Origin: an archaeon
Lineage (GTDB): Archaea > Thermoproteota > Nitrososphaeria > Nitrososphaerales > Gagatemarchaeaceae
Reading direction: 5' to 3'
Length of the DNA stretch: 64,000 nucleotides
Assembly (NCBI GenBank): GCA_021827865.1
Contig: JAKAUC010000013.1
Span: 124,001 to 188,000 of the forward strand
Shown piece by piece: positions 1-64,000 of this stretch; positions within the stretch are counted from its first letter, which is position 1; each line of letters starts with the position of its first letter. The position numbers were made by a program, and so were the translations under genes. The notes beneath the pieces are model-generated. The model was given only the letters and a program-made list of their open reading frames with translations. It was not told the origin of the DNA and made no database searches.

Positions 1-2820
1 GGCGATGGCGAAGAGGTCCTTCTGGTGCCCGGCCACGGACCTCGAGACGCTGTCCCTCTCTTCCTTCAGCCGCTTCGCCTTCGCGTCGAACTCGTCCAGG
101 ACAGGCTGGCTCCTCTTGGAAGACTCCTTCAGGCTCGAGATCTGCTCCTCGAGGGCCGCCTTCTGCTCGGAGAGCTCCTTGATCTTGCGCGGCGCCTCCC
201 TGGCGAACTGCTTGTTCGACTGCAGGTCCTCCGTTGCGTTGGCCAGGTCCAGCTGGTTCTCCTCCAGGGCGCGCAGGAGCACGTTCTCCAGGTTCGCCTT
301 CTCCCTGGTGAGCGTGAGGTTGAGGTCCTGGATCCGGTTCCTGATGCCGTCGATCTCGGCGGAGACGGACTGCTTGGTGGCGTCGAGGTCTGCGAGGTGC
401 GCATCCAGCCCCAGGGCCTGGGCCTGGGCGACCACCTGTTGGAGCGAGCTGATCCCCTTCGCGACGGACTCCTTCCGTTCTACGCTGGCCTTTAGCCTCT
501 CTTCGAGCCGTGTGACTGCGCCGGCCTGCTTCTGGTATTCCGCATTCATGGTCTTGAAGATGCTCCTGTACCTCTTGGCCATCCTGGTGATTGTGGTCGC
601 CTCCGCCTTCAGGCTGGTGGTCGTGACGATCTTCTTGATCCGCTCCTTCATCATCGAGCGGGTCCCCGACTCTATCGAGCTGAGCTCTGACCTCCTCCTT
701 TCGATGGCTCCCTTGAGGGCGCCGACGGCGTCCTCCACCTCGCTCATCCCTTCGATGTTCTCCAGGCCCTCCATCAGGTTGACCACGAGCTCCTGGTAGC
801 CATAGCTGAACGCCCTGCCGCCGGGCTCGAAGGTCTCCCCAGCCTCGGTCACGGCCCTGATCCCCTCGGACGCCATGATGTATCCGACCGCCTCCGTCTC
901 GACGAGGACCGAGTCCCCGGCGAGGAAGTTGACCAGCCCCTCGAACTCCTCCTCGCACTTTATCACGGCCGAAAGCGGCCCCAGCACCCCGGCCGACTTC
1001 TCCACGTCAGCCGCCTTGACCGACTCGACCTCGCTGAGAGGAATGACCGAGAAGCTCTTCGCCTTCAGCGACTTCGCCGCCTTGATGAGCTGGGTCATGG
1101 ACTTCAGGTCCTGGACGACGAAGGCCCCGAGCCACTTCCCCATCACCGCGTTCACCGCCCTGGAGTACTGCTGCGGATACTTCACCACCTGGCCCAGCCT
1201 GCCGACGTAGCCGGGGACCCCACCCTGGTCGCAGAACTCCTGGAGCTTCATCTGCCCGCTCCTCTCCCCGGCGAGGCTCTCGGAGAGGTGCCTGAACGCC
1301 TCCTCCTTCGACATCTCCGCGGAAGCCTTCTCGAGGATCTTCGACGCCCCCTGTATGGAGGCCACCAGCCTCTCCCTCGTCGTCTCGGCCCCCGATAGGT
1401 TCTCGTCGATGGCGCCGAGCTCCTTTGTCGACGAGTCGTGGAGCTCGAAGAGCTGCTTCGTGTTCGCCTCCAACTTGCCCAGGACCTCGGAGTAGCCGTC
1501 GACCCTGAGCTTCAGCTCGTCGAGGCGCTTCCTCTCCACGCTCAGGCTCGCGTTCGCCGCGTTGATGGCCAGCTCCACCTGAGTCTGCTTCTGGGCAAGG
1601 TCCGCGAGCTTGAACTGCACCTTGGCCGTGAGCTTCCCCTTCTTCTCGATGGTCCCCCTCAGCTCCTCCCCGGCGCGGAAGAACTCCTTCAGCTTCTGGG
1701 CCAGCTCGGCGTGTTTGGCGTCGAGCTTCTCGATTTCGGCCGTCAGCTGCCGTACGGCTGAGCTCGCGGCGTTCGACTCCCGCTGCTTCTCCGCCACGAC
1801 CTGCTTGAGCTGCGGGACGGTCTCCCCTTCCAGCTCGGCGACGTTCCCCTCGGCTGTCTTGAAGTCGGCCTCGAGGGTCTCCAGCTCGTTCCTGAGCCCG
1901 GCGAGCTGGAACTGGAGCTCGACGTGGCTGGCCCCCCCGCCCTGGATGACCTCAACGATGAACTTCGTCTTGTCGCTCTCGACCTGGGCCACGCGGTTCT
2001 CCAGCTCGACCATCCTCGCCCCCAGGTCCCCGAGCTTCCCGGTCAGCTCCTGCTCCTGTGATCTGAGGCCCGCGAGCCTGGCCTTCAGGTCGGCGACCTT
2101 CTTCGACGTGATCACCGCGTTGAGCCAGTTGATCTGGGACTCTAGCAGGTTGTACCTCACCATCTCGGTCCTCTGCGAGTCGAGGGACTCGAGGGTGCTC
2201 TTCATCTCGCCGATGCGCGCCATGGCGACCTCGAGCCTCTGGTCCGCCTGGCTGAGCTGCCTCTGAGCCTCGGCCTTGCGCTCGTCGAACTTTGAAATCC
2301 CGACGACGCTCTCGATGACCTTCCTCTTCTCCTCCGGGGTCAGGTCCGCCATGCGGGTCGCCGCCCCCTGTGCGACTATGTTGAAACCGCCCGGGGCAAG
2401 CCCCGCCAGGTCTATGATCTCGGTGAGCGCGCTCCTGGTGCTCTTCCTCCCGTTGAGGAAGTAGGTGTTCTCTCCGTCCTCCCTGAGCTCCCTGGTGAGC
2501 GTCACGAGGTCGGAGTCTATCGGTATCGCCCTGTCGGAGTTCTCGAACTGGAGTGTCACCCTGCACGCGCTGGGCTTGCCGCTCCCGGACGAGTCCTCCT
2601 TCCTTGGGTCGTAGATGAGGCCCGACAGCCTGCCGTTGGCCGCCCTCAGCGCCTTCGGCGAGTTCTCCCCGATGGTGAACGCGATGGCGTCGGCGAGGTT
2701 CGACTTGCCGCTCCCGTTGGGGCCGGTGATGACGGTGAACCCTCGCTCGAAGTTCACCACCACGGTCCGAGGGCCCGAAGACTTGAAGCCGCGCATCTCC
2801 AGCCTCCGAATATACGTCAC
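1..2820 (-). CDS. smc: Chromosome segregation protein SMC (C-terminal part outside window)
   Basis: The frame stays open from a GTG at 2820 to the window edge, giving 940 residues. The N-terminus matches archaeal SMC (YIRRLEMRGFKS), with Walker A GPNGSGKS at residues 33-40. A long coiled coil follows, then a hinge at about residues 535-690 (starting near GYVGRLGQVV), then the returning coiled coil. The C-terminal head with the signature and Walker B motifs lies off the window. SMC dimers organise and segregate chromosomes with ScpA/ScpB. GTG is preferred over the ATG at 2796 because family members normally carry the YI-x-LE strand ahead of the GFKS motif. A TATA-like box lies about 40 bases upstream. 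Confidence 0.95.
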   Translation of the reverse strand, partial: MTYIRRLEMRGFKSSGPRTVVVNFERGFTVITGPNGSGKSNLADAIAFTIGENSPKALRAANGRLSGLIYDPRKEDSSGSGKPSACRVTLQFENSDRAIPIDSDLVTLTRELREDGENTYFLNGRKSTRSALTEIIDLAGLAPGGFNIVAQGAATRMADLTPEEKRKVIESVVGISKFDERKAEAQRQLSQADQRLEVAMARIGEMKSTLESLDSQRTEMVRYNLLESQINWLNAVITSKKVADLKARLAGLRSQEQELTGKLGDLGARMVELENRVAQVESDKTKFIVEVIQGGGASHVELQFQLAGLRNELETLEADFKTAEGNVAELEGETVPQLKQVVAEKQRESNAASSAVRQLTAEIEKLDAKHAELAQKLKEFFRAGEELRGTIEKKGKLTAKVQFKLADLAQKQTQVELAINAANASLSVERKRLDELKLRVDGYSEVLGKLEANTKQLFELHDSSTKELGAIDENLSGAETTRERLVASIQGASKILEKASAEMSKEEAFRHLSESLAGERSGQMKLQEFCDQGGVPGYVGRLGQVVKYPQQYSRAVNAVMGKWLGAFVVQDLKSMTQLIKAAKSLKAKSFSVIPLSEVESVKAADVEKSAGVLGPLSAVIKCEEEFEGLVNFLAGDSVLVETEAVGYIMASEGIRAVTEAGETFEPGGRAFSYGYQELVVNLMEGLENIEGMSEVEDAVGALKGAIERRRSELSSIESGTRSMMKERIKKIVTTTSLKAEATTITRMAKRYRSIFKTMNAEYQKQAGAVTRLEERLKASVERKESVAKGISSLQQVVAQAQALGLDAHLADLDATKQSVSAEIDGIRNRIQDLNLTLTREKANLENVLLRALEENQLDLANATEDLQSNKQFAREAPRKIKELSEQKAALEEQISSLKESSKRSQPVLDEFDAKAKRLKEERDSVSRSVAGHQKDLFAIA

Positions 2821-2858
2821 AGGAAGATTAGCCCCGTCTGTAGGACAGGTTTGACAAG

Positions 2859-2868
2859 GGATATAAGG
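2859..2868 (-). promoter_or_regulatory. TATA-box promoter of smc
   Basis: Read on the minus strand the site is CCCTTATATC. It would start transcription about 15-20 bases before the smc GTG. No repeat or operator is evident beside it. Confidence 0.5.
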
Positions 2869-3074
2869 GAATCGGAGCCAGATTTGTCGTCATAAATCAT
2901 CCGTCCACCGGGGCGGGAGGGCGATTTTTCAGAGCCAGCACCCACTAAAAGAGGAGGCGGCCAGGATGGGGCTGTTTGGGATTGTTTTCGCCCCAGAAGC
3001 GAGATTACGGCCCCGGCAGCCATCCGACGCCCTATTCGGGCCTTTCGCAGCGGGCGACCCGAGCCCATGGCAAG

Positions 3075-3084
3075 GTAGTAATAA
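3075..3084 (+). promoter_or_regulatory. TATA-like box for the M24 peptidase
   Basis: TAGTAATAAC lies about 27 bases before the TTG at 3107. This spacing decides in favour of the short start over the upstream ATG. Confidence 0.4.
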
Positions 3085-3106
3085 CGCAGGGCCCCGGCCG
3101 CAAGGG

Positions 3107-4147
3107 TTGACGGTATTCTCCCAGAGACGCAAGAAGCTCCTCTCGCTCGCCAAGGGGAAGCAGGTGGCAGCGTACACCGCGCCCAACCTGTTCTATCTCA
3201 CCGACTTCTTCGGCGGGGGCGCGGCCGTGGTCCGGCCGGACAAGACGGTTGTCGTGACGTCCCCCCTGGAGGCTGACAGGGCGGGGGAGGTCGCCAAGGA
3301 GGCAGAGGTCGTGGTCGTGAGGAAGTGGAAGGACGTCGGCAAGGAGATCGAGAAGCAGCTCGGCGGAGGGAGGGCCGTTGTCGACAGGGAGGGGCTGAAG
3401 TCGAAGAAGTTGGAGCCGAACCCCGGGCTCTTCCTGGAGGCGAGGAGGTTCAAGGACAAGCTGGAGCTGGAGCGGATACGGAAGGCCTGCGCCAAGACCG
3501 ACAAGACATACGAGGCCCTCGAGCGCGCCCTAAAGCCCGGGAGGACGGAGTGGGAGCTCGCGGCCGAGGTGATGAAGGCGGCCCTCGAGGAGGGGCTCAC
3601 GCCCTCCAACTCTGACTCCTCCCTCGGCCCGATCATAATCGCGTCGGGTCCCCACGGCGCCTACGGCCACTCGGAGCTCTCTGGGAGGAGGGTGAAGAGC
3701 GGCGACTTCGTCGTGGCCGACCTCTTCTTCAGGTACGAGGGATACAACTCGGACGAGACCAGGACCTTCGCCGTCGGGACCGTCACGTCAGAGATGAAGA
3801 AGCGCTACGCGGCCGTGAAGGACGCCCAGCAGGCCGCCATAGACGCGGTCACCGATGGGGTCTCCTGCGGCTCGGTCCACGACGCGGCCCTCGGGGTCCT
3901 CCGCAAGCACGGCGTGGACAGGTACCTGAACCACAGCGTGGGGCATGGCGTCGGGATCGACATACACGAGCTCCCGGGGATCTTCCACGGCAGCGCCGTG
4001 AAGCTGGGGAGGAACGATGTCATCACAGACGAGCCTGGGGTCTACTTCGTCGGGAAGTACGGGATCAGGATAGAGGACACGCTCAGGGTCGACAGGAAGC
4101 CTGAGATCTACACCAGGTTCACCAAAGACCTGGTCACCTGCGGCTAG
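3107..4147 (+). CDS. M24-family aminopeptidase / Xaa-Pro dipeptidase
   Basis: A cytosolic metallopeptidase of the pita-bread (M24) fold that removes N-terminal residues or splits Xaa-Pro dipeptides. The five metal ligands are visible: Asp in VVADLFF, Asp in NSDETRTF, His in VGHGVGIDIHE, Glu in TDEPGVYF and Glu in GIRIEDT. The N-terminal creatinase-like domain begins at FSQRRKKLL. The frame is open back to an ATG at 2966, but that extension is proline/arginine-rich and unlike the family. A TTG at 3107 lies about 27 bases after TAGTAATAAC, fits a leaderless start and gives 346 residues, a normal length. The 3' end overlaps the convergent pantoate kinase gene by 14 bases. Confidence 0.88.
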   Translation: MTVFSQRRKKLLSLAKGKQVAAYTAPNLFYLTDFFGGGAAVVRPDKTVVVTSPLEADRAGEVAKEAEVVVVRKWKDVGKEIEKQLGGGRAVVDREGLKSKKLEPNPGLFLEARRFKDKLELERIRKACAKTDKTYEALERALKPGRTEWELAAEVMKAALEEGLTPSNSDSSLGPIIIASGPHGAYGHSELSGRRVKSGDFVVADLFFRYEGYNSDETRTFAVGTVTSEMKKRYAAVKDAQQAAIDAVTDGVSCGSVHDAALGVLRKHGVDRYLNHSVGHGVGIDIHELPGIFHGSAVKLGRNDVITDEPGVYFVGKYGIRIEDTLRVDRKPEIYTRFTKDLVTCG

Positions 4148-5072
4148 GTCGCAGGATCCCAGCAGCCCGGGACCCTACCTCGAAGACGTCAACCCGCACG
4201 GCGGGTCCGAACTCCCTCAGGGCTGAGGCGACGCCCGGCGCTGCGTCTTCGTCGGCGACGCAGTGGACCGAGTAGCCGATCATGTTCTGGCTGGCGTACT
4301 TCGCCCCGGCCCCCTTCGCGGCGCTCACGAGCTTCTTCACCTCTTGGGACTCGAGGCCGAGGCCCCTCGAGAACCGCTCCCCCTCCGTGGCCAGCGTGTC
4401 GAGGGTCGGGTCGGCCAGGAACGCCTGCAGCGCCGTGTGGCCGAGGGAGTTTATCCTCTCGCTCACCGGCTTGGAGTAGAGGGCGTCCTTCTTGTCGAAA
4501 GGCGCGATGTACGCTGTAACTATCTTTGTCCCCTGGGGGACATCCACGGCGACGAAGCGGGACGCCCCCGGCTCCCCCGGAACGGTGATGGCCCCCGCCC
4601 CCGCGGAGTCGTAGACCACCGAGACCGTCCCCAGCCCCGTCTGCTCCATCACCTCGGCCCTGTAGGCGCAGAGGGCGAGCTCCCGCTTCGGCTTCTCGAT
4701 CCCTGCCGCGGCAGCCACGGCGTAGACCGCAGACGTCGCGGCGGCCGCGCTCGCCCCGAACCCGGCCCCGATGGGAGTGTCCACCACCTGTTCGAGGTTG
4801 ACCGACGCCTCGCTCCGCCCTTCGCCGGCGAGGAGTAGAGACACCGCCCGCTTCGTGGTGCGAGCGTCGTAGCCGGCGTCCATGTTCACGACGGTTGAGA
4901 CCCCTGGCTTCCCCCCTGCAAGCTCGGCCCTGGAAGTCGTCCCCCTGGACAGGACATACCCTCCCCCGGTCGCGCCCGAGGCTCCGTCCGAAGGGGCGTA
5001 GCTTATCTCGAAGAAGTTCGTTATCGCCGAGGGGGCGAAGGCGGCCGCCGCCCTAGGACCGCTTGGTTGCAT
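4134..5072 (-). CDS. Pantoate kinase (GHMP superfamily)
   Basis: Phosphorylates pantoate to 4-phosphopantoate, the archaeal route to coenzyme A that replaces the bacterial pantoate-to-pantothenate order. The GHMP ATP-binding motif is seen as TPIGAGFGASAAAA, and the N-terminal strand APSAITNFFEI matches the archaeal pantoate kinase family. An ATG at 5072 is used (312 residues). An in-frame start at 5114 would add a Pro/Gly/Arg-rich tail. The start lies 20 bases inside the end of the upstream membrane protein gene, so the two are translationally coupled. The phosphopantothenate synthetase partner is not in the window. Confidence 0.85.
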   Translation of the reverse strand: MQPSGPRAAAAFAPSAITNFFEISYAPSDGASGATGGGYVLSRGTTSRAELAGGKPGVSTVVNMDAGYDARTTKRAVSLLLAGEGRSEASVNLEQVVDTPIGAGFGASAAAATSAVYAVAAAAGIEKPKRELALCAYRAEVMEQTGLGTVSVVYDSAGAGAITVPGEPGASRFVAVDVPQGTKIVTAYIAPFDKKDALYSKPVSERINSLGHTALQAFLADPTLDTLATEGERFSRGLGLESQEVKKLVSAAKGAGAKYASQNMIGYSVHCVADEDAAPGVASALREFGPAVRVDVFEVGSRAAGILRPSRR

Positions 5073-5904
5073 TGAGCCGATTCGTCCCCGCGAGCCGCCC
5101 GGAGAGAGGGGCAATCACAGCGAGGATCGCCGCCACGATGAAGATCATTGTCTTTATCGGGGTGATATCAGTAACCGATCCCCCCCACGGTGCGAAGAAG
5201 AACACCGCCCCGACCGCGAGGAAGAGCACGGCATAGATGACCGAGATCGGAGCGACCTTCCTCGCCTCGGACCCCGACCAGGACGGATAGTCCCTGATCA
5301 CCGTCGACCTTCCTGCGATGGGGCGGACCGCCCTCATCAGGAGGGGGACTACGATGACCACGGCGGGAATCGACGTCGTGTCCCAGAAAGCGGTCAGTCC
5401 CACCGTGAAAAGTATCTTGCCGGTCAGGCCGGAGAGGGGCGCGAAGATGTAGGGCCCGATGGCCGCTATCAGGCCGGCGGCCATGAAGTTCCCCAGGGTC
5501 AGGGTCGCGACCGTCGCGGTGATGAACATCGGCCATGACCTGTACCTCTTGACGATGTACCCGAAGAGGAGGGTGGCGACGAAGTTGGCCGGCACCCCGG
5601 TGGCCAGCGCCAGCGGAGGGTTGGTCGCCCCTACCGGGAGGAGGAAGATCATGTCCCCCAGGAAGCTCCCCATGGCCGCGCCCACGGCCGCCGACATGGT
5701 GTCCCCCACGGCGGCGAAGAAGATCGGGACGAAGGAGGCGATGAAAAGCTGGCCCACCCCCCAGGGGCTGGGAATGTAGCCCGTGATCCCCTTGGCGGCC
5801 GCGAACAGGACCGCGGTCAGAATGATTGTGACCACCCTCCCGGTGCGGGTGATGGGCATGGAGTTCAGGCCCGTGATCTGAGTCTTGAGACTCCCGGCGC
5901 TCAC
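5053..5904 (-). CDS. ECF-type transporter S-component-like membrane protein
   Basis: About seven hydrophobic segments with the glycine/alanine-rich AAVGAAMGSFLGD region and a positively charged cytoplasmic loop (VKRYRSW) resemble substrate-specific S components of energy-coupling-factor vitamin transporters. It is co-transcribed with pantoate kinase and overlaps it by 20 bases, which suggests a coenzyme A precursor as ligand; this is inference only. The start is uncertain: GTG 5904 lies about 24 bases after a GAAATATC box, while ATG 5859 gives a more compact N-terminus. No energising A or T components are encoded nearby. Confidence 0.6.
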   Translation of the reverse strand: MSAGSLKTQITGLNSMPITRTGRVVTIILTAVLFAAAKGITGYIPSPWGVGQLFIASFVPIFFAAVGDTMSAAVGAAMGSFLGDMIFLLPVGATNPPLALATGVPANFVATLLFGYIVKRYRSWPMFITATVATLTLGNFMAAGLIAAIGPYIFAPLSGLTGKILFTVGLTAFWDTTSIPAVVIVVPLLMRAVRPIAGRSTVIRDYPSWSGSEARKVAPISVIYAVLFLAVGAVFFFAPWGGSVTDITPIKTMIFIVAAILAVIAPLSGRLAGTNRLNATKRS

Positions 5905-5922
5905 AGGGGGCACAGCGTCCGG

Positions 5923-5931
5923 TCGATATTT
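5923..5931 (-). promoter_or_regulatory. TATA-box promoter of the ECF-S/pantoate kinase operon
   Basis: The minus strand reads GAAATATCG, a BRE/TATA-type core about 24 bases before GTG 5904. The AT-rich stretch up to about 5970 has further TATA-like sequence but no clear operator. Confidence 0.4.
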
Positions 5932-5971
5932 CAGCTTGGTCTATAGTAACTCTAGATATCTCTATATCGGT

Positions 5972-6181
5972 ACCGCGCCTCTGGTTCTCGCCCGCTTTCG
6001 CAGAAGATCCATACTGGCGAACTGTTGACGGCCATCGATCGCTTCGCCGCTTCCCTTGCTGTCTTTTCGAGCGAAAGGGTCCCGCTCCCGCGATCTAGGC
6101 GAGACCGACCACGATGTTGCCCGATACGAGTGGGCCCCCGCTGGGGCATCTCCCTCGAAGCATTGCCTGGCCCGAGGCCCG
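5972..6181. other. Gene-poor spacer
   Basis: Between the ECF-S promoter and the next minus-strand gene end I see no convincing coding frame, RNA or repeat. Confidence 0.4.
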
Positions 6182-6652
6182 TCACTCGGCGTATCTCTTT
6201 CCGATGTATCCCAGGGTGGCGCCCCAACAGGCGTAGCCTATGGCCAGTGCGGCCAGAGCCAACAGCGCGCCTGACAGGGACAGTGACAGGAGCGTCCCGT
6301 TCAGCGCAGGGGTGCTCACCAGAGCGAATGCCGCGGCCATCACCAGGAACGCCAGGCCTGCGACGCTCATGCCCTTCGTGACAGAGTATGTCGTGAAGCC
6401 GAAGGCGAAAATCAGGCCCCACGCCATCCCCATGGCGACCCACTCCCCGAGGCCATAGAGCGCCGCCCCGGCGGCGAAACCTGAACCGCCGAAGAGACCA
6501 CCGACGGCTGGTAGCCAAGCGAATTGCATGATGCCGAGGGCGCTGAGCGCCACGAAGCTGAACCCCATGACGATGCACCCGGCCAAGCCTCCGACAAGGC
6601 CGAGGCTCACCCTGGACTTCGGCGACAGGAGCCCTCCTCGAGGCTGGGTCAT
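6182..6652 (-). CDS. Small polytopic membrane protein linked to cytochrome b
   Basis: 156 residues with about five hydrophobic segments and many Ala/Gly residues (SLGLVGGLAGCIVMGFSFVA near the N-terminus). I do not recognise the family. Its ATG at 6652 overlaps the stop of the cytochrome b gene as ATGA, so it is translated with it, and it shares the palindrome-controlled promoter. A subunit or assembly factor of the membrane electron-transfer module is a reasonable guess. A longer in-frame start at 6733 lies inside the cytochrome gene and is rejected because the added residues are Gly/Arg-rich and soluble. Confidence 0.6.
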   Translation of the reverse strand: MTQPRGGLLSPKSRVSLGLVGGLAGCIVMGFSFVALSALGIMQFAWLPAVGGLFGGSGFAAGAALYGLGEWVAMGMAWGLIFAFGFTTYSVTKGMSVAGLAFLVMAAAFALVSTPALNGTLLSLSLSGALLALAALAIGYACWGATLGYIGKRYAE

Positions 6653-7503
6653 GGCCGCTCGACCTCCTCCCGCCGTAGCGCCGCTGCTGGCATGGGCGCC
6701 CCGAGGGTAGGCTTCAGGTTGGCCACGGGCCACCTGTCGGCGTCAAACTCGCTCTCGTACTCCTCCTTCGAGAGGGTCCCGGTGGCCATGGAACGAAGGA
6801 TGGGCCAGTTCACCGGCAGTACTGCGAAGTAGATGTGACCCAGTATCAGCCCCACGAACAGGAACGCGAAGACGTCGTGGAACAGCCTGAGGGTGTTCAT
6901 GAAACCTGGGGCGACGGCTGGGAGGAGCCCGTAGGGGTTCCAGAGATAGATGCCGGAAATGCCCAGAACGACGAACGAGAGCGCAGTCCCCCAGTGGAAG
7001 ACCTTCATGAAAGGATCGTACTTCGGGGACCGTGGGTACTCCTTCGTGGCGCCGAAGAAATTCTTCAGGCGCACTCCCGTGTCGCTGAAGTCCCTTCGCC
7101 CGGGCCATATGTTGTGCCAGCCCCGGGCCACGGCCAGGTCCCAGGCAACGTGAATTACCACCATTCCAAGCAGCACCCAGAGGAGGGTGGTGTGCCAGAA
7201 CAGGCTGTCTGCGACGCTGGATATGCCGAAGGGGGCGAGGAACCAGCCTAGGACGCCAGGAGCGAAGATGTCTATGCCGGTGAATGCGACGAGCCCCAAC
7301 ACCACGAAGAGGGACCAATGGAAGAGCCTCTGCACCGTGCCGAAGGCCTTCACGTTCTCCCCCGGCACCTCCACGGCCGTCGTGGGTTTCTGTCGGACTG
7401 GCTCCCTGAACGATCGCCTCAGCCAATGGATGGCGAAGAACGCTCCGAAGAGCACCAGTATCCAGACGGCGTAGTCCAGAGGCAGCTGGAAGAGGGCAGA
7501 CAT
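6649..7503 (-). CDS. Membrane cytochrome b (b561 / formate dehydrogenase gamma type)
   Basis: A multi-spanning haem protein. Candidate haem-ligand histidines sit in VQRLFHWSLFVVLG, FWHTTLLWVLLG, VFHWGTALSFVVLG, LRLFHDVFAFLF and GLILGHIYFA, the pattern of dihaem cytochromes that pass electrons from exported dehydrogenases to quinone. The context points to the Tat-exported molybdenum hydroxylase at 14-18 kb as donor, because both promoters carry the same palindrome. ATG 7503 lies about 29 bases after the TATA centre. An ATG at 7515 is only 17 bases away and too close. The earlier open frame (to 7638) would read through the promoter. Confidence 0.82.
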   Translation of the reverse strand: MSALFQLPLDYAVWILVLFGAFFAIHWLRRSFREPVRQKPTTAVEVPGENVKAFGTVQRLFHWSLFVVLGLVAFTGIDIFAPGVLGWFLAPFGISSVADSLFWHTTLLWVLLGMVVIHVAWDLAVARGWHNIWPGRRDFSDTGVRLKNFFGATKEYPRSPKYDPFMKVFHWGTALSFVVLGISGIYLWNPYGLLPAVAPGFMNTLRLFHDVFAFLFVGLILGHIYFAVLPVNWPILRSMATGTLSKEEYESEFDADRWPVANLKPTLGAPMPAAALRREEVERP

Positions 7504-7529
7504 CCGCTTCTGCATGCTCCATGCTGCTC

Positions 7530-7537
7530 TATATTTC
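7530..7537 (-). promoter_or_regulatory. TATA core (GAAATATA) of the cytochrome b operon
   Basis: The minus strand reads GAAATATA, centred about 29 bases before ATG 7503. Exactly five bases separate it from the palindrome at 7543-7560, the same spacing and core as at 18129-18159. Confidence 0.65.
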
Positions 7538-7542
7538 GAATT

Positions 7543-7560
7543 GCCCGAATGTGTTCGGGC
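7543..7560. promoter_or_regulatory. 18-bp palindromic operator (GCCCGAA-N4-TTCGGGC), copy A
   Basis: A perfect inverted repeat with 7-bp arms and a 4-base centre, just upstream of the TATA core of the cytochrome b operon. A second copy at 18142-18159 has the same arms apart from the outermost base pair. Its position upstream of BRE/TATA suits an activator. The likely binder is the HTH-10 protein at 12294-12929, by context only. Confidence 0.7.
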
Positions 7561-7643
7561 TCCCTTCAGGGAACACTGCTCGAGTCGTGAGGATGGCGCA
7601 CGACATCCGACGGAGATAAGAACCTCCCTCCGGACCACGGGCC

Positions 7644-8351
7644 ATGGACATCCAGGCGCCCCAGGGCTCTTCGGCGAAGCTCACGCGAGCGGGGGCCATC
7701 CCCGGGGGGGAGCGGTGCTTCGCATCGATCGTCGTCCTCGCCGCGGGGCGCTCCACCAGGTTCGGAAGGAACAAGATGCTCGAACCAATGGGGAAGACCT
7801 CCCTGATAGAGAAGGTGGTCTCGGAGTCGCTCGGCTCCAAGGCGAGGCAGGTCATAGTGGTGGTCGGCCATGCCTTTGAGGCGATGCGCTCGAAGCTCCA
7901 GGGGTACGCCTGCGAAATGGTCTATAACGAAGAGTTCGAGTCGGGACAGAGCTCCTCCGTCAGGAAAGGCGTCTCGAGGGTCAGCGGCCGCGCCGACGCG
8001 GTCATGATCCTCCCCGGGGACATGGTGCTCATGGAGCGTAGCATCATAGACGCGGTGATCGACGAGTACGACAGGACCCGGGCTCCGATAGTGAACGCGG
8101 GCTACGAAGGGAGGCAGGGGCACCCGATACTCTTCGACAGGTCCCTCTTCGGCGAACTGGCGGGCATCGCTGAGCCCACGAGGGGGCTGAAGGCAGTGGT
8201 GGCGCGCCATTCGGCAGAAGTGGTCACCGTGGAGACGTCGCTGGCGGCGGTCCTCGACATGGACACCCCCGGGGACTTGGCCCGTCTCGCAGAGGTCTCT
8301 CCCGGAGGCAGAGCGGAGACCTCGGGCAGCCACAGGCGACCTAGAAACTGA
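7644..8351 (+). CDS. MocA-like molybdenum cofactor cytidylyltransferase
   Basis: A nucleotidyltransferase of the MobA/MocA fold. The nucleotide-binding loop LAAGRSTRFGRNKML begins at about residue 32, followed by the metal-binding LPGDMVLM and the MocA-type GRQGHPILF. MocA joins CMP to molybdopterin to make the MCD form used by hydroxylases of the xanthine oxidase family, so it would serve the enzyme encoded at 14-18 kb. The first 25 or so residues are unlike the family, and an internal start could be used. It overlaps the convergent DsrF-like gene by 11 bases. Confidence 0.82.
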   Translation: MDIQAPQGSSAKLTRAGAIPGGERCFASIVVLAAGRSTRFGRNKMLEPMGKTSLIEKVVSESLGSKARQVIVVVGHAFEAMRSKLQGYACEMVYNEEFESGQSSSVRKGVSRVSGRADAVMILPGDMVLMERSIIDAVIDEYDRTRAPIVNAGYEGRQGHPILFDRSLFGELAGIAEPTRGLKAVVARHSAEVVTVETSLAAVLDMDTPGDLARLAEVSPGGRAETSGSHRRPRN

Positions 8352-8694
8352 GGGTGACGTCCGCGGCCGACATCATCTTCCAGATCTCCTCGCGAGGAGC
8401 AACCGAGAAGCCCTGGTCCAAGTCGGACTCCATGAAACCTTCCTCGGCAAGGGATTCGCGTTCCACATGCAAGGCGCCGCCCACGACCATTTCTGTCAGG
8501 GACCCCAGCATGCGGGCGGAGTAGGCGCGGTCGACCCCCTTCAGGGCCGACCTTACGCCCTTCCCCATGAACGCCACGTAGACCTCGTGCTCTTCGTCTC
8601 CGCTCAAGATACCGAGGGAGGCTCTGATCCCTTCGATGTAGTACCCCGTCCCCACGGGAGACTTCAGGAAGCAGACGAAGACCTTTTTCTTCAT
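8341..8694 (-). CDS. DsrE/TusC-like sulfur relay protein
   Basis: 117 residues of the DsrE/DsrF superfamily: an N-terminal strand KKVFVCFLKSP, then a helix with IEGIRASLGI, then EHEVYVAFMGKGV. It is the last gene of a three-gene set (8981-9334, 8704-8970, 8341-8694), matching the DsrE, DsrH and DsrF subunits of TusBCD-type complexes that accept persulfide from TusA. No cysteine sits at the usual active-site position, as in TusC. Assignment to the C rather than the D subunit rests on this and on gene order. Confidence 0.65.
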   Translation of the reverse strand: MKKKVFVCFLKSPVGTGYYIEGIRASLGILSGDEEHEVYVAFMGKGVRSALKGVDRAYSARMLGSLTEMVVGGALHVERESLAEEGFMESDLDQGFSVAPREEIWKMMSAADVTLSF

Positions 8695-8703
8695 CTTGAA
8701 GCC

Positions 8704-8970
8704 TCAGAGCAGATTGACGACCTTCTCCTCCTCCATCAGACTGACAAGGTCTGGATATCCGACCACGCGCACCCCGGCGGGGACCCTGGCCTCGAGGCCT
8801 CTCCGGACCAGATCTTCCCTCAGGACGTACACCATCCCCTTGACCTCTCCTCCCAGGGCCGCATAGACCGCGTCCTGCAAGAGAAAGACCCGGGCCGTAG
8901 GATCCTGCGATGCGTAGAGTTTCGCCACTCCGACGGCAGGCTCGTCGACAAGGTACACGGTCACGCCCAT
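8704..8970 (-). CDS. DsrH/TusB-like sulfur relay protein
   Basis: 88 residues with the DsrH/TusB pattern: VTVYLVDEP at the N-terminus, VFLLQDAVYAAL in the middle and a C-terminal strand with LVSLMEEEKVVNLL. TusB/DsrH forms the third subunit of the heterohexameric sulfur carrier. It lies 9 bases from the downstream DsrF-like gene and 10 from the upstream DsrE-like gene, so the three are one operon. Confidence 0.65.
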   Translation of the reverse strand: MGVTVYLVDEPAVGVAKLYASQDPTARVFLLQDAVYAALGGEVKGMVYVLREDLVRRGLEARVPAGVRVVGYPDLVSLMEEEKVVNLL

Positions 8971-8980
8971 GGACCTCCGC

Positions 8981-9334
8981 TCATAGGGTCAGGACCCTGT
9001 CGCACTTCGCCACCATCTCCGAAACGAAGGCAGCCCCGGCCACCTTGACCCCCTTCAGGTAGCCGGCGCCCTCCTCCAGGCCCCTGTTGTTGGTACAGAC
9101 TTCGCAGGCGAAGACTTCCGCCCCCCGCTCAATCATTGAAGCAAAGCGGTCCTTGGGGAGTTCCTCCATTGCGGGGAATCGCTGGGCGGCCAGGGCGTTG
9201 TACACTCCATCCATGAAGAGGAAGAAGCTCACCTTGTCAGACCTGTCCAGGGCTCCCTCGGCTATGAGGCAAGCCGTCTCCCACCTCTGGGTCTGGTAGG
9301 GGGACCCAGTCAGGATGATGCCAAAGTAGGTCAA
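8981..9334 (-). CDS. DsrE/TusD-like sulfurtransferase subunit
   Basis: Begins LTYFGIILTGSPYQTQRWETA, the DsrE-family opening in which the first strand leads into the nucleotide-like loop. FLFMDGVYNAL follows, then FACEVCTNNRG, which places cysteines where TusD/DsrE carries the persulfide-accepting Cys. TTG 9334 is chosen over a longer frame to 9403 because the added residues are not family-like and because a CTTAAAC box sits about 34 bases upstream. Predicted role: passing sulfur from TusA toward cofactor sulfuration or another acceptor. Confidence 0.68.
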   Translation of the reverse strand: MTYFGIILTGSPYQTQRWETACLIAEGALDRSDKVSFFLFMDGVYNALAAQRFPAMEELPKDRFASMIERGAEVFACEVCTNNRGLEEGAGYLKGVKVAGAAFVSEMVAKCDRVLTL

Positions 9335-9363
9335 AGGCTGCGACCCTGCCCCAGGGGCAAAGT

Positions 9364-9372
9364 GTTTAAGCG
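9364..9372 (-). promoter_or_regulatory. TATA-like box of the DsrE-H-F operon
   Basis: The minus strand reads GCTTAAACA, about 33 bases before TTG 9334. It lacks the palindrome found at the cytochrome and hydroxylase promoters. Confidence 0.4.
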
Positions 9373-9543
9373 CTGCGGAGCGGTTTCCTCTCTGGCGGTC
9401 CACCTCGGGGGGCGGGTCCCAGAGTTTGCGCCTTTCGTGCCAGAGCCTTCGACCTAGGCCCAGTCAGGCCGGACGCGCATCGCAGCGGATAATAATCGGG
9501 GCGACGGCTGCGCGCCGAACCGGGAGGATTGGAGGAGCCACAG

Positions 9544-10071
9544 ATGGCGGAAGCGAAAGAAGGCTCAGAGAGCAGGTCAGTGCTGATCTTCGAGCACTTC
9601 AGGGATGGGATGAGGGCCGAGGACATCCTGATGGGATCAGGGTTCCACACGAGCTCCGGCTCCCCGCCGCCTCAGGTCAGGACGGGCTGCGACCTCGCCA
9701 TCTCAGTCCCCAGCGCCGACACGGCGGCAGCCGAGAAGGTGCTGAAGGAGCACGGCATATCAGTGATGGATGTGATCTTCAAGTTCGAAGGGGGTATGCG
9801 CGAGCTCCAGATCAGCAAGCTGGTGAAGACGGTGGACTACGGCGACTACGCCATGGTTAGGGTAGGCAACATGAAGCTCACCTTCAGGAAGTCGGACGGA
9901 GTCATCTCCAACGTCTCGGGGGGCGGATGCCCGGACATCCCGCTGCTGGCGGCCAAGCTGGTCGGGGCAAGGCTCGAGGACGCGACCCCCCCTGCCCAAG
10001 TGGGGTTCACACTCTGCGCCTACACCCTGCAGAAGGCCTACGAGATAGCGTTGAGACAGAGGAAGCGGTAA
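9544..10071 (+). CDS. DUF3343-like (putative Se/S carrier) protein with C-terminal extension
   Basis: Residues about 15-80 resemble DUF3343: SVLIFEHFRDGMRAEDILM, then RTGCDLAISV. This family is placed near selenium/sulfur handling genes and molybdenum hydroxylases. The C-terminal half (from about residue 85) is not recognised; it has GGGCPDIPLLA and LCAYTLQ, giving three cysteines in all. ATG 9544 has GGAGGAG a few bases upstream; a TTG at 9529 is the alternative. It starts a plus-strand operon with the NnrD-like gene, tusA, xdhC and the HTH-10 regulator. No selD is present, so sulfur is the more likely cargo. Confidence 0.55.
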   Translation: MAEAKEGSESRSVLIFEHFRDGMRAEDILMGSGFHTSSGSPPPQVRTGCDLAISVPSADTAAAEKVLKEHGISVMDVIFKFEGGMRELQISKLVKTVDYGDYAMVRVGNMKLTFRKSDGVISNVSGGGCPDIPLLAAKLVGARLEDATPPAQVGFTLCAYTLQKAYEIALRQRKR

Positions 10072-10075
10072 CCGT

Positions 10076-10945
10076 TTGCTCATGCTCTCGGGGACGCTCC
10101 CCACGGCGGACGGGGACATCATGGTCGGGCCCGTGAAGTACGGCCGCGGGTCCATGCACATCGGGGAGCGGAGCATCCCAGAGGAGGCGCTTTCCATCGG
10201 GGCTACGGCGATGATGGCTGCCGCCGCGGTGGTGGCCGAGGCCATCGGGGAAGAGCCGCCCATGGCAGTCGTGTCAGGGGACCTGGGGGACGGGGCGGGT
10301 TCGAGGAAGGTCTACCGGTTCCTGACCGAGGAAGCTGGGGGCATCGGGGCGTCGGTGGTGACCTTGCACTACGTCCTGCCCCTAAGGACCGAGTTCCTGG
10401 ATTTCGTCGAGATGGCCGACTATTGGGAGAAGAGGCCGTTCCTGATAGCGGACGCTGGCGCCCTGTTGATAGCCAAGGCCACCGGTCTCTGCACCAAGTT
10501 CGACCTCTTCACCCCAGACGCCGGCGAGATGGCATTCTTGGCCGACCCGGACGCAGGCCACCCGGCGTATGTGAAAGCCTCCCTCTTCGAGGTCGACACC
10601 ATGGAGGTGCCCCGGCTGATAGCGGAAGCCCACGCGGCGAACAACGCCCCCAGGTACCTTGCAGTGAAGGGGCCCGTCGACTACGTCGCGGAAGATGGCA
10701 GGGTGATTCACCGGATCTCGGAGCCTGACGTGCCCGTGCTGGAGGCCATAGGCGGGACCGGAGACACGGTGACCGGGGCGGTCTCGGCCCTGATCGCCGG
10801 TGGGATCAACCCAGTCAGGGCCAGCCTGGTGGCCCTGAAGGCGAACCGCGTCGCCGGCGAGCTCTGCCATCCCACGCCGGCCACCAGGGTCTTCGAAATC
10901 GTCGACCGCCTGGGGGCGGCGGTTGCCGACGGGCTGGACTCCTGA
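10076..10945 (+). CDS. Ribokinase-fold NnrD-like (ADP/ATP-dependent NAD(P)H-hydrate dehydratase-like) protein
   Basis: Shares the NnrD/YjeF C-terminal pattern: LIADAGALL, then FDLFTPDAGEM (compare DADAL and TPHPGE), then YLAVKGPVDYV and IGGTGDTVTGAVSALIAGG, with the catalytic GTGD. True NnrD repairs hydrated NAD(P)H, but the N-terminal 90 residues are atypical and no NnrE epimerase domain is attached. The gene sits 4 bases after the DUF3343-like gene inside a Mo-cofactor maturation operon, so a role in that pathway is possible. TTG 10076 or ATG 10082 may be the start. Confidence 0.6.
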   Translation: MLMLSGTLPTADGDIMVGPVKYGRGSMHIGERSIPEEALSIGATAMMAAAAVVAEAIGEEPPMAVVSGDLGDGAGSRKVYRFLTEEAGGIGASVVTLHYVLPLRTEFLDFVEMADYWEKRPFLIADAGALLIAKATGLCTKFDLFTPDAGEMAFLADPDAGHPAYVKASLFEVDTMEVPRLIAEAHAANNAPRYLAVKGPVDYVAEDGRVIHRISEPDVPVLEAIGGTGDTVTGAVSALIAGGINPVRASLVALKANRVAGELCHPTPATRVFEIVDRLGAAVADGLDS

Positions 10946-10991
10946 CCAGCGCGTCCCCTTTGGAGGCTAACCTGTTCGGGTCAGGACTCAA

Positions 10992-11342
10992 ATGGAGGCG
11001 AACGATCACCAGCGGCCAGTGACTCTAGGCAGCGGAGCCCCCATGGGCAGAACGGAGGAGGGGGCCTCCGTGGTCGACTGCAGGGGTCAGCTCTGCCCCA
11101 AGCCGATATTCATGACCAAGGGCGCGCTGGCCAAGGGGAGCATTGGGGACATGTTCGAGGTGATAGTGGACGATGACGGCTCGAAGCAGAACGTCCTGCG
11201 CTACTGCTGGAACCACGGACAGGAGGTGCCCCGGTCCTATGCCGCCGGTCGGGAGTTCCACATCTTTGTCAGGAAGTCACCCGAGAAAGCGAGCGAAAAG
11301 CCTCTCCCAGCCGTCGGCCCCTGCGGGACCAGGTGGGACTGA
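10992..11342 (+). CDS. tusA: TusA-family sulfur carrier protein
   Basis: The TusA signature is clear: VVDCRGQLCPKPIFMTKGAL, with the sulfur-carrying Cys in CPKP. The core is about 75 residues, and a C-terminal tail of some 25 residues follows. ATG 11043 (MGRTEEG) gives a more typical N-terminus than 10992 and may be the true start. TusA carries persulfide between cysteine desulfurases and acceptors; here the neighbours are a DsrE-type trio and XdhC, the protein that sulfurates the molybdenum cofactor. A TTCGGGT half-site lies upstream at 10976-10982 without a matching left arm. Confidence 0.85.
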   Translation: MEANDHQRPVTLGSGAPMGRTEEGASVVDCRGQLCPKPIFMTKGALAKGSIGDMFEVIVDDDGSKQNVLRYCWNHGQEVPRSYAAGREFHIFVRKSPEKASEKPLPAVGPCGTRWD

Positions 11343-11432
11343 TACGTGGAGGTTGACTGATAGACGCAGGACTTCTACAGCTTTGTCAGCGAAAAGACGG
11401 GCCGAGGGATCAGGGTCACGGTCGCTTCGGTC

Positions 11433-12239
11433 TTGGAAGCCGACGGGTCGGTCCCAAGAGGGCAGGGGACCAAGATGGCCATCCCCGAAGTGGGGCCCGT
11501 CTGGGGGACCGTCGGAGGTGGCTGCGTCGAGAAGTACATCATCAGAGAGGCGAGGTTTGTGTTCCAGGACGGACAGACCAGGGTCAAGGAGTTCGACCTT
11601 GGCGACGGCAGCTGGAGCGGCATCGGCATGTCCTGCGGCGGGAAGGTGAAGATGATGCTCGAGCTGGTCGAGCCCCCCGAGAGGCTGGTGGTCTTCGGCT
11701 CGGGAGGGATCTCTCAGGCCTGCGCCCAGATAGGCCACATGTTGGGATACAAGGTGCTGGTGATGGACCCCTTCGCCACCAAGGAGCTCTTCCCCGATGC
11801 GGAAGTGGTCACCCAGGGGGTCTTGCACAGGCTGAAGGAGATGGTCTTCACCCCCTATGACAACATCCTGATACTCACGGAGCACAGGTACGACATCGAA
11901 GCCCTTCAGGCGGTCCTGGGCTCCCAGGCGCGCTTCATAGGCATGATAGGCAGCAAGAACCGAGTGAACACGTCCTACAAGGAGCTGATCGAGGCCGGCG
12001 CGCCTCTGGAGAAGTTGCTGTCGGTCTACGCCCCGGTAGGCCTGGACATAGGCGCGGTCACGCAGCAGGAGATAGGATTGAGCATAATGGCCGAGGTGGT
12101 GCACGCGCGCAGGGGCGGGAGCCTGGGCCACCTGCGCCTGGTGAAGCTGCTGGAGAGGTCTGAGAAGACCCACGAGGCCAAGAAGGTCGACGGCGGAGAG
12201 CCAGGGGGGGCGGCGAGGGAACGGAGCATTGCCCGCTAG
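11433..12239 (+). CDS. xdhC: XdhC-family molybdenum cofactor sulfuration/insertion protein
   Basis: XdhC binds MPT/MCD, promotes its sulfuration and delivers it to hydroxylases. The sequence shows SVPRGQGTKM and GTVGGGCVE of the N-terminal domain, the cysteine of GMSCGGKV, a Rossmann domain from LVVFGSGGISQ, RFIGMIGSKNR, and APVGLDIGA near the C-terminus. The listed start is a TTG, but homology continues upstream in the same frame to about 11364 (DFYSFVSEKTGRGIRVTVAS) with no standard start codon. In-frame TGA and TAG lie at 11358-11363, so either initiation is unusual or one base is missing near 11369. Confidence 0.82.
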   Translation: MEADGSVPRGQGTKMAIPEVGPVWGTVGGGCVEKYIIREARFVFQDGQTRVKEFDLGDGSWSGIGMSCGGKVKMMLELVEPPERLVVFGSGGISQACAQIGHMLGYKVLVMDPFATKELFPDAEVVTQGVLHRLKEMVFTPYDNILILTEHRYDIEALQAVLGSQARFIGMIGSKNRVNTSYKELIEAGAPLEKLLSVYAPVGLDIGAVTQQEIGLSIMAEVVHARRGGSLGHLRLVKLLERSEKTHEAKKVDGGEPGGAARERSIAR

Positions 12240-12293
12240 CAGGCGCGGCTCGGCGCCGCTTCGTCCGGACGGCCGGGGGGAGGGCCGGAGGCC

Positions 12294-12929
12294 ATGATCA
12301 GGGAGGTGGCTCTTGAGGCGGACGACGCGCGGGAGTGGACGAGCGCCATCAGGGGGGCCCAGATCAACGTGAGGGTGGTGAGCTGCAGGCCCGATGGCCC
12401 CAGGGGGATGCTCCAGTTCATAGCGATAAGCAGCCGCGAGCCAGTGGCCAAGATGCTGAAGGCCATCTCGTCCCATCCCAACGTGAGGCTCACAGACCTG
12501 GTAAGGACCAACGACCACAGGGCGTCGGGGCTTGTCGTGACCAAGAACTCCCCATTCTGCAGGACCGTCGCCGAGATGAAAGGATTCTGCCTCGGCTGTT
12601 ACTACTCCGACGCCGTCAAGCTGAGGCACAGCCGGCGCGTGATCTTCGAGTCTGGGGTGTCGCTCAGCAAGGTGCTGCGCAGGCTCAAGGAGCGGGGCGT
12701 CGCCGGCGCCGTGAGGGGGGTGGAGAATCTCAAGGGGAACGACCTGCTGACCTTCAACCAGGAAGAGGCGCTGAAGCTGGCCGAAGCGATGGGCTACTTC
12801 TCCCTCCCCAGGAAGGTCAGCATAAGGCAGCTTGCGGCGATCCTTGGCATGGCGCCGTCGACCTTGGATGAGGTGTTGCGGCGGGCGGAAGGAAAGGTGG
12901 TCTCCCGCTACACGAGTGAACCGGGCTAA
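12294..12929 (+). CDS. HTH-10 (Bat-type) archaeal transcriptional regulator
   Basis: The C-terminal 50 residues are a helix-turn-helix of the bacterio-opsin-activator type: LTFNQEEALKLAEAMGYFSL, then RQLAAILGMAPSTLDEVLRRAE. The N-terminal domain carries a cysteine set (FCRTVAEMKGFCLGCYY, about residues 84-100) that could bind metal, sulfur or an iron-sulfur centre. It closes the maturation operon, 54 bases after xdhC, and is the only DNA-binding protein in the molybdenum hydroxylase region. It is therefore the best candidate for the palindrome at 7543 and 18142. Effector unknown. Confidence 0.78.
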   Translation: MIREVALEADDAREWTSAIRGAQINVRVVSCRPDGPRGMLQFIAISSREPVAKMLKAISSHPNVRLTDLVRTNDHRASGLVVTKNSPFCRTVAEMKGFCLGCYYSDAVKLRHSRRVIFESGVSLSKVLRRLKERGVAGAVRGVENLKGNDLLTFNQEEALKLAEAMGYFSLPRKVSIRQLAAILGMAPSTLDEVLRRAEGKVVSRYTSEPG

Positions 12930-13351
12930 GCGCTAGGCTTGTCGACGGTCAGGGTCCCCCTCTTGATGTCGAACTCGAACCTGAAGTGCTTCAGGAACGA
13001 CCTACCCAGGACCAGGTCAAAGGGAGCTGCCCTAGGCAAGTCCAGGTCGACCAGCACGGTCTCCACGTCCTCGGCGACCATCGTACCGAGCGAAACCTCG
13101 TTCAAGGTCAGCAGCACGCCTCTCTCGATGCCCCGGAAGTCCAGGACGTAGCGCGCCATCTCCGGATGCACCTTCTGCCACTGCTTGGAGCGGATGCCTG
13201 CCTCGTTGTACCCCAGGGCGAGGGCGTCCCTGGAGAGGATCATGCAGTACTCCGAGTTGAAGTCGAGTATCGAGGCCAGCTCCCTGACTACGCCGTTGCG
13301 GCCCTTGACCCGGCTGAAGAACGTCATGGAGTCCCTTAGCGTCAGCTTCAT
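12926..13351 (-). CDS. Retropepsin-like (clan AA) protein B
   Basis: 141 residues with the retropepsin-like half-fold: a beta-hairpin KGRNGVVRELASI, an LDFNSEY loop where active enzymes have D-T/S-G, and the C-terminal PFDLVLGRSFLKHF typical of clan AA proteases (compare D-x-LLG-x-x-FL). The loop keeps Asp but not the Gly, so activity is doubtful. It is a tandem paralogue of the next gene upstream, overlapping it by 4 bases, and the last gene of the exported hydroxylase operon. It meets the HTH-10 gene end-to-end with a 4-base overlap. Confidence 0.62.
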   Translation of the reverse strand: MKLTLRDSMTFFSRVKGRNGVVRELASILDFNSEYCMILSRDALALGYNEAGIRSKQWQKVHPEMARYVLDFRGIERGVLLTLNEVSLGTMVAEDVETVLVDLDLPRAAPFDLVLGRSFLKHFRFEFDIKRGTLTVDKPSA

Positions 13352-13770
13352 CGCATACCACCTGAGGCCTTCCGGAGGCTCAACCGGTGCGACCCGTAGT
13401 CTATCTCCAGCGTCAGGCCCTTGAGCAGGCTCCTGCCCAGCACCACGTCGAAGCCGGCCGCCTGCAGGACGTCGAAGGCGATGAAGTCGACGTCCTTGAA
13501 CGACGTGCCCCCGATCTCCACCTCGGCCATCTTGACCGGGAGGCCTCGGCCGTACCCGCTGTAGGTCGCGAAGTGGACGGGGTTGGGGCTCAGGGCCCTG
13601 GCGTCCGCGCCCGCAGCCTCGGGATAGCCCAGGGCGAAGGCGTCCACCATGGGGACGACGCAGTAATCCGTCGTGGGGACGATGACGGCCTTGTACTCGC
13701 GCGCTACGCCGTTGCGCCCCTTCAGGCGCGCGAAGACGGTGGGAAGCTCCTGGAAGCTCCGCTGGATCAC
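13348..13770 (-). CDS. Retropepsin-like (clan AA) protein A, catalytic loop degenerate
   Basis: 140 residues aligned throughout with protein B: LKGRNGVAREYKAVIV, then VPTTDYC in the active-site loop, then GFDVVLGRSLLKGL. Pro stands where protein B has Asp, so the catalytic residue appears lost unless the nearby Asp of TTDY acts. Its GTG start overlaps the stop of the DUF5678-like gene (GTGA), so translation is coupled. Possible roles are a structural or inhibitory partner of protein B, or a non-proteolytic binding fold. Confidence 0.6.
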   Translation of the reverse strand: MIQRSFQELPTVFARLKGRNGVAREYKAVIVPTTDYCVVPMVDAFALGYPEAAGADARALSPNPVHFATYSGYGRGLPVKMAEVEIGGTSFKDVDFIAFDVLQAAGFDVVLGRSLLKGLTLEIDYGSHRLSLRKASGGMR

Positions 13771-14006
13771 AACATCAGGTGGAAAGGAGAGTCACCAGCG
13801 AAGAAGATGCAGATGTCGGGGTAATTCGACAGCTTCCTTCTCAGCCTATAGCGGTCGACCTCGTCGGCCACGACTGTCCCTCTGGTGGGCTGGAGGCTTT
13901 CGTCGCGCTCGGTGACGGTCACGGCAACCCACCTGCCCGCGTACTTGGCCGCAATCTCCTCGAACGACAGGTCGGCGGGCTGCTCGGCGACGGTCGAAGG
14001 ACTCAC
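13767..14006 (-). CDS. DUF5678-like small protein
   Basis: 79 residues. The pattern FEEIAAKYAGRWVAV, a Val/Ala-rich strand and a C-terminal DICIFFAGDSP resembles DUF5678, a short domain that often accompanies prokaryotic retropepsin-like genes, as here. It starts at GTG 14006, 19 bases after the FAD-subunit gene, and ends inside the start of retropepsin-like A. Function unknown. Confidence 0.5.
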   Translation of the reverse strand: MSPSTVAEQPADLSFEEIAAKYAGRWVAVTVTERDESLQPTRGTVVADEVDRYRLRRKLSNYPDICIFFAGDSPFHLML

Positions 14007-14025
14007 GGAGGGCGCCCACCCGATC

Positions 14026-15045
14026 TCAGGAGGAGATGCCGCGGAGGGCGTACTTGACCGCGCCCTTGGCCAGGAGGACCCTGAATGAGTTGCCGGTCCC
14101 CTCGGTCAGGGGGGTCGCGCCTGAAAGGGCGTCGTCTGCCGCCTGCGATATGACGCTTTCCGACAGAGTCTTTCCGGTGAGATACCCCTCAGCCGACGTC
14201 GCACGGAGAGGTTTGTTCGCCACCGCCCCCAGCACGAGCCGGACCGACGAGAGGGCGCTCCCGCTGAACTCCGCGCTGACTGCGGCGCTGGCGAGGGCGA
14301 AGTCGAAGGCGCCGCGGTCCCTCACTTTGTAGAACGCGGACTTCGTCCCTGAGGCGGGAGCCGGTATGTGGAACTCCGTCAGTACGTCGTTGTATGCCAG
14401 GCTGTTCTCTTTGACGCGCCCGTCCACGATGCTGACGCCTGGCAACAGCTGATCCATGGTCACGGTCCTCTGCCCCATGGGGCCGGAGACAGTCGCCTCT
14501 GCGCCCAGCGCGAAGAGGGCCGGCGCCACGTCCCCGGAATGGACCGCGTAGCAGAGGTTCCCGCCGAAGATGCTGTGGTAGTAGCGGTTGTCCCCGCCCA
14601 GGGCCGCGTAGCAGAGGTTCCCGCCGTTGCGCCAGCACCCCGGGTAGCTGTTCCGCAGGTACCAGCACCATGTCTCCTGCAGGACGTCGCCGGCGATGGT
14701 CGCCTGGTTCCTGATCTGGGGGCTCCCCACAAGGCCGGCCGCCTGGGCCAGCGCGGCGAACACCGAGGTCACGTTCGGGTCCGCGGACACGGTGGTCAAG
14801 GACGTGGTGGCGCCTATCCTCAGCCCGTCGCTGTCGGAGTAGCGGACGTAGTCCAGCCCGAGGCTGGATATGTCGACGACGTACTGCGGGGTGAGCGCCG
14901 TTATCCCGTTCTTCATCTGGGTCAACACGTCCGTGGCGCCGCCGATCACCTTCGCCTGGTCGCCGTACTTGGTCAGCAGGGAGACCGCGTCGCCGACGGA
15001 GCTCGCCTGCAGGTACCCGAACTTCGGAACTTCGGATGTGCTCAT
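14026..15045 (-). CDS. Mo hydroxylase FAD-binding subunit with [4Fe-4S] insertion
   Basis: Medium subunit of a xanthine oxidase-family hydroxylase. The FAD-binding PCMH domain begins FGYLQASSVGDAVSLL with the KVIGGATDVL loop, and PQIRNQATIAGDVLQ contacts FAD. A cysteine-rich stretch follows (about residues 130-170: ETWCWYL, YPGCWRN, GGNLCYAAL, GGNLCYAVH). This matches the extra [4Fe-4S] cluster segment known in PaoB/YagS-type subunits and 4-hydroxybenzoyl-CoA reductase. It passes electrons between the [2Fe-2S] subunit and FAD. The gene sits 13 bases after the large subunit. Confidence 0.85.
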   Translation of the reverse strand: MSTSEVPKFGYLQASSVGDAVSLLTKYGDQAKVIGGATDVLTQMKNGITALTPQYVVDISSLGLDYVRYSDSDGLRIGATTSLTTVSADPNVTSVFAALAQAAGLVGSPQIRNQATIAGDVLQETWCWYLRNSYPGCWRNGGNLCYAALGGDNRYYHSIFGGNLCYAVHSGDVAPALFALGAEATVSGPMGQRTVTMDQLLPGVSIVDGRVKENSLAYNDVLTEFHIPAPASGTKSAFYKVRDRGAFDFALASAAVSAEFSGSALSSVRLVLGAVANKPLRATSAEGYLTGKTLSESVISQAADDALSGATPLTEGTGNSFRVLLAKGAVKYALRGISS

Positions 15046-15058
15046 CTCAATCCACCCC

Positions 15059-17383
15059 TCACGACGTCCCCTGGGACTGCATCCACTGGATGGCGGCGAC
15101 CAGGTCCTCGCGCCTTATGGGAAGGCTGGAGAACCTGTATCCGCCCAGCGCGTTGCTGATGGCGTTGGCTATGGCCGCCCCTGCAGCGGTGATCGAAGGC
15201 TCCCCGATCCCCTTGGCCCCGAACGGGCCCGTGGGGTCCTGAACCGACTCCACCAGGACAGGCGTGTGCGAGTCTGGGGCCTCCATTATGGTGGGGACCT
15301 TGTTGTCGTTGTAGTTCGGGTTGAGATAGCCGCCGGACCATGGCAGGCCGCTGGACGTGTCGTGGATGGTCTCCTCGTAGAGCCCGGCCCCGATGCCGAG
15401 ACCGACGAACCCCCCCTCGTTCTGGGCGCGGGCGCCCTTGTACCATATTATCCTGCCCATGTCGAGCCCGCTGACCGAGCTCACCACTCTGACGTCCGCT
15501 GTGTCCACATCCACCTCCACCTCTACGATCTTGGGGCCGGTCACGCGGTGCGCCTTCGCGTACCCCGCGAGGACGAAGCCGGTGGCGTTTCCGTAGACCT
15601 TGAGCGGCTGGCTGAGCAGGGCCGCCGCGTCCTTGAACGCCATGGAGTTGCTGGGATTGGTGGTGTCGTATATGGTGTCGTTGCCGAAGGCCAGGTTCGA
15701 TGCCTGGGTCCCCGCGGCCAGCTTGGCTGCCACGATGGGGAACCACTGCTTCCCGAGCTCCCCGGCCGCAGCTATCATCCCGTCCCCGCCGTTCCTGGTC
15801 CCCTCGCTCCCGAAGGTCCCCATGGAGTCTGTGTTGATGGAGGTGTCGCCGGAGTAGTAGGTGACGTTGTCCAGCGAAGTCAGGCCCAGCGCCGCCGCCC
15901 CCATGATGGGGATGGTGGTCGTGGTCCCTGCACCCTGGTCCACTTGGCCGTCGTACAGCTCCACGGACCCGTCGGGATTGACCTGTATCTGCGCCGTGGA
16001 AGGCGGGATTGTGGAGCCCTTGTTGTCGCTCATGTAAGCGATGCCCACCCCCCTCCTCTTGGATCCGTTCACTGAGCTGGGGACCCCCCAGCCTTTCCAC
16101 ATCGACGACCAGCCGAAGGCCGTCAGGCACTGGTTGAATGTCTCGGGCTCGGCAAGCTCGGCGTAGGGAGTATTGGCCACCGGGTCGACGGCGTTCGCGC
16201 TGGTGCGCATGTTGTTCAGCCTGAAGGTGGCGGGGTCGATGCCAAGCTTCTCGGCCAGCATGTCGATGGTGGTCTCCATGATGAAGTGGCACTGGCTCTC
16301 GCCCACGTCCCTCATGGGTGCCCCGACTCCGTAGGAGTTGGTGTTCGTGGCGTAGGCGTCCAACTGGAAGTTAGGCACCGCGTAGGCGTTGTAGAAGTCG
16401 TCGGTGCCGTCTATGAACGCGCCGCCGCGGGCGCCGAAGTCGAAGTAGAGGGTCACCTGCATGGCCGTGAGCGTCCCCGCGCTGGTGGCTCCGAACTTCG
16501 TGTAGCCCCTGATCGGGAACCGGGCCGTGGAGTTCAGGGCGTTGTCAATCCGCCTGGCCACGTACTTCACCGGGGCGCCGACCTTCCTCGCCATCACCGC
16601 CGCCAGGATGTCGTAGTCCCCTCCTGTGCTGTTCCCGAACATGCTGCCTGCGGCGCTGTTGGTGGTCCCCCCCAGCCCCTCCCTGACGACCACGTCCGAC
16701 AGGGGCAGCCCGAAGTAGGACGCCAGGTTCGACTGGTCACCGAAGACGTAGTTAGATTTCTTCCACACGTACAGAGTCCCGTCGTTCCAGTAGGCGGTGG
16801 TGTTGACAGGCTCCAGGTCGAAGTGCTGATGGTAGCCTGACTCCAGCGTGGCCTCCACGACCACGTCGGACTGGGAGAAGCCAGCGCTGACGTCCCCGAA
16901 GGAGATGTGCTGCGGCGCGGGCAGGAGCGAATTCCCTCCCTCCCAAATCTGAGGAGCGCCCGGCTGCAGCGCCGCCTCGACGTCGAAGACGTAGGGCTGC
17001 GGCTGATACTCCACGTCCACCAGGTTCACGGCGTCCTCCACCTCGTTGGGAGAAGGAGCGCCCACGGCCGCAACGGGCTGGCCCGCGTAAATCACGGCGT
17101 CGCTGGTCACCGGGAGCCAGGAGCGCCCCCCTGCGTAGTAGTCATAGGCCGCCAGGTCGCTGCTGGTGATGGTGACATAGCCGGCCGCCTGAGCCTTGCT
17201 GACGTCCAGCTTCGTGACCTTGGCGCTGGGGTAGGGAGAGATGACCAGCCCCATGTAGACCATGTTGCTCGCCCCGATGTCGGCGGTGCTGATGTCCGAG
17301 GGGTAGCGCCTCTGGCCCGTTATTCTGGCCAGCAGGTCCCTGTTGACCACGTTCTGGTTGCCGATGAGCCCCGACTGAGACAT
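15059..17383 (-). CDS. Mo hydroxylase large (molybdopterin-binding) subunit, PaoC/YagR-like
   Basis: 774 residues of the aldehyde oxidase/xanthine dehydrogenase large-subunit family. The active-site Glu lies in GPFGAKGIGEPSIT near the C-terminus. The loop equivalent to PYRGAGRPE of other members reads GVGAPMRDVGESQCHF, so the residues near molybdenum differ from those of the second enzyme at 61 kb. The protein has no signal of its own; it would be carried across the membrane with the Tat-bearing small subunit. Substrate cannot be read from the sequence; aldehydes or N-heterocycles are typical for exported relatives. Confidence 0.88.
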   Translation of the reverse strand: MSQSGLIGNQNVVNRDLLARITGQRRYPSDISTADIGASNMVYMGLVISPYPSAKVTKLDVSKAQAAGYVTITSSDLAAYDYYAGGRSWLPVTSDAVIYAGQPVAAVGAPSPNEVEDAVNLVDVEYQPQPYVFDVEAALQPGAPQIWEGGNSLLPAPQHISFGDVSAGFSQSDVVVEATLESGYHQHFDLEPVNTTAYWNDGTLYVWKKSNYVFGDQSNLASYFGLPLSDVVVREGLGGTTNSAAGSMFGNSTGGDYDILAAVMARKVGAPVKYVARRIDNALNSTARFPIRGYTKFGATSAGTLTAMQVTLYFDFGARGGAFIDGTDDFYNAYAVPNFQLDAYATNTNSYGVGAPMRDVGESQCHFIMETTIDMLAEKLGIDPATFRLNNMRTSANAVDPVANTPYAELAEPETFNQCLTAFGWSSMWKGWGVPSSVNGSKRRGVGIAYMSDNKGSTIPPSTAQIQVNPDGSVELYDGQVDQGAGTTTTIPIMGAAALGLTSLDNVTYYSGDTSINTDSMGTFGSEGTRNGGDGMIAAAGELGKQWFPIVAAKLAAGTQASNLAFGNDTIYDTTNPSNSMAFKDAAALLSQPLKVYGNATGFVLAGYAKAHRVTGPKIVEVEVDVDTADVRVVSSVSGLDMGRIIWYKGARAQNEGGFVGLGIGAGLYEETIHDTSSGLPWSGGYLNPNYNDNKVPTIMEAPDSHTPVLVESVQDPTGPFGAKGIGEPSITAAGAAIANAISNALGGYRFSSLPIRREDLVAAIQWMQSQGTS

Positions 17384-17389
17384 CGCCTA

Positions 17390-18106
17390 TCACGCGCCTC
17401 CTAGGTTCGTGGCTGCGGTCTGGATGGATTCGATTATCTTGAGGTAGTTGCCGCAGCGGCAGAGGTTGCCCGCCTGGGCGGCCTTTATCTCGTCCACTGT
17501 GGGATTGGGGTTCTGCTTCAGGAGGGCAGCGGCAGACATTATCTCGCCCGGGCTGCAGAAGCCGCACTGGCCCCCGTCGTTCTCCACGAAGGCGCTTTGG
17601 AGCGCCGCGACCACCGGGTCTGCGGCGGGCGCGCCACTGGCGGTGCTCTGCACCCCCGCTTCGGTGGTCAGGATCTGTTTGCCCACAGCCCTTAGTGCGA
17701 TGTACTGGCAGGCGTTGTAGGGGGCGTCATCGATCAGGACTGTGCAGCCGCCGCACTCCATCCGGTTGCACGGCCTCTTCGTCCCGATCAGACCGATGCT
17801 GTCCCTTATGACGTTGACCAGCATGTCCCTCGGCTCGACGGTCACCGGGTAGTCCACCCCGTTGACGTTCAGGGTGATGGCCTGCGGAGCGAAGGGGTCT
17901 GTCGTGGTCGCGGTCTGGGTGGTCTGGGCGATCTGCAACGCTTGGCGTCCGTCCTTGCTGTCCAGCGCCAAGACAGACCCTCCGACGATTACACCCGCCG
18001 CCAGGCTGGCTTTCACAAATCCGCGCCTGCTCACTTTCACGTCCCACTCGGGCGCATCCGCCTTCGCAGCGGCGTGACTCCGGTTCTGCTTCCCCTTCCT
18101 GCTCAC
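17390..18106 (-). CDS. Mo hydroxylase [2Fe-2S] subunit with Tat signal
   Basis: 238 residues. A twin-arginine signal SRRGFVKASLAAG followed by a hydrophobic stretch occupies residues about 26-50. Next comes a plant-type [2Fe-2S] ferredoxin domain (CNRMECGGCTVLI, with a fourth Cys in YNACQY), then the second [2Fe-2S] domain (CGFCSPGE and CRCGNY). Folded S, M and L subunits would be exported together, as in periplasmic PaoABC. GTG 18106 lies 26 bases after the TATA centre, so the transcript is probably leaderless. It is the first gene of a six-gene operon ending with the retropepsin-like pair. Confidence 0.9.
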   Translation of the reverse strand: MSRKGKQNRSHAAAKADAPEWDVKVSRRGFVKASLAAGVIVGGSVLALDSKDGRQALQIAQTTQTATTTDPFAPQAITLNVNGVDYPVTVEPRDMLVNVIRDSIGLIGTKRPCNRMECGGCTVLIDDAPYNACQYIALRAVGKQILTTEAGVQSTASGAPAADPVVAALQSAFVENDGGQCGFCSPGEIMSAAALLKQNPNPTVDEIKAAQAGNLCRCGNYLKIIESIQTAATNLGGA

Positions 18107-18128
18107 GTTGAGAAGGAGGAAAGGCCGT

Positions 18129-18136
18129 TATATTTC
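18129..18136 (-). promoter_or_regulatory. TATA core (GAAATATA) of the exported Mo hydroxylase operon
   Basis: Identical in sequence and in distance from its palindrome (5 bases) to the core at 7530-7537. It lies 26 bases before GTG 18106. Confidence 0.68.
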
Positions 18137-18141
18137 CCAAT

Positions 18142-18159
18142 ACCCGAACAAGTTCGGGT
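18142..18159. promoter_or_regulatory. 18-bp palindromic operator (ACCCGAA-N4-TTCGGGT), copy B
   Basis: A perfect inverted repeat, 7-bp arms with a 4-base centre, upstream of BRE/TATA for the hydroxylase operon. It shares CCCGAA-N4-TTCGGG with copy A at 7543-7560. A small plus-strand frame starts 10 bases to its other side. Confidence 0.7.
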
Positions 18160-18169
18160 TGGGCGCTGT

Positions 18170-18316
18170 GTGGCCAGGAGGCACCTCGCGAGGGCGAAGA
18201 GGCAATTCGAGGGCATGGGTGCCGACGGCTACGCCAGGCAGGTTGCCTCCGTCAGGGCGAAGCTCGAAGCGTCGCCCCCGAAGAACACCCGAGAAGCCCT
18301 AGCCCTCGTCTGGTGA
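18170..18316 (+). CDS. Possible small basic protein divergent from the Mo hydroxylase operon
   Basis: A GTG-started frame of 48 residues (VARRHLARAKRQFEGMGADG at its N-terminus), rich in Arg, Lys and Ala and predicted helical. It begins 10 bases from the palindrome at 18142-18159, which could therefore act on both sides. I do not recognise it; no clear TATA box faces it. It may be chance coding in a GC-rich region. Confidence 0.28.
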   Translation: MARRHLARAKRQFEGMGADGYARQVASVRAKLEASPPKNTREALALVW

Positions 18317-18324
18317 CAGTTTTC

Positions 18325-18807
18325 CTAGAGGAAGCCAGCGGACACCATTGCCGTGAGCGTCAGGAGCATGAGCACGAGCTCGATCATGGATGAACGGCCG
18401 AGTGACCTCTGCGCGCTCGCGAGCTCATCCTGGGCCCCTCCGCCCTGGATCAGCGCCGAGAGCCGCCTACCTGCGGGGACCAGGGTCATGAGCGCGAATA
18501 CGTAGGTCGCAAGGCCCAGGGATCCCCCTAGGGCAACTGACAGGCTCCAAGTGTCCAGTACTGGCGCGTCCCCCCAGGTCATGGCTACGAAAAGGGCCGC
18601 CCCAGAGACAAGGAGCAGCGGCACCACGAAGTTGAGGAACCGTTCCATCCTCGGGAGGAAGCGCGCCATGAACTCCGCTCTGGTCTGAGGAGAGAGGGCA
18701 GAGACGGCAGGGCCCAGGACCGCGAAGAACAGGACCGCCGAGCCTATCCACAGGACGGCGAAGAAGATGTGGAACCATGCGACGATGGCGATTACGAAGG
18801 GACTCAA
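18325..18807 (-). CDS. Four-helix membrane protein (CopD/DUF2269-like)
   Basis: 160 residues with four hydrophobic segments. The first, FVIAIVAWFHIFFAVLWIGSAVLFF, with His and Trp in the helix, resembles the CopD/YqhA-type membrane domains that may bind haem or copper. The loop NFVVPLLLVSGAALF and C-terminal IELVLMLLTL support a small integral membrane protein. Start is TTG 18807. It lies behind the hydroxylase promoter on the same strand but is not part of that operon. A link to respiration is only suggested by position. Confidence 0.5.
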   Translation of the reverse strand: MSPFVIAIVAWFHIFFAVLWIGSAVLFFAVLGPAVSALSPQTRAEFMARFLPRMERFLNFVVPLLLVSGAALFVAMTWGDAPVLDTWSLSVALGGSLGLATYVFALMTLVPAGRRLSALIQGGGAQDELASAQRSLGRSSMIELVLMLLTLTAMVSAGFL

Positions 18808-18918
18808 GTAGCCTCCTTCCCCCGATTGACAGGGCGCCCTCCCCCGCGACCCGGGTGTGGCCCGGTTCTCCGGAAGCGGAAAGCTCGCTCAGGGGAGGCC
18901 ACTGGAACCTCACCGTCC

Positions 18919-19065
18919 CTAGGCTGCCAGGGCGTCGACGAACCGCCTGATGGCGTCTTCGGCCACCTCATCCCTGCTGCTATAGCCTAGCTTTCGTACG
19001 ACCTCGTCTAACTTCCCGGCTAGATCCCGGCGGATTTTGACGTTTGTGTATTCGGAGCGTTTCAA
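18919..19065 (-). CDS. Small ribbon-helix-helix DNA-binding protein
   Basis: 48 residues starting at TTG 19065 with an AAGGAGG ribosome site about 10 bases upstream. An N-terminal strand (YTNVKIRRDLAGKLDEVV) is followed by a turn (GYSSRDE) and a helix (VAEDAIRRFVDAL), the CopG/Arc-type fold. It could be a transcription factor or the antitoxin of a lost pair; no PIN, RelE or similar toxin lies beside it. Confidence 0.6.
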   Translation of the reverse strand: MKRSEYTNVKIRRDLAGKLDEVVRKLGYSSRDEVAEDAIRRFVDALAA

Positions 19066-19188
19066 CCCCAAGCCTCCTTAGAAGGGAGACCTCCTTCATC
19101 AGGTTCCCGTTGGACCCCGTCTGCGGCCATGGATGTGGCCCCCGTGTGGAAACTAGAAGACGAAAGGGGAAAAAGGATTGGGAGGGCC

Positions 19189-20583
19189 CTAGCCACGCTT
19201 CCTCACCGAGAGGGCGATGGCTACAAGGCCCAGCACTACGGCGACTACCAGCGCCGCGTACGACACGTCGCTCAGCGTTGCGACCTGTCCGTTTACGCTG
19301 CTGACGGTCGAGTCGATGGAACTGACTGTGCTTGTGAGACTGCTCAGCCCGCCGCTGAGTGAGGAGAGGGATAGTTGCGAGATCGTCGCGCCGACCACTG
19401 GGACGCTGACCGTGTGGTCGAAGGCGTTGTCGGAAGAGACCGACGTGCCGGTCGCGTTCTCTGCCAGGATTCCGAAGTGCTCGTTGTGCAGGACGTTCCC
19501 TGGGATGGTCGTGTCAGTCACTATGGCGGAGCCGTTTATGGCGCCGATCAGCATTATGCCCGTGGTCTGAGGGCCGAAGCCCGCGTTCCCGCTGATGATG
19601 TTCCCAATGACGTTTGTCCCTGAGACTAGGTCGCCCGGAGTGTTGCTGTGGACTACCACCCCCGGTATCAGGTTGTTGAGGACAGTGTTGTCGACAACGC
19701 TGTTGTTGATGGCAGAAGTATGGGGCACGTCCGCGGCGACCACTATACCTCCTGGGAGGCCGTTGACGACGTAGTTGCTGCTCACGACGTTGTTGATTAC
19801 GCCCTCTCCTGGATTGTATGCAGCCACCACTATGCCGCACCCGCCCGCGTTGCCGATCACCGTGTTGCCGCTGACGATGTTTCCGATGCTTGGGTTCGGC
19901 GTCCCGCTGCCAAGGCCGCCGGGGTTGATGGGCCCGTCGTCGGCTACCCCGATCCCCCCGTCGGCAACATTGTTCACGACGGTGTTGGCCGCGACCGTGG
20001 AGTCGGAGGTTCCGGTAAGTTCGATGGCTTTGTTCTCCTGTATGCAGGGTGACGTTGGGACGGCCGGAGGCGCGGGACAGGCGGAGGGACTGAGGCCGTT
20101 GTTCGAGACCACATTGTATTCGATTGTGACCATGGACGAATCTTGGACGAAAATGCCGTGATTGTTGGCATGGGATACGGTGAGCCCTTCGATCACGGTG
20201 CCGCTGGCGGCCTGGCCTATGACCTCGATGCCGTAGGTCCGACCGAACGCATTGACCACGGTGTCAGAGGGCTGTGAACTGGCTGACTCGAGGGTGAGGC
20301 GCTTGGATATGTTCACCATCTCGTTGTATGTCCCGGGCTCGATGACAATCGTGGTGCCCGCGGCAGCAGAGGAGACTGCGTGCGAGATGGTAGCGTATGG
20401 GCTCGCCAGGGAACCGGTCCCCGTCGTGTCGCTGCCAGACGCGCTGACATAGACCAGCAGGGGTGCGCTCTGGGCGCTGACCCCGGTCGATAGGGCTGAG
20501 AGGGGACCGATGAATCCAGCGAAGAAGAGAATGGACAGAAAGAGTGTCGCTTTGACAGTACGTGTTTTCATCTTCGTCGCCAT
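19189..20583 (-). CDS. Secreted parallel beta-helix surface protein
   Basis: 464 residues. A signal peptide (ATLFLSILFFAGFIG, cleaved near VSAQS) is followed by a DUF1565-type opening (VYVSASGSDTTGTGSLASPY) and many right-handed beta-helix rungs with the N-T-V-x-N-N and G-I-x-V-x patterns (about residues 100-390). A short coiled segment and a C-terminal transmembrane helix with RKRG anchor complete it. Such proteins bind or cleave polysaccharides outside the cell; I see no catalytic motif. TTTTATACAA lies about 22 bases before the ATG. The stretch between this gene and the ribbon-helix-helix gene holds nothing clear. Confidence 0.75.
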   Translation of the reverse strand: MATKMKTRTVKATLFLSILFFAGFIGPLSALSTGVSAQSAPLLVYVSASGSDTTGTGSLASPYATISHAVSSAAAGTTIVIEPGTYNEMVNISKRLTLESASSQPSDTVVNAFGRTYGIEVIGQAASGTVIEGLTVSHANNHGIFVQDSSMVTIEYNVVSNNGLSPSACPAPPAVPTSPCIQENKAIELTGTSDSTVAANTVVNNVADGGIGVADDGPINPGGLGSGTPNPSIGNIVSGNTVIGNAGGCGIVVAAYNPGEGVINNVVSSNYVVNGLPGGIVVAADVPHTSAINNSVVDNTVLNNLIPGVVVHSNTPGDLVSGTNVIGNIISGNAGFGPQTTGIMLIGAINGSAIVTDTTIPGNVLHNEHFGILAENATGTSVSSDNAFDHTVSVPVVGATISQLSLSSLSGGLSSLTSTVSSIDSTVSSVNGQVATLSDVSYAALVVAVVLGLVAIALSVRKRG

Positions 20584-20599
20584 AACGGTGCCGAATTGT

Positions 20600-20610
20600 A
20601 TAAAATGCCT
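20600..20610 (-). promoter_or_regulatory. TATA box of the beta-helix protein gene
   Basis: The minus strand reads CATTTTATACA, about 22 bases before ATG 20583, implying an almost leaderless mRNA. Confidence 0.45.
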
Positions 20611-20654
20611 GAGTTTCCGGTAATAAGGAAAACCGGTCCACCCCGCCTCGCGGG

Positions 20655-20988
20655 CTCTTCAGGAGGGACGGGCTAGTTTTCAACACCCAGGCTAAGAGGA
20701 GCATGGAGTACAAACTCCGCCCGTCCAACCTCCTACAGCGCGTGAAGAGGATCATCATCTTCGCAGACCACGCTCCCTGCCACAAGACCAAGAACGTGAA
20801 GAAGTTAATCCGGGAACGTCGTTCAGTCTTGAGGGTGAAGCTCCTCCCGAAAAAGGCGCCCAATCTCAACCCTGTCGAGAGGCTGGTGGACAAGCAAGTC
20901 AGCCGTCTGCACGAACCGGTCCCACTCGGACCTCGATGACGTGATCAAGCCATGGCCCAGATTCCTCACGAGATATCGACTGACCTAG
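20655..20988 (+). pseudogene. IS630-type transposase remnant (C-terminal DDE part, frameshifted)
   Basis: IIIFADHAPCHKTKNVKKL supplies the second catalytic Asp region of IS630/Tc1-like transposases, and LLPKKAPNLNPVERLV is the third conserved block ending at Glu. The N-terminal helix-turn-helix half is absent. After VERLVDKQV the frame is lost: the reading frame stops at 20939, while a shifted frame continues SHSDLDDVIKPWPRFLTRY to a stop at 20988. No terminal inverted repeats were identified. Confidence 0.7.
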
Positions 20989-21164
20989 GGAACCTGACTT
21001 GGCGGAGGCCACCCCAGGCTCGATGAAAGCCATGGTGAGCCAACCCCTGATCTGCCTCGTCTCGGCTCAGAGCAGCCTTGGACTGCGTCCCCCGGCCCGA
21101 CGGGGTCCCGTGTGCAATCGTGCCTCGTTGGTCCGTCCTCCGCCGATTTCAGAGCCGTTGGCGT

Positions 21165-23120
21165 TCAGCCTTTGGGCTCGTGCAGCACCCCCCCACGCCT
21201 CAATACCTCCACGAAGCGCGGGTCTTTCCTCGCCCTGTCGTAGAGGGGGCTCAGCCGGATTTCCGACGCATCGAGCACGTGGCCATCCGCCGCCTTGAAC
21301 ATGTACTCGAAGAACATGTCCATGTCCCCCAGGGCGTGGTAGACGAACCCGGCGTAGGAGAGTGCCCCCACCCCCTTCTCGGGGTCGAGCTTCGTTATCA
21401 TCTCGTGGGCGGTCTTGACGTCCCTCGTCAGGGCGGCCAGGCAACCCCTGTCGAGGTACGTGGGAATCAGCGTCGGCCCTATCCTCTCCAGCTCCTTCAC
21501 AGCGCCCTCAGCCCCCGCGTAGTCTCCCTTGCTCACATAGTAGGCGAACATCCCATGGTAGGTACCGTAAGGCTCCAGGTGGAGCGTCTTCCTCCAGTGC
21601 TCCATGGCTTCCTCCCTCCTCCCCGCATAGAAGTACGCCATTCCTAGCCAATCTATCCCCCTGGGCGACAGGGGGTCGAGCTGGTACCCCTTCTCTGCGG
21701 CCCTGACCATCTCCCCGACGTCCCCTAAGGCGGCTGACGTGCGGGCGAGGGTGACGTATGTCTCGGCCAGGTTGGGATTGAGCTCTACCGCCCTCCTGAG
21801 CTCGCGCATCGTCCCCTCCAAGTCGTCGGCAAGGGACATGACCGTGGCTAGGCGAAAGTGGGCCTCCGCAAGCTCCGGGTCCAGCTCCAGGGCCCTCTGG
21901 GCGGCCGCCCGCCCATTCTCGAGGGCTTCCTGGATGCCGATGTACCCCCGGTTGGCGAGCCAGACGTAGCAGCCGGCCACCCCGGCATACGCCCTGGCGA
22001 AGGAAGGGTCCCTTTCAATGGCCCGCTGGAATAGGCGGAGGGCATCCCTCAGGGACGGTTCCTCCAGTTGGTTTAGGAGCTGCATCCCCTGGAGATAGTC
22101 AGTGTAGGCCTCCGCGTCCGTGGTCGGGCGCTTCTCCATAGCCGCCTTCTCCGAGGCCAGGAGTTGCACCCTCAGTTCCCCTGCCACCTTCTCGGCTATC
22201 TCGCTCTGGACGGCGAATATGTCTTCAAGGCTCCCGTCATAGTGGGAAGACCAGAGGTGCTCTTCAGTCCCCCCGTTGATGAGCTGGACAGTGACCCTGA
22301 CCCTGTTCCCGGCCTTCCTCACGCTCCCCTCGACAAGAGCGCCGACTTCGAGCTCCTTCGCGATCTGTGATGCCTTCTTCTTCTCCCCCTTGTAGCTCAT
22401 CGCCGACGTCCTCGCTATGACCTTGAGCTGCTTCACCTGAGCGAGCCTGTCGATGAGCTCCTCCGTCATACCGTCGGCGAAGTACTCGTCGCCGGGGTCT
22501 GGGCTCATGTTGGCGAAGGGGAGGACGGCCACCCTGTTCCCGTCGAACGGCGCCGTTGATGCGGGTGCTGTGCGCTCCCAGGGCATCACGGCCTTGTACA
22601 CCGCGACGGGGGCGCTGACGTTCTTCAGAGGCTTCTCTCCCAGGAAGATGAAGGGAAGGTCGAACTTGTTCCTAACCTGGCTGTACACATCACCGGAGAT
22701 GCAGACACCCCCCGCTTCGGCGAGGGGCTCGATCCGGGAGGCTATGTTGACCGCATCTCCGAGGATGTCGTTCTCCCTCTCCAGCACGTCCCCCACGTGA
22801 ATCCCGATCCTGAGGGAAAGCGCTCCCCCCCTGGCGACCTTCCAGTCGTGCATGGTCTCCTGAACGGAGACTGCGCAGAGCATGGCGTCCAGGGCGCTTT
22901 TGAACTCTACGAGGAAGGCGTCCCCCATGGTTTTGATTTCATTTCCCCCGTGACTGCCGAATATGGGACGTATGAGCTTCCGGTGTTCTTCCAGCAGGCT
23001 GACCGTGTCTGACTCGCTTCTCTGAGTGAGCGCTGTATACCCTACGATGTCTGTGAACATGATCGCGGCCAGCCTGCGTCCGGTGTTGGACAACTGACGC
23101 ATTGGGGGCGCCGGGCTCAT
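21165..23120 (-). CDS. Class III adenylate cyclase with TolB-like and TPR domains (copy 1)
   Basis: 651 residues. The cyclase homology domain (residues about 15-185) has FTDIVGYTAL and GDAFLVEF with the metal-binding aspartates, Lys in NEIKTMGD and Asp in LGDAVNIASRIE consistent with ATP as substrate, and the Asn/Arg transition-state pair. A TolB/FlgO-like domain follows (VAVLPFANMSPDP, YFADGMTEELI, VEGSVRKAGNRVRV, about 210-340), then TPR-type repeats to the end. No membrane segment. It would make cAMP in response to protein partners or ligands of the C-terminal part. A close paralogue lies upstream on the same strand. Confidence 0.88.
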   Translation of the reverse strand: MSPAPPMRQLSNTGRRLAAIMFTDIVGYTALTQRSESDTVSLLEEHRKLIRPIFGSHGGNEIKTMGDAFLVEFKSALDAMLCAVSVQETMHDWKVARGGALSLRIGIHVGDVLERENDILGDAVNIASRIEPLAEAGGVCISGDVYSQVRNKFDLPFIFLGEKPLKNVSAPVAVYKAVMPWERTAPASTAPFDGNRVAVLPFANMSPDPGDEYFADGMTEELIDRLAQVKQLKVIARTSAMSYKGEKKKASQIAKELEVGALVEGSVRKAGNRVRVTVQLINGGTEEHLWSSHYDGSLEDIFAVQSEIAEKVAGELRVQLLASEKAAMEKRPTTDAEAYTDYLQGMQLLNQLEEPSLRDALRLFQRAIERDPSFARAYAGVAGCYVWLANRGYIGIQEALENGRAAAQRALELDPELAEAHFRLATVMSLADDLEGTMRELRRAVELNPNLAETYVTLARTSAALGDVGEMVRAAEKGYQLDPLSPRGIDWLGMAYFYAGRREEAMEHWRKTLHLEPYGTYHGMFAYYVSKGDYAGAEGAVKELERIGPTLIPTYLDRGCLAALTRDVKTAHEMITKLDPEKGVGALSYAGFVYHALGDMDMFFEYMFKAADGHVLDASEIRLSPLYDRARKDPRFVEVLRRGGVLHEPKG

Positions 23121-23737
23121 TCAAAAACCGTCCCTCTTCAATCGGGCGGTGTCGCGGGCGCCTGATGGTCCTATGGGCCTAGATATTTTCGCAGGGATTC
23201 GACCAAGTTCCTAGCCGGATCCATTTGGATTCGTGCCCTTTGCGAGGGCTGTCTGCGGGCCCGACGGAGCCCGTCTTGAGGCTCGCCAGCCGGGGCCAAC
23301 ATTATTCTTGCCAGATCGTGGATCCGCTTGATTTCCTAGGCGAGCCCTAGAACGAGACTCGACGGCGCAAAAGCCTGCGCCATAAGACTCCCCCCTGCAC
23401 CTGTTTCCAAGACACCCTGATTCTGGCGCCAGCTATCAAACCGAGCCCACAACGAGGTAGTTGAATCCGGGCCGGGAGGGGCCAGGACCCATGTGGGTTC
23501 GAACCCGTTCTCATAAGGAGGCGGAAGCACGAGAAACCAGACCGATGTGGAATGTACATTCGCGCCAAACGGAAGGAGTTGGTGCCGCGGGTCGGATTTG
23601 AGCGTTAAGTTACCGGTAAACTGAGAACGAAGCCCAAGCCGAGGATTCGAATCCGATTTCGAGTCCAACCTTTTCCCGCTCCGTCAAACTTCTGGCTAGA
23701 CTGAGGGCCACGCCCCAGAAGTGGCAATGGGTGGTCC
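23121..23737. other. Spacer between the two cyclase genes
   Basis: About 600 bases. The AAATATC box near 23182-23190 on the minus strand probably drives cyclase copy 1. The rest has no convincing gene. GGGTTCGAACCC (about 23506) and GGATTCGAATCC (about 23643) imitate tRNA T-arms but no matching acceptor or anticodon stems surround them. Confidence 0.4.
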
Positions 23738-25672
23738 CTATTTCGCTTCGATCTTCTTCTCGAGCTTGCCCAGGAGTAGCTGATACCTTGGGTCTTCCCT
23801 CGCCTTGGCGAAGAGAGGGCTGTACATGGCATAGGCGTACCGCAGCGTGTGCTGGTCCGCGGCCCTGTCAATGTAGGTAAAATAGGAATCGAAATCGTCC
23901 AGGGCATACATGACGAATGCGATGTCGTTCAGGTTGGTCGCTCCGAGCCAGTTCGCTTCGATCTCCTTTACGGCAGCGAGCGCACCGCTCTTGTCTCCCG
24001 TTCTGGCGGCAATGAATCCCTTCATCCATAGGACCCAGTGGTTGGTCGGCTCCATCTTGGCCGCCTTTGAGTAGTATTCCCTGGCCTTGTCGATGTCTCC
24101 CTTGGAGAGATAGTACTCGGTCATGTTTCGGTAGGTGTCCGCTGGAGCCAGATGGGCGGTCCGCTCCCAGTGCCGGAGCGCGTCGTTCTCTCTTCCTGTG
24201 TTGAGATAGACGCGTCCCAGCCTCCCCACGATGCGAGGCACTATGGGGTCCAATCGGTAGGCGGCCTCCATCGCCTTGATTCCCCCATCGACATCTCTCT
24301 TCATCAGAGCCACGTCGGACAGGAGGTCATAGGCATCCGGAAGGCTCGGGTTCAGCTCAATCGCCCGGCGAGCCTCTGCCTCGGAGCCGGCAAGGTCGTC
24401 TTCAAGGAAGTCGACGTTTGCCAGGGTCGCGTGAGCCTCCGCTAGCTCAGGGTTCAGGCTGAGCGCCTTCTTCGACGATAGCTCTGCCTTCGGAGCGGCC
24501 CGCTCATATGCCTCATAGCCGTCACTCACCAGGTACACCCAGCATTCGGCAATGCCGGCATGTGCCTTGGCGAAGGAAGGATCCAGCTCAATCGCCTTCT
24601 CCAGGGCTTCGAGCGCTTGCCTGTACGCCGGCTCCGTGCGCTCACCGAGAAGCCTCTTCCCGCGCAGATAGGAAGTGTAGGCCTCCGTGTTCTCGGTGGG
24701 CCTCTGCTCAATCAGTCGTTTTTCATCGTCCACGAGCCTAATCTTCAACTCCCCTGCCACCTTCTCGGCGATTTCTGATTGAATCGAGAAGATGTCTTCC
24801 AGCTGCCTATCGTAGTTCTGGGCCCACAGGTGCCCCTCTGACGCCGTGTCGATGAGCTGGGCCGTTACCCTCACTCTGTTGCCCGCCTTCCTCACACTCC
24901 CTTCGAGCAGGCTTCCGACGCTCAGCTCCCTCCCCACCTCGGAGGCGGTCTTCTGGGAACCCTTGTACTTCATAATCGATGTCCTCGCGATGACGATGAG
25001 CTGCCGGACGCCCGAAAGCGATGTGATCAGCTCCTCTGTCATGCCGTCGGCGAAGTACCCCTCCTCGGGGTCAGAGCTCAGGTTTGCGAAAGGGAGCACG
25101 GCAATGCGCCTGGTGTCCAGCGAAGCAGCTCGTTCTCCTAGTTCCGATTGCCACGGCATGACCATCTTGTAGATTTCCATGGGTTCGGCGACGTTCTTCA
25201 GGGTCTTCGCTCCGAGACTGGCGAGCGGGAGGTCCACCTTGTGCTTGACGTTGTCGTACACCTGCCTGGTGAGGCAGACGCCACCATCGTCGGCCAGAGG
25301 CTCAATCCTGGAGGCCACGTTGACTGCGTCCCCGGAGATGTCGCTCCCGGATTCAACCACGTCTCCGAGATGAACGCCGATTCTGATGTGCAGCCTCCTA
25401 TCCTCAGGGAGGGAGAAGTTGGCCTCCCTGGTCATTCTCTGTATCTCGTAGGCGCACCTGACCGCCTCTAGGGCGCTGGCGAACTCGACCAGGAAGGCGT
25501 CGCCGATGGTTTTGATTTCTCTTCCGTTGTGCCTGGCCAGGATGGGCCGAATCAGCCTGCGCTGCTCTTCGACCAGGGCCAGAGAAAGCTGCTCGTTCCG
25601 CTGGCCAAGAGCAGTATATCCGACCATGTCGGTGAACATAATCGCCGCCAGTCTTCGCTGCTCTTCAGCCAA
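23738..25672 (-). CDS. Class III adenylate cyclase with TolB-like and TPR domains (copy 2)
   Basis: 644 residues with the same architecture as copy 1: FTDMVGYTAL, EIKTIGDAFLVEF and SGDAVNVASRIE in the cyclase domain, then VLPFANLSSDPEEGYFADGM, then TPR repeats (LDPSFAKAHAGIAE, LNPELAEAHATLA, LNPSLPDAYDLL). The two copies align over their full lengths but differ widely, so the duplication is not recent. TTG 25672 starts the protein directly at AEEQRRLAAIMF. A GATTTAAC box lies about 35 bases upstream. C-terminal KKIEAK suggests a soluble protein. Confidence 0.88.
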   Translation of the reverse strand: MAEEQRRLAAIMFTDMVGYTALGQRNEQLSLALVEEQRRLIRPILARHNGREIKTIGDAFLVEFASALEAVRCAYEIQRMTREANFSLPEDRRLHIRIGVHLGDVVESGSDISGDAVNVASRIEPLADDGGVCLTRQVYDNVKHKVDLPLASLGAKTLKNVAEPMEIYKMVMPWQSELGERAASLDTRRIAVLPFANLSSDPEEGYFADGMTEELITSLSGVRQLIVIARTSIMKYKGSQKTASEVGRELSVGSLLEGSVRKAGNRVRVTAQLIDTASEGHLWAQNYDRQLEDIFSIQSEIAEKVAGELKIRLVDDEKRLIEQRPTENTEAYTSYLRGKRLLGERTEPAYRQALEALEKAIELDPSFAKAHAGIAECWVYLVSDGYEAYERAAPKAELSSKKALSLNPELAEAHATLANVDFLEDDLAGSEAEARRAIELNPSLPDAYDLLSDVALMKRDVDGGIKAMEAAYRLDPIVPRIVGRLGRVYLNTGRENDALRHWERTAHLAPADTYRNMTEYYLSKGDIDKAREYYSKAAKMEPTNHWVLWMKGFIAARTGDKSGALAAVKEIEANWLGATNLNDIAFVMYALDDFDSYFTYIDRAADQHTLRYAYAMYSPLFAKAREDPRYQLLLGKLEKKIEAK

Positions 25673-25719
25673 GTCCCGTTACATGCGCGCCGTCCCAGTT
25701 CGCGTTAAATCCATTGCGG

Positions 25720-26090
25720 GACTCTCAAAGGAGCCGCGGGTCGGTCATAAGATCCTAGGGAAGCAATTCCTACGGACTCCAATTCCAAAATTCCCAACGA
25801 CTGCCTCGGGGAGATGCGCCATCTAGTGAGATCGCCCGACAAGATCGAGTCGCCCTGGCCGGGGTTAGTCCAGGCGGGTGCCTCTGAACATCGGGTTCGC
25901 CCGCCCTGGTGGCCGGGTTTCCGTTACGGGCGACCACATCGGAGGATGACCCAACAAACGCCGGCATTTCCTGTACCACGAGGCGATGGAGGAGATCAGG
26001 TCGGCCGACCACCCCAGCCCCGGCGATCGCGACGTCACCTCTCAGAGGTGTCAGGCAGAAGCGTCAACCGGTAACTTCTACGGAGGCTCG
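25720..26090. other. Spacer before the acyl-CoA dehydrogenase
   Basis: I see no supported gene. The plus-strand frame from 25986 is only an N-terminal over-extension of the dehydrogenase frame. Confidence 0.4.
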
Positions 26091-26106
26091 TATGGTATAA
26101 CCCATT

Positions 26107-26120
26107 GGGGGAGCTCCCCC
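26107..26120. promoter_or_regulatory. 14-bp perfect palindrome (GGGGGAGCTCCCCC) at the acyl-CoA dehydrogenase promoter
   Basis: A self-complementary site eight bases upstream of the TATA-like CATATAG. Its placement suits a dimeric regulator. No regulator gene is adjacent. Confidence 0.5.
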
Positions 26121-26127
26121 GATGCTC

Positions 26128-26136
26128 ATATAGGAC
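26128..26136 (+). promoter_or_regulatory. TATA box of the acyl-CoA dehydrogenase gene
   Basis: TCATATAGG is centred about 25 bases before ATG 26157, so transcription should begin at or next to the start codon. Confidence 0.5.
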
Positions 26137-26156
26137 GGGAAAGGTCCCAAGTGAGT

Positions 26157-27794
26157 ATGGGGTCAGCGGACGGAGAGCCCTACCGCCATCTCTCCAACGC
26201 CTACGGGAAGAACCATTTCGAGGTCGACAAACCGTTCCAGTCAATCCTTGGGCACTTCACTGGCAAGGTTCCGGATCTGTCCTCACTGGGGTCTTTCGCA
26301 GGGATCGAGCTGTACGAGGTGGCTGACTATGTCGACAAGACCGGCGCGCCGAAGCTGATCACGTGGAGCATCGGCGGAGAAAGGGTCGACGAAGTGTGGC
26401 TGGACCCTTCGGAGAGGCGTGTCCTTCAGAGGTTGATGACGGAGTTCGGTGTCAACAAGCCGCCCTATAGGGGCGGGACCTGGTTCGACCACTACGCCTC
26501 CATCTATCTGATCTCAGATCCGGGGATCGCGTGCATCCTAACGGTAACAAACCAGACAGCCTATGCGCTGCACAAATACGGCAACCAGGAACAGAAGAAA
26601 CTCATCCCGGCCCTCATCGGGGAGTCGGGAGTCAGCTACGGCGCGACCTGGTTCACTGAGACCCAGGGCGGGAGCGACCTGGGGGCCAACCTCGTGGAGT
26701 CACAGCAGGAGGGGGGGGTCTGGAGGATAAGTGGGGACACGAAGTACTTCGCGAGCAACGCCGGCCTCGCCGACCACGCGCTGGTGAGCGCAAGGCCGAG
26801 AGGAGGGAAGGAAGGGGCGAAGGGGCTGGGGCTGTTCCTGGTCCCCAGATTCGATTCGGCTGGGAGGAGGAACTTCACTGTAAGAAGGCTGAAAGACAAG
26901 AGCGCGACGGTCAGCGTCCCCACGGGCGAGGTGGAGTTCCACCGCGCGGAGGCCCAGCCGGTGGGTGAACTCAGGAACGGCATCTACTACATCATGGAGA
27001 ACCTGATGGTCTCACGACTGGCGAACTCCTTCGGAGCCCTGGGGATCGCGAGGAAAGCCTACCTGGAGGCCTACTACTACGTGCAGAAGAGGACCGCCTT
27101 CGGGAGGCGGCTTGTCGAGCATCCCCTGATTCGCCGGGACCTCGTCGACATGGAGGTGTCCATCGAAGGCTCGCTGGCTCTGGCCTTCAAAGCGGTCGAC
27201 CAGTTCGAGAGGTCGTGGAAGGAAGCTCCCCCCTACAGCGACGCTTACCACTATGCCAGGCTCCTCACCCACGTCACCAAGAACGTCACGGCAGATATGG
27301 CGGCGTCTGTCACTAGGACGGCGATGGAGGTGCTGGGGGGGATAGGATTCCTCAGAGAGTTCCCGGTGGAGAGGCTGCACAGAGAGGCTCTCATCACCCC
27401 CATCTGGGAAGGCCCCAGCAACATCCAGGCCCTCGACATGCTGGAGGTGATGGCGAAGAAGCAGGCGCACCTCACCCTGCTGGACGACATGAGAAAGACG
27501 AGGGACAAGATAGTCAGAGGGAAGGACGTCGCAGAGCTCGCTGTAAGGAAGATCGAAGAAGCGACGGCCCGGCTTCCCGCCCTCGACGGGGAGCGCGCGC
27601 AGTTCTACGGCAAAGACGTTCTGAACGTCCTAGGCAACGGAATCGCAACGGTCATGTTGCTCGAAATCGGGAACAGGTCAGACGCGAGGTTCATCGATGT
27701 GGGGCGGTTATACTCGCTTCGCTTTCTGGAGGGGAAGTGGTACGGGGAAGACGCCGTGGTTGGAGCCGAGAAGCTCTTCGCTATAGACAGGTAA
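26157..27794 (+). CDS. Acyl-CoA dehydrogenase (AidB-like, long form)
   Basis: 545 residues of the flavin-dependent acyl-CoA dehydrogenase family. FAD-binding features include TWFTETQGGSDLGANLV and YGKNHFE, and the C-terminal helical domain has AMEVLGGIGFLREFPVERLHREA followed by TPIWEGPSNIQALD. The overall length and WFTETQGGSD fit the AidB/AcdA-type subgroup. It oxidises an acyl-CoA at the alpha-beta bond; the chain cannot be told. ATG 26157 (GTG 26151 possible) follows the TATA box by about 25 bases, while the longer frame to 25986 would cross the promoter. Confidence 0.88.
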   Translation: MGSADGEPYRHLSNAYGKNHFEVDKPFQSILGHFTGKVPDLSSLGSFAGIELYEVADYVDKTGAPKLITWSIGGERVDEVWLDPSERRVLQRLMTEFGVNKPPYRGGTWFDHYASIYLISDPGIACILTVTNQTAYALHKYGNQEQKKLIPALIGESGVSYGATWFTETQGGSDLGANLVESQQEGGVWRISGDTKYFASNAGLADHALVSARPRGGKEGAKGLGLFLVPRFDSAGRRNFTVRRLKDKSATVSVPTGEVEFHRAEAQPVGELRNGIYYIMENLMVSRLANSFGALGIARKAYLEAYYYVQKRTAFGRRLVEHPLIRRDLVDMEVSIEGSLALAFKAVDQFERSWKEAPPYSDAYHYARLLTHVTKNVTADMAASVTRTAMEVLGGIGFLREFPVERLHREALITPIWEGPSNIQALDMLEVMAKKQAHLTLLDDMRKTRDKIVRGKDVAELAVRKIEEATARLPALDGERAQFYGKDVLNVLGNGIATVMLLEIGNRSDARFIDVGRLYSLRFLEGKWYGEDAVVGAEKLFAIDR

Positions 27795-27914
27795 CTTTCC
27801 CAGGCGCAGAATCAACCCCAGCGCATCGGATACAGAAAGGGCCGCGGGTCGGAACCGCTCTCAACAACGAAATTAGGCTCCACCCTTATCTAAGTGGAGC
27901 GAGGCGACGCCGTC

Positions 27915-28682
27915 ATGTCTGGTTTGCTCGACGGTAAGGCCGCGGTCATCACCGGCGCCGGCTCAGGCGTCGGGAGAGCCATGGCGAACCTCTTCGCGGA
28001 GAACGGGGCCGCCGTACTGGTTGCCGATGTCGTCGCCGAGAGAGTCGACGAAGTCGTGAACGAGGTACGTGGCAAGACCGGCGCCCAGATAGAAGGGATG
28101 GCAATCGACCTATCGCTGAAGGAGAGCGCTGACAAGATGATCGACTACGCAGCGAAGACCTTCGGGAAGGTCGACATACTCTGCAACAACGCGGGGATCA
28201 TGGATGGGGTCCGCCCCGTCGCTGATACCCCCGACGATGTCTGGGAGAAGGTCCTAGACATCAACCTCAACGCGCCTTTCCGCGCGAGCAGGCGTGCTAT
28301 CCCACTCATGCTCAAGGGCGGAGGCGGGGTGATAGTCAACACAGCCTCCATCGCCGGCTTGACGGGCGGAGCCGCCGGGGCCTCTTACACAGTTTCGAAG
28401 CACGGCCTCATCGGGCTCACCCGCAGCGTAGCCGCCCACTACGGCACCAAGGGGATAAGGTGCAACGCGATGGTCCTCGGCGCTGTGAAGACAAACATCG
28501 GGGTGGGGGGCGGCAACCCTGACCCGAAGGGGATGGAGGTGCTCCAGAAGGCCATGGCGACGCTGCCGCGGCTGGGCGAACCTGGTGAAATAGCGGAGCT
28601 CGCCCTCTTCCTCGCGTCCGACAAGTCGAGCCTCCTGAACGGCTCGTGCGTCGTCGTCGACGGCGGTTGGACAGTAGTCTAG
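27915..28682 (+). CDS. Short-chain dehydrogenase/reductase (classical SDR)
   Basis: 255 residues with TGAGSGVG (cofactor loop), NNAG, a catalytic Ser in NTASIAG and YTVSK, and the C-terminal VVDGGWTVV. Asp after the second strand (VADVV) suggests NAD(H) preference. It follows the acyl-CoA dehydrogenase on the same strand at 120 bases, and both may work in one acid or alcohol oxidation route. GTG 27894 is an upstream alternative start, but ATG 27915 fits the family better. Confidence 0.88.
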   Translation: MSGLLDGKAAVITGAGSGVGRAMANLFAENGAAVLVADVVAERVDEVVNEVRGKTGAQIEGMAIDLSLKESADKMIDYAAKTFGKVDILCNNAGIMDGVRPVADTPDDVWEKVLDINLNAPFRASRRAIPLMLKGGGGVIVNTASIAGLTGGAAGASYTVSKHGLIGLTRSVAAHYGTKGIRCNAMVLGAVKTNIGVGGGNPDPKGMEVLQKAMATLPRLGEPGEIAELALFLASDKSSLLNGSCVVVDGGWTVV

Positions 28683-28855
28683 GCGAGCGCACGGTCGGCG
28701 GTAGGCTCCGGCTACGGCATGCCTAGGCTCGACGCGGGCGATGCCTGGGCTGCGGTCTCCGTGGAGAGGAGCCTCGCCCCTTCCCCTCCGCCCTGGTCAC
28801 CACCACCGAGGTCTTCGACACCACCACCTCCAGCGTCCCCAACGGCCCCGTCTCC

Positions 28856-29314
28856 TTGAGCGAGTTCGCCATAGTCATCCTCACCCTGGCGGGCTTCATG
28901 ATAGTTGCCATAGCCTACGCCAGCAGGAAGGCCCTGGTGGAGACCGACCAGGTCGACATCTCATGCACCATGGATCTCCTGAAGTGCAGGGCCTGCGGGA
29001 AGGTACTCGGGCAGATCAGCGCCGGGATGGTCCTTTGGTTCCCCTCAGCTGACCTTTCCAAGGTTCAAGCCCGGAGGAGCGGGGGTCCCGGCATCCGGGA
29101 CGGGCTTCAGCATCAAGAAGTTGGCGGGCGCGGTAGGATGCATTGGGCGGCAACTTGGAGACACCCCGGGGACCCTGGTCAGCTGAGTAAGGTTGGTGAA
29201 CAGGCACAGCAGAGCGTGGCCACAGAAACAACCAGGTGGACTGCAGCCCTACCTCAGCTACCGCACGCGGGCTCTGCCGGCCACCCCTGGGCGCTTGTGA
29301 CGAAGCTCTGGTAG
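28856..29314 (+). CDS. Doubtful small membrane protein with one zinc-ribbon-like CxxC
   Basis: The TTG-started frame gives one hydrophobic helix (FAIVILTLAGFMIVAIAYA) and then KCRACGKVLG. After about residue 70 the sequence looks like random GC-rich translation, so either the gene is broken or it is not coding. The flanking 28683-28855 stretch holds no other candidate. Its 3' end overlaps the convergent YVTN gene. Confidence 0.25.
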   Translation: MSEFAIVILTLAGFMIVAIAYASRKALVETDQVDISCTMDLLKCRACGKVLGQISAGMVLWFPSADLSKVQARRSGGPGIRDGLQHQEVGGRGRMHWAATWRHPGDPGQLSKVGEQAQQSVATETTRWTAALPQLPHAGSAGHPWALVTKLW

Positions 29315-30792
29315 TCTCCCAACAGGACCTCGGTTGAGTTCAGCCCTGTGCCCCCCCACCTCATCATGAAGAAACCGCTCACCCTGATGCCGCCGTTCGA
29401 ATCAGTGCAGGAGCTGATGGCCAGAGGGACCATACCGCCGGCCTGGGCGATGAGGGTGGAGTTGCCGCTCGATAGGTCCTCGGTGACGAGGGTCCCGTTG
29501 AAGCCAGGGAGGCTGTACTCGACCATGGTGCCGCCCACCATGCCGACCAAGGACCCCTGGAGCCCCGTCCCGCCGTAGGTGGTAAAGTTGAGGGTTTCAG
29601 GGACGACGCCTGGAGGTATCCGTGGGAGCTGGGACCCGGTGATGGAGGACTCGGAGGTGACCGACAGGCCGAAGGTCCCTGACGCCGGCGTGTTGCCCGA
29701 GTCACCCGGATAGGACGCCTTCACGGTGACGCTGCCTGTGGTGGCGCCCGTCACGGTGACGCTGCAGGTTCCTCCGGCTGAGAGGCTGCACGTGGAGGAG
29801 CTGAAAGTGACGCTGCCGGTGCCGGCCGCCTCCGAGAACGTGATCGTCTCGCCGGTTATGGCGCCGCTGGTGTCCGCCACCGTCGCCGTGCACGAGCTGG
29901 ATGCGGCCACGGCGAAGCTGGAGGAGGTGCAGGACACGTAAGTGGCGGTAGGGGCTATCACCGAGACGGAGCTTGAACCGGAGTTCGTCACGTAGACGTC
30001 GCCGTTGGCGGAGTCGAAGGCGACTCCATGAGGATTAGAGCCGACTGTGACTGTCGCCACCACAGTCGAACCGGATATCACAGAGACGGAGCCTGAACCG
30101 GAGTTCGCCACGTAGACGTCGCCGTTGGTGGAGTCGAAGGCGACTCCGTAAGGATAGACGCCAGGAGCGGAGCCGACGATGACGGTCGCCACCACCGTCG
30201 AACCGGATATCACAGAGACGGAGTCTGAATTGATGTTCGCCACGTAGACGTCGCCGTTGGTGGAGTCGAAGGCGACTCCAATAGGACTAAAGCCGACTGT
30301 GACTGTCGCCACCACAGTCGAACCGGATATCACAGAGACGGTGTTTGAATTGAAGTTCGCCACGTAGACGTCGCCGTTGGTGGAGTCGAAGGCGACTCCA
30401 ATAGGACCAGAGCCGACTGTGACTGTCGCCACCACAGTCGAACCGGATATCACAGAGACGGTGTTTACATTGATGTTCGCCACGTAGACGTCGCCGTTGG
30501 TGGAGTCGAAGGCGACTCCAATAGGACCAGAGCCTACTGTGATGGGCGTCCCCACTGCCGTGTTGGTCGAACCGGATATCACAGAAACCGTGTTGGAACC
30601 GAGGTTCGCCACGTAGACGTCGCCGTTGGCGGAGTCGAAGGCGACTCCCCGAGGATTAGCGCCGACTGTGACTGTCGCCCTCACACTATCTGCGTACACA
30701 GTATTAGCCGCGGATGAGACGAGAAGAATCATCAAGACCAGGCATACCGCGACCGAATAGACGTTGGCCATGCGCCGAGGGATGAGGGGCAT
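29254..30792 (-). CDS. Secreted YVTN beta-propeller protein with Ig-like domain
   Basis: 512 residues: a signal peptide (VAVCLVLMILLVSSAANTVYA), six YVTN-type propeller blades of about 40 residues each (VAFDS-NGDVYVAN, then NTVSVISG), and a bacterial Ig-like domain (SCTATVADTSGAITGETITF). A C-terminal region of about 110 residues has no recognised domain. No membrane anchor is obvious at the C-terminus. Surface-layer or adhesion roles are usual for such proteins. The blades are so similar that the DNA forms a tandem repeat (see separate entry). ATG 30771 is an alternative start with a tighter signal peptide. Confidence 0.75.
   Translation of the reverse strand: MPLIPRRMANVYSVAVCLVLMILLVSSAANTVYADSVRATVTVGANPRGVAFDSANGDVYVANLGSNTVSVISGSTNTAVGTPITVGSGPIGVAFDSTNGDVYVANINVNTVSVISGSTVVATVTVGSGPIGVAFDSTNGDVYVANFNSNTVSVISGSTVVATVTVGFSPIGVAFDSTNGDVYVANINSDSVSVISGSTVVATVIVGSAPGVYPYGVAFDSTNGDVYVANSGSGSVSVISGSTVVATVTVGSNPHGVAFDSANGDVYVTNSGSSSVSVIAPTATYVSCTSSSFAVAASSSCTATVADTSGAITGETITFSEAAGTGSVTFSSSTCSLSAGGTCSVTVTGATTGSVTVKASYPGDSGNTPASGTFGLSVTSESSITGSQLPRIPPGVVPETLNFTTYGGTGLQGSLVGMVGGTMVEYSLPGFNGTLVTEDLSSGNSTLIAQAGGMVPLAISSCTDSNGGIRVSGFFMMRWGGTGLNSTEVLLGDYQSFVTSAQGWPAEPACGS
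29960..30670 (-). repeat. Tandem 120-bp repeats coding YVTN blades
   Basis: Six units marked by CACGTAGACG at 29989, 30109, 30241, 30361, 30481 and 30610 on the plus strand. The period is 120 bases, with extra 12 and 9 bases in two units. The middle units are nearly identical at DNA level, a sign of recent expansion or gene conversion. Confidence 0.85.
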
Positions 30793-31302
30793 TTCCTATG
30801 TTCCCATTCGATTGCATGCTGAACCTGACCCGCTGACCGCAGCGGCCGCGGGCAGAACTACCAACATCAGGCGTCATCCTCCCGCCATTTATTAGGGTTG
30901 TCACCGTCGTTCATCCCTAATCGGACGAGCCGGGACCTTCAGTTCAGCGACCACGGCAACCCCGGAACAGGCTGTTGGACAGTCATGATAGCGTCGACAG
31001 GTTTGAACCCGAATGCCCTTCTCTCGCCTGGAATTTGGTCCTCCTAGCGCGCTCCCGAGATGGGTTCAAGGTATATCGTGGCGCGGGGAACTGACCCATG
31101 GTCTCAATTCTGGCTTGAGGACCCCGACGAAGTTCCTGGGTCACAATTGCAGTGACTGAAGGAGGCGTGGGCGAACGGAGCACAGTCCTGATTGCGTGGC
31201 TCGTTATCTCTCAACGCGGCGATGAAGACGCTGGCATCCAAGGTAAGACTCTTTTCTCGATGGTTCAGGCGAGTCAAATATGACGTGTCTAGATACCGGA
31301 TT
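30793..31302. other. Gene-poor spacer
   Basis: About 500 bases between the YVTN gene and tRNA-Arg. An AATAAATG stretch near 30886-30893 on the minus strand may belong to the YVTN promoter. Nothing else is supported. Confidence 0.35.
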
Positions 31303-31318
31303 CGCTTAGTTCTAAGCG
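31303..31318 (-). terminator. Hairpin directly 3' of tRNA-Arg
   Basis: CGCTTA-GTTC-TAAGCG forms a 6-bp stem that touches the discriminator base of the tRNA. It may mark 3' processing or termination. It lacks a T-run. Confidence 0.3.
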
Positions 31319-31392
31319 GGCCCGGAGGGATTCGAACCCTCGACCTTCAGCTCCGCAGGCTGACGCCCTGATCCGTGCTAGGCAACGGGCCC
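31317..31392 (-). tRNA. tRNA-Arg (anticodon GCG)
   Basis: 76 bases. A 7-bp acceptor stem GGGCCCG/CGGGCCC with G as discriminator; D arm GCCT/GGGC with GG in an 11-base loop; anticodon stem TCAGC/GCTGA with loop CTGCGGA (anticodon GCG); 5-base variable region; T stem GAGGG/CCCTC with loop TTCGAAT. CCA is not encoded and no intron is present. Confidence 0.95.
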
Positions 31393-31415
31393 GGGTTGCG
31401 GTCGAAGTGGCCCGT

Positions 31416-32099
31416 TTATATGCGCAAGTCCCGCCTGATTTTCTTGAGGAGCGCGACGAGCATGGGCATCGTCAGCCTCCCTGTGTTGGTGTTCCTCGGG
31501 CTGGGGTGGTAGCCAGCGTACAGCGTCGGGCCCCCCTTTACGCGGTAAACCGCGCCATGGGCGAACCTCATCCCCCTGGCGTCCCCCCCGGCCCTCGCGA
31601 GGTGCGAGACGTAGGCACCGAAGGCGAGGGATCCGAGGGCGAGGACCCCCTCCAGGTTCTGCATCAGCGATACCTCTGCGTCAAGGAAGGGGGAGCAGCT
31701 GGCGAACTCCTCCCTGGTGGGCCTGTCTCCGGGGGGGACGCACTTGACCACGGCAGTGATGTAGCAGCCGCTGTACGCTAGCCCGTCGTCTCGGGACTCG
31801 GAGACAGGCTGGTTGGCGAACCCCGCAGCGTGGAGGGCCTTGACAAGGAACCTGCTGGACGCGTCGCCGGTGAATATCCGCCCAGTCCTCTCCGCCCCAT
31901 GGCTCGCAGGAGCGAGTCCAAGGACGAGGAGCTTCCCGTCCAGGTCACCGAACCCCGGCACCGGCTTCCTCCAGTAGACCTGAGAGGCGTAGGATGCCCG
32001 GGGCTCGAGGTTCTCTCTGTAGTGGACGAGGCGGGGGCAGGCCCTGCACGAGACTATCGCGGCTTCGAGCTCCCCGATGGAGGAGTAGCTGGGCTTCAA
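31416..32099 (-). CDS. Uracil-DNA glycosylase, family 5 type (UdgB-like)
   Basis: 227 residues. Removes uracil and related deaminated bases from DNA. Motif A GLAPASHGAERTGR-FTGD and motif B GYHPSPRNTNTGRL are present. Four cysteines (SCRACPRL, VVKCVPP, ASCSPF) suit the [4Fe-4S] cluster of UDG families 4/5. The TTG at 32099 overlaps the stop of the LysRS gene (TTGA), so the two are coupled. The longer frame to 32387 runs antisense-like through LysRS and is rejected. Confidence 0.88.
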   Translation of the reverse strand: MKPSYSSIGELEAAIVSCRACPRLVHYRENLEPRASYASQVYWRKPVPGFGDLDGKLLVLGLAPASHGAERTGRIFTGDASSRFLVKALHAAGFANQPVSESRDDGLAYSGCYITAVVKCVPPGDRPTREEFASCSPFLDAEVSLMQNLEGVLALGSLAFGAYVSHLARAGGDARGMRFAHGAVYRVKGGPTLYAGYHPSPRNTNTGRLTMPMLVALLKKIRRDLRI

Positions 32100-33691
32100 T
32101 TCCCGACGGCGGCGAGGAGGGCCCTGCTCACCTCGGCCTTCCCTGCGTCCATGACGTAGGGCCCCAGCCTGGGCCCCCTGTCCGAGCCGAGCAGGATGGA
32201 ATACACCGCGGGGAAGAACTCTCCGGGCCTGAGGCCCTGCTTCTTGGCGGCGTCGAAGGCGGCGTTCTGCACGTCTTCCTCGGTCGCCAGTCCTGGGAGG
32301 GCGGCGGCGAAATCCTTCACGGCTTTGCGCGCCGCGTCGCCTAACTCGGGGGGCTCCACTGCGACCTTCCCCTCTCTCGTGGCCCACCCGCGGGCCCAGG
32401 CGATCCTCCTCGAAAGCTCGGGGACCGGGGTCTTCACCATCCCGTAGCTCGCCAGCCTCTTGACCACGAAGTCCTCCAGGGCCCCCTCAGGCGCCACAGA
32501 GGAGAGCTGCGCGAGGAGCCTATAGGGGACGCGCACCCCCTTCGCCTGGGGGGACTTCAGGAACACAGAGTACTCGTACAGCCCCCTCTGCCTCGCGTCC
32601 TTCATCTGGTTGGGGTCCCTTTTCTTGGAGAAGTAGTACTCCTCGAGGTCGTCGAACTCGTCCATGTAAAGCGGTATGTCTTCCAGCGAGATGTTCCTGG
32701 CTCCGACTATCCTCTTGTACATCAGCAGCCTCAGGCTTTCCGGGGAGGCGTACTGCAGCCACTCGTCGGGGGTGACGAGGTTCCCCGTCGACTTCGACAT
32801 CTTCTTCCCGGACTTGTCCTGGAAGAGCTCGTACCTAGCGTGGTAGGGGGGCGGGTAGCCGAGGACGCTCTCCGCCACCCAGTCGTTGATCTTGACCGAG
32901 TCGGTCAGCTCTTTCCCGTAGGCCTCGAAGCGTATGTCGAAGGCCGACCACCTGGCCGCGAACTCGACCTTCCACATCAGCTTCCCGTTCCCCTCGGTGA
33001 CCTTCACGTCCCCCTCGTGGCCGCATCCCTTGACCATCTTCTCCCCGAGCTTTGTCCCCTGGCATACGTAGTGGACGGTGTCCTTCTCAGGGTCGAAGGA
33101 CTTCGCCTGGGTGACGTATATCCTCCCGCAGCTCTTGCAGACCGGGGTGTAGGGGAGGGACTCCTCGTACTTCGACTGGCCGACCAGCTCGTTGATCTTC
33201 TTCCCTATGGCGGCCGAGCTGGATAGTATCTTCCGTATCTGGTCGTTGAGCTTCCCCGAGGCGTAGGCCTCGGCCCCGCTCTGGAACCTGTACTCGACCC
33301 CGATCTTGTCCAGGGCGCCCTTCAGGAGGGACCCCACGTGCTCCGCGTAGGAGCCGTGGCACCCCAGCGGGTCCGGGATGCGCGCCACCGGGTGCGACAG
33401 ATACTCGCTCAGCGACGCAGGGAACCCGGCCGGGACCTTCCTGAGGCCGTCGAAGTCGTCGGAGTAGGCTATCAGCTCCGACCTGTACCCCAGCGACTCC
33501 AGGGCGAGCTTGATCCCGTAGCTCCTGATGGCGTCGCCGACGCTCCCGATGTGCGGGAGCCCCGAGGCCCCGAGCCCGCTCTCCACCCTAAGCAGGGACA
33601 GGCTCCGGCCCAGACGCTTCTCGCGCTCGACCGTCTCCTGGGCCACCTTGTCCAGCCAGGTGCCGCGCCCTATGATTGCAGCCTGCTCCAA
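32096..33691 (-). CDS. lysS: Class I lysyl-tRNA synthetase
   Basis: 531 residues. Charges tRNA-Lys. HIGS at residues 47-50 and KMSKS at 297-301 mark the class I fold found in most archaea in place of class II LysRS. Cysteines C185, C188, C210 and C223 may form a zinc site within the catalytic insertion. TTG 33691 is the start, and CCTAATTA lies about 28 bases upstream as TATA-like box. The stop overlaps the UDG start. Confidence 0.95.
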   Translation of the reverse strand: MEQAAIIGRGTWLDKVAQETVEREKRLGRSLSLLRVESGLGASGLPHIGSVGDAIRSYGIKLALESLGYRSELIAYSDDFDGLRKVPAGFPASLSEYLSHPVARIPDPLGCHGSYAEHVGSLLKGALDKIGVEYRFQSGAEAYASGKLNDQIRKILSSSAAIGKKINELVGQSKYEESLPYTPVCKSCGRIYVTQAKSFDPEKDTVHYVCQGTKLGEKMVKGCGHEGDVKVTEGNGKLMWKVEFAARWSAFDIRFEAYGKELTDSVKINDWVAESVLGYPPPYHARYELFQDKSGKKMSKSTGNLVTPDEWLQYASPESLRLLMYKRIVGARNISLEDIPLYMDEFDDLEEYYFSKKRDPNQMKDARQRGLYEYSVFLKSPQAKGVRVPYRLLAQLSSVAPEGALEDFVVKRLASYGMVKTPVPELSRRIAWARGWATREGKVAVEPPELGDAARKAVKDFAAALPGLATEEDVQNAAFDAAKKQGLRPGEFFPAVYSILLGSDRGPRLGPYVMDAGKAEVSRALLAAVGN

Positions 33692-33733
33692 TCTAGGGGT
33701 CCGGGCCGTCGCGCTGGCGTAATTAGGGTTCCC

Positions 33734-35953
33734 CTATCTGTAGTAGGGGACCGGGACCTTCTCCATCGGCTTCCCCTCCCTGGACTGGCGGACCTTCTTG
33801 ATGGCGTCCGCGAAGTGGTCTATGGTCACCACCGCCTCGTCGACGTGCTTCCTGGCGTCGTCGGGCTTCGGGTACTTTGAGATGAACCCCTGCAGGACTA
33901 TGGAGACGGCGGTGTTGGTAAGCGACGCCATGTCGGCCCCGCTGAACCCCTCGGTCATTTCCACGATCCTGTCCAGGTCCACGTCCTTCGAGATGGGGAC
34001 GCCCTTGGTGTGTATCTTCAGTATCTCCCTCCTGGCTGGCTTGTCAGGGAGCGGGATCTGGATCAGCTTGTCGAACCTCCCCGCCCTCACCAGGGCCGGG
34101 TCCACGATGTCGATCCTGTTGGTGGCCGCGAGGACGACGACCCCCTGGAGGCTCTGGACGCCGTCGAGCTCGGTGAGGAGCTGGCTGACCACCCTCTCGG
34201 TCACCATGCTGTCACCGCCCATCCCCCTGGTCGGGGCGAGGGCGTCAATCTCGTCGAAGAATATGACGCAGGGCGAAGCCTGCCTGGCCCTCCTGAACAC
34301 CTCGCGGATGCCGCGCTCCGACTCTCCGACCCACTTGCTCAGGAGCTCGGGGCCCCTGACGCTGATGAAGTTCGCCTCGCTCTCGGTGGCCACGGCCTTC
34401 GCCAGGAGGGTCTTCCCCGTCCCCGACGTGCCGTAGAGCAATATCCCCTTGGGCATGCTGTAGCCGATCTTGTCGTAGAGGTCAGGGTACTTCAGGGGCC
34501 ACTCCACCGCCTCCTGCAGCTCCTTCTTGACGCCCTCAAGGCCGCCGATGTCGGCCCACTTCACGTCCGGCGTCTCCAGGTACACCTCGCGCATGGCCGA
34601 GGGCATGACGTCCTTCAGCGCGTCCTCGAAGTCAGCCATGGTGACCACCAACTTGTCCAGGGTCTCAGGGCTCAGCCTGTCCTCCTCGAGCTTGATGTCA
34701 GGCAGGTTCCTCCTCAGCGTCTTCATGGCCGCCTCCTTGCAGAGGTACTCGAGGTCCGCGCCCACGAACCCGTGGGTGACCGCGGCGAGCTTCTCCAGGT
34801 CGACTATCTTGTCGGCGGCCCCGTTCTTGTCGTCGTTCTGGGCCAGTGGCATGTGCCTGGTGTGGATCTGGAGTATCTCCAGCCTCCCCTTCTTGTCCGG
34901 GACCTTGATCTCGATCTCCCTGTCGAACCTCCCCGGCCTCCTCAGCGCCGGGTCTATGGCGTTGGGGCGGTTGGTGGCTGCGATGACGATGACCTTCCCC
35001 CTCGCCTCCAGTCCGTCCATGAGGGACAGGAGCTGGCTGACCACCCTCCGCTCGACCTCTCCCGTGACCTCCTCCCTCTTCGGGGCTATGGAGTCGATCT
35101 CGTCGATGAATATGATCGTCGGGGCTTTCTCCTTCGCTTCTTTGAAGATCTCCCGAAGCCGGGCTTCCGACTCCCCGTAGAACTTTGACATTATCTCGGG
35201 CCCGCTTATCGGGATGAAGTGGGCGTTGCTCTCTGTGGCCACGGCCTTCGCCAGGAGGGTCTTCCCCGTTCCGGGCGGTCCGTAGAGGAGTATCCCCTTG
35301 GGCGCCTCGACCCCGAGCTTCTCGAAAATCTCCGGGTGGCGCAGAGGGAGCTCTATCATCTCGCGGACCTTCTGTATCTCGTCCTTCAGTCCGCCGATGT
35401 CCTCGTAGGTCACCTGTGGGACGCCGCGAAGCGCCTCCCCCTTCTCCGAGATCACGAACACCGTCCGCTGGGTGATGAGGGCTGCGTCGGCGACCGGGCT
35501 GACCCCGACCACCTGGAAGGTGAGCCTCCCTCCGAAGTACGGTATCATGATGTTGTCCCCCTTCGTCACCGGGACGCTCTCCAGCGCGTCGGCGAGGTAC
35601 CTCTCGTCGATCGGCGGCACGGCCTCGAGTGGGGCCACGACGACCTTCTCCGCCGGCGGCGCCTTCACTTTCTTCACGACGACGACGTCGCCTATCGCCA
35701 CCCCCGCGTTGTTCCTGATGAGCCCGTCGATCCTGACTATCCCCCGACCTTCGTCAGACGGGTAGAGCGGGAGGCACTTCGCCACCGTCCGCCTCTTCCC
35801 CTTGATCTCTATGACGTCCCCCGTAGAAGCGTCCAGCGCGTCCATGGCATCGTAGTCGATCCTCGCCACCCCTCTGCCGACGTCGCGTGTGTAGGCCTCG
35901 AGGACTTTAAGCTGGACCTGCTGCTGACTCACTCCGGCTCCACTCTCAGACAA
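33734..35953 (-). CDS. cdc48: Cdc48/VCP-type AAA ATPase
   Basis: 739 residues: an N-terminal Cdc48 double-psi barrel (about 1-190) and two AAA domains. D1 has GPPGTGKT and [16 protein letters not shown]2 has GTSGTGKT and [15 protein letters not shown]; both carry arginine-finger regions (RRPGRFD and VRAGRFD). The C-terminus ends PYYR, an HbYX-like tail that can dock on the 20S proteasome. It unfolds proteins for degradation or remodelling. The start overlaps the end of hsp20 by 8 bases, so chaperone and unfoldase are made together. Confidence 0.95.
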
Positions 35954-36464
35954 CGTTTACCCTCCTAAAGCCCTTATTAGGCTTGTCCTTCAATGAGAAC
36001 GAAATTTCCAACACTCCGTTCCTGTACTCCGCCTTCCCTGACTCCGCTTTGACAGGCTGCTTGAACGCGACCTCGGCGCGGTAGCGTTTCTCCCCCCGCT
36101 CCGCGGTTATCACCGCGCTCTCCTCCGTCGCGTCGACTTTGATGTCGGCCTTCTCGACCCCTGGCATCTCCAGGATCAGCCTGAGCATCTCGTCCTTCTC
36201 GTCGACCAGCTGCTCGCTGATGGGGGACCGGAACCCGTCCCTGCGCACCGGGTTGTTGCCGAATATCTGGACGGAGGGCTTCCCCTCGGGGCCCATGTTG
36301 AACGTGAACCCGGCGACGAAAGGCTTGTTCTCCTGTCCGTGGCCGAAGAACGCGTCCCTGACAGTGGCCTCGATGTCCTTCTCGAAATCTTCGAAGTACC
36401 TGTCGAGCTCGTCGAGCATGTCCCGCAGGTCCCGCCGTCTGTCGCCGCTTTCCACTCCGCTCAT
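35946..36464 (-). CDS. hsp20: Hsp20/alpha-crystallin family small heat-shock protein
   Basis: 172 residues. An N-terminal acidic helix region is followed by a crystallin domain from about residue 85 (MLRLILEMPGVEKADIKVDA), ending with the NGVLEISFSLK strand. The C-terminal I-x-I motif is not evident. It holds unfolding proteins and shares a promoter with Cdc48. The ATG at 36464 lies about 20 bases from an AT-rich palindrome shared with the divergent regulator gene. Confidence 0.85.
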   Translation of the reverse strand: MSGVESGDRRRDLRDMLDELDRYFEDFEKDIEATVRDAFFGHGQENKPFVAGFTFNMGPEGKPSVQIFGNNPVRRDGFRSPISEQLVDEKDEMLRLILEMPGVEKADIKVDATEESAVITAERGEKRYRAEVAFKQPVKAESGKAEYRNGVLEISFSLKDKPNKGFRRVNVV

Positions 36465-36478
36465 GTTAATTCACTATA

Positions 36479-36490
36479 GGTTAATTAACC
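36479..36490. promoter_or_regulatory. Palindrome GGTTAATTAACC in the hsp20 / winged-helix divergent promoter
   Basis: A perfect 12-bp inverted repeat between the two divergent start codons. Its TTAATTAA centre can serve as the TATA box for hsp20. A plus-strand TTTATTAA at 36495-36502 lies about 22 bases before ATG 36520. Either the regulator blocks its own and hsp20 transcription here, or the symmetry is only that of the TATA element. Confidence 0.5.
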
Positions 36491-36519
36491 CATGTTTATT
36501 AACTTACCTCTCGGAGCTT

Positions 36520-37125
36520 ATGCCCGTGCCAGCCGACCTCATGGAGGAAGTCCTGTCGCCGAGGGCGAGGCTGAGGATAGTGGACGCGGTGTCTGTCAGG
36601 CCCCGGACCCTGCGGGAGCTTTCGCACATAACGGGCATCTCCGTCCAGGGGGTGCTGCGGCACCTCAAGAGGCTCGCGGAGCTCGGGGCTGTCGAGGAGA
36701 GGCCCCTCCCGAAGCTCGCACCCAAGGCGCGGACGGTGTATGCCGCGACATCGGTCCGCGTCAGGGACTTCTCGACCCCGGGGTTCACCGTGGTCCGCTC
36801 GACGGTACGCCGCCCCGAGACCCGAGGGGGGGAGAGGGTCCGCGACCTCGAAAGGGCCGCGGGGGACCTGCTCATCCTCAGGAGGAGGATAGGGGAGGCG
36901 ACGAGGAAGCTGGGTCGGTTGATCGACGAAGCAGCCGAAGAGGAGGAGAGGCTCGCGGCCGCGGTGAGGTCCCTGCCGCTGTCTCAGGCGGAGAAGCTGA
37001 TGGTCGAAGTGGCCCTCACCGAGGACACCCTGGAGGACGGGCTGGGGGTCCTCTCGAAGTACTACGGGATCGGGGACAGAAGGTCTATAGAGCGAGCCCT
37101 GGCCCAGGCGGACAGAGTTGTCTGA
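36520..37125 (+). CDS. Winged-helix transcriptional regulator
   Basis: 201 residues. An N-terminal ArsR-like winged helix (ARLRIVDAVSVRPRTLRELSHITG, then VQGVLRHLKRLAELGAVEE) is followed by a wing (KARTVYAATS) and a coiled-coil-like acidic C-terminal half (about 110-190), probably for dimer formation. It is divergent from hsp20-cdc48 and may be the heat-shock or proteostasis repressor of that operon; this is inference. The long frame to 36139 reads antisense to hsp20 and is rejected. Confidence 0.78.
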   Translation: MPVPADLMEEVLSPRARLRIVDAVSVRPRTLRELSHITGISVQGVLRHLKRLAELGAVEERPLPKLAPKARTVYAATSVRVRDFSTPGFTVVRSTVRRPETRGGERVRDLERAAGDLLILRRRIGEATRKLGRLIDEAAEEEERLAAAVRSLPLSQAEKLMVEVALTEDTLEDGLGVLSKYYGIGDRRSIERALAQADRVV

Positions 37126-37951
37126 GAGCAAGAAGCTCGTCATGGTGACCAACGACGACAGCGTCCAGAGCAACGGCATAGTCACCCTGGCCCGGGCCGC
37201 GGCGAAGCACGCCGAGGCGATCATCGTCGCCCCCGAGCAGCCCCAGAGCGCAACAGCCCTCAGCCTCACCTTCCACAAGCCCATCCGGGTGAACAGGGTG
37301 AGGCGGGACAACTTCGAGTGCTACGCCGTCTCGGGGTCTCCGGGGGACTGCGTGATGGTCGGGGTGAACAAGGTCCTCCCGAGGAAGCCAGACCTTGTGG
37401 TCTCTGGGATCAACATCGGGGACAACAACACCTTCCAGGACATACTCGCGTCCGGGACGGTGGCGGCTGCCCTGGAGTCGGCCATCACCGGGATACCTGC
37501 CATCGCGTTCTCCATGGAGGTGAGCGGTGAGTCGCTGTTCGCCCTCGAGTACGACCAGCCCGACTTCACCAACGCCGGCATCATCGCGGGGGAGATAATC
37601 CGGGACGTCCTGGACAACGGGATGCCCGAGGGTGCCGAGATCCTGAACGTCAACTTCCCCCGCATGGTCCAGCCGACGACCCCCATCAAGATCACCGAGG
37701 TCGGGAGGAGGAAGTACACAGACAAGGTCCTGGTGAGGAGGGACCCGAGGGGGAGGGCCTACTACTGGCTCTTCGGGGAGCGGCTCACGGCGTTTCCGGA
37801 CAGGACCGACGCGGAGGCCGTGCTGGTGAAGAAGCACGTGTCCATCACCCCCTTGGTGCTCAAGATGTCGGGACCTCCCTCCAAGGACCTCTCCATGCTC
37901 AGGGATCGGGTAGAGGAGAGGCTCCAAAGGCCACGCCGGGGCCGCCGATAG
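37118..37951 (+). CDS. surE: SurE-family 5'/3'-nucleotidase
   Basis: 277 residues. The metal site begins VTNDDS, with Ser in SGSPGDC and Asn in SGINIGDN. It hydrolyses nucleoside monophosphates and perhaps polyphosphate. TTG 37118 lies 8 bases inside the end of the regulator gene, so the two are coupled. The C-terminus (RPRRGRR) is basic. Length is typical for archaeal SurE. Confidence 0.9.
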   Translation: MSESKKLVMVTNDDSVQSNGIVTLARAAAKHAEAIIVAPEQPQSATALSLTFHKPIRVNRVRRDNFECYAVSGSPGDCVMVGVNKVLPRKPDLVVSGINIGDNNTFQDILASGTVAAALESAITGIPAIAFSMEVSGESLFALEYDQPDFTNAGIIAGEIIRDVLDNGMPEGAEILNVNFPRMVQPTTPIKITEVGRRKYTDKVLVRRDPRGRAYYWLFGERLTAFPDRTDAEAVLVKKHVSITPLVLKMSGPPSKDLSMLRDRVEERLQRPRRGRR

Positions 37952-37967
37952 AGGGACGCAGGTAACG

Positions 37968-38471
37968 GTGACGGCTGCGGTGGCAGGCTGGGAGGAGGTC
38001 GATGCGAAGATGAGGGTGGTAAGGCTGACGCCCCCCCTGCAGGCGCTGGTCCCTGCGCTGGCGCTCCCAGCCCTCTCCAAAGGGACCAGGGGGATGACGC
38101 TGATACCCGGGCGGGGAGGCCTTGCTTTGGGCTTGGTCCTGGTGGCGGCGGCCGGGGGGACGGCCTACGCCCTCTACTCTGTTGCCGGCGCCCTGGGGGC
38201 GCTCCTCCCCGTCTGGCTGGTGGGGACGGCAGGTGGGGTCCTCCTCGCGTCGGCGATGAGGCCGACGGCGTTCGTAAAGCCGATATGCGTCCGCTGCAGG
38301 CTCCTCCCTGTGATAAGAGAGCACGAAGCGATACACCTTTCCGGGGTGGCCAGCGAGGAGGCGGTCTGGGAGTCGATGCGGTCGAGGCACAGCGTTGAGA
38401 GCCTGGCTCTGGCCGGGGACCCGGCCATATGCGACTTCTGCCCGATCCCCAAGAGACTCGCAGGGCGCTAG
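37968..38471 (+). CDS. Hypothetical membrane protein with paired CxxC motifs
   Basis: 167 residues. Two hydrophobic segments (GLALGLVLVAAAGGTAYALY and GALLPVWLVGTAGGVLLASA) are followed by a soluble tail with ICVRCRLLP and ICDFCPIP about 44 residues apart, which could bind zinc. Not recognised. It lies between surE and rli1 with short gaps, probably in the same transcript. Confidence 0.55.
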   Translation: MTAAVAGWEEVDAKMRVVRLTPPLQALVPALALPALSKGTRGMTLIPGRGGLALGLVLVAAAGGTAYALYSVAGALGALLPVWLVGTAGGVLLASAMRPTAFVKPICVRCRLLPVIREHEAIHLSGVASEEAVWESMRSRHSVESLALAGDPAICDFCPIPKRLAGR

Positions 38472-38481
38472 GTGATAGGAT

Positions 38482-40293
38482 TTGGTCCACCGCATCGCCG
38501 TAGTCGATCAGGACCTCTGTCAGACCAAGAAGTGCGGCCTGGAGTGCATAAAGGAGTGCCCGGTCAACATCAACGGCCAGGAGTGCATCACCCTCCCCGA
38601 GAGCAGGATCGCCCTCATCTCCGAGGGGCTCTGCATCGGCTGCGGCGTCTGCATCAAGGTCTGCCCCTTCGACGCCATAGACATCCTCAACCTCAGCGAG
38701 GAGCTGAAGACGGACAAGATCCACCAGTACGGTGTCAACTCCTTCCGGCTCTTCCGGATACCCACGGTGAGGAAGGGCCAGGTGGTGGGGCTGGTCGGGA
38801 GGAACGGCATAGGCAAGTCCACGGCGCTCAAGATACTCGCGGGGCAGCTCGTCCCCAACCTGGGGGACTACGAGGCCGAGGCCACCTGGGAAAGGTTCCT
38901 CAAGTACCTGAGCGGGCGGGAGATGAAAGAGCACTTCGAGAGGATCGCCGACGGAGAGATGAGGGTGTCCCTCAAGCCCCAGGCGGTCTACAAGATTCCC
39001 GAGGCGTGGAAGGGGAAGGCGCGGCCTCTGCTGGAGCAGATGGACGAGAGGAAGAGGCTGGACGAAGTGGTGGACGCGCTCAGCCTCAGGGAGTCACTCG
39101 ACAGGGACCTCCCCGACCTCAGCGGGGGGGAGCTGCAGAGGGTGGCCGTCGCCGCGGCGGCCCTCAAGGACGCGGACCTCTACCTCTTCGACGAGCCGTC
39201 GTCCTACAACGACGTCTACCAGAGGCTCGCTGTCTCGAAGCTGATAACAGGCCTGGCCGAAGAGGGCAGGGCGGTCCTCGTGGTCGAGCACGACATCGCG
39301 TTCCTCGACTACGTCACGGACTACGTCCAGATAATCTACGGCGAGCCCGGGGCCTACGGCATCGTCTCCGGGCTCTACGCCGCCAGGACCGGGATCAACG
39401 CCCTGCTGGACGGCTACCTCCCCCAGGAGAACGTCAGGTTCAGGGACCACTCGGTCTCCTTCGAGCTCAGGGCCGCCGGAGAGACCGTGGAGAGCGAGGC
39501 CGCCGTCGCGAAGTACACCGAGCTGGCGAAGGGATACCCCTCGTTCAGCCTGAAGGTCGGTGCGGGGGAGATCAAGGGCGGCTCCATCGTCGGGGTGGTG
39601 GGGGCCAACGCCCTGGGGAAGACCACGTTCCTGAAGATGCTGGCTGGGGTGGAGAAGCCCGCCGAGGGGACGGTGCACGTGGACGCCAAGGTGGCCTACA
39701 AGCCCCAGTACCTCAGCTCTGAGTTCGACGGGACCGTGGAAGAGTTCTTCATGTCGACCCTGGGGACGAAGTACAGCGACCCGATCCTCCAGGACAACCT
39801 GGTCACCCCCCTTAGGATGGAGAAGCTCCTGGCGAGGAAGCTGGGGGAGCTGAGCGGCGGGGAGCTCCAGAAGGTGGCCGTGGTCGCCACCATGGCCCAG
39901 GAGACGGACCTGTACGCCCTGGACGAGCCGTCGGCGTTCCTGGACGTGGAGGACAGGTTCGTCGTCTCCAAGGCGATCAACAGGATGGTGAAGGCAAGGG
40001 GGAAGGCGGCGGTGGTCATAGACCACGACCTCCAGGTGGTGGACATAGTGTCGGACAGGCTCCTGGTCTTCAGCGGAGAGCCGGGGGTGGCCGGGGAGGC
40101 TACCTCTCCGCTCACCAAGGAGGCTGGGATGAACGACTTCCTGAGCAGGGTGGGGCTCACCTACAGGCGGGACGTCAACACAGGGAGGCCGAGGGTCAAC
40201 AAGCCAGGTTCCAAGCTGGACAGGGAGCAGAAGTCGAAGGGGACCTACTACTACGTGTCAGCCCAGAGTGAAGAAAGTGCCGCGGCTGATTAG
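38482..40293 (+). CDS. rli1: ABCE1/Rli1 ribosome recycling ATPase
   Basis: 603 residues. The N-terminal two-[4Fe-4S] domain (CQTKKCGLECIKECPVNING and CIGCGVCIKVCPFDAI) is followed by two ABC domains: Walker A GRNGIGKST and GANALGKTT, signatures LSGGELQRV and LSGGELQKV, Walker B LYLFDEPSS and LYALDEPSA. It splits ribosomes after termination. TTG 38482 starts it. The 3' end overlaps trm5 by 26 bases. Confidence 0.96.
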   Translation: MVHRIAVVDQDLCQTKKCGLECIKECPVNINGQECITLPESRIALISEGLCIGCGVCIKVCPFDAIDILNLSEELKTDKIHQYGVNSFRLFRIPTVRKGQVVGLVGRNGIGKSTALKILAGQLVPNLGDYEAEATWERFLKYLSGREMKEHFERIADGEMRVSLKPQAVYKIPEAWKGKARPLLEQMDERKRLDEVVDALSLRESLDRDLPDLSGGELQRVAVAAAALKDADLYLFDEPSSYNDVYQRLAVSKLITGLAEEGRAVLVVEHDIAFLDYVTDYVQIIYGEPGAYGIVSGLYAARTGINALLDGYLPQENVRFRDHSVSFELRAAGETVESEAAVAKYTELAKGYPSFSLKVGAGEIKGGSIVGVVGANALGKTTFLKMLAGVEKPAEGTVHVDAKVAYKPQYLSSEFDGTVEEFFMSTLGTKYSDPILQDNLVTPLRMEKLLARKLGELSGGELQKVAVVATMAQETDLYALDEPSAFLDVEDRFVVSKAINRMVKARGKAAVVIDHDLQVVDIVSDRLLVFSGEPGVAGEATSPLTKEAGMNDFLSRVGLTYRRDVNTGRPRVNKPGSKLDREQKSKGTYYYVSAQSEESAAAD

Positions 40294-41149
40294 GGCCGCC
40301 ATGGAGAGGGCGGGGGTCGAGGGGGCGGACCGGGTCTCCTCCGGGGTCGACGTGGTCGGGGACATCGCGATAGTGAGGCTAGCCGGCTTCTCGGCGCCGG
40401 AGAAGAGGAGGGTCGCCAGGGCGCTCCTCGAGGAGATGAAGAACGCCAGGGTGGTGATGGAGCAGGAGGGTGGGATAGAGGGGGAGTTCAGGCTCAGGAG
40501 GCTGGCGCACCTCGCGGGCGAGAAGAGGACGACGACGGTTCACAGAGAGAACGGGTGCTCCTTCAGGGTGGACGTGGAGAAGGCATACTTCTCCCCCCGG
40601 CTGTCGACCGAGAGGCTGCGGATAGCGAAGCTGGTCGGGCCCAGGGAGCGGGTGCTGAACATGTTCGCCGGGGTCGGACCCTTCTCCATCCTGATAGCGA
40701 AGGTCGCCGGGGCCAGAGTGACCAGCTGCGAGGTGAACGAGGCGGCGGCCGAGCTGCACGAGGCGAACGACAGGCTGAACAAGGTCGAGGGGCTGGTGAC
40801 CGTGGTCCGCGGGGACGCGGCGGGGCTCCCCGGGACGCTGCGGGGGAAGTTCGACAGGATACTGATGCCCCACCCCTCGGAGGCGGACAGGTACCTCCCG
40901 GCGGCGATCAGGATGGCGAAGGGGAGTGGGACCATCCACTACTACAGGCACATCCTGGGCGAGGACGAGGGGGAGGCAGCCGTCGCTCTACGCAAGGAGC
41001 TGCGGGGGCTCCTCCCCGCGGGGGCGAAGTTCACGACAAGGAGGGTGCGCGAGGTGGGACCGAGGTGGGTGGAGATGGCGGCCGACATCAGGCTCACCCC
41101 CAGCAGAGGAAGGTCCCGGGCCCGCCGGAAGAGGGCAACGCCAACATAG
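40268..41149 (+). CDS. trm5: Trm5-type tRNA (guanine-37-N1) methyltransferase
   Basis: 293 residues. The SAM-binding motif VLNMFAGVGPFSI, then TSCEVNEAA, then the catalytic-region MPHPSEADRYL (compare NLP-P) and GTIHYYRH are characteristic of the Trm5/Taw2 family. The N-terminal RNA-binding part is short, as in Trm5b or Trm5c forms. Methylation of G37 prevents frameshifting, so coupling with rli1 puts two translation-fidelity genes together. Taw2, which makes wybutosine, is the other possibility. Confidence 0.85.
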   Translation: MKKVPRLIRAAMERAGVEGADRVSSGVDVVGDIAIVRLAGFSAPEKRRVARALLEEMKNARVVMEQEGGIEGEFRLRRLAHLAGEKRTTTVHRENGCSFRVDVEKAYFSPRLSTERLRIAKLVGPRERVLNMFAGVGPFSILIAKVAGARVTSCEVNEAAAELHEANDRLNKVEGLVTVVRGDAAGLPGTLRGKFDRILMPHPSEADRYLPAAIRMAKGSGTIHYYRHILGEDEGEAAVALRKELRGLLPAGAKFTTRRVREVGPRWVEMAADIRLTPSRGRSRARRKRATPT

Positions 41150-41171
41150 GCGGGCTCGTCCCCCCACCGGG

Positions 41172-42617
41172 TTGCGGAGGATAACCTCGAGGGCCGAGCT
41201 GGCTGCTTTTTCGAAGGACGCTGGGATATTCGCCATCGACCCGGCGAGGGCCTACGTCGCCGAATCTGAGGAGGAGGCGGCCCAGGCGGTCAGGGAGTCG
41301 GCGGACGACGGCCTCAGCGTGACCCCCAGGGGGGGCGGAACCTCGATCCCGTCGCAGTCTGTCGGATCCGGGGCCATACTTGTCCAGGCCAGGGCGTCCG
41401 TCCGGCTCGCCGGAGACGGCGTTGTCTGCGAGCCCGGGGTGATCAAGGCGGACCTCAACAGGGAGCTCTCGAAGTCAGGGAGGTGGATGCCGGTCGACCC
41501 GTCCAGCTACGCGAGCTGCACCGTGGGAGGGATGGTGGCGAACAACTCGTCGGGGGCGAGGACCCTGAAGTACGGGTCCACAGTGGACTATCTGAAAGGC
41601 GTCAGGGTGGTCCTCGCGGACGGGAGCGTCATGGCGGCGGGTCCCGTGACGGCCGAAGAGGCGATGTCCGGGGACAGGAGGACGGCGAGGGCGGCTTCCC
41701 TGATAGTGGAGAACGAAAAGGAGATCATGGAGGAGGCACCCAGGGTGACAAAGAACTCGTCGGGCTACAGGCTGGAGAAGGTTGCCCGGGCCGGGGCCCT
41801 CGACATCCAGAAGCTCTTCGCCGGGTCCGAGGGGACCCTCGGTGTGCTCACCGAGGCGACGCTGAAGACGAGGGGGAGGCCCAGGTGGAGGGTCCTGTTC
41901 GTGGCCGAGTCCACCCTCCAAGAGCTTGACGCCACCGCGGCCGCTTTCAGGAGCATCGCCCCGGCGGCCCTCGAATTGGTGGACAAGTCGGTGTTCCGCA
42001 GCGCCGGGGGGTGGGGGAGCGTCTCGAGGTTCTCGCGGTCGGAGAGCCCCTTCTTGGTCTTCTGCGAGCTCGACGGCGAAGAGGGGGGAGGGGCAGAGAG
42101 GGTGGAGGAAGCCGCGGGAGCGGTCGGCGGCCTTGAGCCTCTGGTGATGACGGACGAGGGGGAGATAGCGGCGGCTTGGGAGGTGCGGAACGCGACCCTG
42201 ACCTTGGCCCAGGACATGAAGAAGGGGGGCAGGCGCCCCGCCCCCGGGGTCGAGGACCTGGCCGTCCCCCAGGGGAGGCTCGGGGACCTCGTCAAGCTCC
42301 TGGTGGGCCAGTTCGAGCGGAGGGGGCTCGAGTACATCCTCTACGGGCATGCCGGGGACGCGAACCTCCACGCGAGGCCGCTGATGGACCTGAGCGAGCC
42401 GTCTGGCGTCAGGGCCAACGACGACCTGATGGAGGAGTGCTTCGAGGCCGTCTGGAAGATGGGAGGCTCCATGACCGGGGAGCATGGGGACGGGATGCTG
42501 AGGGCGAAGTACGTCCCCCGCCAGTATCCGCGGACCTACCATCTGATGGAGGAGCTCAAGCGGATCTTCGACCCGAAGGGGGTCATGAACCCCGGGGTCA
42601 AGATCGCCATGCCATAG
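41172..42617 (+). CDS. FAD-linked oxidase (GlcD/D-lactate dehydrogenase type)
   Basis: 481 residues. A PCMH FAD-binding domain has VTPRGGGTSIPSQSVG, SSYASCTVGGMVANNSSGAR and FAGSEGTLGVLTEATL. A C-terminal cap includes YILYGHAGDANLHARP and MTGEHGDGMLRAKY, with the metal and hydroxyacid-binding histidines. It oxidises a 2-hydroxy acid such as glycolate or D-lactate. TTG 41172 is used; the frame further upstream overlaps trm5 and is not family-like. No iron-sulfur CCG subunit is adjacent. Confidence 0.85.
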   Translation: MRRITSRAELAAFSKDAGIFAIDPARAYVAESEEEAAQAVRESADDGLSVTPRGGGTSIPSQSVGSGAILVQARASVRLAGDGVVCEPGVIKADLNRELSKSGRWMPVDPSSYASCTVGGMVANNSSGARTLKYGSTVDYLKGVRVVLADGSVMAAGPVTAEEAMSGDRRTARAASLIVENEKEIMEEAPRVTKNSSGYRLEKVARAGALDIQKLFAGSEGTLGVLTEATLKTRGRPRWRVLFVAESTLQELDATAAAFRSIAPAALELVDKSVFRSAGGWGSVSRFSRSESPFLVFCELDGEEGGGAERVEEAAGAVGGLEPLVMTDEGEIAAAWEVRNATLTLAQDMKKGGRRPAPGVEDLAVPQGRLGDLVKLLVGQFERRGLEYILYGHAGDANLHARPLMDLSEPSGVRANDDLMEECFEAVWKMGGSMTGEHGDGMLRAKYVPRQYPRTYHLMEELKRIFDPKGVMNPGVKIAMP

Positions 42618-43170
42618 CCGCCCTGGCGAGAAGCTTGGCGACCCTCACCGGCTCCGGGACCGACCCCTGCAGGGTGAAGGCGTCGAGGATTCCCTTGGCC
42701 TCACCCTCGTCCAGCCCCGCCGTCCTGACGAACACCCGGTGGCCGGTCTTGAGCTTCACCCCGGCCCTCTCGCCGAGCCGCCTGTACGCCTCCAGCTTCG
42801 TCTCCGCGCCTTCGGGGAAGTGACGCCTTATCGACGCCTCGATCCCTGAAGTCTCCTTGTAGGTCAGGCAGATGACCGGGAGCCTCGTCCTGGCGGAGAG
42901 CGCGTCCGCATCGACGATGTTGTAGAGGCTCAGGATGGCCCCGGAGACCAGGAGGACGTTGATGTCGTTCCTGCGGAGCCTCCTGACCAGCGAGGCGATG
43001 GACCGCGTGGCGTCGTCCCCCCCGACCTCGGTCTTCCCCAGGGCGACCCCGTCGACGACCGAGTCGCTCCGCATCACTACCCCGGCCAGTACCGACCTCT
43101 TCTGCCCCTGCCTGAAGCTCTCCGCGACGCCGAGGGCCCTTATCCCAGGCTTGTCGGGGTGGAGCCTCAT
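42598..43170 (-). CDS. DUF99 family protein (endonuclease V-like fold)
   Basis: 190 residues: MRLHPDKPGIRALGVAESF, then SVLAGVVMRSDSVVDGVALG, a central VLLVSGAILSLYNIVDADAL and LPVICLTYKE match DUF99, an archaeal family related in fold to endonuclease V. Function is not established. The ATG at 43170 is used; the upstream frame to 43650 runs through the ABC-2 permease in the wrong frame. It ends 20 bases inside the convergent oxidase gene. Confidence 0.78.
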   Translation of the reverse strand: MRLHPDKPGIRALGVAESFRQGQKRSVLAGVVMRSDSVVDGVALGKTEVGGDDATRSIASLVRRLRRNDINVLLVSGAILSLYNIVDADALSARTRLPVICLTYKETSGIEASIRRHFPEGAETKLEAYRRLGERAGVKLKTGHRVFVRTAGLDEGEAKGILDAFTLQGSVPEPVRVAKLLARAAMAWRS

Positions 43171-43178
43171 TGGGTTAC

Positions 43179-44027
43179 CTAGTACTCTTCGAACCTGCCT
43201 GTCCTGCGGGAGAGAGACTCGAAGCCGGTGAAGAGCGCGAAGCCGGAGACCATGACCAGTAGGGCGTCGAGCGACTCCCAGCCGATGATGCCGAGGATGG
43301 ACTGGAACGAAGCGCCGGCTATGGCCATCCTCACCGCCTCGGTCCCGTAGGTGAGGGGGATGACCCAGGCCACTGGCTGGAGCCAGACCGGGAGCTGGGA
43401 CACGGGGAAGTCGACCCCGCAGAGGAGCATGGTCACGAAGAGGAAGACGTTGGCCACTATCAGGGCCGTCCTCATGTAGAGCCCCACGGCGCTGATGAGG
43501 AGGCCGAAGGTGGTCATGGCTATCGCCGTAAGCATGACCACCACCGCTATCGCGAGGAAGTCCGCCTGGGCGAAGCTCACGCCGAAGATCGTCGCAGCGT
43601 AGAGCAACCCGGCCGCAGCTATCAGCGCGGAGAGGAGGACCTGGAACCACGCCCTGCCGATGAAGAGGGCCACCCTGTTAGCTGGGGTCACCATGGTGCT
43701 CGGGAGGGTCCCCTGCCACTTGTCTTGGGAGGTGATGTTCGCCACTGCGAACACCGCCGAGAAAGACATCGCCTGGATGGCGTTCCCTATGACTATGAAC
43801 TGGGTCGCCGCGAGCGGGTAGCGCAGGTACACCGAGAGGAAGGCGAAGAACCCGATCTGGGCTATGGGGGTTATGAAGATCTGCATGATCCACATCTCCC
43901 AGCTGTCCCAGATGATGAGCCCCTTCCTGCCGAAGAAGAACGCGCCCTTGAAGACGCGGTACGCCATCTGGAGCCGCGACTCCGCGCTCAGCACCCGGGG
44001 GTCTTCAGTATTCTTCAAGTGTCCCAA
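43179..44027 (-). CDS. ABC-2 type permease, subunit 2
   Basis: 282 residues with six hydrophobic segments and the ABC-2 pattern (WQGTLPSTMVTPANRVALFIGR, VIPLTYGTEAVRMA). It forms the membrane channel of an exporter with the neighbouring permease and ATPase. It overlaps the upstream permease gene by 23 bases. Both end with similar tails (RRTGRFEEY, KKIGTLEEY), showing that they are paralogues. Confidence 0.85.
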   Translation of the reverse strand: MGHLKNTEDPRVLSAESRLQMAYRVFKGAFFFGRKGLIIWDSWEMWIMQIFITPIAQIGFFAFLSVYLRYPLAATQFIVIGNAIQAMSFSAVFAVANITSQDKWQGTLPSTMVTPANRVALFIGRAWFQVLLSALIAAAGLLYAATIFGVSFAQADFLAIAVVVMLTAIAMTTFGLLISAVGLYMRTALIVANVFLFVTMLLCGVDFPVSQLPVWLQPVAWVIPLTYGTEAVRMAIAGASFQSILGIIGWESLDALLVMVSGFALFTGFESLSRRTGRFEEY

Positions 44028-44847
44028 TCTTCTTTGCGTAGGCTTCGACCCGCTTGAACAGGAAGAATGCGAGGAAAAGGTAGGCGAATGTCTCGACCGC
44101 CATGATGGCCATGTCCTCCCAGTAGGTGGTCGGGAGCCCGACGTAGTTGGGCAGGGCGGCGATCCTGATGGCGTCTATCCCCCAGGTCGGGGCGAGCAGG
44201 AAGGCGAACGGGAGGTAGACGATTGGCAGGAGGATCACGGGGAACATCGTCCCCGTCGCGATGTACACTGGGATCTCCATGGAGTTGGTTATGAAGCCCC
44301 CCTTGCGCGAGAGGAGCAGGACGGTCGTCATGAGGAGGCCGAAGGTCGAGAGCGAGAGGAACGTGGACACCGAAGCCAGGAAGAACGCCGGCGGGTTGAC
44401 GATCGTGAACCCGGTCCTGAACCAGGCGATCCCGATTACCAGTATGAAGACGGCGGTCAGCACCCCCTGGAAGGTGTTGAACAGCACCCTGCCCAGCGCG
44501 ATCCAGGAGAGCGGTATGGGCGCGGCCAGGGTCGACTCCATCGTCCCGTTCCACCTGTCGAAGCCTATCGAGTTGGCCGACGCGTAGATGGTCGTCCCCC
44601 ACATCCCCATGAGGCCCGAGCCGAGGACGAGGTAAAGGAGGAAGTAGCCGCCCGATGTCTGTCCGTTGAAGAGCTCGAAGGCTACGAGGGTGAATATGAA
44701 CGGGGCTATGATGTTCGGGATGATCCACTGGGGGTCCGCGAAGAAGAGCCTGCTGGTGAGGAAAATCGAGGCCCTCAGCACCTGTATCCTCTTCCCCAGG
44801 TACCCCTCCGTCCTCTTGCCCGGGGTAAGGTCCTGCATCGTCGGCAT
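44005..44847 (-). CDS. ABC-2 type permease, subunit 1
   Basis: 280 residues, six hydrophobic segments, with RWNGTMESTLAAPIPLSWIA and APTWGIDAIRIA typical of the family. It starts at the base where the ATPase gene ends. Together with 43179-44027 it would make a heterodimeric exporter for a lipid, drug or polysaccharide; cargo unknown. Confidence 0.85.
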   Translation of the reverse strand: MPTMQDLTPGKRTEGYLGKRIQVLRASIFLTSRLFFADPQWIIPNIIAPFIFTLVAFELFNGQTSGGYFLLYLVLGSGLMGMWGTTIYASANSIGFDRWNGTMESTLAAPIPLSWIALGRVLFNTFQGVLTAVFILVIGIAWFRTGFTIVNPPAFFLASVSTFLSLSTFGLLMTTVLLLSRKGGFITNSMEIPVYIATGTMFPVILLPIVYLPFAFLLAPTWGIDAIRIAALPNYVGLPTTYWEDMAIMAVETFAYLFLAFFLFKRVEAYAKKIGTLEEY

Positions 44848-45854
44848 TACTCTTCCACCAGCCTGAGGTAGGCGTCCTCCAGGGTCGGCTCCTTTATCGT
44901 CCTGTCGATGATCTTGGCCCCCTGCGGCAGCGCCGCGACGACCTGGGGTAGCAGGTCGGCGCCCATGGGCGTCTGCACCCTGACCGACTGCTCCTCTGAG
45001 TCCAGGTCAGCGACCACCCTGACCACGTTGGGGAGCTTCCTGAGCGCCTCCACGTACTCCATGGTCGCCCCGTAGGTCCTGAGGTCGATGACAGAGATGT
45101 CCCTGACCATGTTCTTCAGCTCGGACGGGGTGTCCAGGGCGACTATCTTCCCCTTCGAGATGACCCCTACCCGCTGGCAGAGCTCCTCCGCCTCGAACAT
45201 GTAGTGCGTGGTCAGCAGTATCGTCTTCCCCTGCGCCTTCAGCTCACGCACCATGGTGCGGATGTCCCTGGCCCCGGCCGGGTCGAGGCCTATCGTGGGC
45301 TCGTCGAGGAATATCAGCTCCGGGTCGTGGACCAGGGCCTTCGCTATGTGGAGCCTCTGCTTCATCCCCCTCGAGTACTTCTCCACCTTCTCCTGGGCCC
45401 TGTCGGCCAGGCCTACCACCTCGAGCAGCTGCGGGATCCTCTTCTTCGCGACCCCTGATTCCACCCCGTAGAGGTCGGAGAAGTAGCGGAGGTTGTCCAT
45501 CGCCGAGACCCTGTTGTACAGCCCTCTCTCCCCGCCGAAGACTATACCAATCCTGCGCCTGATCGCGTAGAGGTCCTTCCTGACGTCGAGGCCGAGTATC
45601 TTCGCCTCGCCGCCGGTCGGGGTGAGGAGCGTGGTGAGAATCTTGATGGTCGTGGTCTTCCCTGCGCCGTTGGGCCCGATCAGCCCGAAAAGCTCTCCTT
45701 CCCCGACCTGAAAGTCGACGCCAGAGAGGGCCCAGGTGGTCCTGCTGACCCCTCCGAAGAAGTTCCTGGTGGTATACTGCCTAGTAAGCCCTTTGACCGA
45801 AACGGCCCATTCTGACGACTCCGCGGATCCTGGCTCCTGGTCCAATACCTGCAA
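44847..45854 (-). CDS. ABC exporter ATPase (DrrA-like)
   Basis: 335 residues. Walker A GPNGAGKTTTIKIL, signature YSRGMKQR (in place of LSGGQ, common in this subfamily), Walker B LIFLDEPTIGLDP and the switch His in LLTTHYMFE. A C-terminal domain of about 90 residues is typical for DrrA/NatA-like exporters. It is the first gene of the three-gene exporter operon. Confidence 0.9.
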   Translation of the reverse strand: MQVLDQEPGSAESSEWAVSVKGLTRQYTTRNFFGGVSRTTWALSGVDFQVGEGELFGLIGPNGAGKTTTIKILTTLLTPTGGEAKILGLDVRKDLYAIRRRIGIVFGGERGLYNRVSAMDNLRYFSDLYGVESGVAKKRIPQLLEVVGLADRAQEKVEKYSRGMKQRLHIAKALVHDPELIFLDEPTIGLDPAGARDIRTMVRELKAQGKTILLTTHYMFEAEELCQRVGVISKGKIVALDTPSELKNMVRDISVIDLRTYGATMEYVEALRKLPNVVRVVADLDSEEQSVRVQTPMGADLLPQVVAALPQGAKIIDRTIKEPTLEDAYLRLVEE

Positions 45855-45967
45855 TGGCTCCCGTGAATCGCTACCAGCCCTGCAGGGTATGAAAGCGTTG
45901 TCCCCGAAGACCGCGAGGAGAGGGGGGCCGCCCGAAACTGTTCGGCTGGGGATGACGAGAAACCCAC

Positions 45968-45975
45968 CCTTTTAT
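45968..45975 (+). promoter_or_regulatory. TATA box of the PPC-domain gene
   Basis: CTTTTATC is centred about 26 bases before GTG 45997, which supports that start and a leaderless transcript. Confidence 0.45.
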
Positions 45976-45996
45976 CGGGCGGAGCCTTCGGGGCCC

Positions 45997-46398
45997 GTGT
46001 TGGCGAAGATGCGCTCTCTCAGGGCTGGGACGAGGATCCCCGAAGGGATACTCACGGCCGCAGTCGAGGACAAGGTGGCCACCGCCCTCCTGGCTGGGAT
46101 AGGAGGGGTGCGGGAGGTCAAACTGGCGTACTACGACCAGAAGGAGAAGAAGTACCAAGAGAAGACGTTCCACGGGCAGATGGAGCTCACCAGCCTGGTC
46201 GGGAACGTGACCATGAAGGACGGGGCGCCGTTCCTCCACGCCCACGGCACCTTCGCGAGGAGGGACTACTCGGTCATCGGCGGGCACGTCGTGTCGGCCG
46301 TGGTCTCTCCTCTCCTGGAGTTCGTCCTCACCCCCACCGAGAACACTGCGGTGCGGGAGTTCAACGAGTCCCTCGGGCTCTACGTGATCCGCGGCTAG
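45997..46398 (+). CDS. PPC/DUF296 domain DNA-binding-like protein
   Basis: 133 residues. The PPC fold is shown by GILTAAVEDKVATALL, then GQMELTSLVGNVTMKDGAPFLHAHGTF, then VIGGHVVSAVVSPLLEFVL, with the conserved LHAH and GGH histidines that can bind metal. Stand-alone PPC proteins of prokaryotes form trimers; plant relatives add AT-hooks. Role in this archaeon unknown. ATG 46009 is an alternative start. Confidence 0.8.
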   Translation: MLAKMRSLRAGTRIPEGILTAAVEDKVATALLAGIGGVREVKLAYYDQKEKKYQEKTFHGQMELTSLVGNVTMKDGAPFLHAHGTFARRDYSVIGGHVVSAVVSPLLEFVLTPTENTAVREFNESLGLYVIRG

Positions 46399-46450
46399 GC
46401 GTCGCCGCGGGACGGCCTCGGGAGCGAGGGCCCCCGGACCCTGCATCGTG

Positions 46451-46456
46451 TTTAAG
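46451..46456 (+). promoter_or_regulatory. TATA-like box before candidate small RNA
   Basis: TTTAAG lies about 27 bases before the GCCCTC that opens the candidate RNA at 46481. No coding frame follows it closely. Confidence 0.35.
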
Positions 46457-46480
46457 AGCAGACGCGGGGCCGCAGCTCTC

Positions 46481-46548
46481 GCCCTCGATGACTGAACAGA
46501 GTTACGGGATTAGGTCAAGATGACCTGAAGGCATTAGGCTGAGAGGGC
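46481..46548 (+). ncRNA. Candidate small RNA, C/D-box-like
   Basis: Begins GCCCTC and ends GAGGGC, a perfect 6-bp terminal stem. Inside, GATGA follows the 5' strand and CTGA precedes the 3' strand, as boxes C and D of archaeal C/D guides do. An internal AAGATGA is a near match to box C'. The outer box C (TCGATGA) differs from RTGATGA at two positions and no clear D' box precedes C', so the class is uncertain. A TATA box sits at the right distance upstream. Confidence 0.35.
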
Positions 46549-46610
46549 ATGCGAGCCTGCACGCAGCCGACGGCGGTCGTCCCGAGCTATTACGCTCGCT
46601 GGCTGCCGGG

Positions 46611-46850
46611 CTAGTCGGCCCGGGCGAGCCGAATCGCGACCGCAGACGCGATCAAAGCGAACACCGAGAAGACCACCAGGAAGGTCATCCCGGCGGCGAA
46701 GCTCTGGGAGTTGGCGCAGGCGAGGATGTCGTTCGGAGGCGGCGAGTGGCTGCACCAGTAGCTCTCTTGCCCCCCGGCGTACACGGCCCCGGCTATCGAC
46801 CCGGCCGCGAGGGCAACGAAGAACAATGGTATGGCTGCCAGCCTCGTCAA
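46611..46850 (-). CDS. Small two-helix membrane protein
   Basis: 79 residues: AAIPLFFVALAAGSIAGAVY and MTFLVVFSVFALIASAVAIR are membrane helices joined by a loop with two cysteines (YWCSHSP, ILACANS) that may form a disulfide outside. TTG 46850 has GGAGG about 7 bases before it. An in-frame TTG at 46871 is possible. Not recognised. Confidence 0.5.
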   Translation of the reverse strand: MTRLAAIPLFFVALAAGSIAGAVYAGGQESYWCSHSPPPNDILACANSQSFAAGMTFLVVFSVFALIASAVAIRLARAD

Positions 46851-46966
46851 GCCCCTCCTCCCTGCCGTCAAGCCCCAGGGCCCCAGGGGGCGGGCAGATA
46901 GCCGTTGCCAGGCGGGCCGTGGAGTTCCGAGGCGCCCGTCATGCGGCTTGCCGAGGCCCTGGCGCG

Positions 46967-47902
46967 TCACAGGCCAGAGAGCGGGAGGTCGAGGACTGTG
47001 ATGAGGCCGGCCCTCGCCTTGCCGATCCGCTCGACCGCGTGTACCGCCATGGCGACCGTCGCCGAGTCCCCGAAGACCCCCTTCTCGAACCTGATCTTGA
47101 TCACCGGGTCGCCGGTCACTTCGATGACATCGAAGTCGGCTGAGGTGGTCGTCATCTCGAGGTCGAGGCGTATCACGCAGTCCCCCGCCTTCCCCTCGGC
47201 GAACTGCCTCACCCCCATCACGTAGTCCTCGGAGCCAAGCACGGGGAACGTCCCCTCGCTGGCCCCTTCGAGCTTCCACCCCAACGAAAGGGCCACGAGG
47301 TGCGCCGACTCGACGAGCCCGATTTGGCCGATCTTTCCTTCGGCGCGCTCCTTCTCGAACTTCGCCCTGCTGAGACCGACCCCCACCCTCTTGTGGAGCT
47401 GCTGGCGCCTATGGGAGACGTCGACGCTGCGGACCACGTGTATGCGGGTGGGGTTCTTGGACGCCGACGCCACCACCGCCGGGACCCAGTCCATGACGAA
47501 CCCGGGGTTCGCTCCCACCCCGACGAGGGTCACCCCCTTCTCCTTCGCGATGGCATCGAGCTTCCCCGCTTCGTCCCCAGCTGCGTGGCTGGGGTACACC
47601 ATCTCCTCGGCGGTGGTTACTACGTCCAGCCCCGCCGAGAGGAGGTGGGCTATGTCCCCGGCCACGTCCTCCACCCGGGACCCGGCTGCGAACACTGCGA
47701 CGTCGGCGTCAGCCAGGGGGGCGGACTGGACGGACTGGTGGACCCTCACCCCGACAGGGAACCCGGTGAGCTCGGCCACGGTCTTCCCCGCCTTGGCAGG
47801 GTCGGCGTCGATGACCCCCGCGACTGTGTGCCCCCTTTCGACGAGGTGCTTTAGGACCTCGGTGCCCACCGTGCCCATCCCGCACAGGACGACCCTGACC
47901 AA
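46967..47902 (-). CDS. DapB/2,4-diaminopentanoate dehydrogenase-like oxidoreductase
   Basis: 311 residues. The N-terminal Rossmann fold VRVVLCGMGTVGTEV is followed by ADADVAVFAAGS, LDVVTTAEEMVYP and a long C-terminal domain with VGVGANPGFVMDWVP and DVSHRRQQLHKRVGVG, the pattern of Ord-type dehydrogenases related to dihydrodipicolinate reductase. Ord acts in ornithine fermentation, but relatives have unknown substrates. TTG 47902 lies about 27 bases after ATTATTAG. LysA is close by (48828), so a lysine-pathway role is possible but unproven. Confidence 0.75.
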   Translation of the reverse strand: MVRVVLCGMGTVGTEVLKHLVERGHTVAGVIDADPAKAGKTVAELTGFPVGVRVHQSVQSAPLADADVAVFAAGSRVEDVAGDIAHLLSAGLDVVTTAEEMVYPSHAAGDEAGKLDAIAKEKGVTLVGVGANPGFVMDWVPAVVASASKNPTRIHVVRSVDVSHRRQQLHKRVGVGLSRAKFEKERAEGKIGQIGLVESAHLVALSLGWKLEGASEGTFPVLGSEDYVMGVRQFAEGKAGDCVIRLDLEMTTTSADFDVIEVTGDPVIKIRFEKGVFGDSATVAMAVHAVERIGKARAGLITVLDLPLSGL

Positions 47903-47923
47903 TGCCCCGAGGCGGGGCCCGGC

Positions 47924-47931
47924 GTCTAATA
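47924..47931 (-). promoter_or_regulatory. TATA-like box of the DapB/Ord-like gene
   Basis: The minus strand reads ATTATTAG about 26 bases before TTG 47902, supporting that start. Confidence 0.4.
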
Positions 47932-48033
47932 ATGGATTCCACGGGTCCGCCGTGGGGCGCCCCGGCTCTTCCATCTCCACAGGACGAAAACGGTCGGGAT
48001 GGGACGGGCGGCCCAGCCCAGACCCTTCGACCA

Positions 48034-48756
48034 TCAGGCACGTCCGCCGGTGAAATCCGCGCCCTCGAAGCGCCGGATGCCCTGGAGGATTCCGAGAAGG
48101 CGCTTGGAGTATCCGCTCCCGTCCGCCAGGTCGGTGATCGAGACCCCTCCGTGGCTGAGGTTGGCGTGGACAATCTTCTTCGCCCCCAGGTAGACGGCCA
48201 CGTGGCCCGTGAAGAACACGAGGTCCCCCCTCCTAGCGGCCTCGAAGCCATTCACCGCCTCCCCGGCGTCCCTCTGCCACCCGGCGTTCCTCGGGAGCTC
48301 GATGCATGAGTAGCGGAACAGCCTCTGGGTGAACCCTGAGCAGTCGTAGCCGAAGTCCGAGGTACCCCCCCAGAGGTACGGCACGCCGAGGAAGTCCCCG
48401 GCGAGGCTCGTCGGGTCTGCTCCCCTGTCGACCGGGACGAGGAGCTTTCGCGGGACCTTGAGGCGCTTCGCCTCCCCCTCGCTCAGATAGGAGCCGAAGG
48501 GGAGCTGGAGGCCGCCGGCTCGGTGCCTCTCCGCCATCTTGTACGCCCTGTCCCCGTCCAGGTCTCCGACGAGGGACTTCTGCACGTAGCCTTCGTACCG
48601 GTCCCTACCCACGGCCCTGTAATAGTCCTCCTCCGAGCCGAGGATCCGGACCTCCTCCCCGTAGATCAGCTGTGAAATTCGCTCAGACCTGAACTTCGGT
48701 TTGTGCCTCAGGTCCGCGACGCCGACCGCTATCCCCTTCACGCGGCTTCGGCCCAT
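48034..48756 (-). CDS. NlpC/P60 family peptidase with SH3-like domain
   Basis: 240 residues. An SH3-like N-terminus (VADLRHKPKFRSERISQLIYG) precedes a papain-like NlpC/P60 domain: Cys in YDCSGFTQRLF, first His in TGHVAVYLG and a further His in IVHANLSHGG. Such enzymes cut gamma-D-glutamyl-diaminopimelate or related bonds. No signal peptide is seen, and archaea lack murein, so the target is unclear; it may act on imported or foreign peptides. Confidence 0.85.
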   Translation of the reverse strand: MGRSRVKGIAVGVADLRHKPKFRSERISQLIYGEEVRILGSEEDYYRAVGRDRYEGYVQKSLVGDLDGDRAYKMAERHRAGGLQLPFGSYLSEGEAKRLKVPRKLLVPVDRGADPTSLAGDFLGVPYLWGGTSDFGYDCSGFTQRLFRYSCIELPRNAGWQRDAGEAVNGFEAARRGDLVFFTGHVAVYLGAKKIVHANLSHGGVSITDLADGSGYSKRLLGILQGIRRFEGADFTGGRA

Positions 48757-48827
48757 GGGGACGTTTTAACCGTTGGTCGGCCTGGCTTGGGCAACGGAGA
48801 AATAGAGACGGCCCCAGCATCGGTCGA

Positions 48828-50087
48828 ATGGACAGCAGGCGGCCGCACCTGGACGTCGGGAAGGCCTCGCTGAGGATCGGAGGGGTCGAAGCCAAGTCGC
48901 TGGCAGAGAAGTATGGGACCCCGCTCTACGTCACCGACGTCGGCAGGCTGGCTGCGAGGTTCAGGGAGGCGAAGTCCGAGCTCTCGTCGAGGTACGGGGA
49001 CGCCCTGGTCGCGTTCGCCTACAAGTCGAACTCCACGACACCGGTGGTAAGGACCCTCGCAAGGATGGGAGCGGGGGCGACCGTCGTGTCCGTCGCCGGA
49101 GTAGAGCTGGCCAGGAAGGCAGGGGTGTCGCCTGGGGACATCGTCCTGGACGGCCCCAGCAAGTCGAAGGAAGAGCTGGCTGCCGGCATCAGGGCAGGGG
49201 TGGGGATGATCAACGCCGAGTCGGTGCAGGAGGCCATGGACGTCGAGGCCCTGTGCCGCACCCTCGGGTCCAGGGGGGTGCGCCTCGGGTTCAGGGTCAA
49301 CTTCGGGATAAGGGCAGAGACCCACGCAGGGTTGGCCACCGGAGGGAGAGAGCACAAGTTCGGGGTCGCGAGAGGCGAGGTGGTGAAGTTCTGCAGGGAC
49401 TGGGCCCCGAGATTCAGGTTCGCCAGGGTAGCGGGGCTCCACTCCCACATCGGGTCCCAGGTCTCCGACGCCGACGTCTTCCGGAGGCAGACGGAGGAGA
49501 TGGTCGGCCTGGCGGAGGAGCTCGAGGCCCTCGGGACCGACGTGAGGGAGTTCAACTTCGGGGGAGGGCTCGGGGTCCCATACAGGAAGGAGGACCCGGA
49601 GCTGGCCATCGGCGACTACGCCGACGCGACGGCGGGGGCCTTTGCCAGGTCGCGCTGGGCTGGGAGGGCCAGGCTGGTCTTCGAGCTCGGGAGGTGGGTG
49701 GTAGCAGACTCCACCGTCCTCCTCACGAGGGTGAACTACGTGAAGGCTGCAGGGAAGATTCGCTGGGCCCTGGTCGACGCCGGGATGAACGACTTTCTCA
49801 GGCCCGCCCTCTACGGCGCCCACCACGAGATAGTCCCGGCTTGGACCGCGTCGGCGAAGCGGTCGGCCGCGTCCTACGACGTCGCCGGGCCGGTCTGCGA
49901 GTCCACGGACGTGTTCGGCAGGGGGAGGCGGCTCGGGGTCAGCCTGGCCCAGGGGGACCTGCTTGCAATCCTCGACGTGGGGGCCTACGGCTTCTCGATG
50001 TCGAGCACATACAACATGAGACCCCTCGCCGCTGTTGCGACCGTGGAGAAGCGCAGGAGCGCCCTCGCGTCTCCCCGCAGGCTCTGA
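48828..50087 (+). CDS. lysA: Diaminopimelate decarboxylase
   Basis: 419 residues. Makes L-lysine from meso-diaminopimelate. PLP-binding Lys in AFAYKSNST, GLHSHIGSQ, FGGGLGVPY, substrate-binding CESTDVFG and GAYGFSMSSTYNMRP identify alanine racemase-fold decarboxylases of the LysA group. AGAAATAGAG near 48799-48808 is about 25 bases upstream. Presence of LysA implies the diaminopimelate route for lysine. Confidence 0.88.
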   Translation: MDSRRPHLDVGKASLRIGGVEAKSLAEKYGTPLYVTDVGRLAARFREAKSELSSRYGDALVAFAYKSNSTTPVVRTLARMGAGATVVSVAGVELARKAGVSPGDIVLDGPSKSKEELAAGIRAGVGMINAESVQEAMDVEALCRTLGSRGVRLGFRVNFGIRAETHAGLATGGREHKFGVARGEVVKFCRDWAPRFRFARVAGLHSHIGSQVSDADVFRRQTEEMVGLAEELEALGTDVREFNFGGGLGVPYRKEDPELAIGDYADATAGAFARSRWAGRARLVFELGRWVVADSTVLLTRVNYVKAAGKIRWALVDAGMNDFLRPALYGAHHEIVPAWTASAKRSAASYDVAGPVCESTDVFGRGRRLGVSLAQGDLLAILDVGAYGFSMSSTYNMRPLAAVATVEKRRSALASPRRL

Positions 50088-50101
50088 CCGACGGTCAGGG
50101 G

Positions 50102-50473
50102 CTATACCTTTCCCGATACCTCGAAGTGGGTGACGCTGGGCTCGAGCTCCGCCAGGTACTCGCTGTCCCTCTTGAAGTACTTCGCCTTCCTGATGTCGTC
50201 CCCGGCGAACCGCTTTATGGAGTCCTCCGAGTCCCACAGAGAGACGAGCAGGAACTCGGTGTTGTCCCCCACGTCCCTGGTGAAGAGCCAGGCGCCGCGG
50301 TTGCCGTTCGTATTCCTGATCTCCTCCATGCTCGTCACACCCACGTAGTGTATGAACTCTGTGCGCTTGGTCTTGGGCGTGACGCCGTGCCAGACCCTCG
50401 CGACGGACGGCCTCCCGCCCTTTTCGGCTTCCGTCTCAGTCCCCGCCACGCCGTCCACCCCTCTTGCCGCCAT
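50102..50473 (-). CDS. ABM-superfamily (antibiotic biosynthesis monooxygenase-like) protein
   Basis: 123 residues with a dimeric alpha/beta-barrel pattern: VARVWHGVTPKTKRTEFIHYV, then FLLVSLWDSEDSIKRFAG and HFEVSGKV at the C-terminus. Members include small cofactor-free oxygenases and haem-degrading enzymes; no function can be read here. An ACTATATC box at about 50511-50518 on the minus strand lies some 40 bases upstream of the listed ATG. The N-terminal 25 residues are unlike the family. Confidence 0.65.
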   Translation of the reverse strand: MAARGVDGVAGTETEAEKGGRPSVARVWHGVTPKTKRTEFIHYVGVTSMEEIRNTNGNRGAWLFTRDVGDNTEFLLVSLWDSEDSIKRFAGDDIRKAKYFKRDSEYLAELEPSVTHFEVSGKV

Positions 50474-50573
50474 CGTCGCAGCTTCGCAAGGATGAATGAA
50501 TGGGTCCGCGGGGTGATATAGTTTTCCTGCCTGACCCGACGGGATGTCTGACAGCTCAGAGCTCCCGCTGGGT

Positions 50574-50590
50574 TCTCAAAAAACAGAAGG
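50574..50590 (-). terminator. T-rich terminator after the binding-protein gene
   Basis: The minus strand has a run of six T (CTGTTTTTTG) about 40 bases after the stop of the solute-binding protein gene, the usual archaeal terminator. Confidence 0.5.
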
Positions 50591-50622
50591 AGGGTCCCAG
50601 GCCTCTCGGCCCAGGACTGTCT

Positions 50623-52950
50623 CTATACGTTGACTGGCTGGTAGTAGACTAGGTTGTAGAAGCCGCCGACGTACTGGTTATCGACTACACCATGTACGTA
50701 GGGCTGCAGGAAGAAGAAGTTCGTTGGGAAGCCCGCGTTGGGCTGCCCTGCAGGAATCTCTGGGATTGGTGTGTAGATCCATATCTGGTTTTCTTGCGCC
50801 ATCTTGTAGAGCGTGGTAGCACAGGTCTGCGCTTGAGCCGTAGACGCTGGGAACTCGCACGCCGTCGCTTCGTTGTTCACTGTGGAGTTGGTGAAGAACC
50901 CGTTGTACGGTGACGGGGTCATCAGTGGGAAGAACATGCCCAGGAATGGGTCGTTGAAGTCAGCGCCCCAGCCGACGAGCTGGACCGCTGGATAGGTCTG
51001 TGGCTTGGAGTCGAGTATGTCGAGCTCCGTTGTGGTGGTCCCGAACGGCACCGCAGTGATGCCGAACTGGCTCAGTGAGTTCTCGATCACGGTGAGCGTG
51101 ACCTCCAGAGACCCTACCAGCGGGACTGCGTAGTACAGCTTGAACGGCTGTAGCTGCGAACCCTTCTGGTCACCGATTATGGTCCCTGCGGCCAGCGTCG
51201 TCCCGTTGGACAGCGTCAAGGCCGTGGAGAGGACCGTGTAGGTGTGCGACTGCAGGCCGAACTCTTGGAAGTAGTTGACGGCCGCAGTGGTGTTCTCCTG
51301 AGGGAGCGGGTAGTTCGGTAGGTTGTAGTCTGCGTAGGCTGGCGTCAGCGGACCGACGAAGTAGCCGGCGTACGCTGTGCCGTTGAAGTAGTTAGGCTGG
51401 TTGAGCGCCGTGTAGTTCAGCGCTGCTGCGATACCCTGCCTGAAGCTGGTGAAGTTGGTCGGAGACTGGTAGGTGTTGAACTGGGCGAAGAGCGCGAAGT
51501 CGTAGGCGCCGATGCCCTGGAATATCTGGTTGAAGGTGAAGGTGGATCTCACGTTAGCCGGGAGCGAGTCGTACATCGCACTGTACAGGAATGCCGACTC
51601 TGCGGAAATCTGTGCCTTGTTGCTCCCGAAGTCACCCTCGGCCTGGGCGTTTGTCGAGAACGGAGCCATGACTACGGTGTTGATGCTGGCTGGTCTTGCA
51701 ACCACGGGGATGTTCGTGGCAGACGACTGACCCGCCCAGTAGTTGGGGGTAGCTGTCAGCACGACCGGGTTGTTACCTGGCCCTACCGACGATACGACAT
51801 AGGGGCCGGTCCCGATCCCGCCGTGGGTGTCGAAGTACGAGTTGGCTGTGTTGTTGGCGACTCCTCCGTGGGCGTCGACGAACGCAGGCTCGACCACCTG
51901 CTGGCCGTCGAACCCTGCCCACAGCTGCGGGCCGAAGGGACCGATGGTCCTCAGATAGTTGGCGCTGAAGTAGGACGTCGAGTTGGCCACGTATGCCTGC
52001 TCAGGGTACGCCATGATGGCGGCCTGAGTGGTGTTCGAGGGGTTGAAGTTGGAGAGCATCTGGTTCAGCGCTCTCACTGCCAAGTTAACGGCCGCCGGTG
52101 TATCAGCTGCCGTCTGGAGCCCGGAAACGTGCTGGATGGCTATCCTCAGACCCCACGGGAACTGGTTGCCCATGGTGTTGTAGGAGTAGCTGCCAGACCC
52201 GAACTGGGCGCCCGCGGTCAGGTTGTATGAGGCCCCGTTCCAGTTGAACAGGCTGATGCCGGAAGGCGCGTTGATGTACTGAGTGCGCACGATCGAGAAC
52301 CACTGGTCGTATGCTGTTGCTGGTGTCCCGTCCGAGAACGTGACGCCCGACCTGATGTGGAAGACGTTCGTGCAGCCACCGTTGGTGATCCAGTACTGGT
52401 CTGCGACCACAGGAAGTATCTGTGTGCCGCTGTTGCCGTTGTACATGACCAGGTTCTGGAAGACTGCGTTGTTGTAGGTCACGTCCTGCGAGTAGAACCC
52501 AGCTGCTGGGTCCAGGTAGTCCGGCGGAGTCCCGATGGACTCGTCGGTGAGGAGGCTCGCATTGGTCGGCCCATACTGGCCTGCGCCAGTGGTGGGCGGA
52601 GTGGAGGTGACCGGGTAGTTGTAGTTCGCAGACGAGTTGGCTGCGGTGTAGGTGAACGACTGGGTAGGGGGGACTGTCCCCGATATCGCAGAAGTGCACG
52701 ATGCCACCGTCAGCGGCGTCTGTGGCGCTGAGGTCGAGGAGCTCGAAGAGCTGCTCGAAGAGACCGAGTGGGTACTTGACGACGAGGTCGAAGTGGACGA
52801 GGTCGACGATGTCGAAGTCGTCGAGGTCGTTGTCTTCGAAGGCGATGTGGTGAGGACGAAGTAGCCGGCGACGCCGGCGATGACGAGGATTACGACGATG
52901 ATGGCGACTGTTGCTGAAGTACTAATTGCTTTTCGTTGACTTAGTAACAT
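50623..52950 (-). CDS. Peptide/oligosaccharide ABC transporter solute-binding protein (family 5)
   Basis: 775 residues. An N-terminal membrane anchor (ATVAIIVVILVIAGVAGYFVL) is followed by a Ser/Thr-rich linker (residues about 35-75) that is probably glycosylated, then a DppA/OppA-type domain (IGTPPDYLDPAAGF, FHIRSGVTFSDGTPATAYD, GTGPYVVSSV). This membrane-anchored form is usual in archaea. It is divergent from the permease/ATPase operon at 53512-57469 and completes that importer. TATATAA lies about 28 bases before the ATG. Confidence 0.88.
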   Translation of the reverse strand: MLLSQRKAISTSATVAIIVVILVIAGVAGYFVLTTSPSKTTTSTTSTSSTSSTSTSSSSTHSVSSSSSSSSSTSAPQTPLTVASCTSAISGTVPPTQSFTYTAANSSANYNYPVTSTPPTTGAGQYGPTNASLLTDESIGTPPDYLDPAAGFYSQDVTYNNAVFQNLVMYNGNSGTQILPVVADQYWITNGGCTNVFHIRSGVTFSDGTPATAYDQWFSIVRTQYINAPSGISLFNWNGASYNLTAGAQFGSGSYSYNTMGNQFPWGLRIAIQHVSGLQTAADTPAAVNLAVRALNQMLSNFNPSNTTQAAIMAYPEQAYVANSTSYFSANYLRTIGPFGPQLWAGFDGQQVVEPAFVDAHGGVANNTANSYFDTHGGIGTGPYVVSSVGPGNNPVVLTATPNYWAGQSSATNIPVVARPASINTVVMAPFSTNAQAEGDFGSNKAQISAESAFLYSAMYDSLPANVRSTFTFNQIFQGIGAYDFALFAQFNTYQSPTNFTSFRQGIAAALNYTALNQPNYFNGTAYAGYFVGPLTPAYADYNLPNYPLPQENTTAAVNYFQEFGLQSHTYTVLSTALTLSNGTTLAAGTIIGDQKGSQLQPFKLYYAVPLVGSLEVTLTVIENSLSQFGITAVPFGTTTTELDILDSKPQTYPAVQLVGWGADFNDPFLGMFFPLMTPSPYNGFFTNSTVNNEATACEFPASTAQAQTCATTLYKMAQENQIWIYTPIPEIPAGQPNAGFPTNFFFLQPYVHGVVDNQYVGGFYNLVYYQPVNV

Positions 52951-52974
52951 TCTCGAACGGCAAAACGCCCATAC

Positions 52975-52984
52975 GTTATATAAG
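52975..52984 (-). promoter_or_regulatory. TATA box of the solute-binding protein gene
   Basis: The minus strand reads TTATATAACG, centred about 28 bases before ATG 52950. It is the strongest TATA match in the window, in line with high expression of a binding protein. Confidence 0.6.
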
Positions 52985-52989
52985 AATTA

Positions 52990-53465
52990 TTAGCATATGA
53001 AACAAATTAGCACTTTCTTGAAATAATCGCGTAATTTGTCCATTGTCTTCCATCCCGGCATGGGGAAGGGGGGTGGATGGAGCGGGTGCGGACCGTCGCC
53101 TCGAAGGGAGGATCACGCCGCTCCCGGAGGGCCCCGGCTCGGAAAGCGGCAACCCCAAGGGCGGTTGCCGCCGCGCTAAATCCACCCGCCTCGGGTCTGG
53201 GGACGGGACCGGTCAGCCTGAAGATTGGGCGAGGCGCAGAGCGGAGTCGGACATCACTGGACCTCCGAGACACTCGCGCCCTCTGAAAGTGGCGGTGGTT
53301 AGGCATCGACGCCCCTTTTTGTTATGGCCTGGGGGGCTGCTCGCCTCATGGCCCGCGGCTCTACGCGAAACAACTGACGGAAGCGGTCGTCCATCCTGAG
53401 AATCCGCGTGCTTGGGCAAGCCTGCCGCGAAGTAGAGGGACCTTTGATAACGGCCGGAATTGATA
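52990..53465. other. Intergenic region between binding protein and permease operon
   Basis: An AT-rich start (to about 53045) followed by GC-rich sequence with a CCCTTTTTGTT near 53310. No coding frame or RNA structure is supported. Confidence 0.35.
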
Positions 53466-53468
53466 ACA

Positions 53469-53477
53469 ATCTATAAG
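53469..53477 (+). promoter_or_regulatory. TATA box of the peptide ABC permease operon
   Basis: ATCTATAAG is centred about 38 bases before TTG 53512, so a short leader is expected. Confidence 0.45.
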
Positions 53478-53511
53478 AGTCCCAGGGAACTTACTAGTGA
53501 CCCGCTGCTAA

Positions 53512-54540
53512 TTGGATAATCGGTTCCTTTTCTTCGTCGCAAGACGCGCAGTGAACGCGGTCATCACGATCCTGATAATGATTGCGCTCATGTTCGCGAT
53601 AATCCACCTGGTCGCGCCTACGCCAGAGGACCTGGCTAGGCTCTACGTGGGGACGCACTTCACTGTCCCCGAGCTCATCCAGATCGCTCATAGGATGGGC
53701 TTCTACCAGCCGATCTACGTCCAGTTCTACAACTACGTGAGCGGGTTCTTCCACGGGAACCTGGGCACAGACACCCAATATGGCATACCTGAACTCTTGG
53801 TCATTCAGGAGTACTTCCCGGTCACCCTGAACATGGTGGTCCTGGGGACCATACTGGGAGTAGTTATCGGGATATTCACCGGCGCCATCGCGGCCTCCAA
53901 CAGGAACACAGGTACGGATTACGGGATAAAGGCGATCTACCTTGGAACCTGGGCGGCGCCCGTCTTCCTGGTCGGCATCTTCCTGCAGTTGGTCCTCGCC
54001 TACGAGTTGAACCTTCTGCCTACGGGCCAGGTAGCCAATCCTGTCCTGGCCATCCCAGCCCCGATTACGGGGCTCCCTCTCGTCGACGCGATACTCGCCC
54101 AGAACTGGGTATACCTCTACAGCTACCTCAGGCACCTGATACTTCCGGCCGTCACCATCGCGGTGATAAGCTTCGGGGGGATCACCAGGCTCACCAGGGC
54201 GACCATGGTCGACTCCCTTGACAAGGACTACGTCAAGCTGGCCTACATGAAAGGGCTCCCGAAGCGGCAGGTGGTATGGGGGACAGCGTTCAGGAACGCC
54301 ATCATCCCGATCATCACGCTCATGGCCCTCTCGTTCGCGTTCACGGTCGGCGGAGCGGTCGTCGTCGAAGACATCTTCTCCTACCACGGCATCGGGTTCT
54401 TCTTCGTGCAAGCGGCCTACAACCTAGACTACCCGGCGATCCTGGCCATCACGGTCATAGTCGGCTTCGCTGTCATCATAGCCAACTTCATCGCCGACAT
54501 ACTCTACGGCGTGATGGACCCAAGAGTGAGGATGACCTAG
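53512..54540 (+). CDS. dppB: Peptide ABC transporter permease, DppB-like
   Basis: 342 residues with six membrane helices. N-terminal FFVARRAVNAVITILIMIAL, VAPTPEDLARLY and the EAA-type loop DSLDKDYVKLAYMKGLPKRQV identify DppB/OppB. It pairs with the next gene as the channel. TTG 53512 starts it. The stop and the next ATG are directly adjacent. Confidence 0.92.
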   Translation: MDNRFLFFVARRAVNAVITILIMIALMFAIIHLVAPTPEDLARLYVGTHFTVPELIQIAHRMGFYQPIYVQFYNYVSGFFHGNLGTDTQYGIPELLVIQEYFPVTLNMVVLGTILGVVIGIFTGAIAASNRNTGTDYGIKAIYLGTWAAPVFLVGIFLQLVLAYELNLLPTGQVANPVLAIPAPITGLPLVDAILAQNWVYLYSYLRHLILPAVTIAVISFGGITRLTRATMVDSLDKDYVKLAYMKGLPKRQVVWGTAFRNAIIPIITLMALSFAFTVGGAVVVEDIFSYHGIGFFFVQAAYNLDYPAILAITVIVGFAVIIANFIADILYGVMDPRVRMT

Positions 54541-55548
54541 ATGGGGAGCAAAGGCTCGAGCAAGGGCGGGAGGCTCAGGTTGTTCAAGGGGAAGAACCAC
54601 ACCACCGGCGTGTCCGTCCACAACGAGGCGGAGGTTCCGCTGGGGGAGAGCTCGGGTCTCCGGTTCATAGCCGGGTTCATCAGGAGGGACAAGGCCGCGC
54701 TCGCAGGGGCGATAGGGATCGGGATTTTCTTCGTGTATGGGCTGGTACAGGGGGTGTTCGAAATGGTGGCGGACTATACCCACAACCTTGCTTTGAGCTA
54801 CACCCTACTGCCATCCAACCCCTTCCAGTTCAACTTCGCCAACTCGCTCGCCGCTCCCAGCCTGGCCAACTTCCCGGTCGGCATATTCGGGTACGACGAG
54901 ACGGGGAGGAGCATCCTTTCGAGGGTCCTGTACGCGATACCGAAGGATGCCTTGGCATCGGTCCTCATCGTCACTTCCGCGATAGTGGTAGGGATGTTCC
55001 TAGGCATATCGGCAGGATACCTAGGCGGCTGGGCCGACGAGATCCTGATGAGGGTGACGGACGCGTTCCTCGCGTTCCCACTGATCGTCTTCGCCATAGC
55101 CCTCTCACTGACCCTCGGGAACGGATACGTGGTGGTCCTGGTCGCCCTGACTATCATATGGTGGCCGACCTATGCGAGGTTCTTCAGGGCGCAGGCGCTG
55201 ACCCTGAAGTCGAGGGGGTACGTGGAAGCCGCGAGGCTCAGTGGTCTTTCCCCGCTCAGCATCATCGTCAGGCACATCTTCCCGAACGCCATCGACCCGA
55301 TAGTGGCGATAGCGACCCTCGACTTCGGGAACGTCATCCTCACATATTCGACCCTCGCGTTCCTTGGCATAGGGGTCCAAGTCGGCCAGCCTGAGCTGGG
55401 GTCGATGGCGGCGTCAGGGCTCGCCTACGCGCCGCGCGTCTGGTGGTACGCGCTTTTCCCCAGCGTCATCATCATGGCGATTGTCGTCTGCTACTCCCTG
55501 CTCGGCGACAGGATACAAGATATGGTTGGTGGGAGGCTTTCGTACTAG
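54541..55548 (+). CDS. dppC: Peptide ABC transporter permease, DppC-like
   Basis: 335 residues. FIRRDKAALAGAIGIGIFFV at the start, FGYDETGRSILSRVLYAIP in the first periplasmic region and the EAA loop LKSRGYVEAARLSGLSPLSIIVRHIFPN identify DppC/OppC. The N-terminal 35 residues are charged. It is followed at zero spacing by the first ATPase gene. Confidence 0.92.
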   Translation: MGSKGSSKGGRLRLFKGKNHTTGVSVHNEAEVPLGESSGLRFIAGFIRRDKAALAGAIGIGIFFVYGLVQGVFEMVADYTHNLALSYTLLPSNPFQFNFANSLAAPSLANFPVGIFGYDETGRSILSRVLYAIPKDALASVLIVTSAIVVGMFLGISAGYLGGWADEILMRVTDAFLAFPLIVFAIALSLTLGNGYVVVLVALTIIWWPTYARFFRAQALTLKSRGYVEAARLSGLSPLSIIVRHIFPNAIDPIVAIATLDFGNVILTYSTLAFLGIGVQVGQPELGSMAASGLAYAPRVWWYALFPSVIIMAIVVCYSLLGDRIQDMVGGRLSY

Positions 55549-56514
55549 TTGCTGCTGGACGTCAAAGGGCTCCGCGTAGCCTATCGTACCATCTATGGGA
55601 ACCTTGAAGCGGTAAGGACGCTGGACTTTGCTCTCGAGAAGGGGGAGAGCGTGGCCATCGTCGGCGAGAGTGGATGCGGCAAGTCTAGCCTCGGTCACGC
55701 CATAGTAAGGCTCCTCCCGCCCAACGCGACCTACGAGGGGAAGGTGATGGTCGAAGGGAAGGACGTATTCGCCCTGAAGGGGAAGCAGCTGAGGGCGTAC
55801 AGGGGGAACGAGGCGTTCATGATCTTCCAGGACCCCCTCAACAGCCTCAATCCGGTGAAGCGGGTCGACAGGCAGATGCTCGAGGCCATCCGGACAAAAC
55901 GGACGATGCAGGGCGAGGCCTATGACGAGGAGGAGGCGACGAAGGCGGCCCTGGACGGGCTCAGAGGGGTGAGGATGCCCGACCCCGAGGTCATACTCAG
56001 GAGGTACCCCCACGAGCTCTCGGGGGGCCAGATACAGAGGGTGGTCATCGCCATGGCTCTGGTCATGAAGCCGAAGCTCCTGATCGCAGACGAGCCGACC
56101 TCTGCCCTGGACGTAACCATCCAGGCCCAGGTGATGAAGCTGATCAACGAGCTGAAGGCCGAGTACGGGATGTCGGTGCTCTTCATAACCCACGACATGG
56201 CCGTGGCTTACACCGTGGCGGACAGGTTCCTGGTGATGTACGCCGGAGAGCTCTCCGAGCTGGGCCCGGTCGACAAGGTGGTGACCAAGCCGCTCCACCC
56301 ATACACCGTGGCCCTCGTAAACAGCATCCCGCACAAGTCGAAGAAAGAGGGCGACCTGATTTCGATACCAGGCTCTCCCCCCAACATGCTGGCGCCCCCC
56401 AGTGGGTGCAGGTTCCACCCCAGGTGCCCGAAGGTCATGGACGTCTGCGGGACCGTAAACCCTGAGATCAAGCAGGTAGAGGACAGGCTCCTGAGGTGCC
56501 ATCTGTATGACTGA
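55549..56514 (+). CDS. dppD: Peptide ABC transporter ATPase, DppD-like
   Basis: 321 residues. Walker A GESGCGKSSLGHAI, signature LSGGQIQRV, Walker B LLIADEPTSALDV, His in FITHDMAVAY, and the C-terminal oligopeptide-ATPase domain with CRFHPRCPKVMDVC. The cysteines there may hold an iron-sulfur cluster, as in some DppD/OppD proteins. TTG 55549 starts it. Confidence 0.93.
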   Translation: MLLDVKGLRVAYRTIYGNLEAVRTLDFALEKGESVAIVGESGCGKSSLGHAIVRLLPPNATYEGKVMVEGKDVFALKGKQLRAYRGNEAFMIFQDPLNSLNPVKRVDRQMLEAIRTKRTMQGEAYDEEEATKAALDGLRGVRMPDPEVILRRYPHELSGGQIQRVVIAMALVMKPKLLIADEPTSALDVTIQAQVMKLINELKAEYGMSVLFITHDMAVAYTVADRFLVMYAGELSELGPVDKVVTKPLHPYTVALVNSIPHKSKKEGDLISIPGSPPNMLAPPSGCRFHPRCPKVMDVCGTVNPEIKQVEDRLLRCHLYD

Positions 56515-57469
56515 GGTCGTATTCAGCGGCAAGGGACTCACAAAGTACTTCGAGGCTTCAAGGAAGGGGTTCGTCGAGTCGATCATCTCGCGCCAGCAGA
56601 AGGTCTGGGTCAGGGCGGTCGACGAGATCGACTTCGAGATCCCGGCAGGCGAGGTGCTGGCGCTGGTAGGCGAGAGCGGCAGCGGGAAGACCACCCTCGG
56701 GAGGATGCTTGCGACCCTCGAGACAGCGACGAAGGGGGAGCTCTACTTCATGGGCGAGAAGGTGTCCAGGAAGGACTACAGGAAGATGAGGCGTCAGGTG
56801 CAGATGGTCTTCCAGAACCCCACGGACAGCATCGACCCCAGGATGTCCATCAAGGCCATAGTCACCGAGCCCCTCCACAGGTCAGACGTCGGCCAAGCCT
56901 CGAAGGACGAGCAGTTCAACACGGCCCTGTCCCTGGTCGGGCTTGACGCCAAGACGTTCGCCCAGAGGAGAGTGCGAGACCTTTCAGGGGGCCAGAGGCA
57001 AAGGGTGGCCGTGGCCAGGGCGATCATCTCGAACCCGAACTTCATAGTCCTCGACGAGCCGACCTCGGCCTTGGACGCCTCGGTCCAGGCCCAGGTCCTC
57101 AACCTGCTGACGCGCATCCACGACGAGCTGAAGCTCACCTACCTGTTCATCACCCACAACATAGCAGTGGCGCGCTACATCTCAGACAGGATCGCCGTGA
57201 TGTATGCGGGGAAGCTCGTCGAGCAGGGCCCGACCGAAGAGGTGATCACCAACCCCAAGCACCCCTACACCCAGGCCCTGCTGAGGTCGGCGCCGACTCT
57301 CAAGACCCACGAGCTGATCCCCCCGACTGGGGAGATCCCGAGCCTCGTTGGCCTCCCCAGAGGCTGCAGGTTCCACCCGCGGTGCCCCTACGTCATGGAC
57401 GTGTGCAAGGAGAAGGAGCCGTCCATGAGGAGGGCGGGGGACGTGGACGCCGCATGCTGGCTGTACTAG
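56507..57469 (+). CDS. dppF: Peptide ABC transporter ATPase, DppF-like
   Basis: 320 residues. Walker A GESGSGKTTLGRML, signature LSGGQRQRV, Walker B FIVLDEPTSALDA, FITHNIAVARY, and the C-terminal GCRFHPRCPYVMDVC domain. It overlaps dppD by 8 bases and ends the operon. The window holds a whole five-component importer together with the anchored binding protein. Confidence 0.93.
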   Translation: MTEVVFSGKGLTKYFEASRKGFVESIISRQQKVWVRAVDEIDFEIPAGEVLALVGESGSGKTTLGRMLATLETATKGELYFMGEKVSRKDYRKMRRQVQMVFQNPTDSIDPRMSIKAIVTEPLHRSDVGQASKDEQFNTALSLVGLDAKTFAQRRVRDLSGGQRQRVAVARAIISNPNFIVLDEPTSALDASVQAQVLNLLTRIHDELKLTYLFITHNIAVARYISDRIAVMYAGKLVEQGPTEEVITNPKHPYTQALLRSAPTLKTHELIPPTGEIPSLVGLPRGCRFHPRCPYVMDVCKEKEPSMRRAGDVDAACWLY

Positions 57470-57476
57470 AGTCGCG

Positions 57477-57947
57477 TTGGAATCCGATAGAAAGCTAAAG
57501 TCTAACGTGACGAAGAGCCTAATCAAGGGGACGGCCGCCCTGGCCGTCCTGTCGGTGTTCCTGAGGATAGACCCGAAGACATTCGATAGCTACCTCCTCT
57601 TCCTGGGCGCGTCCTACGCCCTCATCGGGGCGTACATGTACAACAAGGAATACACGACATACACCATAGGAGACGAGGGGATCAGCATCAGGAAGCGGCT
57701 CGGCCGCGAGCAGTTTGTGGCCTACAGCAACATGCAGGGCTTCGGGTACTCTCAGGGGATGCTGGCCAGGCGCTTCAAGTGCGGCACGGTCTTCGTGGAG
57801 TTGAAGCAGGGGAAGGGGAGCCACAAGTCCCCCGAGGGGCTCGGGGTCGTGATCCTCAAGGACGTCCCCGACCCGCAGGGACTGATCGAGGAACTGGAGG
57901 ACCTGATGGGCCCCTACGCCGCGGCGCCGACGGAGACGAAGCCCTAG
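57477..57947 (+). CDS. PH-domain-like small membrane protein
   Basis: 156 residues. Two hydrophobic segments (LAVLSVFLRI, then SYLLFLGASYALIGAYMY) are followed by a bacterial PH-like domain (YTIGDEGISIRKRLGREQFVAYSNMQGFGY, then GTVFVELKQGKG and GVVILKDVPDPQGLIEELE). Resembles YdbS/bPH2-type proteins. TTG 57477 lies 7 bases after dppF, so it may ride on the transporter transcript. Function unknown. Confidence 0.55.
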   Translation: MESDRKLKSNVTKSLIKGTAALAVLSVFLRIDPKTFDSYLLFLGASYALIGAYMYNKEYTTYTIGDEGISIRKRLGREQFVAYSNMQGFGYSQGMLARRFKCGTVFVELKQGKGSHKSPEGLGVVILKDVPDPQGLIEELEDLMGPYAAAPTETKP

Positions 57948-58507
57948 ACCAGCTCGAGCAGCGCTCTGTGCTCCTCGATGCTGTCCAGGAAGTCCCCGAA
58001 GGCGAAGATGGGGACCACGGCGCCTCCTCCCACGAACCTCTCCCCCGGGTCCACCACTACGAGTATCACGGCGGCGATGGGACCTATGGCGTCGAGGGTG
58101 TCGTGCAGCCTGCTGGCCCTCTTCAGCTGCGCCTTCACCAGCCCGGCCAGCGCCCCCCTCCCCGACATCCTAGCCCAGTGCTTGCAGTCTACCGCGAGCG
58201 AGGTCCTGTCTGAGACTGCGAGTACGTCGACCTGGGCCCGGGGCCTTCTCAGGTAGATGTTCTCCCTTACCCTGTACCCTCTCGCCCGGAGGATGTTGGA
58301 GGAGAACCTCTCGAAGTCCCTCCAGGTGAGGTGCTTCGACACCGCCTCGATGCTCTCGCCCCTGGAGCAGAGGGCGAGGCCCGCGAGCTGCTCGTCTGCT
58401 TCCACGGGGTCGGTGAGGCCCAGGGACGACGCCACCGAGGCCACCGCGCCCTGCGCCCCCTCGAGGGATCCGGTCCTCCTCACGAGGCGAGCCAGAAGGG
58501 GCCCCAT
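57944..58507 (-). CDS. Mrr-like restriction-endonuclease-fold protein
   Basis: 187 residues. The second half shows the Mrr-type PD-(D/E)xK core: DFERFSSNILRARGYRVREN, then AQVDVLAV and LAVDCKHWA, supplying D...D-x-K with an extra DVL. The N-terminal 70 residues are helical and unrecognised. No methylase or specificity gene is near, so a stand-alone role, as in DNA repair or defence against modified DNA, is likely. It ends convergently with the PH-domain gene (4-base overlap). Confidence 0.65.
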   Translation of the reverse strand: MGPLLARLVRRTGSLEGAQGAVASVASSLGLTDPVEADEQLAGLALCSRGESIEAVSKHLTWRDFERFSSNILRARGYRVRENIYLRRPRAQVDVLAVSDRTSLAVDCKHWARMSGRGALAGLVKAQLKRASRLHDTLDAIGPIAAVILVVVDPGERFVGGGAVVPIFAFGDFLDSIEEHRALLELV

Positions 58508-58574
58508 GCCCGACCTCGCCGCCGCATCGGCATTTGAACCTGAGCGGACCTCGCCGCTCCGGGGAGGGAGGGGA

Positions 58575-58982
58575 CTACGCGAGTGTCCCAGGTCCGGGTG
58601 AAGGAGCGGCGGGGTCGCCCTTCCCCGCGCGCCTCCCCTTCACGTAGTTGGAGTAGAAGTGCCAGGCGTTGACTATCACGAGCAGGACCGCGATGACCTG
58701 GAACCAGTCGAGTGTGGGAGGGCTGGTGAGTGAGACGCCGTTCCCTGTCATGGTGAAGTACTGTATCAGGATCCCGTAGCTGAAGGAGGGGGTGTAGCTG
58801 CAGAGGCTCGCGCAGGCGGCGTGCAGAGACGCGGCGTAGCCGGCGCGGACCGCCTGGTCCTGGACCACAAGGTAGGCGAGCACCACGAGGACGGCGTCAA
58901 TGGCCAGCAGCCTTAGGGGTAGCCTCGCCACGACGGGCCGGCCCGTCGGGGGCGGATAAAAAGCATCGGCGGCTTCAGACAT
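58575..58982 (-). CDS. Hypothetical membrane protein
   Basis: 135 residues with two clear helices (LRLLAIDAVLVVLAYLVV and WFQVIAVLLVIVNAWHFYSNYV) and a cysteine-bearing loop between them (HAACASLCSYTPS). The C-terminal tail is Pro/Gly-rich and soluble. It is divergent from the signal peptidase gene with 29 bases between them, so the two share a promoter region. Not recognised. Confidence 0.5.
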   Translation of the reverse strand: MSEAADAFYPPPTGRPVVARLPLRLLAIDAVLVVLAYLVVQDQAVRAGYAASLHAACASLCSYTPSFSYGILIQYFTMTGNGVSLTSPPTLDWFQVIAVLLVIVNAWHFYSNYVKGRRAGKGDPAAPSPGPGTLA

Positions 58983-59011
58983 ATAACAGGTCGCCGTCGG
59001 GGAGTCACCCC

Positions 59012-59527
59012 ATGAAGGTGGCCTCGAAGAGCACGGTCATCTATGTCGCGGCCGTGGTGCTCCTCCTCTTCTGGGCATACTTCGTCCAGACTGACACGCG
59101 ACAGGTACTCGGGCACAGCATGCTCCCCACCCTCGAGGGAGGGGACCTGGTCGTCCTGCAGAGCGTCCCCATCAGCCAGGTGCACGTGGGCAACATCATC
59201 GTCTACGACGGGTCGTGCTCGGCCTTCGGGATATCCGTCGTCCACCGGGTGGTGGCAATCACGTCGGGCGGCCTGATCACCAAGGGAGACAACAACGCGG
59301 AGACTGACCAGTCACTGAGCATAGCTACGGGGCCAATAACCCAGAGCTGCCTCGTGGGGAAGGTGGTTTTCGTGATCCCCTACGTCGAACTGCTGGCCTA
59401 TGAGGTCCACCACTACGGGCTCCCGCAGTGGTACAACTACATCCCTTCCATCTTGATCATCATGGTAGTCATCGGCTTGCTCCTGCTCCAGCCGGAAGAG
59501 AAGGGCGAGGACGAGCGGAAGCCCTAG
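59012..59527 (+). CDS. Signal peptidase I, archaeal (Sec11-type)
   Basis: 171 residues. Cleaves signal peptides of exported proteins at the outer face of the membrane. An N-terminal helix (VIYVAAVVLLLFWAYFV), the catalytic Ser in LGHSMLPTL, a His in SVVHRVVAI in place of the bacterial Lys, GLITKGDNNAETD and a C-terminal helix (PSILIIMVVIGLLLL) define the archaeal/ER type. Confidence 0.9.
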   Translation: MKVASKSTVIYVAAVVLLLFWAYFVQTDTRQVLGHSMLPTLEGGDLVVLQSVPISQVHVGNIIVYDGSCSAFGISVVHRVVAITSGGLITKGDNNAETDQSLSIATGPITQSCLVGKVVFVIPYVELLAYEVHHYGLPQWYNYIPSILIIMVVIGLLLLQPEEKGEDERKP

Positions 59528-59644
59528 GACTGGGTCCGTGGCGAGCGGGTCGGTCCCTTTCGGGGGACCGGGGGCCCGCCTGATCATCTCAGCCTCGCCG
59601 CGATGGCCGAAGCGGGCGCGGTGCCTCTCATCTAGCGTGGGGGG

Positions 59645-60136
59645 CTAGGCTGGAGGCTCCCGAAGCCGAACCTGAGTCATGGGCAGGGTCCAACCCACGA
59701 GAAGACCGAAGGCGAGTGCGGCCGCCGAGGCGAGCAGGACGTCGTAGTTCGTGACCCACGCCAGCCAGGGGTACTGCAGCTCGAAGTTCGTCGCGTGGGT
59801 GTACAGGGCAGGGCGGTCGAAGAAAATCAGCGCCACCTCGTAGGCGAGGACTACGCCGAATAGCAGCCGCCAGGCGAAGAGAACTGACACGAGGAGAGGC
59901 CGCTGCACGCGCCTCCAGAGGAAGCCGAAGGAGAAGATGCCGGCGAGGGCCACCGCGGCGTACTCACCGTCCACGTTCCAGTAGTGAGAGTGAGGGGGCA
60001 TGAAGGGGCCGCCGCCGGGGCTCACGGCGTTGGGGTTGGCGAAGCAGTAGCCGCATAGCGTGAACGCCACGTATGCTGTAAATACGAAGAGAGCGATGAA
60101 AGCGGATAGCCCCACCAGCAGAAGTTGTGCCTTCAC
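59645..60136 (-). CDS. Hypothetical polytopic membrane protein
   Basis: 163 residues with four hydrophobic segments (LLLVGLSAFIALFVFTAYVAF, then AAVALAGIFSFGFL, VSVLFAWRLLFGVVLAYEVAL and LLASAAALAFGLLVGW). GTG 60136 lies about 28 bases after GTTATAAC and gives a leaderless start; the longer frame to 60226 would cross that box. Not recognised. Confidence 0.55.
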   Translation of the reverse strand: MKAQLLLVGLSAFIALFVFTAYVAFTLCGYCFANPNAVSPGGGPFMPPHSHYWNVDGEYAAVALAGIFSFGFLWRRVQRPLLVSVLFAWRLLFGVVLAYEVALIFFDRPALYTHATNFELQYPWLAWVTNYDVLLASAAALAFGLLVGWTLPMTQVRLREPPA

Positions 60137-60159
60137 CGGGCACGAAAGTCCCGTGCAGC

Positions 60160-60168
60160 GTGTTATAA
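60160..60168 (-). promoter_or_regulatory. TATA box for the 59.6-kb membrane protein
   Basis: The minus strand reads GGTTATAAC, centred about 28 bases before GTG 60136. Confidence 0.45.
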
Positions 60169-60343
60169 CCTGAGCGGCCCCAGGCTTCGTGCCGTCGGAG
60201 ACAAGGGAACCATCGACGCACACCACTGGCGGTCGGCGACACCTACAATGGAATCCCCTTCAGGGGCGGCGTAGGCTGCGATAGCCAACTGACCGACGGC
60301 GAAGGTTGACCGAAGGATGTACGGATGGGGAACCTGACCTAGT

Positions 60344-60706
60344 CTAGCCCCGCCATATCCCGATGGCGAACCCAATGATGAAGAATATCGGGAGACCGTA
60401 GAAGGCGGGGCCGATGTGGGCGGCCTGGTAGGTCACTATGTTCACGATGTGGGTGAAGATGGTGCCCTTGCTGACGAAGGGTATTGCCACCCCGACGAAC
60501 GCGGCCAGCAAGAGGGCAACGACAACGAGGACCACGCTGACCAGGGCCTTCTTGACCGCTATCCCGAACAGGACGCCGTCTACGAACAGGAGCACGAGCC
60601 CGATGATGGAAGAGTAGGGGAGGAGCTGCGACGGGAGGACCCCCGACAGCCCGGCGCTCGAGGTGGTCGTGGTCACTGTGAGGAAGGCGATTGGGATCAG
60701 GTCCAT
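60344..60706 (-). CDS. Small three-helix membrane protein
   Basis: 120 residues. Helices at LLPYSSIIGLVLLFVDGVLFG, VSVVLVVVALLLAAFVGVAI and FYGLPIFFIIGFAIGIW. The N-terminus has a Ser/Thr-rich stretch. A CTTAAAGG box at about 60738-60745 on the minus strand lies 35 bases upstream. Not recognised; possibly archaeal-specific. Confidence 0.5.
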   Translation of the reverse strand: MDLIPIAFLTVTTTTSSAGLSGVLPSQLLPYSSIIGLVLLFVDGVLFGIAVKKALVSVVLVVVALLLAAFVGVAIPFVSKGTIFTHIVNIVTYQAAHIGPAFYGLPIFFIIGFAIGIWRG

Positions 60707-60745
60707 GTGTCTGACTTGGGTGCTCTCCGCCGCTTAGCCCTTTAA

Positions 60746-61069
60746 GCGTTGTGAAGAGCGAGGGTCGCAGCCGGGGGGAGGGGGCCGTAACCCAGGACGC
60801 CCCTGGGTGCGGCGGGGAGAGGGCCCGGGAGAGGACGGGAAGGGGTGGCTGGTGGAGGCAACACCCTCCGCGTTCGGGCGAGCGCTCGGTGAGACGCCGA
60901 GGGCGATTAGGTTCTTCAGCCAGGAGACGGAGGCATCCCTCAAGGTCATGCTGTACGACGGGTTCCTCTCGATCTGAGCGAGGCAAGGGAAGGAAGCGGG
61001 GCCTGACCGGCGGCAACGGACAGCCTTCCGCACCCGAGGGGTCAGGCCACAGGCCGGCCACCTTCTGAA
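60746..61069. other. Spacer before the second Mo hydroxylase operon
   Basis: GC-rich sequence with no convincing frame on either strand; no repeat or RNA noticed. Confidence 0.35.
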
Positions 61070-61080
61070 AATTTAATTCC
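61070..61080 (+). promoter_or_regulatory. TATA-like box of the second Mo hydroxylase operon
   Basis: AAAATTTAATT is centred about 35 bases before TTG 61110. The CCCGAA-N4-TTCGGG palindrome of the first hydroxylase cluster is absent here. Confidence 0.45.
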
Positions 61081-61109
61081 CGGCGCGTTTCGGCGCCCCT
61101 GGCCGAAAG

Positions 61110-63185
61110 TTGTCAGAAGTCACCTTCGAGGGCGAGGAGCAGGACCCCGACGTCCGCTTTGTGAAGGGCGCGGGGAAGTACGTCGACGACGTCAAGCTGG
61201 ATGGAATGCTCAGCCTCCACGTGGTCAGGAGCCCCTACGCCAGGGCGCGCGTCCTTTCGGTGAGCGGCGGGATCACGGGCAACGAGCTGAAGGCCACCAT
61301 GGAGTCGGTGGGCGAAGACGCCGGCGGGAGGTCGGCGGTCCCCTTCCCCGTGCTGTCGGCGAGCTACGTCAGCTACGTAGGCCAACCGGTCGCCGCCGTC
61401 CTCGGGGCGGACAGGTACGAGGCGGCCGACAGGGCAGAGGAGGTGGACGTGCAATACGAGCCGCTGAAACCAGTGATAGACCCAGAGAAGGCCATAGAGT
61501 TCGAGCCGATCCATCCTGGGATGAAGAGTAACCTGGCGTCCGAGGTCGAGCTGGGGAAGAAGTTCGAGCTGAGGGCGCCCGTGGAGGTCGAAGAGACGTT
61601 CAGGATGACGAGGATCACCCCCAACTCCCTGGAGACGAGGGGGCTGGTGGCGGCCTACGACGGCTCCGTGCTGACGGTCTACGCCTCGACGCAGTCCGTG
61701 TTCTCGTGGCGCGAGGGGCTGGCGGGCGCGCTTGGGCTGAAGGAGGAGTCGGTCAGGGTGGTGCAGATGGACACGGGCGGGGGCTTCGGGTCCAAGGGAG
61801 GCATCTACCCCGAGTACGTGGTGGCCGCCTACGCGGCCATGAAGACCAAGAGGCCGGTGAAGTGGTCTGAAAGCAGGTACGAGAACCTGATGGCCACGGA
61901 CCAGGGCAGGGGGGTCAGGGGGAGGATGAAGGTCTACGCCGACAGAAAGGGGAAGCTGAAGGGGCTGAAGGCCGACATACTCGTCGATATCGGGGCATAC
62001 CCGCTGGGAGGCGGAGGCTGGACACCGAAATGGATAGCGTCCCAGCTCATCGGGCCCTACGCCGTCCCGAAGGCCTACGCCACCGCGAAGGCTGTCCTGA
62101 CCAACAAAGTGAACCTCGGCCCCTACCGGGGCGCCGGGAGGCCGGAGGCCGCATTCTTCATGGAGAAGATGATGGACAGGGTCGCAGACGAGACCGGCCT
62201 GGACGCGGCCGAGGTGAGGTTGAGGAACGCCACCCTGCGCAAGACGACGTCCCCCCTGGGCATGGAAGCACCGCCGTCGAAGAAGTTCTTCATGGAGGCG
62301 CTGAGGGCTTTCCACTACTCGAGCCGGAAGAAGAAGGGGAAGCTGGGCCTGTCGTTCTTCATGCTGATCCCCGCCGCCTACGGAGGAGAGTCGGCGAAGC
62401 TGGCGGTGCGCGGCGGCAGGGTCAAGGTGTGGATGGGGGGGAGCTCTCACGGTCAGAGGCACGACGTCTTCGCCAAGACCCTGATCAGCGGCGAGCTCGG
62501 GATTCCACAGGATGTGATAGACTTCCAGCACGCGGACACCGCCGCGATCTCCGGGGGCGTCGGGAGCTGGGGGAGCAGGACCGCTCTCCTCGGCGGCGGA
62601 GCCTTGGTCGAAGCAAGCAGGATGCTGAAGGCGAAGGCGAAGAAAGAGCTTGGGAAGCGCTACTCCCCCGCCCGCCTACTTGATGGTGAATACGAGGCCG
62701 AGGCATTCTTCAAGCCGAAGGGCCTGCTCAACTCCCTCGGCGCCAACCTGGCGACCGCACGCATCACCAAGGACGGGAGCGCGGTCGTAGACGAGGTCCT
62801 GTCGTTCTACGACGTGGGAAAGGTGCTGAACCCGGTCATGCTGGAGAGCCAGGTCACCGGAGGGGTCGCCCAGGGGATTGGGGAAGTGATGTACGAGCAG
62901 GCCCTTTACAGCGAAGAAGGCCAGCTCCTGACCGCCTCCATAGCCGACGCCGGGGTCATTCACTCCACCGAGATGCCGAAGTCCGTGGTGATGACCGGGG
63001 CCCACAGGTCCGACCTCCCCCACGGGGCGAAGGGGGTCGGGGAGAGCCCCACCATAGGGGTCCCCCCTGCTGCTACGCGCGCCCTGGAGGTCCTCCTGGG
63101 ACGGAGGTTCACGACCCTCCCCATCGAGCCGGAGAAGCTCTGGGCGGTCAGGCTGACCGGGGCCGAGGAGAGGCGATCGAGATGA
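61110..63185 (+). CDS. Mo hydroxylase large subunit, CoxL-like form II (cytosolic)
   Basis: 691 residues of the xanthine oxidase family. The Mo-cofactor motif GGGFGSKGG, the active-site loop PYRGAGRPEA and the catalytic Glu in HGAKGVGESPTIG are all present. The loop is AYRGAGR-like (form II), not the AYXCSFR of true CO dehydrogenase, so CO oxidation is not supported; an aldehyde or heterocycle is more likely. No signal peptide is seen. The stop overlaps the next ATG (ATGA). Confidence 0.88.
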   Translation: MSEVTFEGEEQDPDVRFVKGAGKYVDDVKLDGMLSLHVVRSPYARARVLSVSGGITGNELKATMESVGEDAGGRSAVPFPVLSASYVSYVGQPVAAVLGADRYEAADRAEEVDVQYEPLKPVIDPEKAIEFEPIHPGMKSNLASEVELGKKFELRAPVEVEETFRMTRITPNSLETRGLVAAYDGSVLTVYASTQSVFSWREGLAGALGLKEESVRVVQMDTGGGFGSKGGIYPEYVVAAYAAMKTKRPVKWSESRYENLMATDQGRGVRGRMKVYADRKGKLKGLKADILVDIGAYPLGGGGWTPKWIASQLIGPYAVPKAYATAKAVLTNKVNLGPYRGAGRPEAAFFMEKMMDRVADETGLDAAEVRLRNATLRKTTSPLGMEAPPSKKFFMEALRAFHYSSRKKKGKLGLSFFMLIPAAYGGESAKLAVRGGRVKVWMGGSSHGQRHDVFAKTLISGELGIPQDVIDFQHADTAAISGGVGSWGSRTALLGGGALVEASRMLKAKAKKELGKRYSPARLLDGEYEAEAFFKPKGLLNSLGANLATARITKDGSAVVDEVLSFYDVGKVLNPVMLESQVTGGVAQGIGEVMYEQALYSEEGQLLTASIADAGVIHSTEMPKSVVMTGAHRSDLPHGAKGVGESPTIGVPPAATRALEVLLGRRFTTLPIEPEKLWAVRLTGAEERRSR

Positions 63186-64000
63186 TTCCACCCAGGTTCG
63201 AGTACGCCGCACCGAAGAGCTTGCAGGAGGCAGTCGGCCTCCTGAACGGGAGGGGCGGGGACGCGAAGGTCCTCGCGGGCGGGCAGAGCATGATCCCCCT
63301 TCTCAAGCTGCGGCTGGCGGCTCCCGCGCTCCTCGTGGACATCAACCGGATCCCGGGGTTGGATTACCTCAGGGAGTCGGACGGTTTCCTCAGGATAGGT
63401 TCGCTGACGAGGGTCGCTGCCCTGGGCGGGTCGCGCCTGCTGCAGAAGAAGTACGGGGCGATCCATGACGCTTCGCTGGCCATCGCAGACCCCCTGGTCC
63501 GCAATCTCGGGACTGTCGGAGGCAACATCTCGCACGGCGACCCGTCGAACGACCTCCCCGCGGTAGCCCTGGCCATGGGAGCGCAGTTCGCGGCCACCGG
63601 GGCGTCTGGGGAGAGGTCGATACGGGCAGAAGACTTCTTCGTGGACACCTTCGCCACGGCTCTGGCCCACGACGAGATACTCACCGAGGTCCGGGTACCG
63701 GTCCCGCCCCCGCGCAGCGGTGGGGCCTACCTGAAGGTCGAGCAGAAGGTCGCCGACTTTGCGACAGCCGGTGTGGCGGTCCAGATCACCATGGGGAGGG
63801 GGTCAGAGTGCGAGAGGGTGGGCATAGGCATCACCGGCGCCGGCCCCACGGCCATCAAGGCGAAGAAGGCGGAGGAGGCTATGCTGGGGAAGAAGCCCAC
63901 CGACGCCAGCGCGGCTGCGGAGGCCGCTGAGCTGGCCGCAGGCGCGTCGTCGCCGACGTCGGACATCAGAGGGACCGTGGATTACAAGCGGGCGCTGATC
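63182..64000 (+). CDS. Mo hydroxylase FAD subunit, CoxM-like (3' end outside window)
   Basis: 273 residues visible. The FAD-binding domain has FEYAAPKSLQEAVGLL, VLAGGQSMIPLL, the FAD loop RNLGTVGGNISHGDPSNDLP and the C-terminal KVEQKVADFATAGVAV of CO dehydrogenase flavoproteins. Unlike the exported homologue at 14 kb, it lacks the four-cysteine [4Fe-4S] insertion. The [2Fe-2S] subunit gene is expected downstream. Confidence 0.92.
   Translation, partial: MIPPRFEYAAPKSLQEAVGLLNGRGGDAKVLAGGQSMIPLLKLRLAAPALLVDINRIPGLDYLRESDGFLRIGSLTRVAALGGSRLLQKKYGAIHDASLAIADPLVRNLGTVGGNISHGDPSNDLPAVALAMGAQFAATGASGERSIRAEDFFVDTFATALAHDEILTEVRVPVPPPRSGGAYLKVEQKVADFATAGVAVQITMGRGSECERVGIGITGAGPTAIKAKKAEEAMLGKKPTDASAAAEAAELAAGASSPTSDIRGTVDYKRALI

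Follow-up and report, generated by a model that had tools for sequence, protein, structure and literature searches.

In an archaeal genome, a palindrome followed by a TATA-like box lies ahead of two operons, one headed by a cytochrome b gene and the other encoding a molybdenum hydroxylase, which raises the question of which protein recognizes this element and whether both operons respond to it together. We analyzed the stretch of 64,000 nucleotides that carries them (the window), the genome sequence as a whole, and genomes of the same class. Between the two operons lie genes for MobA-like, DsrE/DsrH, Se/S-carrier-like, Carb_kinase, TusA, XdhC, and HTH_10 proteins. The features of the region are as follows.

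6182..6733, minus strand: 183-aa gene after cytochrome b, without a Pfam match; it has the same position after cytochrome b in the related genome G361
6649..7515, minus strand: cytochrome b (Ni_hydr_CYTB, PF01292), start at ATG 7515 or 7503
7530..7537, minus strand: BRE/TATA-like GAAATATA of the cytochrome b operon, separated by 5 bases from its 18-bp palindrome
7544..7559, minus strand: putative palindromic operator CCCGAACACATTCGGG of the cytochrome b operon, 18 bp with its flanks (7543-7560)
7644..8351, plus strand: MobA-like NTP transferase transcribed away from cytochrome b; visual inspection places a TATA-like box of its own near 7612-7620
10965..10980, plus strand: weak third match GGCTAACCTGTTCGGG, directly upstream of TusA, with a score inside the Markov-control range
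11433..12239, plus strand: XdhC/CoxI-type gene for Mo-cofactor maturation, preceding the HTH_10 gene in the same direction
12294..12929, plus strand: HTH_10 regulator, candidate operator-binding protein, HTH_10 at residues 152-203
12926..13770, minus strand: tandem pair of ~140-aa proteins after the FAD gene, without a Pfam match
14026..15045, minus strand: Mo-hydroxylase FAD subunit, from Pfam domains (FAD_binding_5, CO_deh_flav_C)
15059..17383, minus strand: Mo-hydroxylase large subunit, from Pfam domains (Ald_Xan_dh_C, MoCoBD_1, MoCoBD_2)
17390..18106, minus strand: Mo-hydroxylase [2Fe-2S] subunit (Fer2_2), with a twin-arginine N-terminus (SRRGF) and a GTG start
18129..18136, minus strand: BRE/TATA-like GAAATATA of the hydroxylase operon
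18143..18158, minus strand: putative palindromic operator CCCGAACTTGTTCGGG of the hydroxylase operon, 18 bp with its flanks (18142-18159)

In each of the ten operons of this hydroxylase type that were fetched with their flanks (window, L112, L165, L169-L174), the FAD gene is followed by such a pair of ~140-aa proteins.

The promoters of the two operons

Scanning the window revealed CCCGAA-N4-TTCGGG palindromes at 7544-7559 and 18143-18158, both on the minus strand. On that strand, the cytochrome b promoter reads GCCCGAACACATTCGGGC-AATTC-GAAATATA and the promoter of the [2Fe-2S] subunit gene (FeS gene) reads ACCCGAACTTGTTCGGGT-ATTGG-GAAATATA; in both, the 18-bp palindrome is followed by five bases and then by GAAATATA, with identical spacing. 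These positions bear out the original prediction that one palindrome-TATA module precedes both operons, with five bases between the palindrome and GAAATATA. The start codons had been placed 26-29 bases past the TATA centre. This is correct for the FeS gene, whose GTG at 18106 lies ~26 nt past the TATA centre and 51 nt from the palindrome start, but for cytochrome b the distance is 29 nt only if ATG 7503 is used, and ~17 nt with the in-frame ATG 7515 (55 or 43 nt from the palindrome start, respectively).

A promoter matrix was built from five promoters, the two of the window and three of G361, so that the window sites, which scored 45.7 and 45.1, had helped to train it; the next match in the window reached 9.8, and 20 Markov versions of the window gave 17.3 at most. 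No strong site was detected in the checked promoter regions of the other window genes, including the HTH_10 gene. At 45931-45946, the window contains the palindrome CCCGAAACTGTTCGGC, with one mismatch, and a TATA-like pattern is absent there at the usual distance.

The base composition of the window (GC 0.636) predicts 0.22 palindromes and 9e-7 full modules for the 1,935,541 bases of the genome (1.94 Mb). Four exact palindromes were observed, against one for the reversed-pattern control, and two full modules, which are the window pair, against none for the reversed control; no third full module appeared in the genome when up to 3 mismatches were allowed. Exact copies thus number only a few; many of them scattered through coding DNA would have spoken against the prediction. 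The third exact palindrome (C13:309865) is followed by a CTTATC box, and 49 nt from its start begins a 515-aa ORF that encodes an Ig-like domain; the fourth (C20:47960) has no TATA-like pattern nearby. Palindromes with at most one mismatch are hardly in excess in the genome (22 versus 15 in the reversed control), and with at most two mismatches the window has 9 versus 5.2 expected, a number reached by 11 of 100 shuffles. The signal is the exact copies with fixed TATA spacing, not the loosened palindromes.

Conservation in related genomes

We searched 400 genomes of the class, drawn from a larger group, and a genus sample of 31 genomes with a completeness of 48-100%. Matches to the cytochrome b at 1e-10 or better were present in 21 of the 400, the own genome included; outside it, identity above 50% was found only in G361, which is likewise the sole such genome among the 45 others of the family. 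G361 represents another genus of the same family, and the proteins of its cluster are 34-64% identical to those of the window. Its contig C101 carries two hydroxylase operons, a cytochrome b operon, and an HTH_10 gene, and the module precedes all three of the corresponding operons at the spacing seen in the window (CCCGAACGCGTTCGGG-CATTTGGTGAAATA, CCCTAATACGTTCGGG-GAATTGGACATATA, and CCCTAACTGGTTCGGG-TAATTAGAGATATA), with one arm reading CCCTAA in two of them. In the five promoters of the window and G361, the constant elements are CCC, AA, TTCGGG, and the spacing up to the TATA box, and the surrounding DNA varies. Relatives that keep both operons had been expected to keep the sites as well; G361, the sole such relative found and hence the one informative case among genomes that are drafts, many of them incomplete, keeps the module at all three starts.

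This conservation already contradicts the reading that the palindromes arose by chance and have no regulatory role, a reading to which the near-background numbers of loosened palindromes could lend some weight. With two full modules where 9e-7 were expected, and their retention at three of three G361 promoters, we consider chance extremely improbable, in line with the earlier argument that the agreement of the two modules could hardly be accidental.

Two of the G361 operators (L112, 8541-8556 and 17624-17639) have TATA-like boxes on both sides at a similar distance, which suggests one site for two divergent promoters. Within the genus, cytochrome b at E 0.001 or better was found in 3 of 31 genomes, namely the own one and two others with identities of 31 and 36%, and this hydroxylase is kept only by same-species sequence; FeS homologues with 53-57% identity belong to a paralogous operon with a different promoter. 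In a same-species contig (L031) and in genome G044 (62% complete), the FeS site is unchanged and the cytochrome b site is not seen. No exact CCKAA-N4-TTMGG was found in the stretches fetched for six other cytochrome b loci (L114-L119, 34-37% identity) or in that of the hydroxylase locus of G363 (L174).

HTH_10 genes and palindromes across the class

The protein encoded at 12294-12929 matches HTH_10 (PF04967) with an E value of 2.8e-16 (59.5 bits, cut-off 23.1), and in a Pfam search at E up to 0.001 this was its sole domain, with no GAF or PAS/PAC. Among the 400 class genomes, its best match is in G361 (7e-43) and the next one is at 9e-26; the own genome contains six HTH_10 genes. The window and G361 regulators share cysteines spaced C-x9-C-x2-C in the N-terminal part, the first of which is invariant in an alignment of 26 members, the other two being placed differently in part of the family. 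The AlphaFold model (mean pLDDT 89.6) predicts beta-alpha-beta units followed by the HTH. A structure search with this model returned no informative PDB relative (the first by E-value was a metallopeptidase, TM 0.25, followed by Ta1207, TM 0.41), and a profile search of PDB sequences gave implausible matches only (sodium-channel subunit, E 0.01). The recognition helix has D (TLDE) in the window and G361 regulators and S (TLSE) in most aligned homologues. A TLDE switch as the cause of CCGAA over CCTAA was considered and rejected, given the C18 paralogue of the own genome, which shares TLDE and has CCTAATCCATTAGA as the site nearest to it. No site was found at the promoter region of the window HTH_10 gene itself; the HTH_10 gene of G361 has a near-match, CCCGAACAGATTGGGG, and then a TATA box, ~310 nt upstream.

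Inverted repeats (arm length 4, 5, or 6 bases, spacer length 0-12) were scanned from 200 nt upstream to 10 nt into 30 HTH_10 genes (the best loci of the 400-genome search) and in three control regions. With 5-base arms, CCTAA-N4-TTAGG was the commonest dyad (13 of 30 genes), the next independent dyad occurring in 3 and the controls giving at most 2; with 4-base arms, the same dyad was present in 14 genes, followed by the independent GATT-N12-AATC in 7 of 30. When half-sites CC(G/T)AA were accepted, 18 of the 30 genes had a site, and the window and G361 genes were among the 12 without an exact one. Twelve of the 18 positive loci come from the own family and six from families f12, f14, and f20, so that these counts are not independent.

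The geometry of the window promoters recurs at these loci. At 26 sites (L122-L149), 12 of the 52 sides have a TATA-like tetramer that begins 8 nt past the palindrome, and offsets within 5 nt of this one gave 0-4. We also surveyed 59 ORFs of at least 140 aa that begin near 102 site-sides in the window and the fetched loci: ATG or GTG lies 48-56 nt from the palindrome start in 22 of them and at exactly 51 nt in nine, the window FeS gene included. The distances within 5 nt of 51 gave 0-4 cases each, and elsewhere only 99 nt reaches 5. The distance of 51 nt fits a leaderless start downstream of a TATA box.

Motif-to-control ratios were obtained for 158 of the 400 class genomes, counting as HTH_10 homologues those with E 1e-12 or better to the window protein. 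In the own family, the 22 genomes with a homologue contain 254 motifs versus 110 controls, and the 12 without contain 56 versus 59 (p = 0.009). The ratio is 0.73 with a homologue (14 genomes) and 0.56 without (33 genomes) in the rest of the order (p = 0.03), and 0.49 (10 genomes) and 0.46 (27 genomes), respectively, in other orders (p = 0.29). Family f10, with 40 genomes and no homologue in any of them, has a ratio of 0.20; G316, an f10 genome outside those 40, has 15 motifs versus 5 controls. The genome-wide excess is thus clear in the own family only, and the association beside HTH_10 genes spans four families.

The ORFs that adjoin the palindrome at HTH_10 loci of the class include a hemerythrin and a cupredoxin (L127) and a V4R protein (L131), and in L143 a DUF2249-cupin gene lies across the palindrome from the HTH_10 gene. 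At four loci of the genus (L131, L136, L142, L146), the palindrome separates the HTH_10 gene from a divergent ORF (V4R in L131) whose start is 51-52 nt away, with TTAA 8 nt past the palindrome. A second inverted repeat like GATTTCC...GGAAATC is present on the HTH_10 side of the CCTAA palindrome, for example in L136, L139, L140, and L141.

Palindromic operators beside the TATA box serve other archaeal regulators too, and the element could accordingly belong to a regulator of another family with a similar sequence preference. We regard this as improbable: CCTAA-N4-TTAGG is the commonest 5-base-arm dyad upstream of HTH_10 genes, the motif is in excess in the HTH_10-bearing genomes of the own family, and the window sites fit a haloarchaeal motif that, in the papers cited below, occurs near bacterioopsin-activator genes.

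The proposed regulator and its haloarchaeal counterparts

We propose that the palindrome is probably the operator of an HTH_10 (bacterioopsin-activator/NarO-like) factor, most likely the product of 12294-12929, which would activate both operons together as leaderless transcripts. From the sites, their spacing, their conservation in G361, and the association of the palindrome with HTH_10 genes, all of them read from sequence, we infer binding, dimerisation, activation, and a signal in the following manner. A dimer would occupy the pair of CC(G/T)AA half-sites, always 8 nt from the BRE/TATA box, and would there touch TBP/TFB and help them to bind. The operons of the exported Mo-hydroxylase and the membrane cytochrome b would then switch on together, and the cytochrome b may take electrons from the hydroxylase. 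The signal would probably be redox, oxygen, or metal, sensed via the conserved cysteines. An activating role had been suggested from the upstream position of the palindrome, and both its location upstream of BRE/TATA and the leaderless distance agree with it. This model would give the HTH_10 family a concrete operator consensus and a rule for its spacing beyond haloarchaea, would place a Mo-hydroxylase and its cytochrome b in a single regulated unit, and would make regulon prediction possible in uncultured archaea from sequence alone.

The same operator could instead serve a different HTH_10 paralogue among the six, or several of them, as part of a wider HTH_10 regulon and not of a private unit. 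The own genome has 20 CCKAA-N4-TTMGG sites versus 4 reversed controls, and the same geometry occurs elsewhere, at the ORF with the Ig-like domain (+49 from the palindrome start) and at an OsmC-like ORF (+51), with another site 22 nt before a COX2-like ORF. Two observations make this alternative unlikely: CCCGAA/TTCGGG with GAAATATA at this spacing is confined in the genome to the two window promoters, and among the 400 class genomes a homologue better than 1e-26 was found only in the two that have the cluster and the module. The proposal of one regulator and one functional unit gains from the presence of an HTH_10 gene in both clusters and from the palindrome at 18 of 30 HTH_10 genes; since the genome encodes six HTH_10 proteins, and since the palindrome also occurs elsewhere and so is no private feature of the unit, the proposal is likely, not proven. 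The 515-aa ORF at C13:309865 (L175) and a distant 606-aa ORF at C13:15751 (L176) have similar exported-looking N-termini, the Ig-like domain being in the former, and both are preceded by a palindrome of this kind and GGCTTATC.

The closest counterpart of the element is in haloarchaea. The denitrification promoters of Haloferax mediterranei are reported to share the semi-palindrome CGAAYATDKTYG, whose mutation significantly decreased the activity of the nos and nor promoters, not significantly that of nir, and not at all that of nar (PMC10062603). Of the induced genes that carry the motif, one is reported to encode a bacterioopsin activator and two to encode DUF2249 proteins, and the authors name NarO and DmsR as related activators (PMC11218638); no NarO homologue was found in H. 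mediterranei, and bacterioopsin-activator-like proteins are suspected as the regulators (PMC11218638, PMC10062603). The window sites fit CGAAYATDKTYG at 11 of 12 positions, the mismatch being one central spacer position. The window sites and the haloarchaeal motif have in common the CGAA-N4-TTCG core, the 4-base spacer, a short distance upstream of the start codon (66-79 nt from the ATG at nir, nor, and nos, and 319 at nar, in H. mediterranei), and the presence at respiratory or redox genes and at DUF2249 genes, with a bacterioopsin-activator gene in the nirK/nor cluster of H. mediterranei. In contrast, the window sites are flanked by CC/GG, have a CCTAA/TTAGG variant and a fixed TATA distance, and belong to another archaeal group and to a Mo-hydroxylase/cytochrome b cluster. 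The likeness of the sites supports shared ancestry or a shared recognition rule, as judged from their sequences.

By published descriptions, the window protein resembles NarO and DmsR, activators of nitrate and DMSO respiration, in a Bat-like C-terminal HTH, the lack of PAS/GAF, and a gene adjoining the target operon (PMC11218638, PMC10062603, PMC1447603); they are activators, and the same role is here proposed for the window protein. Similarly, the system resembles Bat and the bop UAS of Halobacterium in having an HTH activator and a common upstream site at several promoters of one regulon (PMC1447603, PMC2253796). Unlike the window protein, Bat is described there with GAF and PAS/PAC domains, and its activation of bop may be indirect (PMC2253796). 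With an HTH_10 gene in the cluster, a CGAA-N4-TTCG repeat, and sites directly ahead of the core promoters of several operons, the module appears to belong to the HTH_10-linked kind of Bat, NarO, and DmsR. Among the literature titles and abstract openings listed, none reported the motif for this class.

Another Mo-hydroxylase operon of the own genome (L165, C13:738000-757900) carries CCTAACGCGTTAGG at 7783-7796 and CCTAACCGGTTAGG at 13364-13377, 5.6 kb apart, each directly downstream of a TATA-like box. At this operon, CCTAACCGGTTAGG lies between the TATA box and the start codon, and a protein bound there would more likely block than help; should the same protein family act there, the position would set the sign of regulation. 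Tentatively, and as a possibility rather less probable than the activation model itself, HTH_10 proteins of distant archaea may read one ancestral operator, CC(G/T)AA-N4-TT(C/A)GG, which would activate leaderless genes when located 8 nt upstream of TATA and would repress when it follows TATA and precedes the start codon, the arrangement at the paralogous Mo-hydroxylase operon of the genus. If true, redox regulation would follow a common cis-code from haloarchaea to this class. An element matching CCTAACCGGTTAGG is also present in G024 and G004, and one matching CCTAACGCGTTAGG in G013 (L171, 4930).
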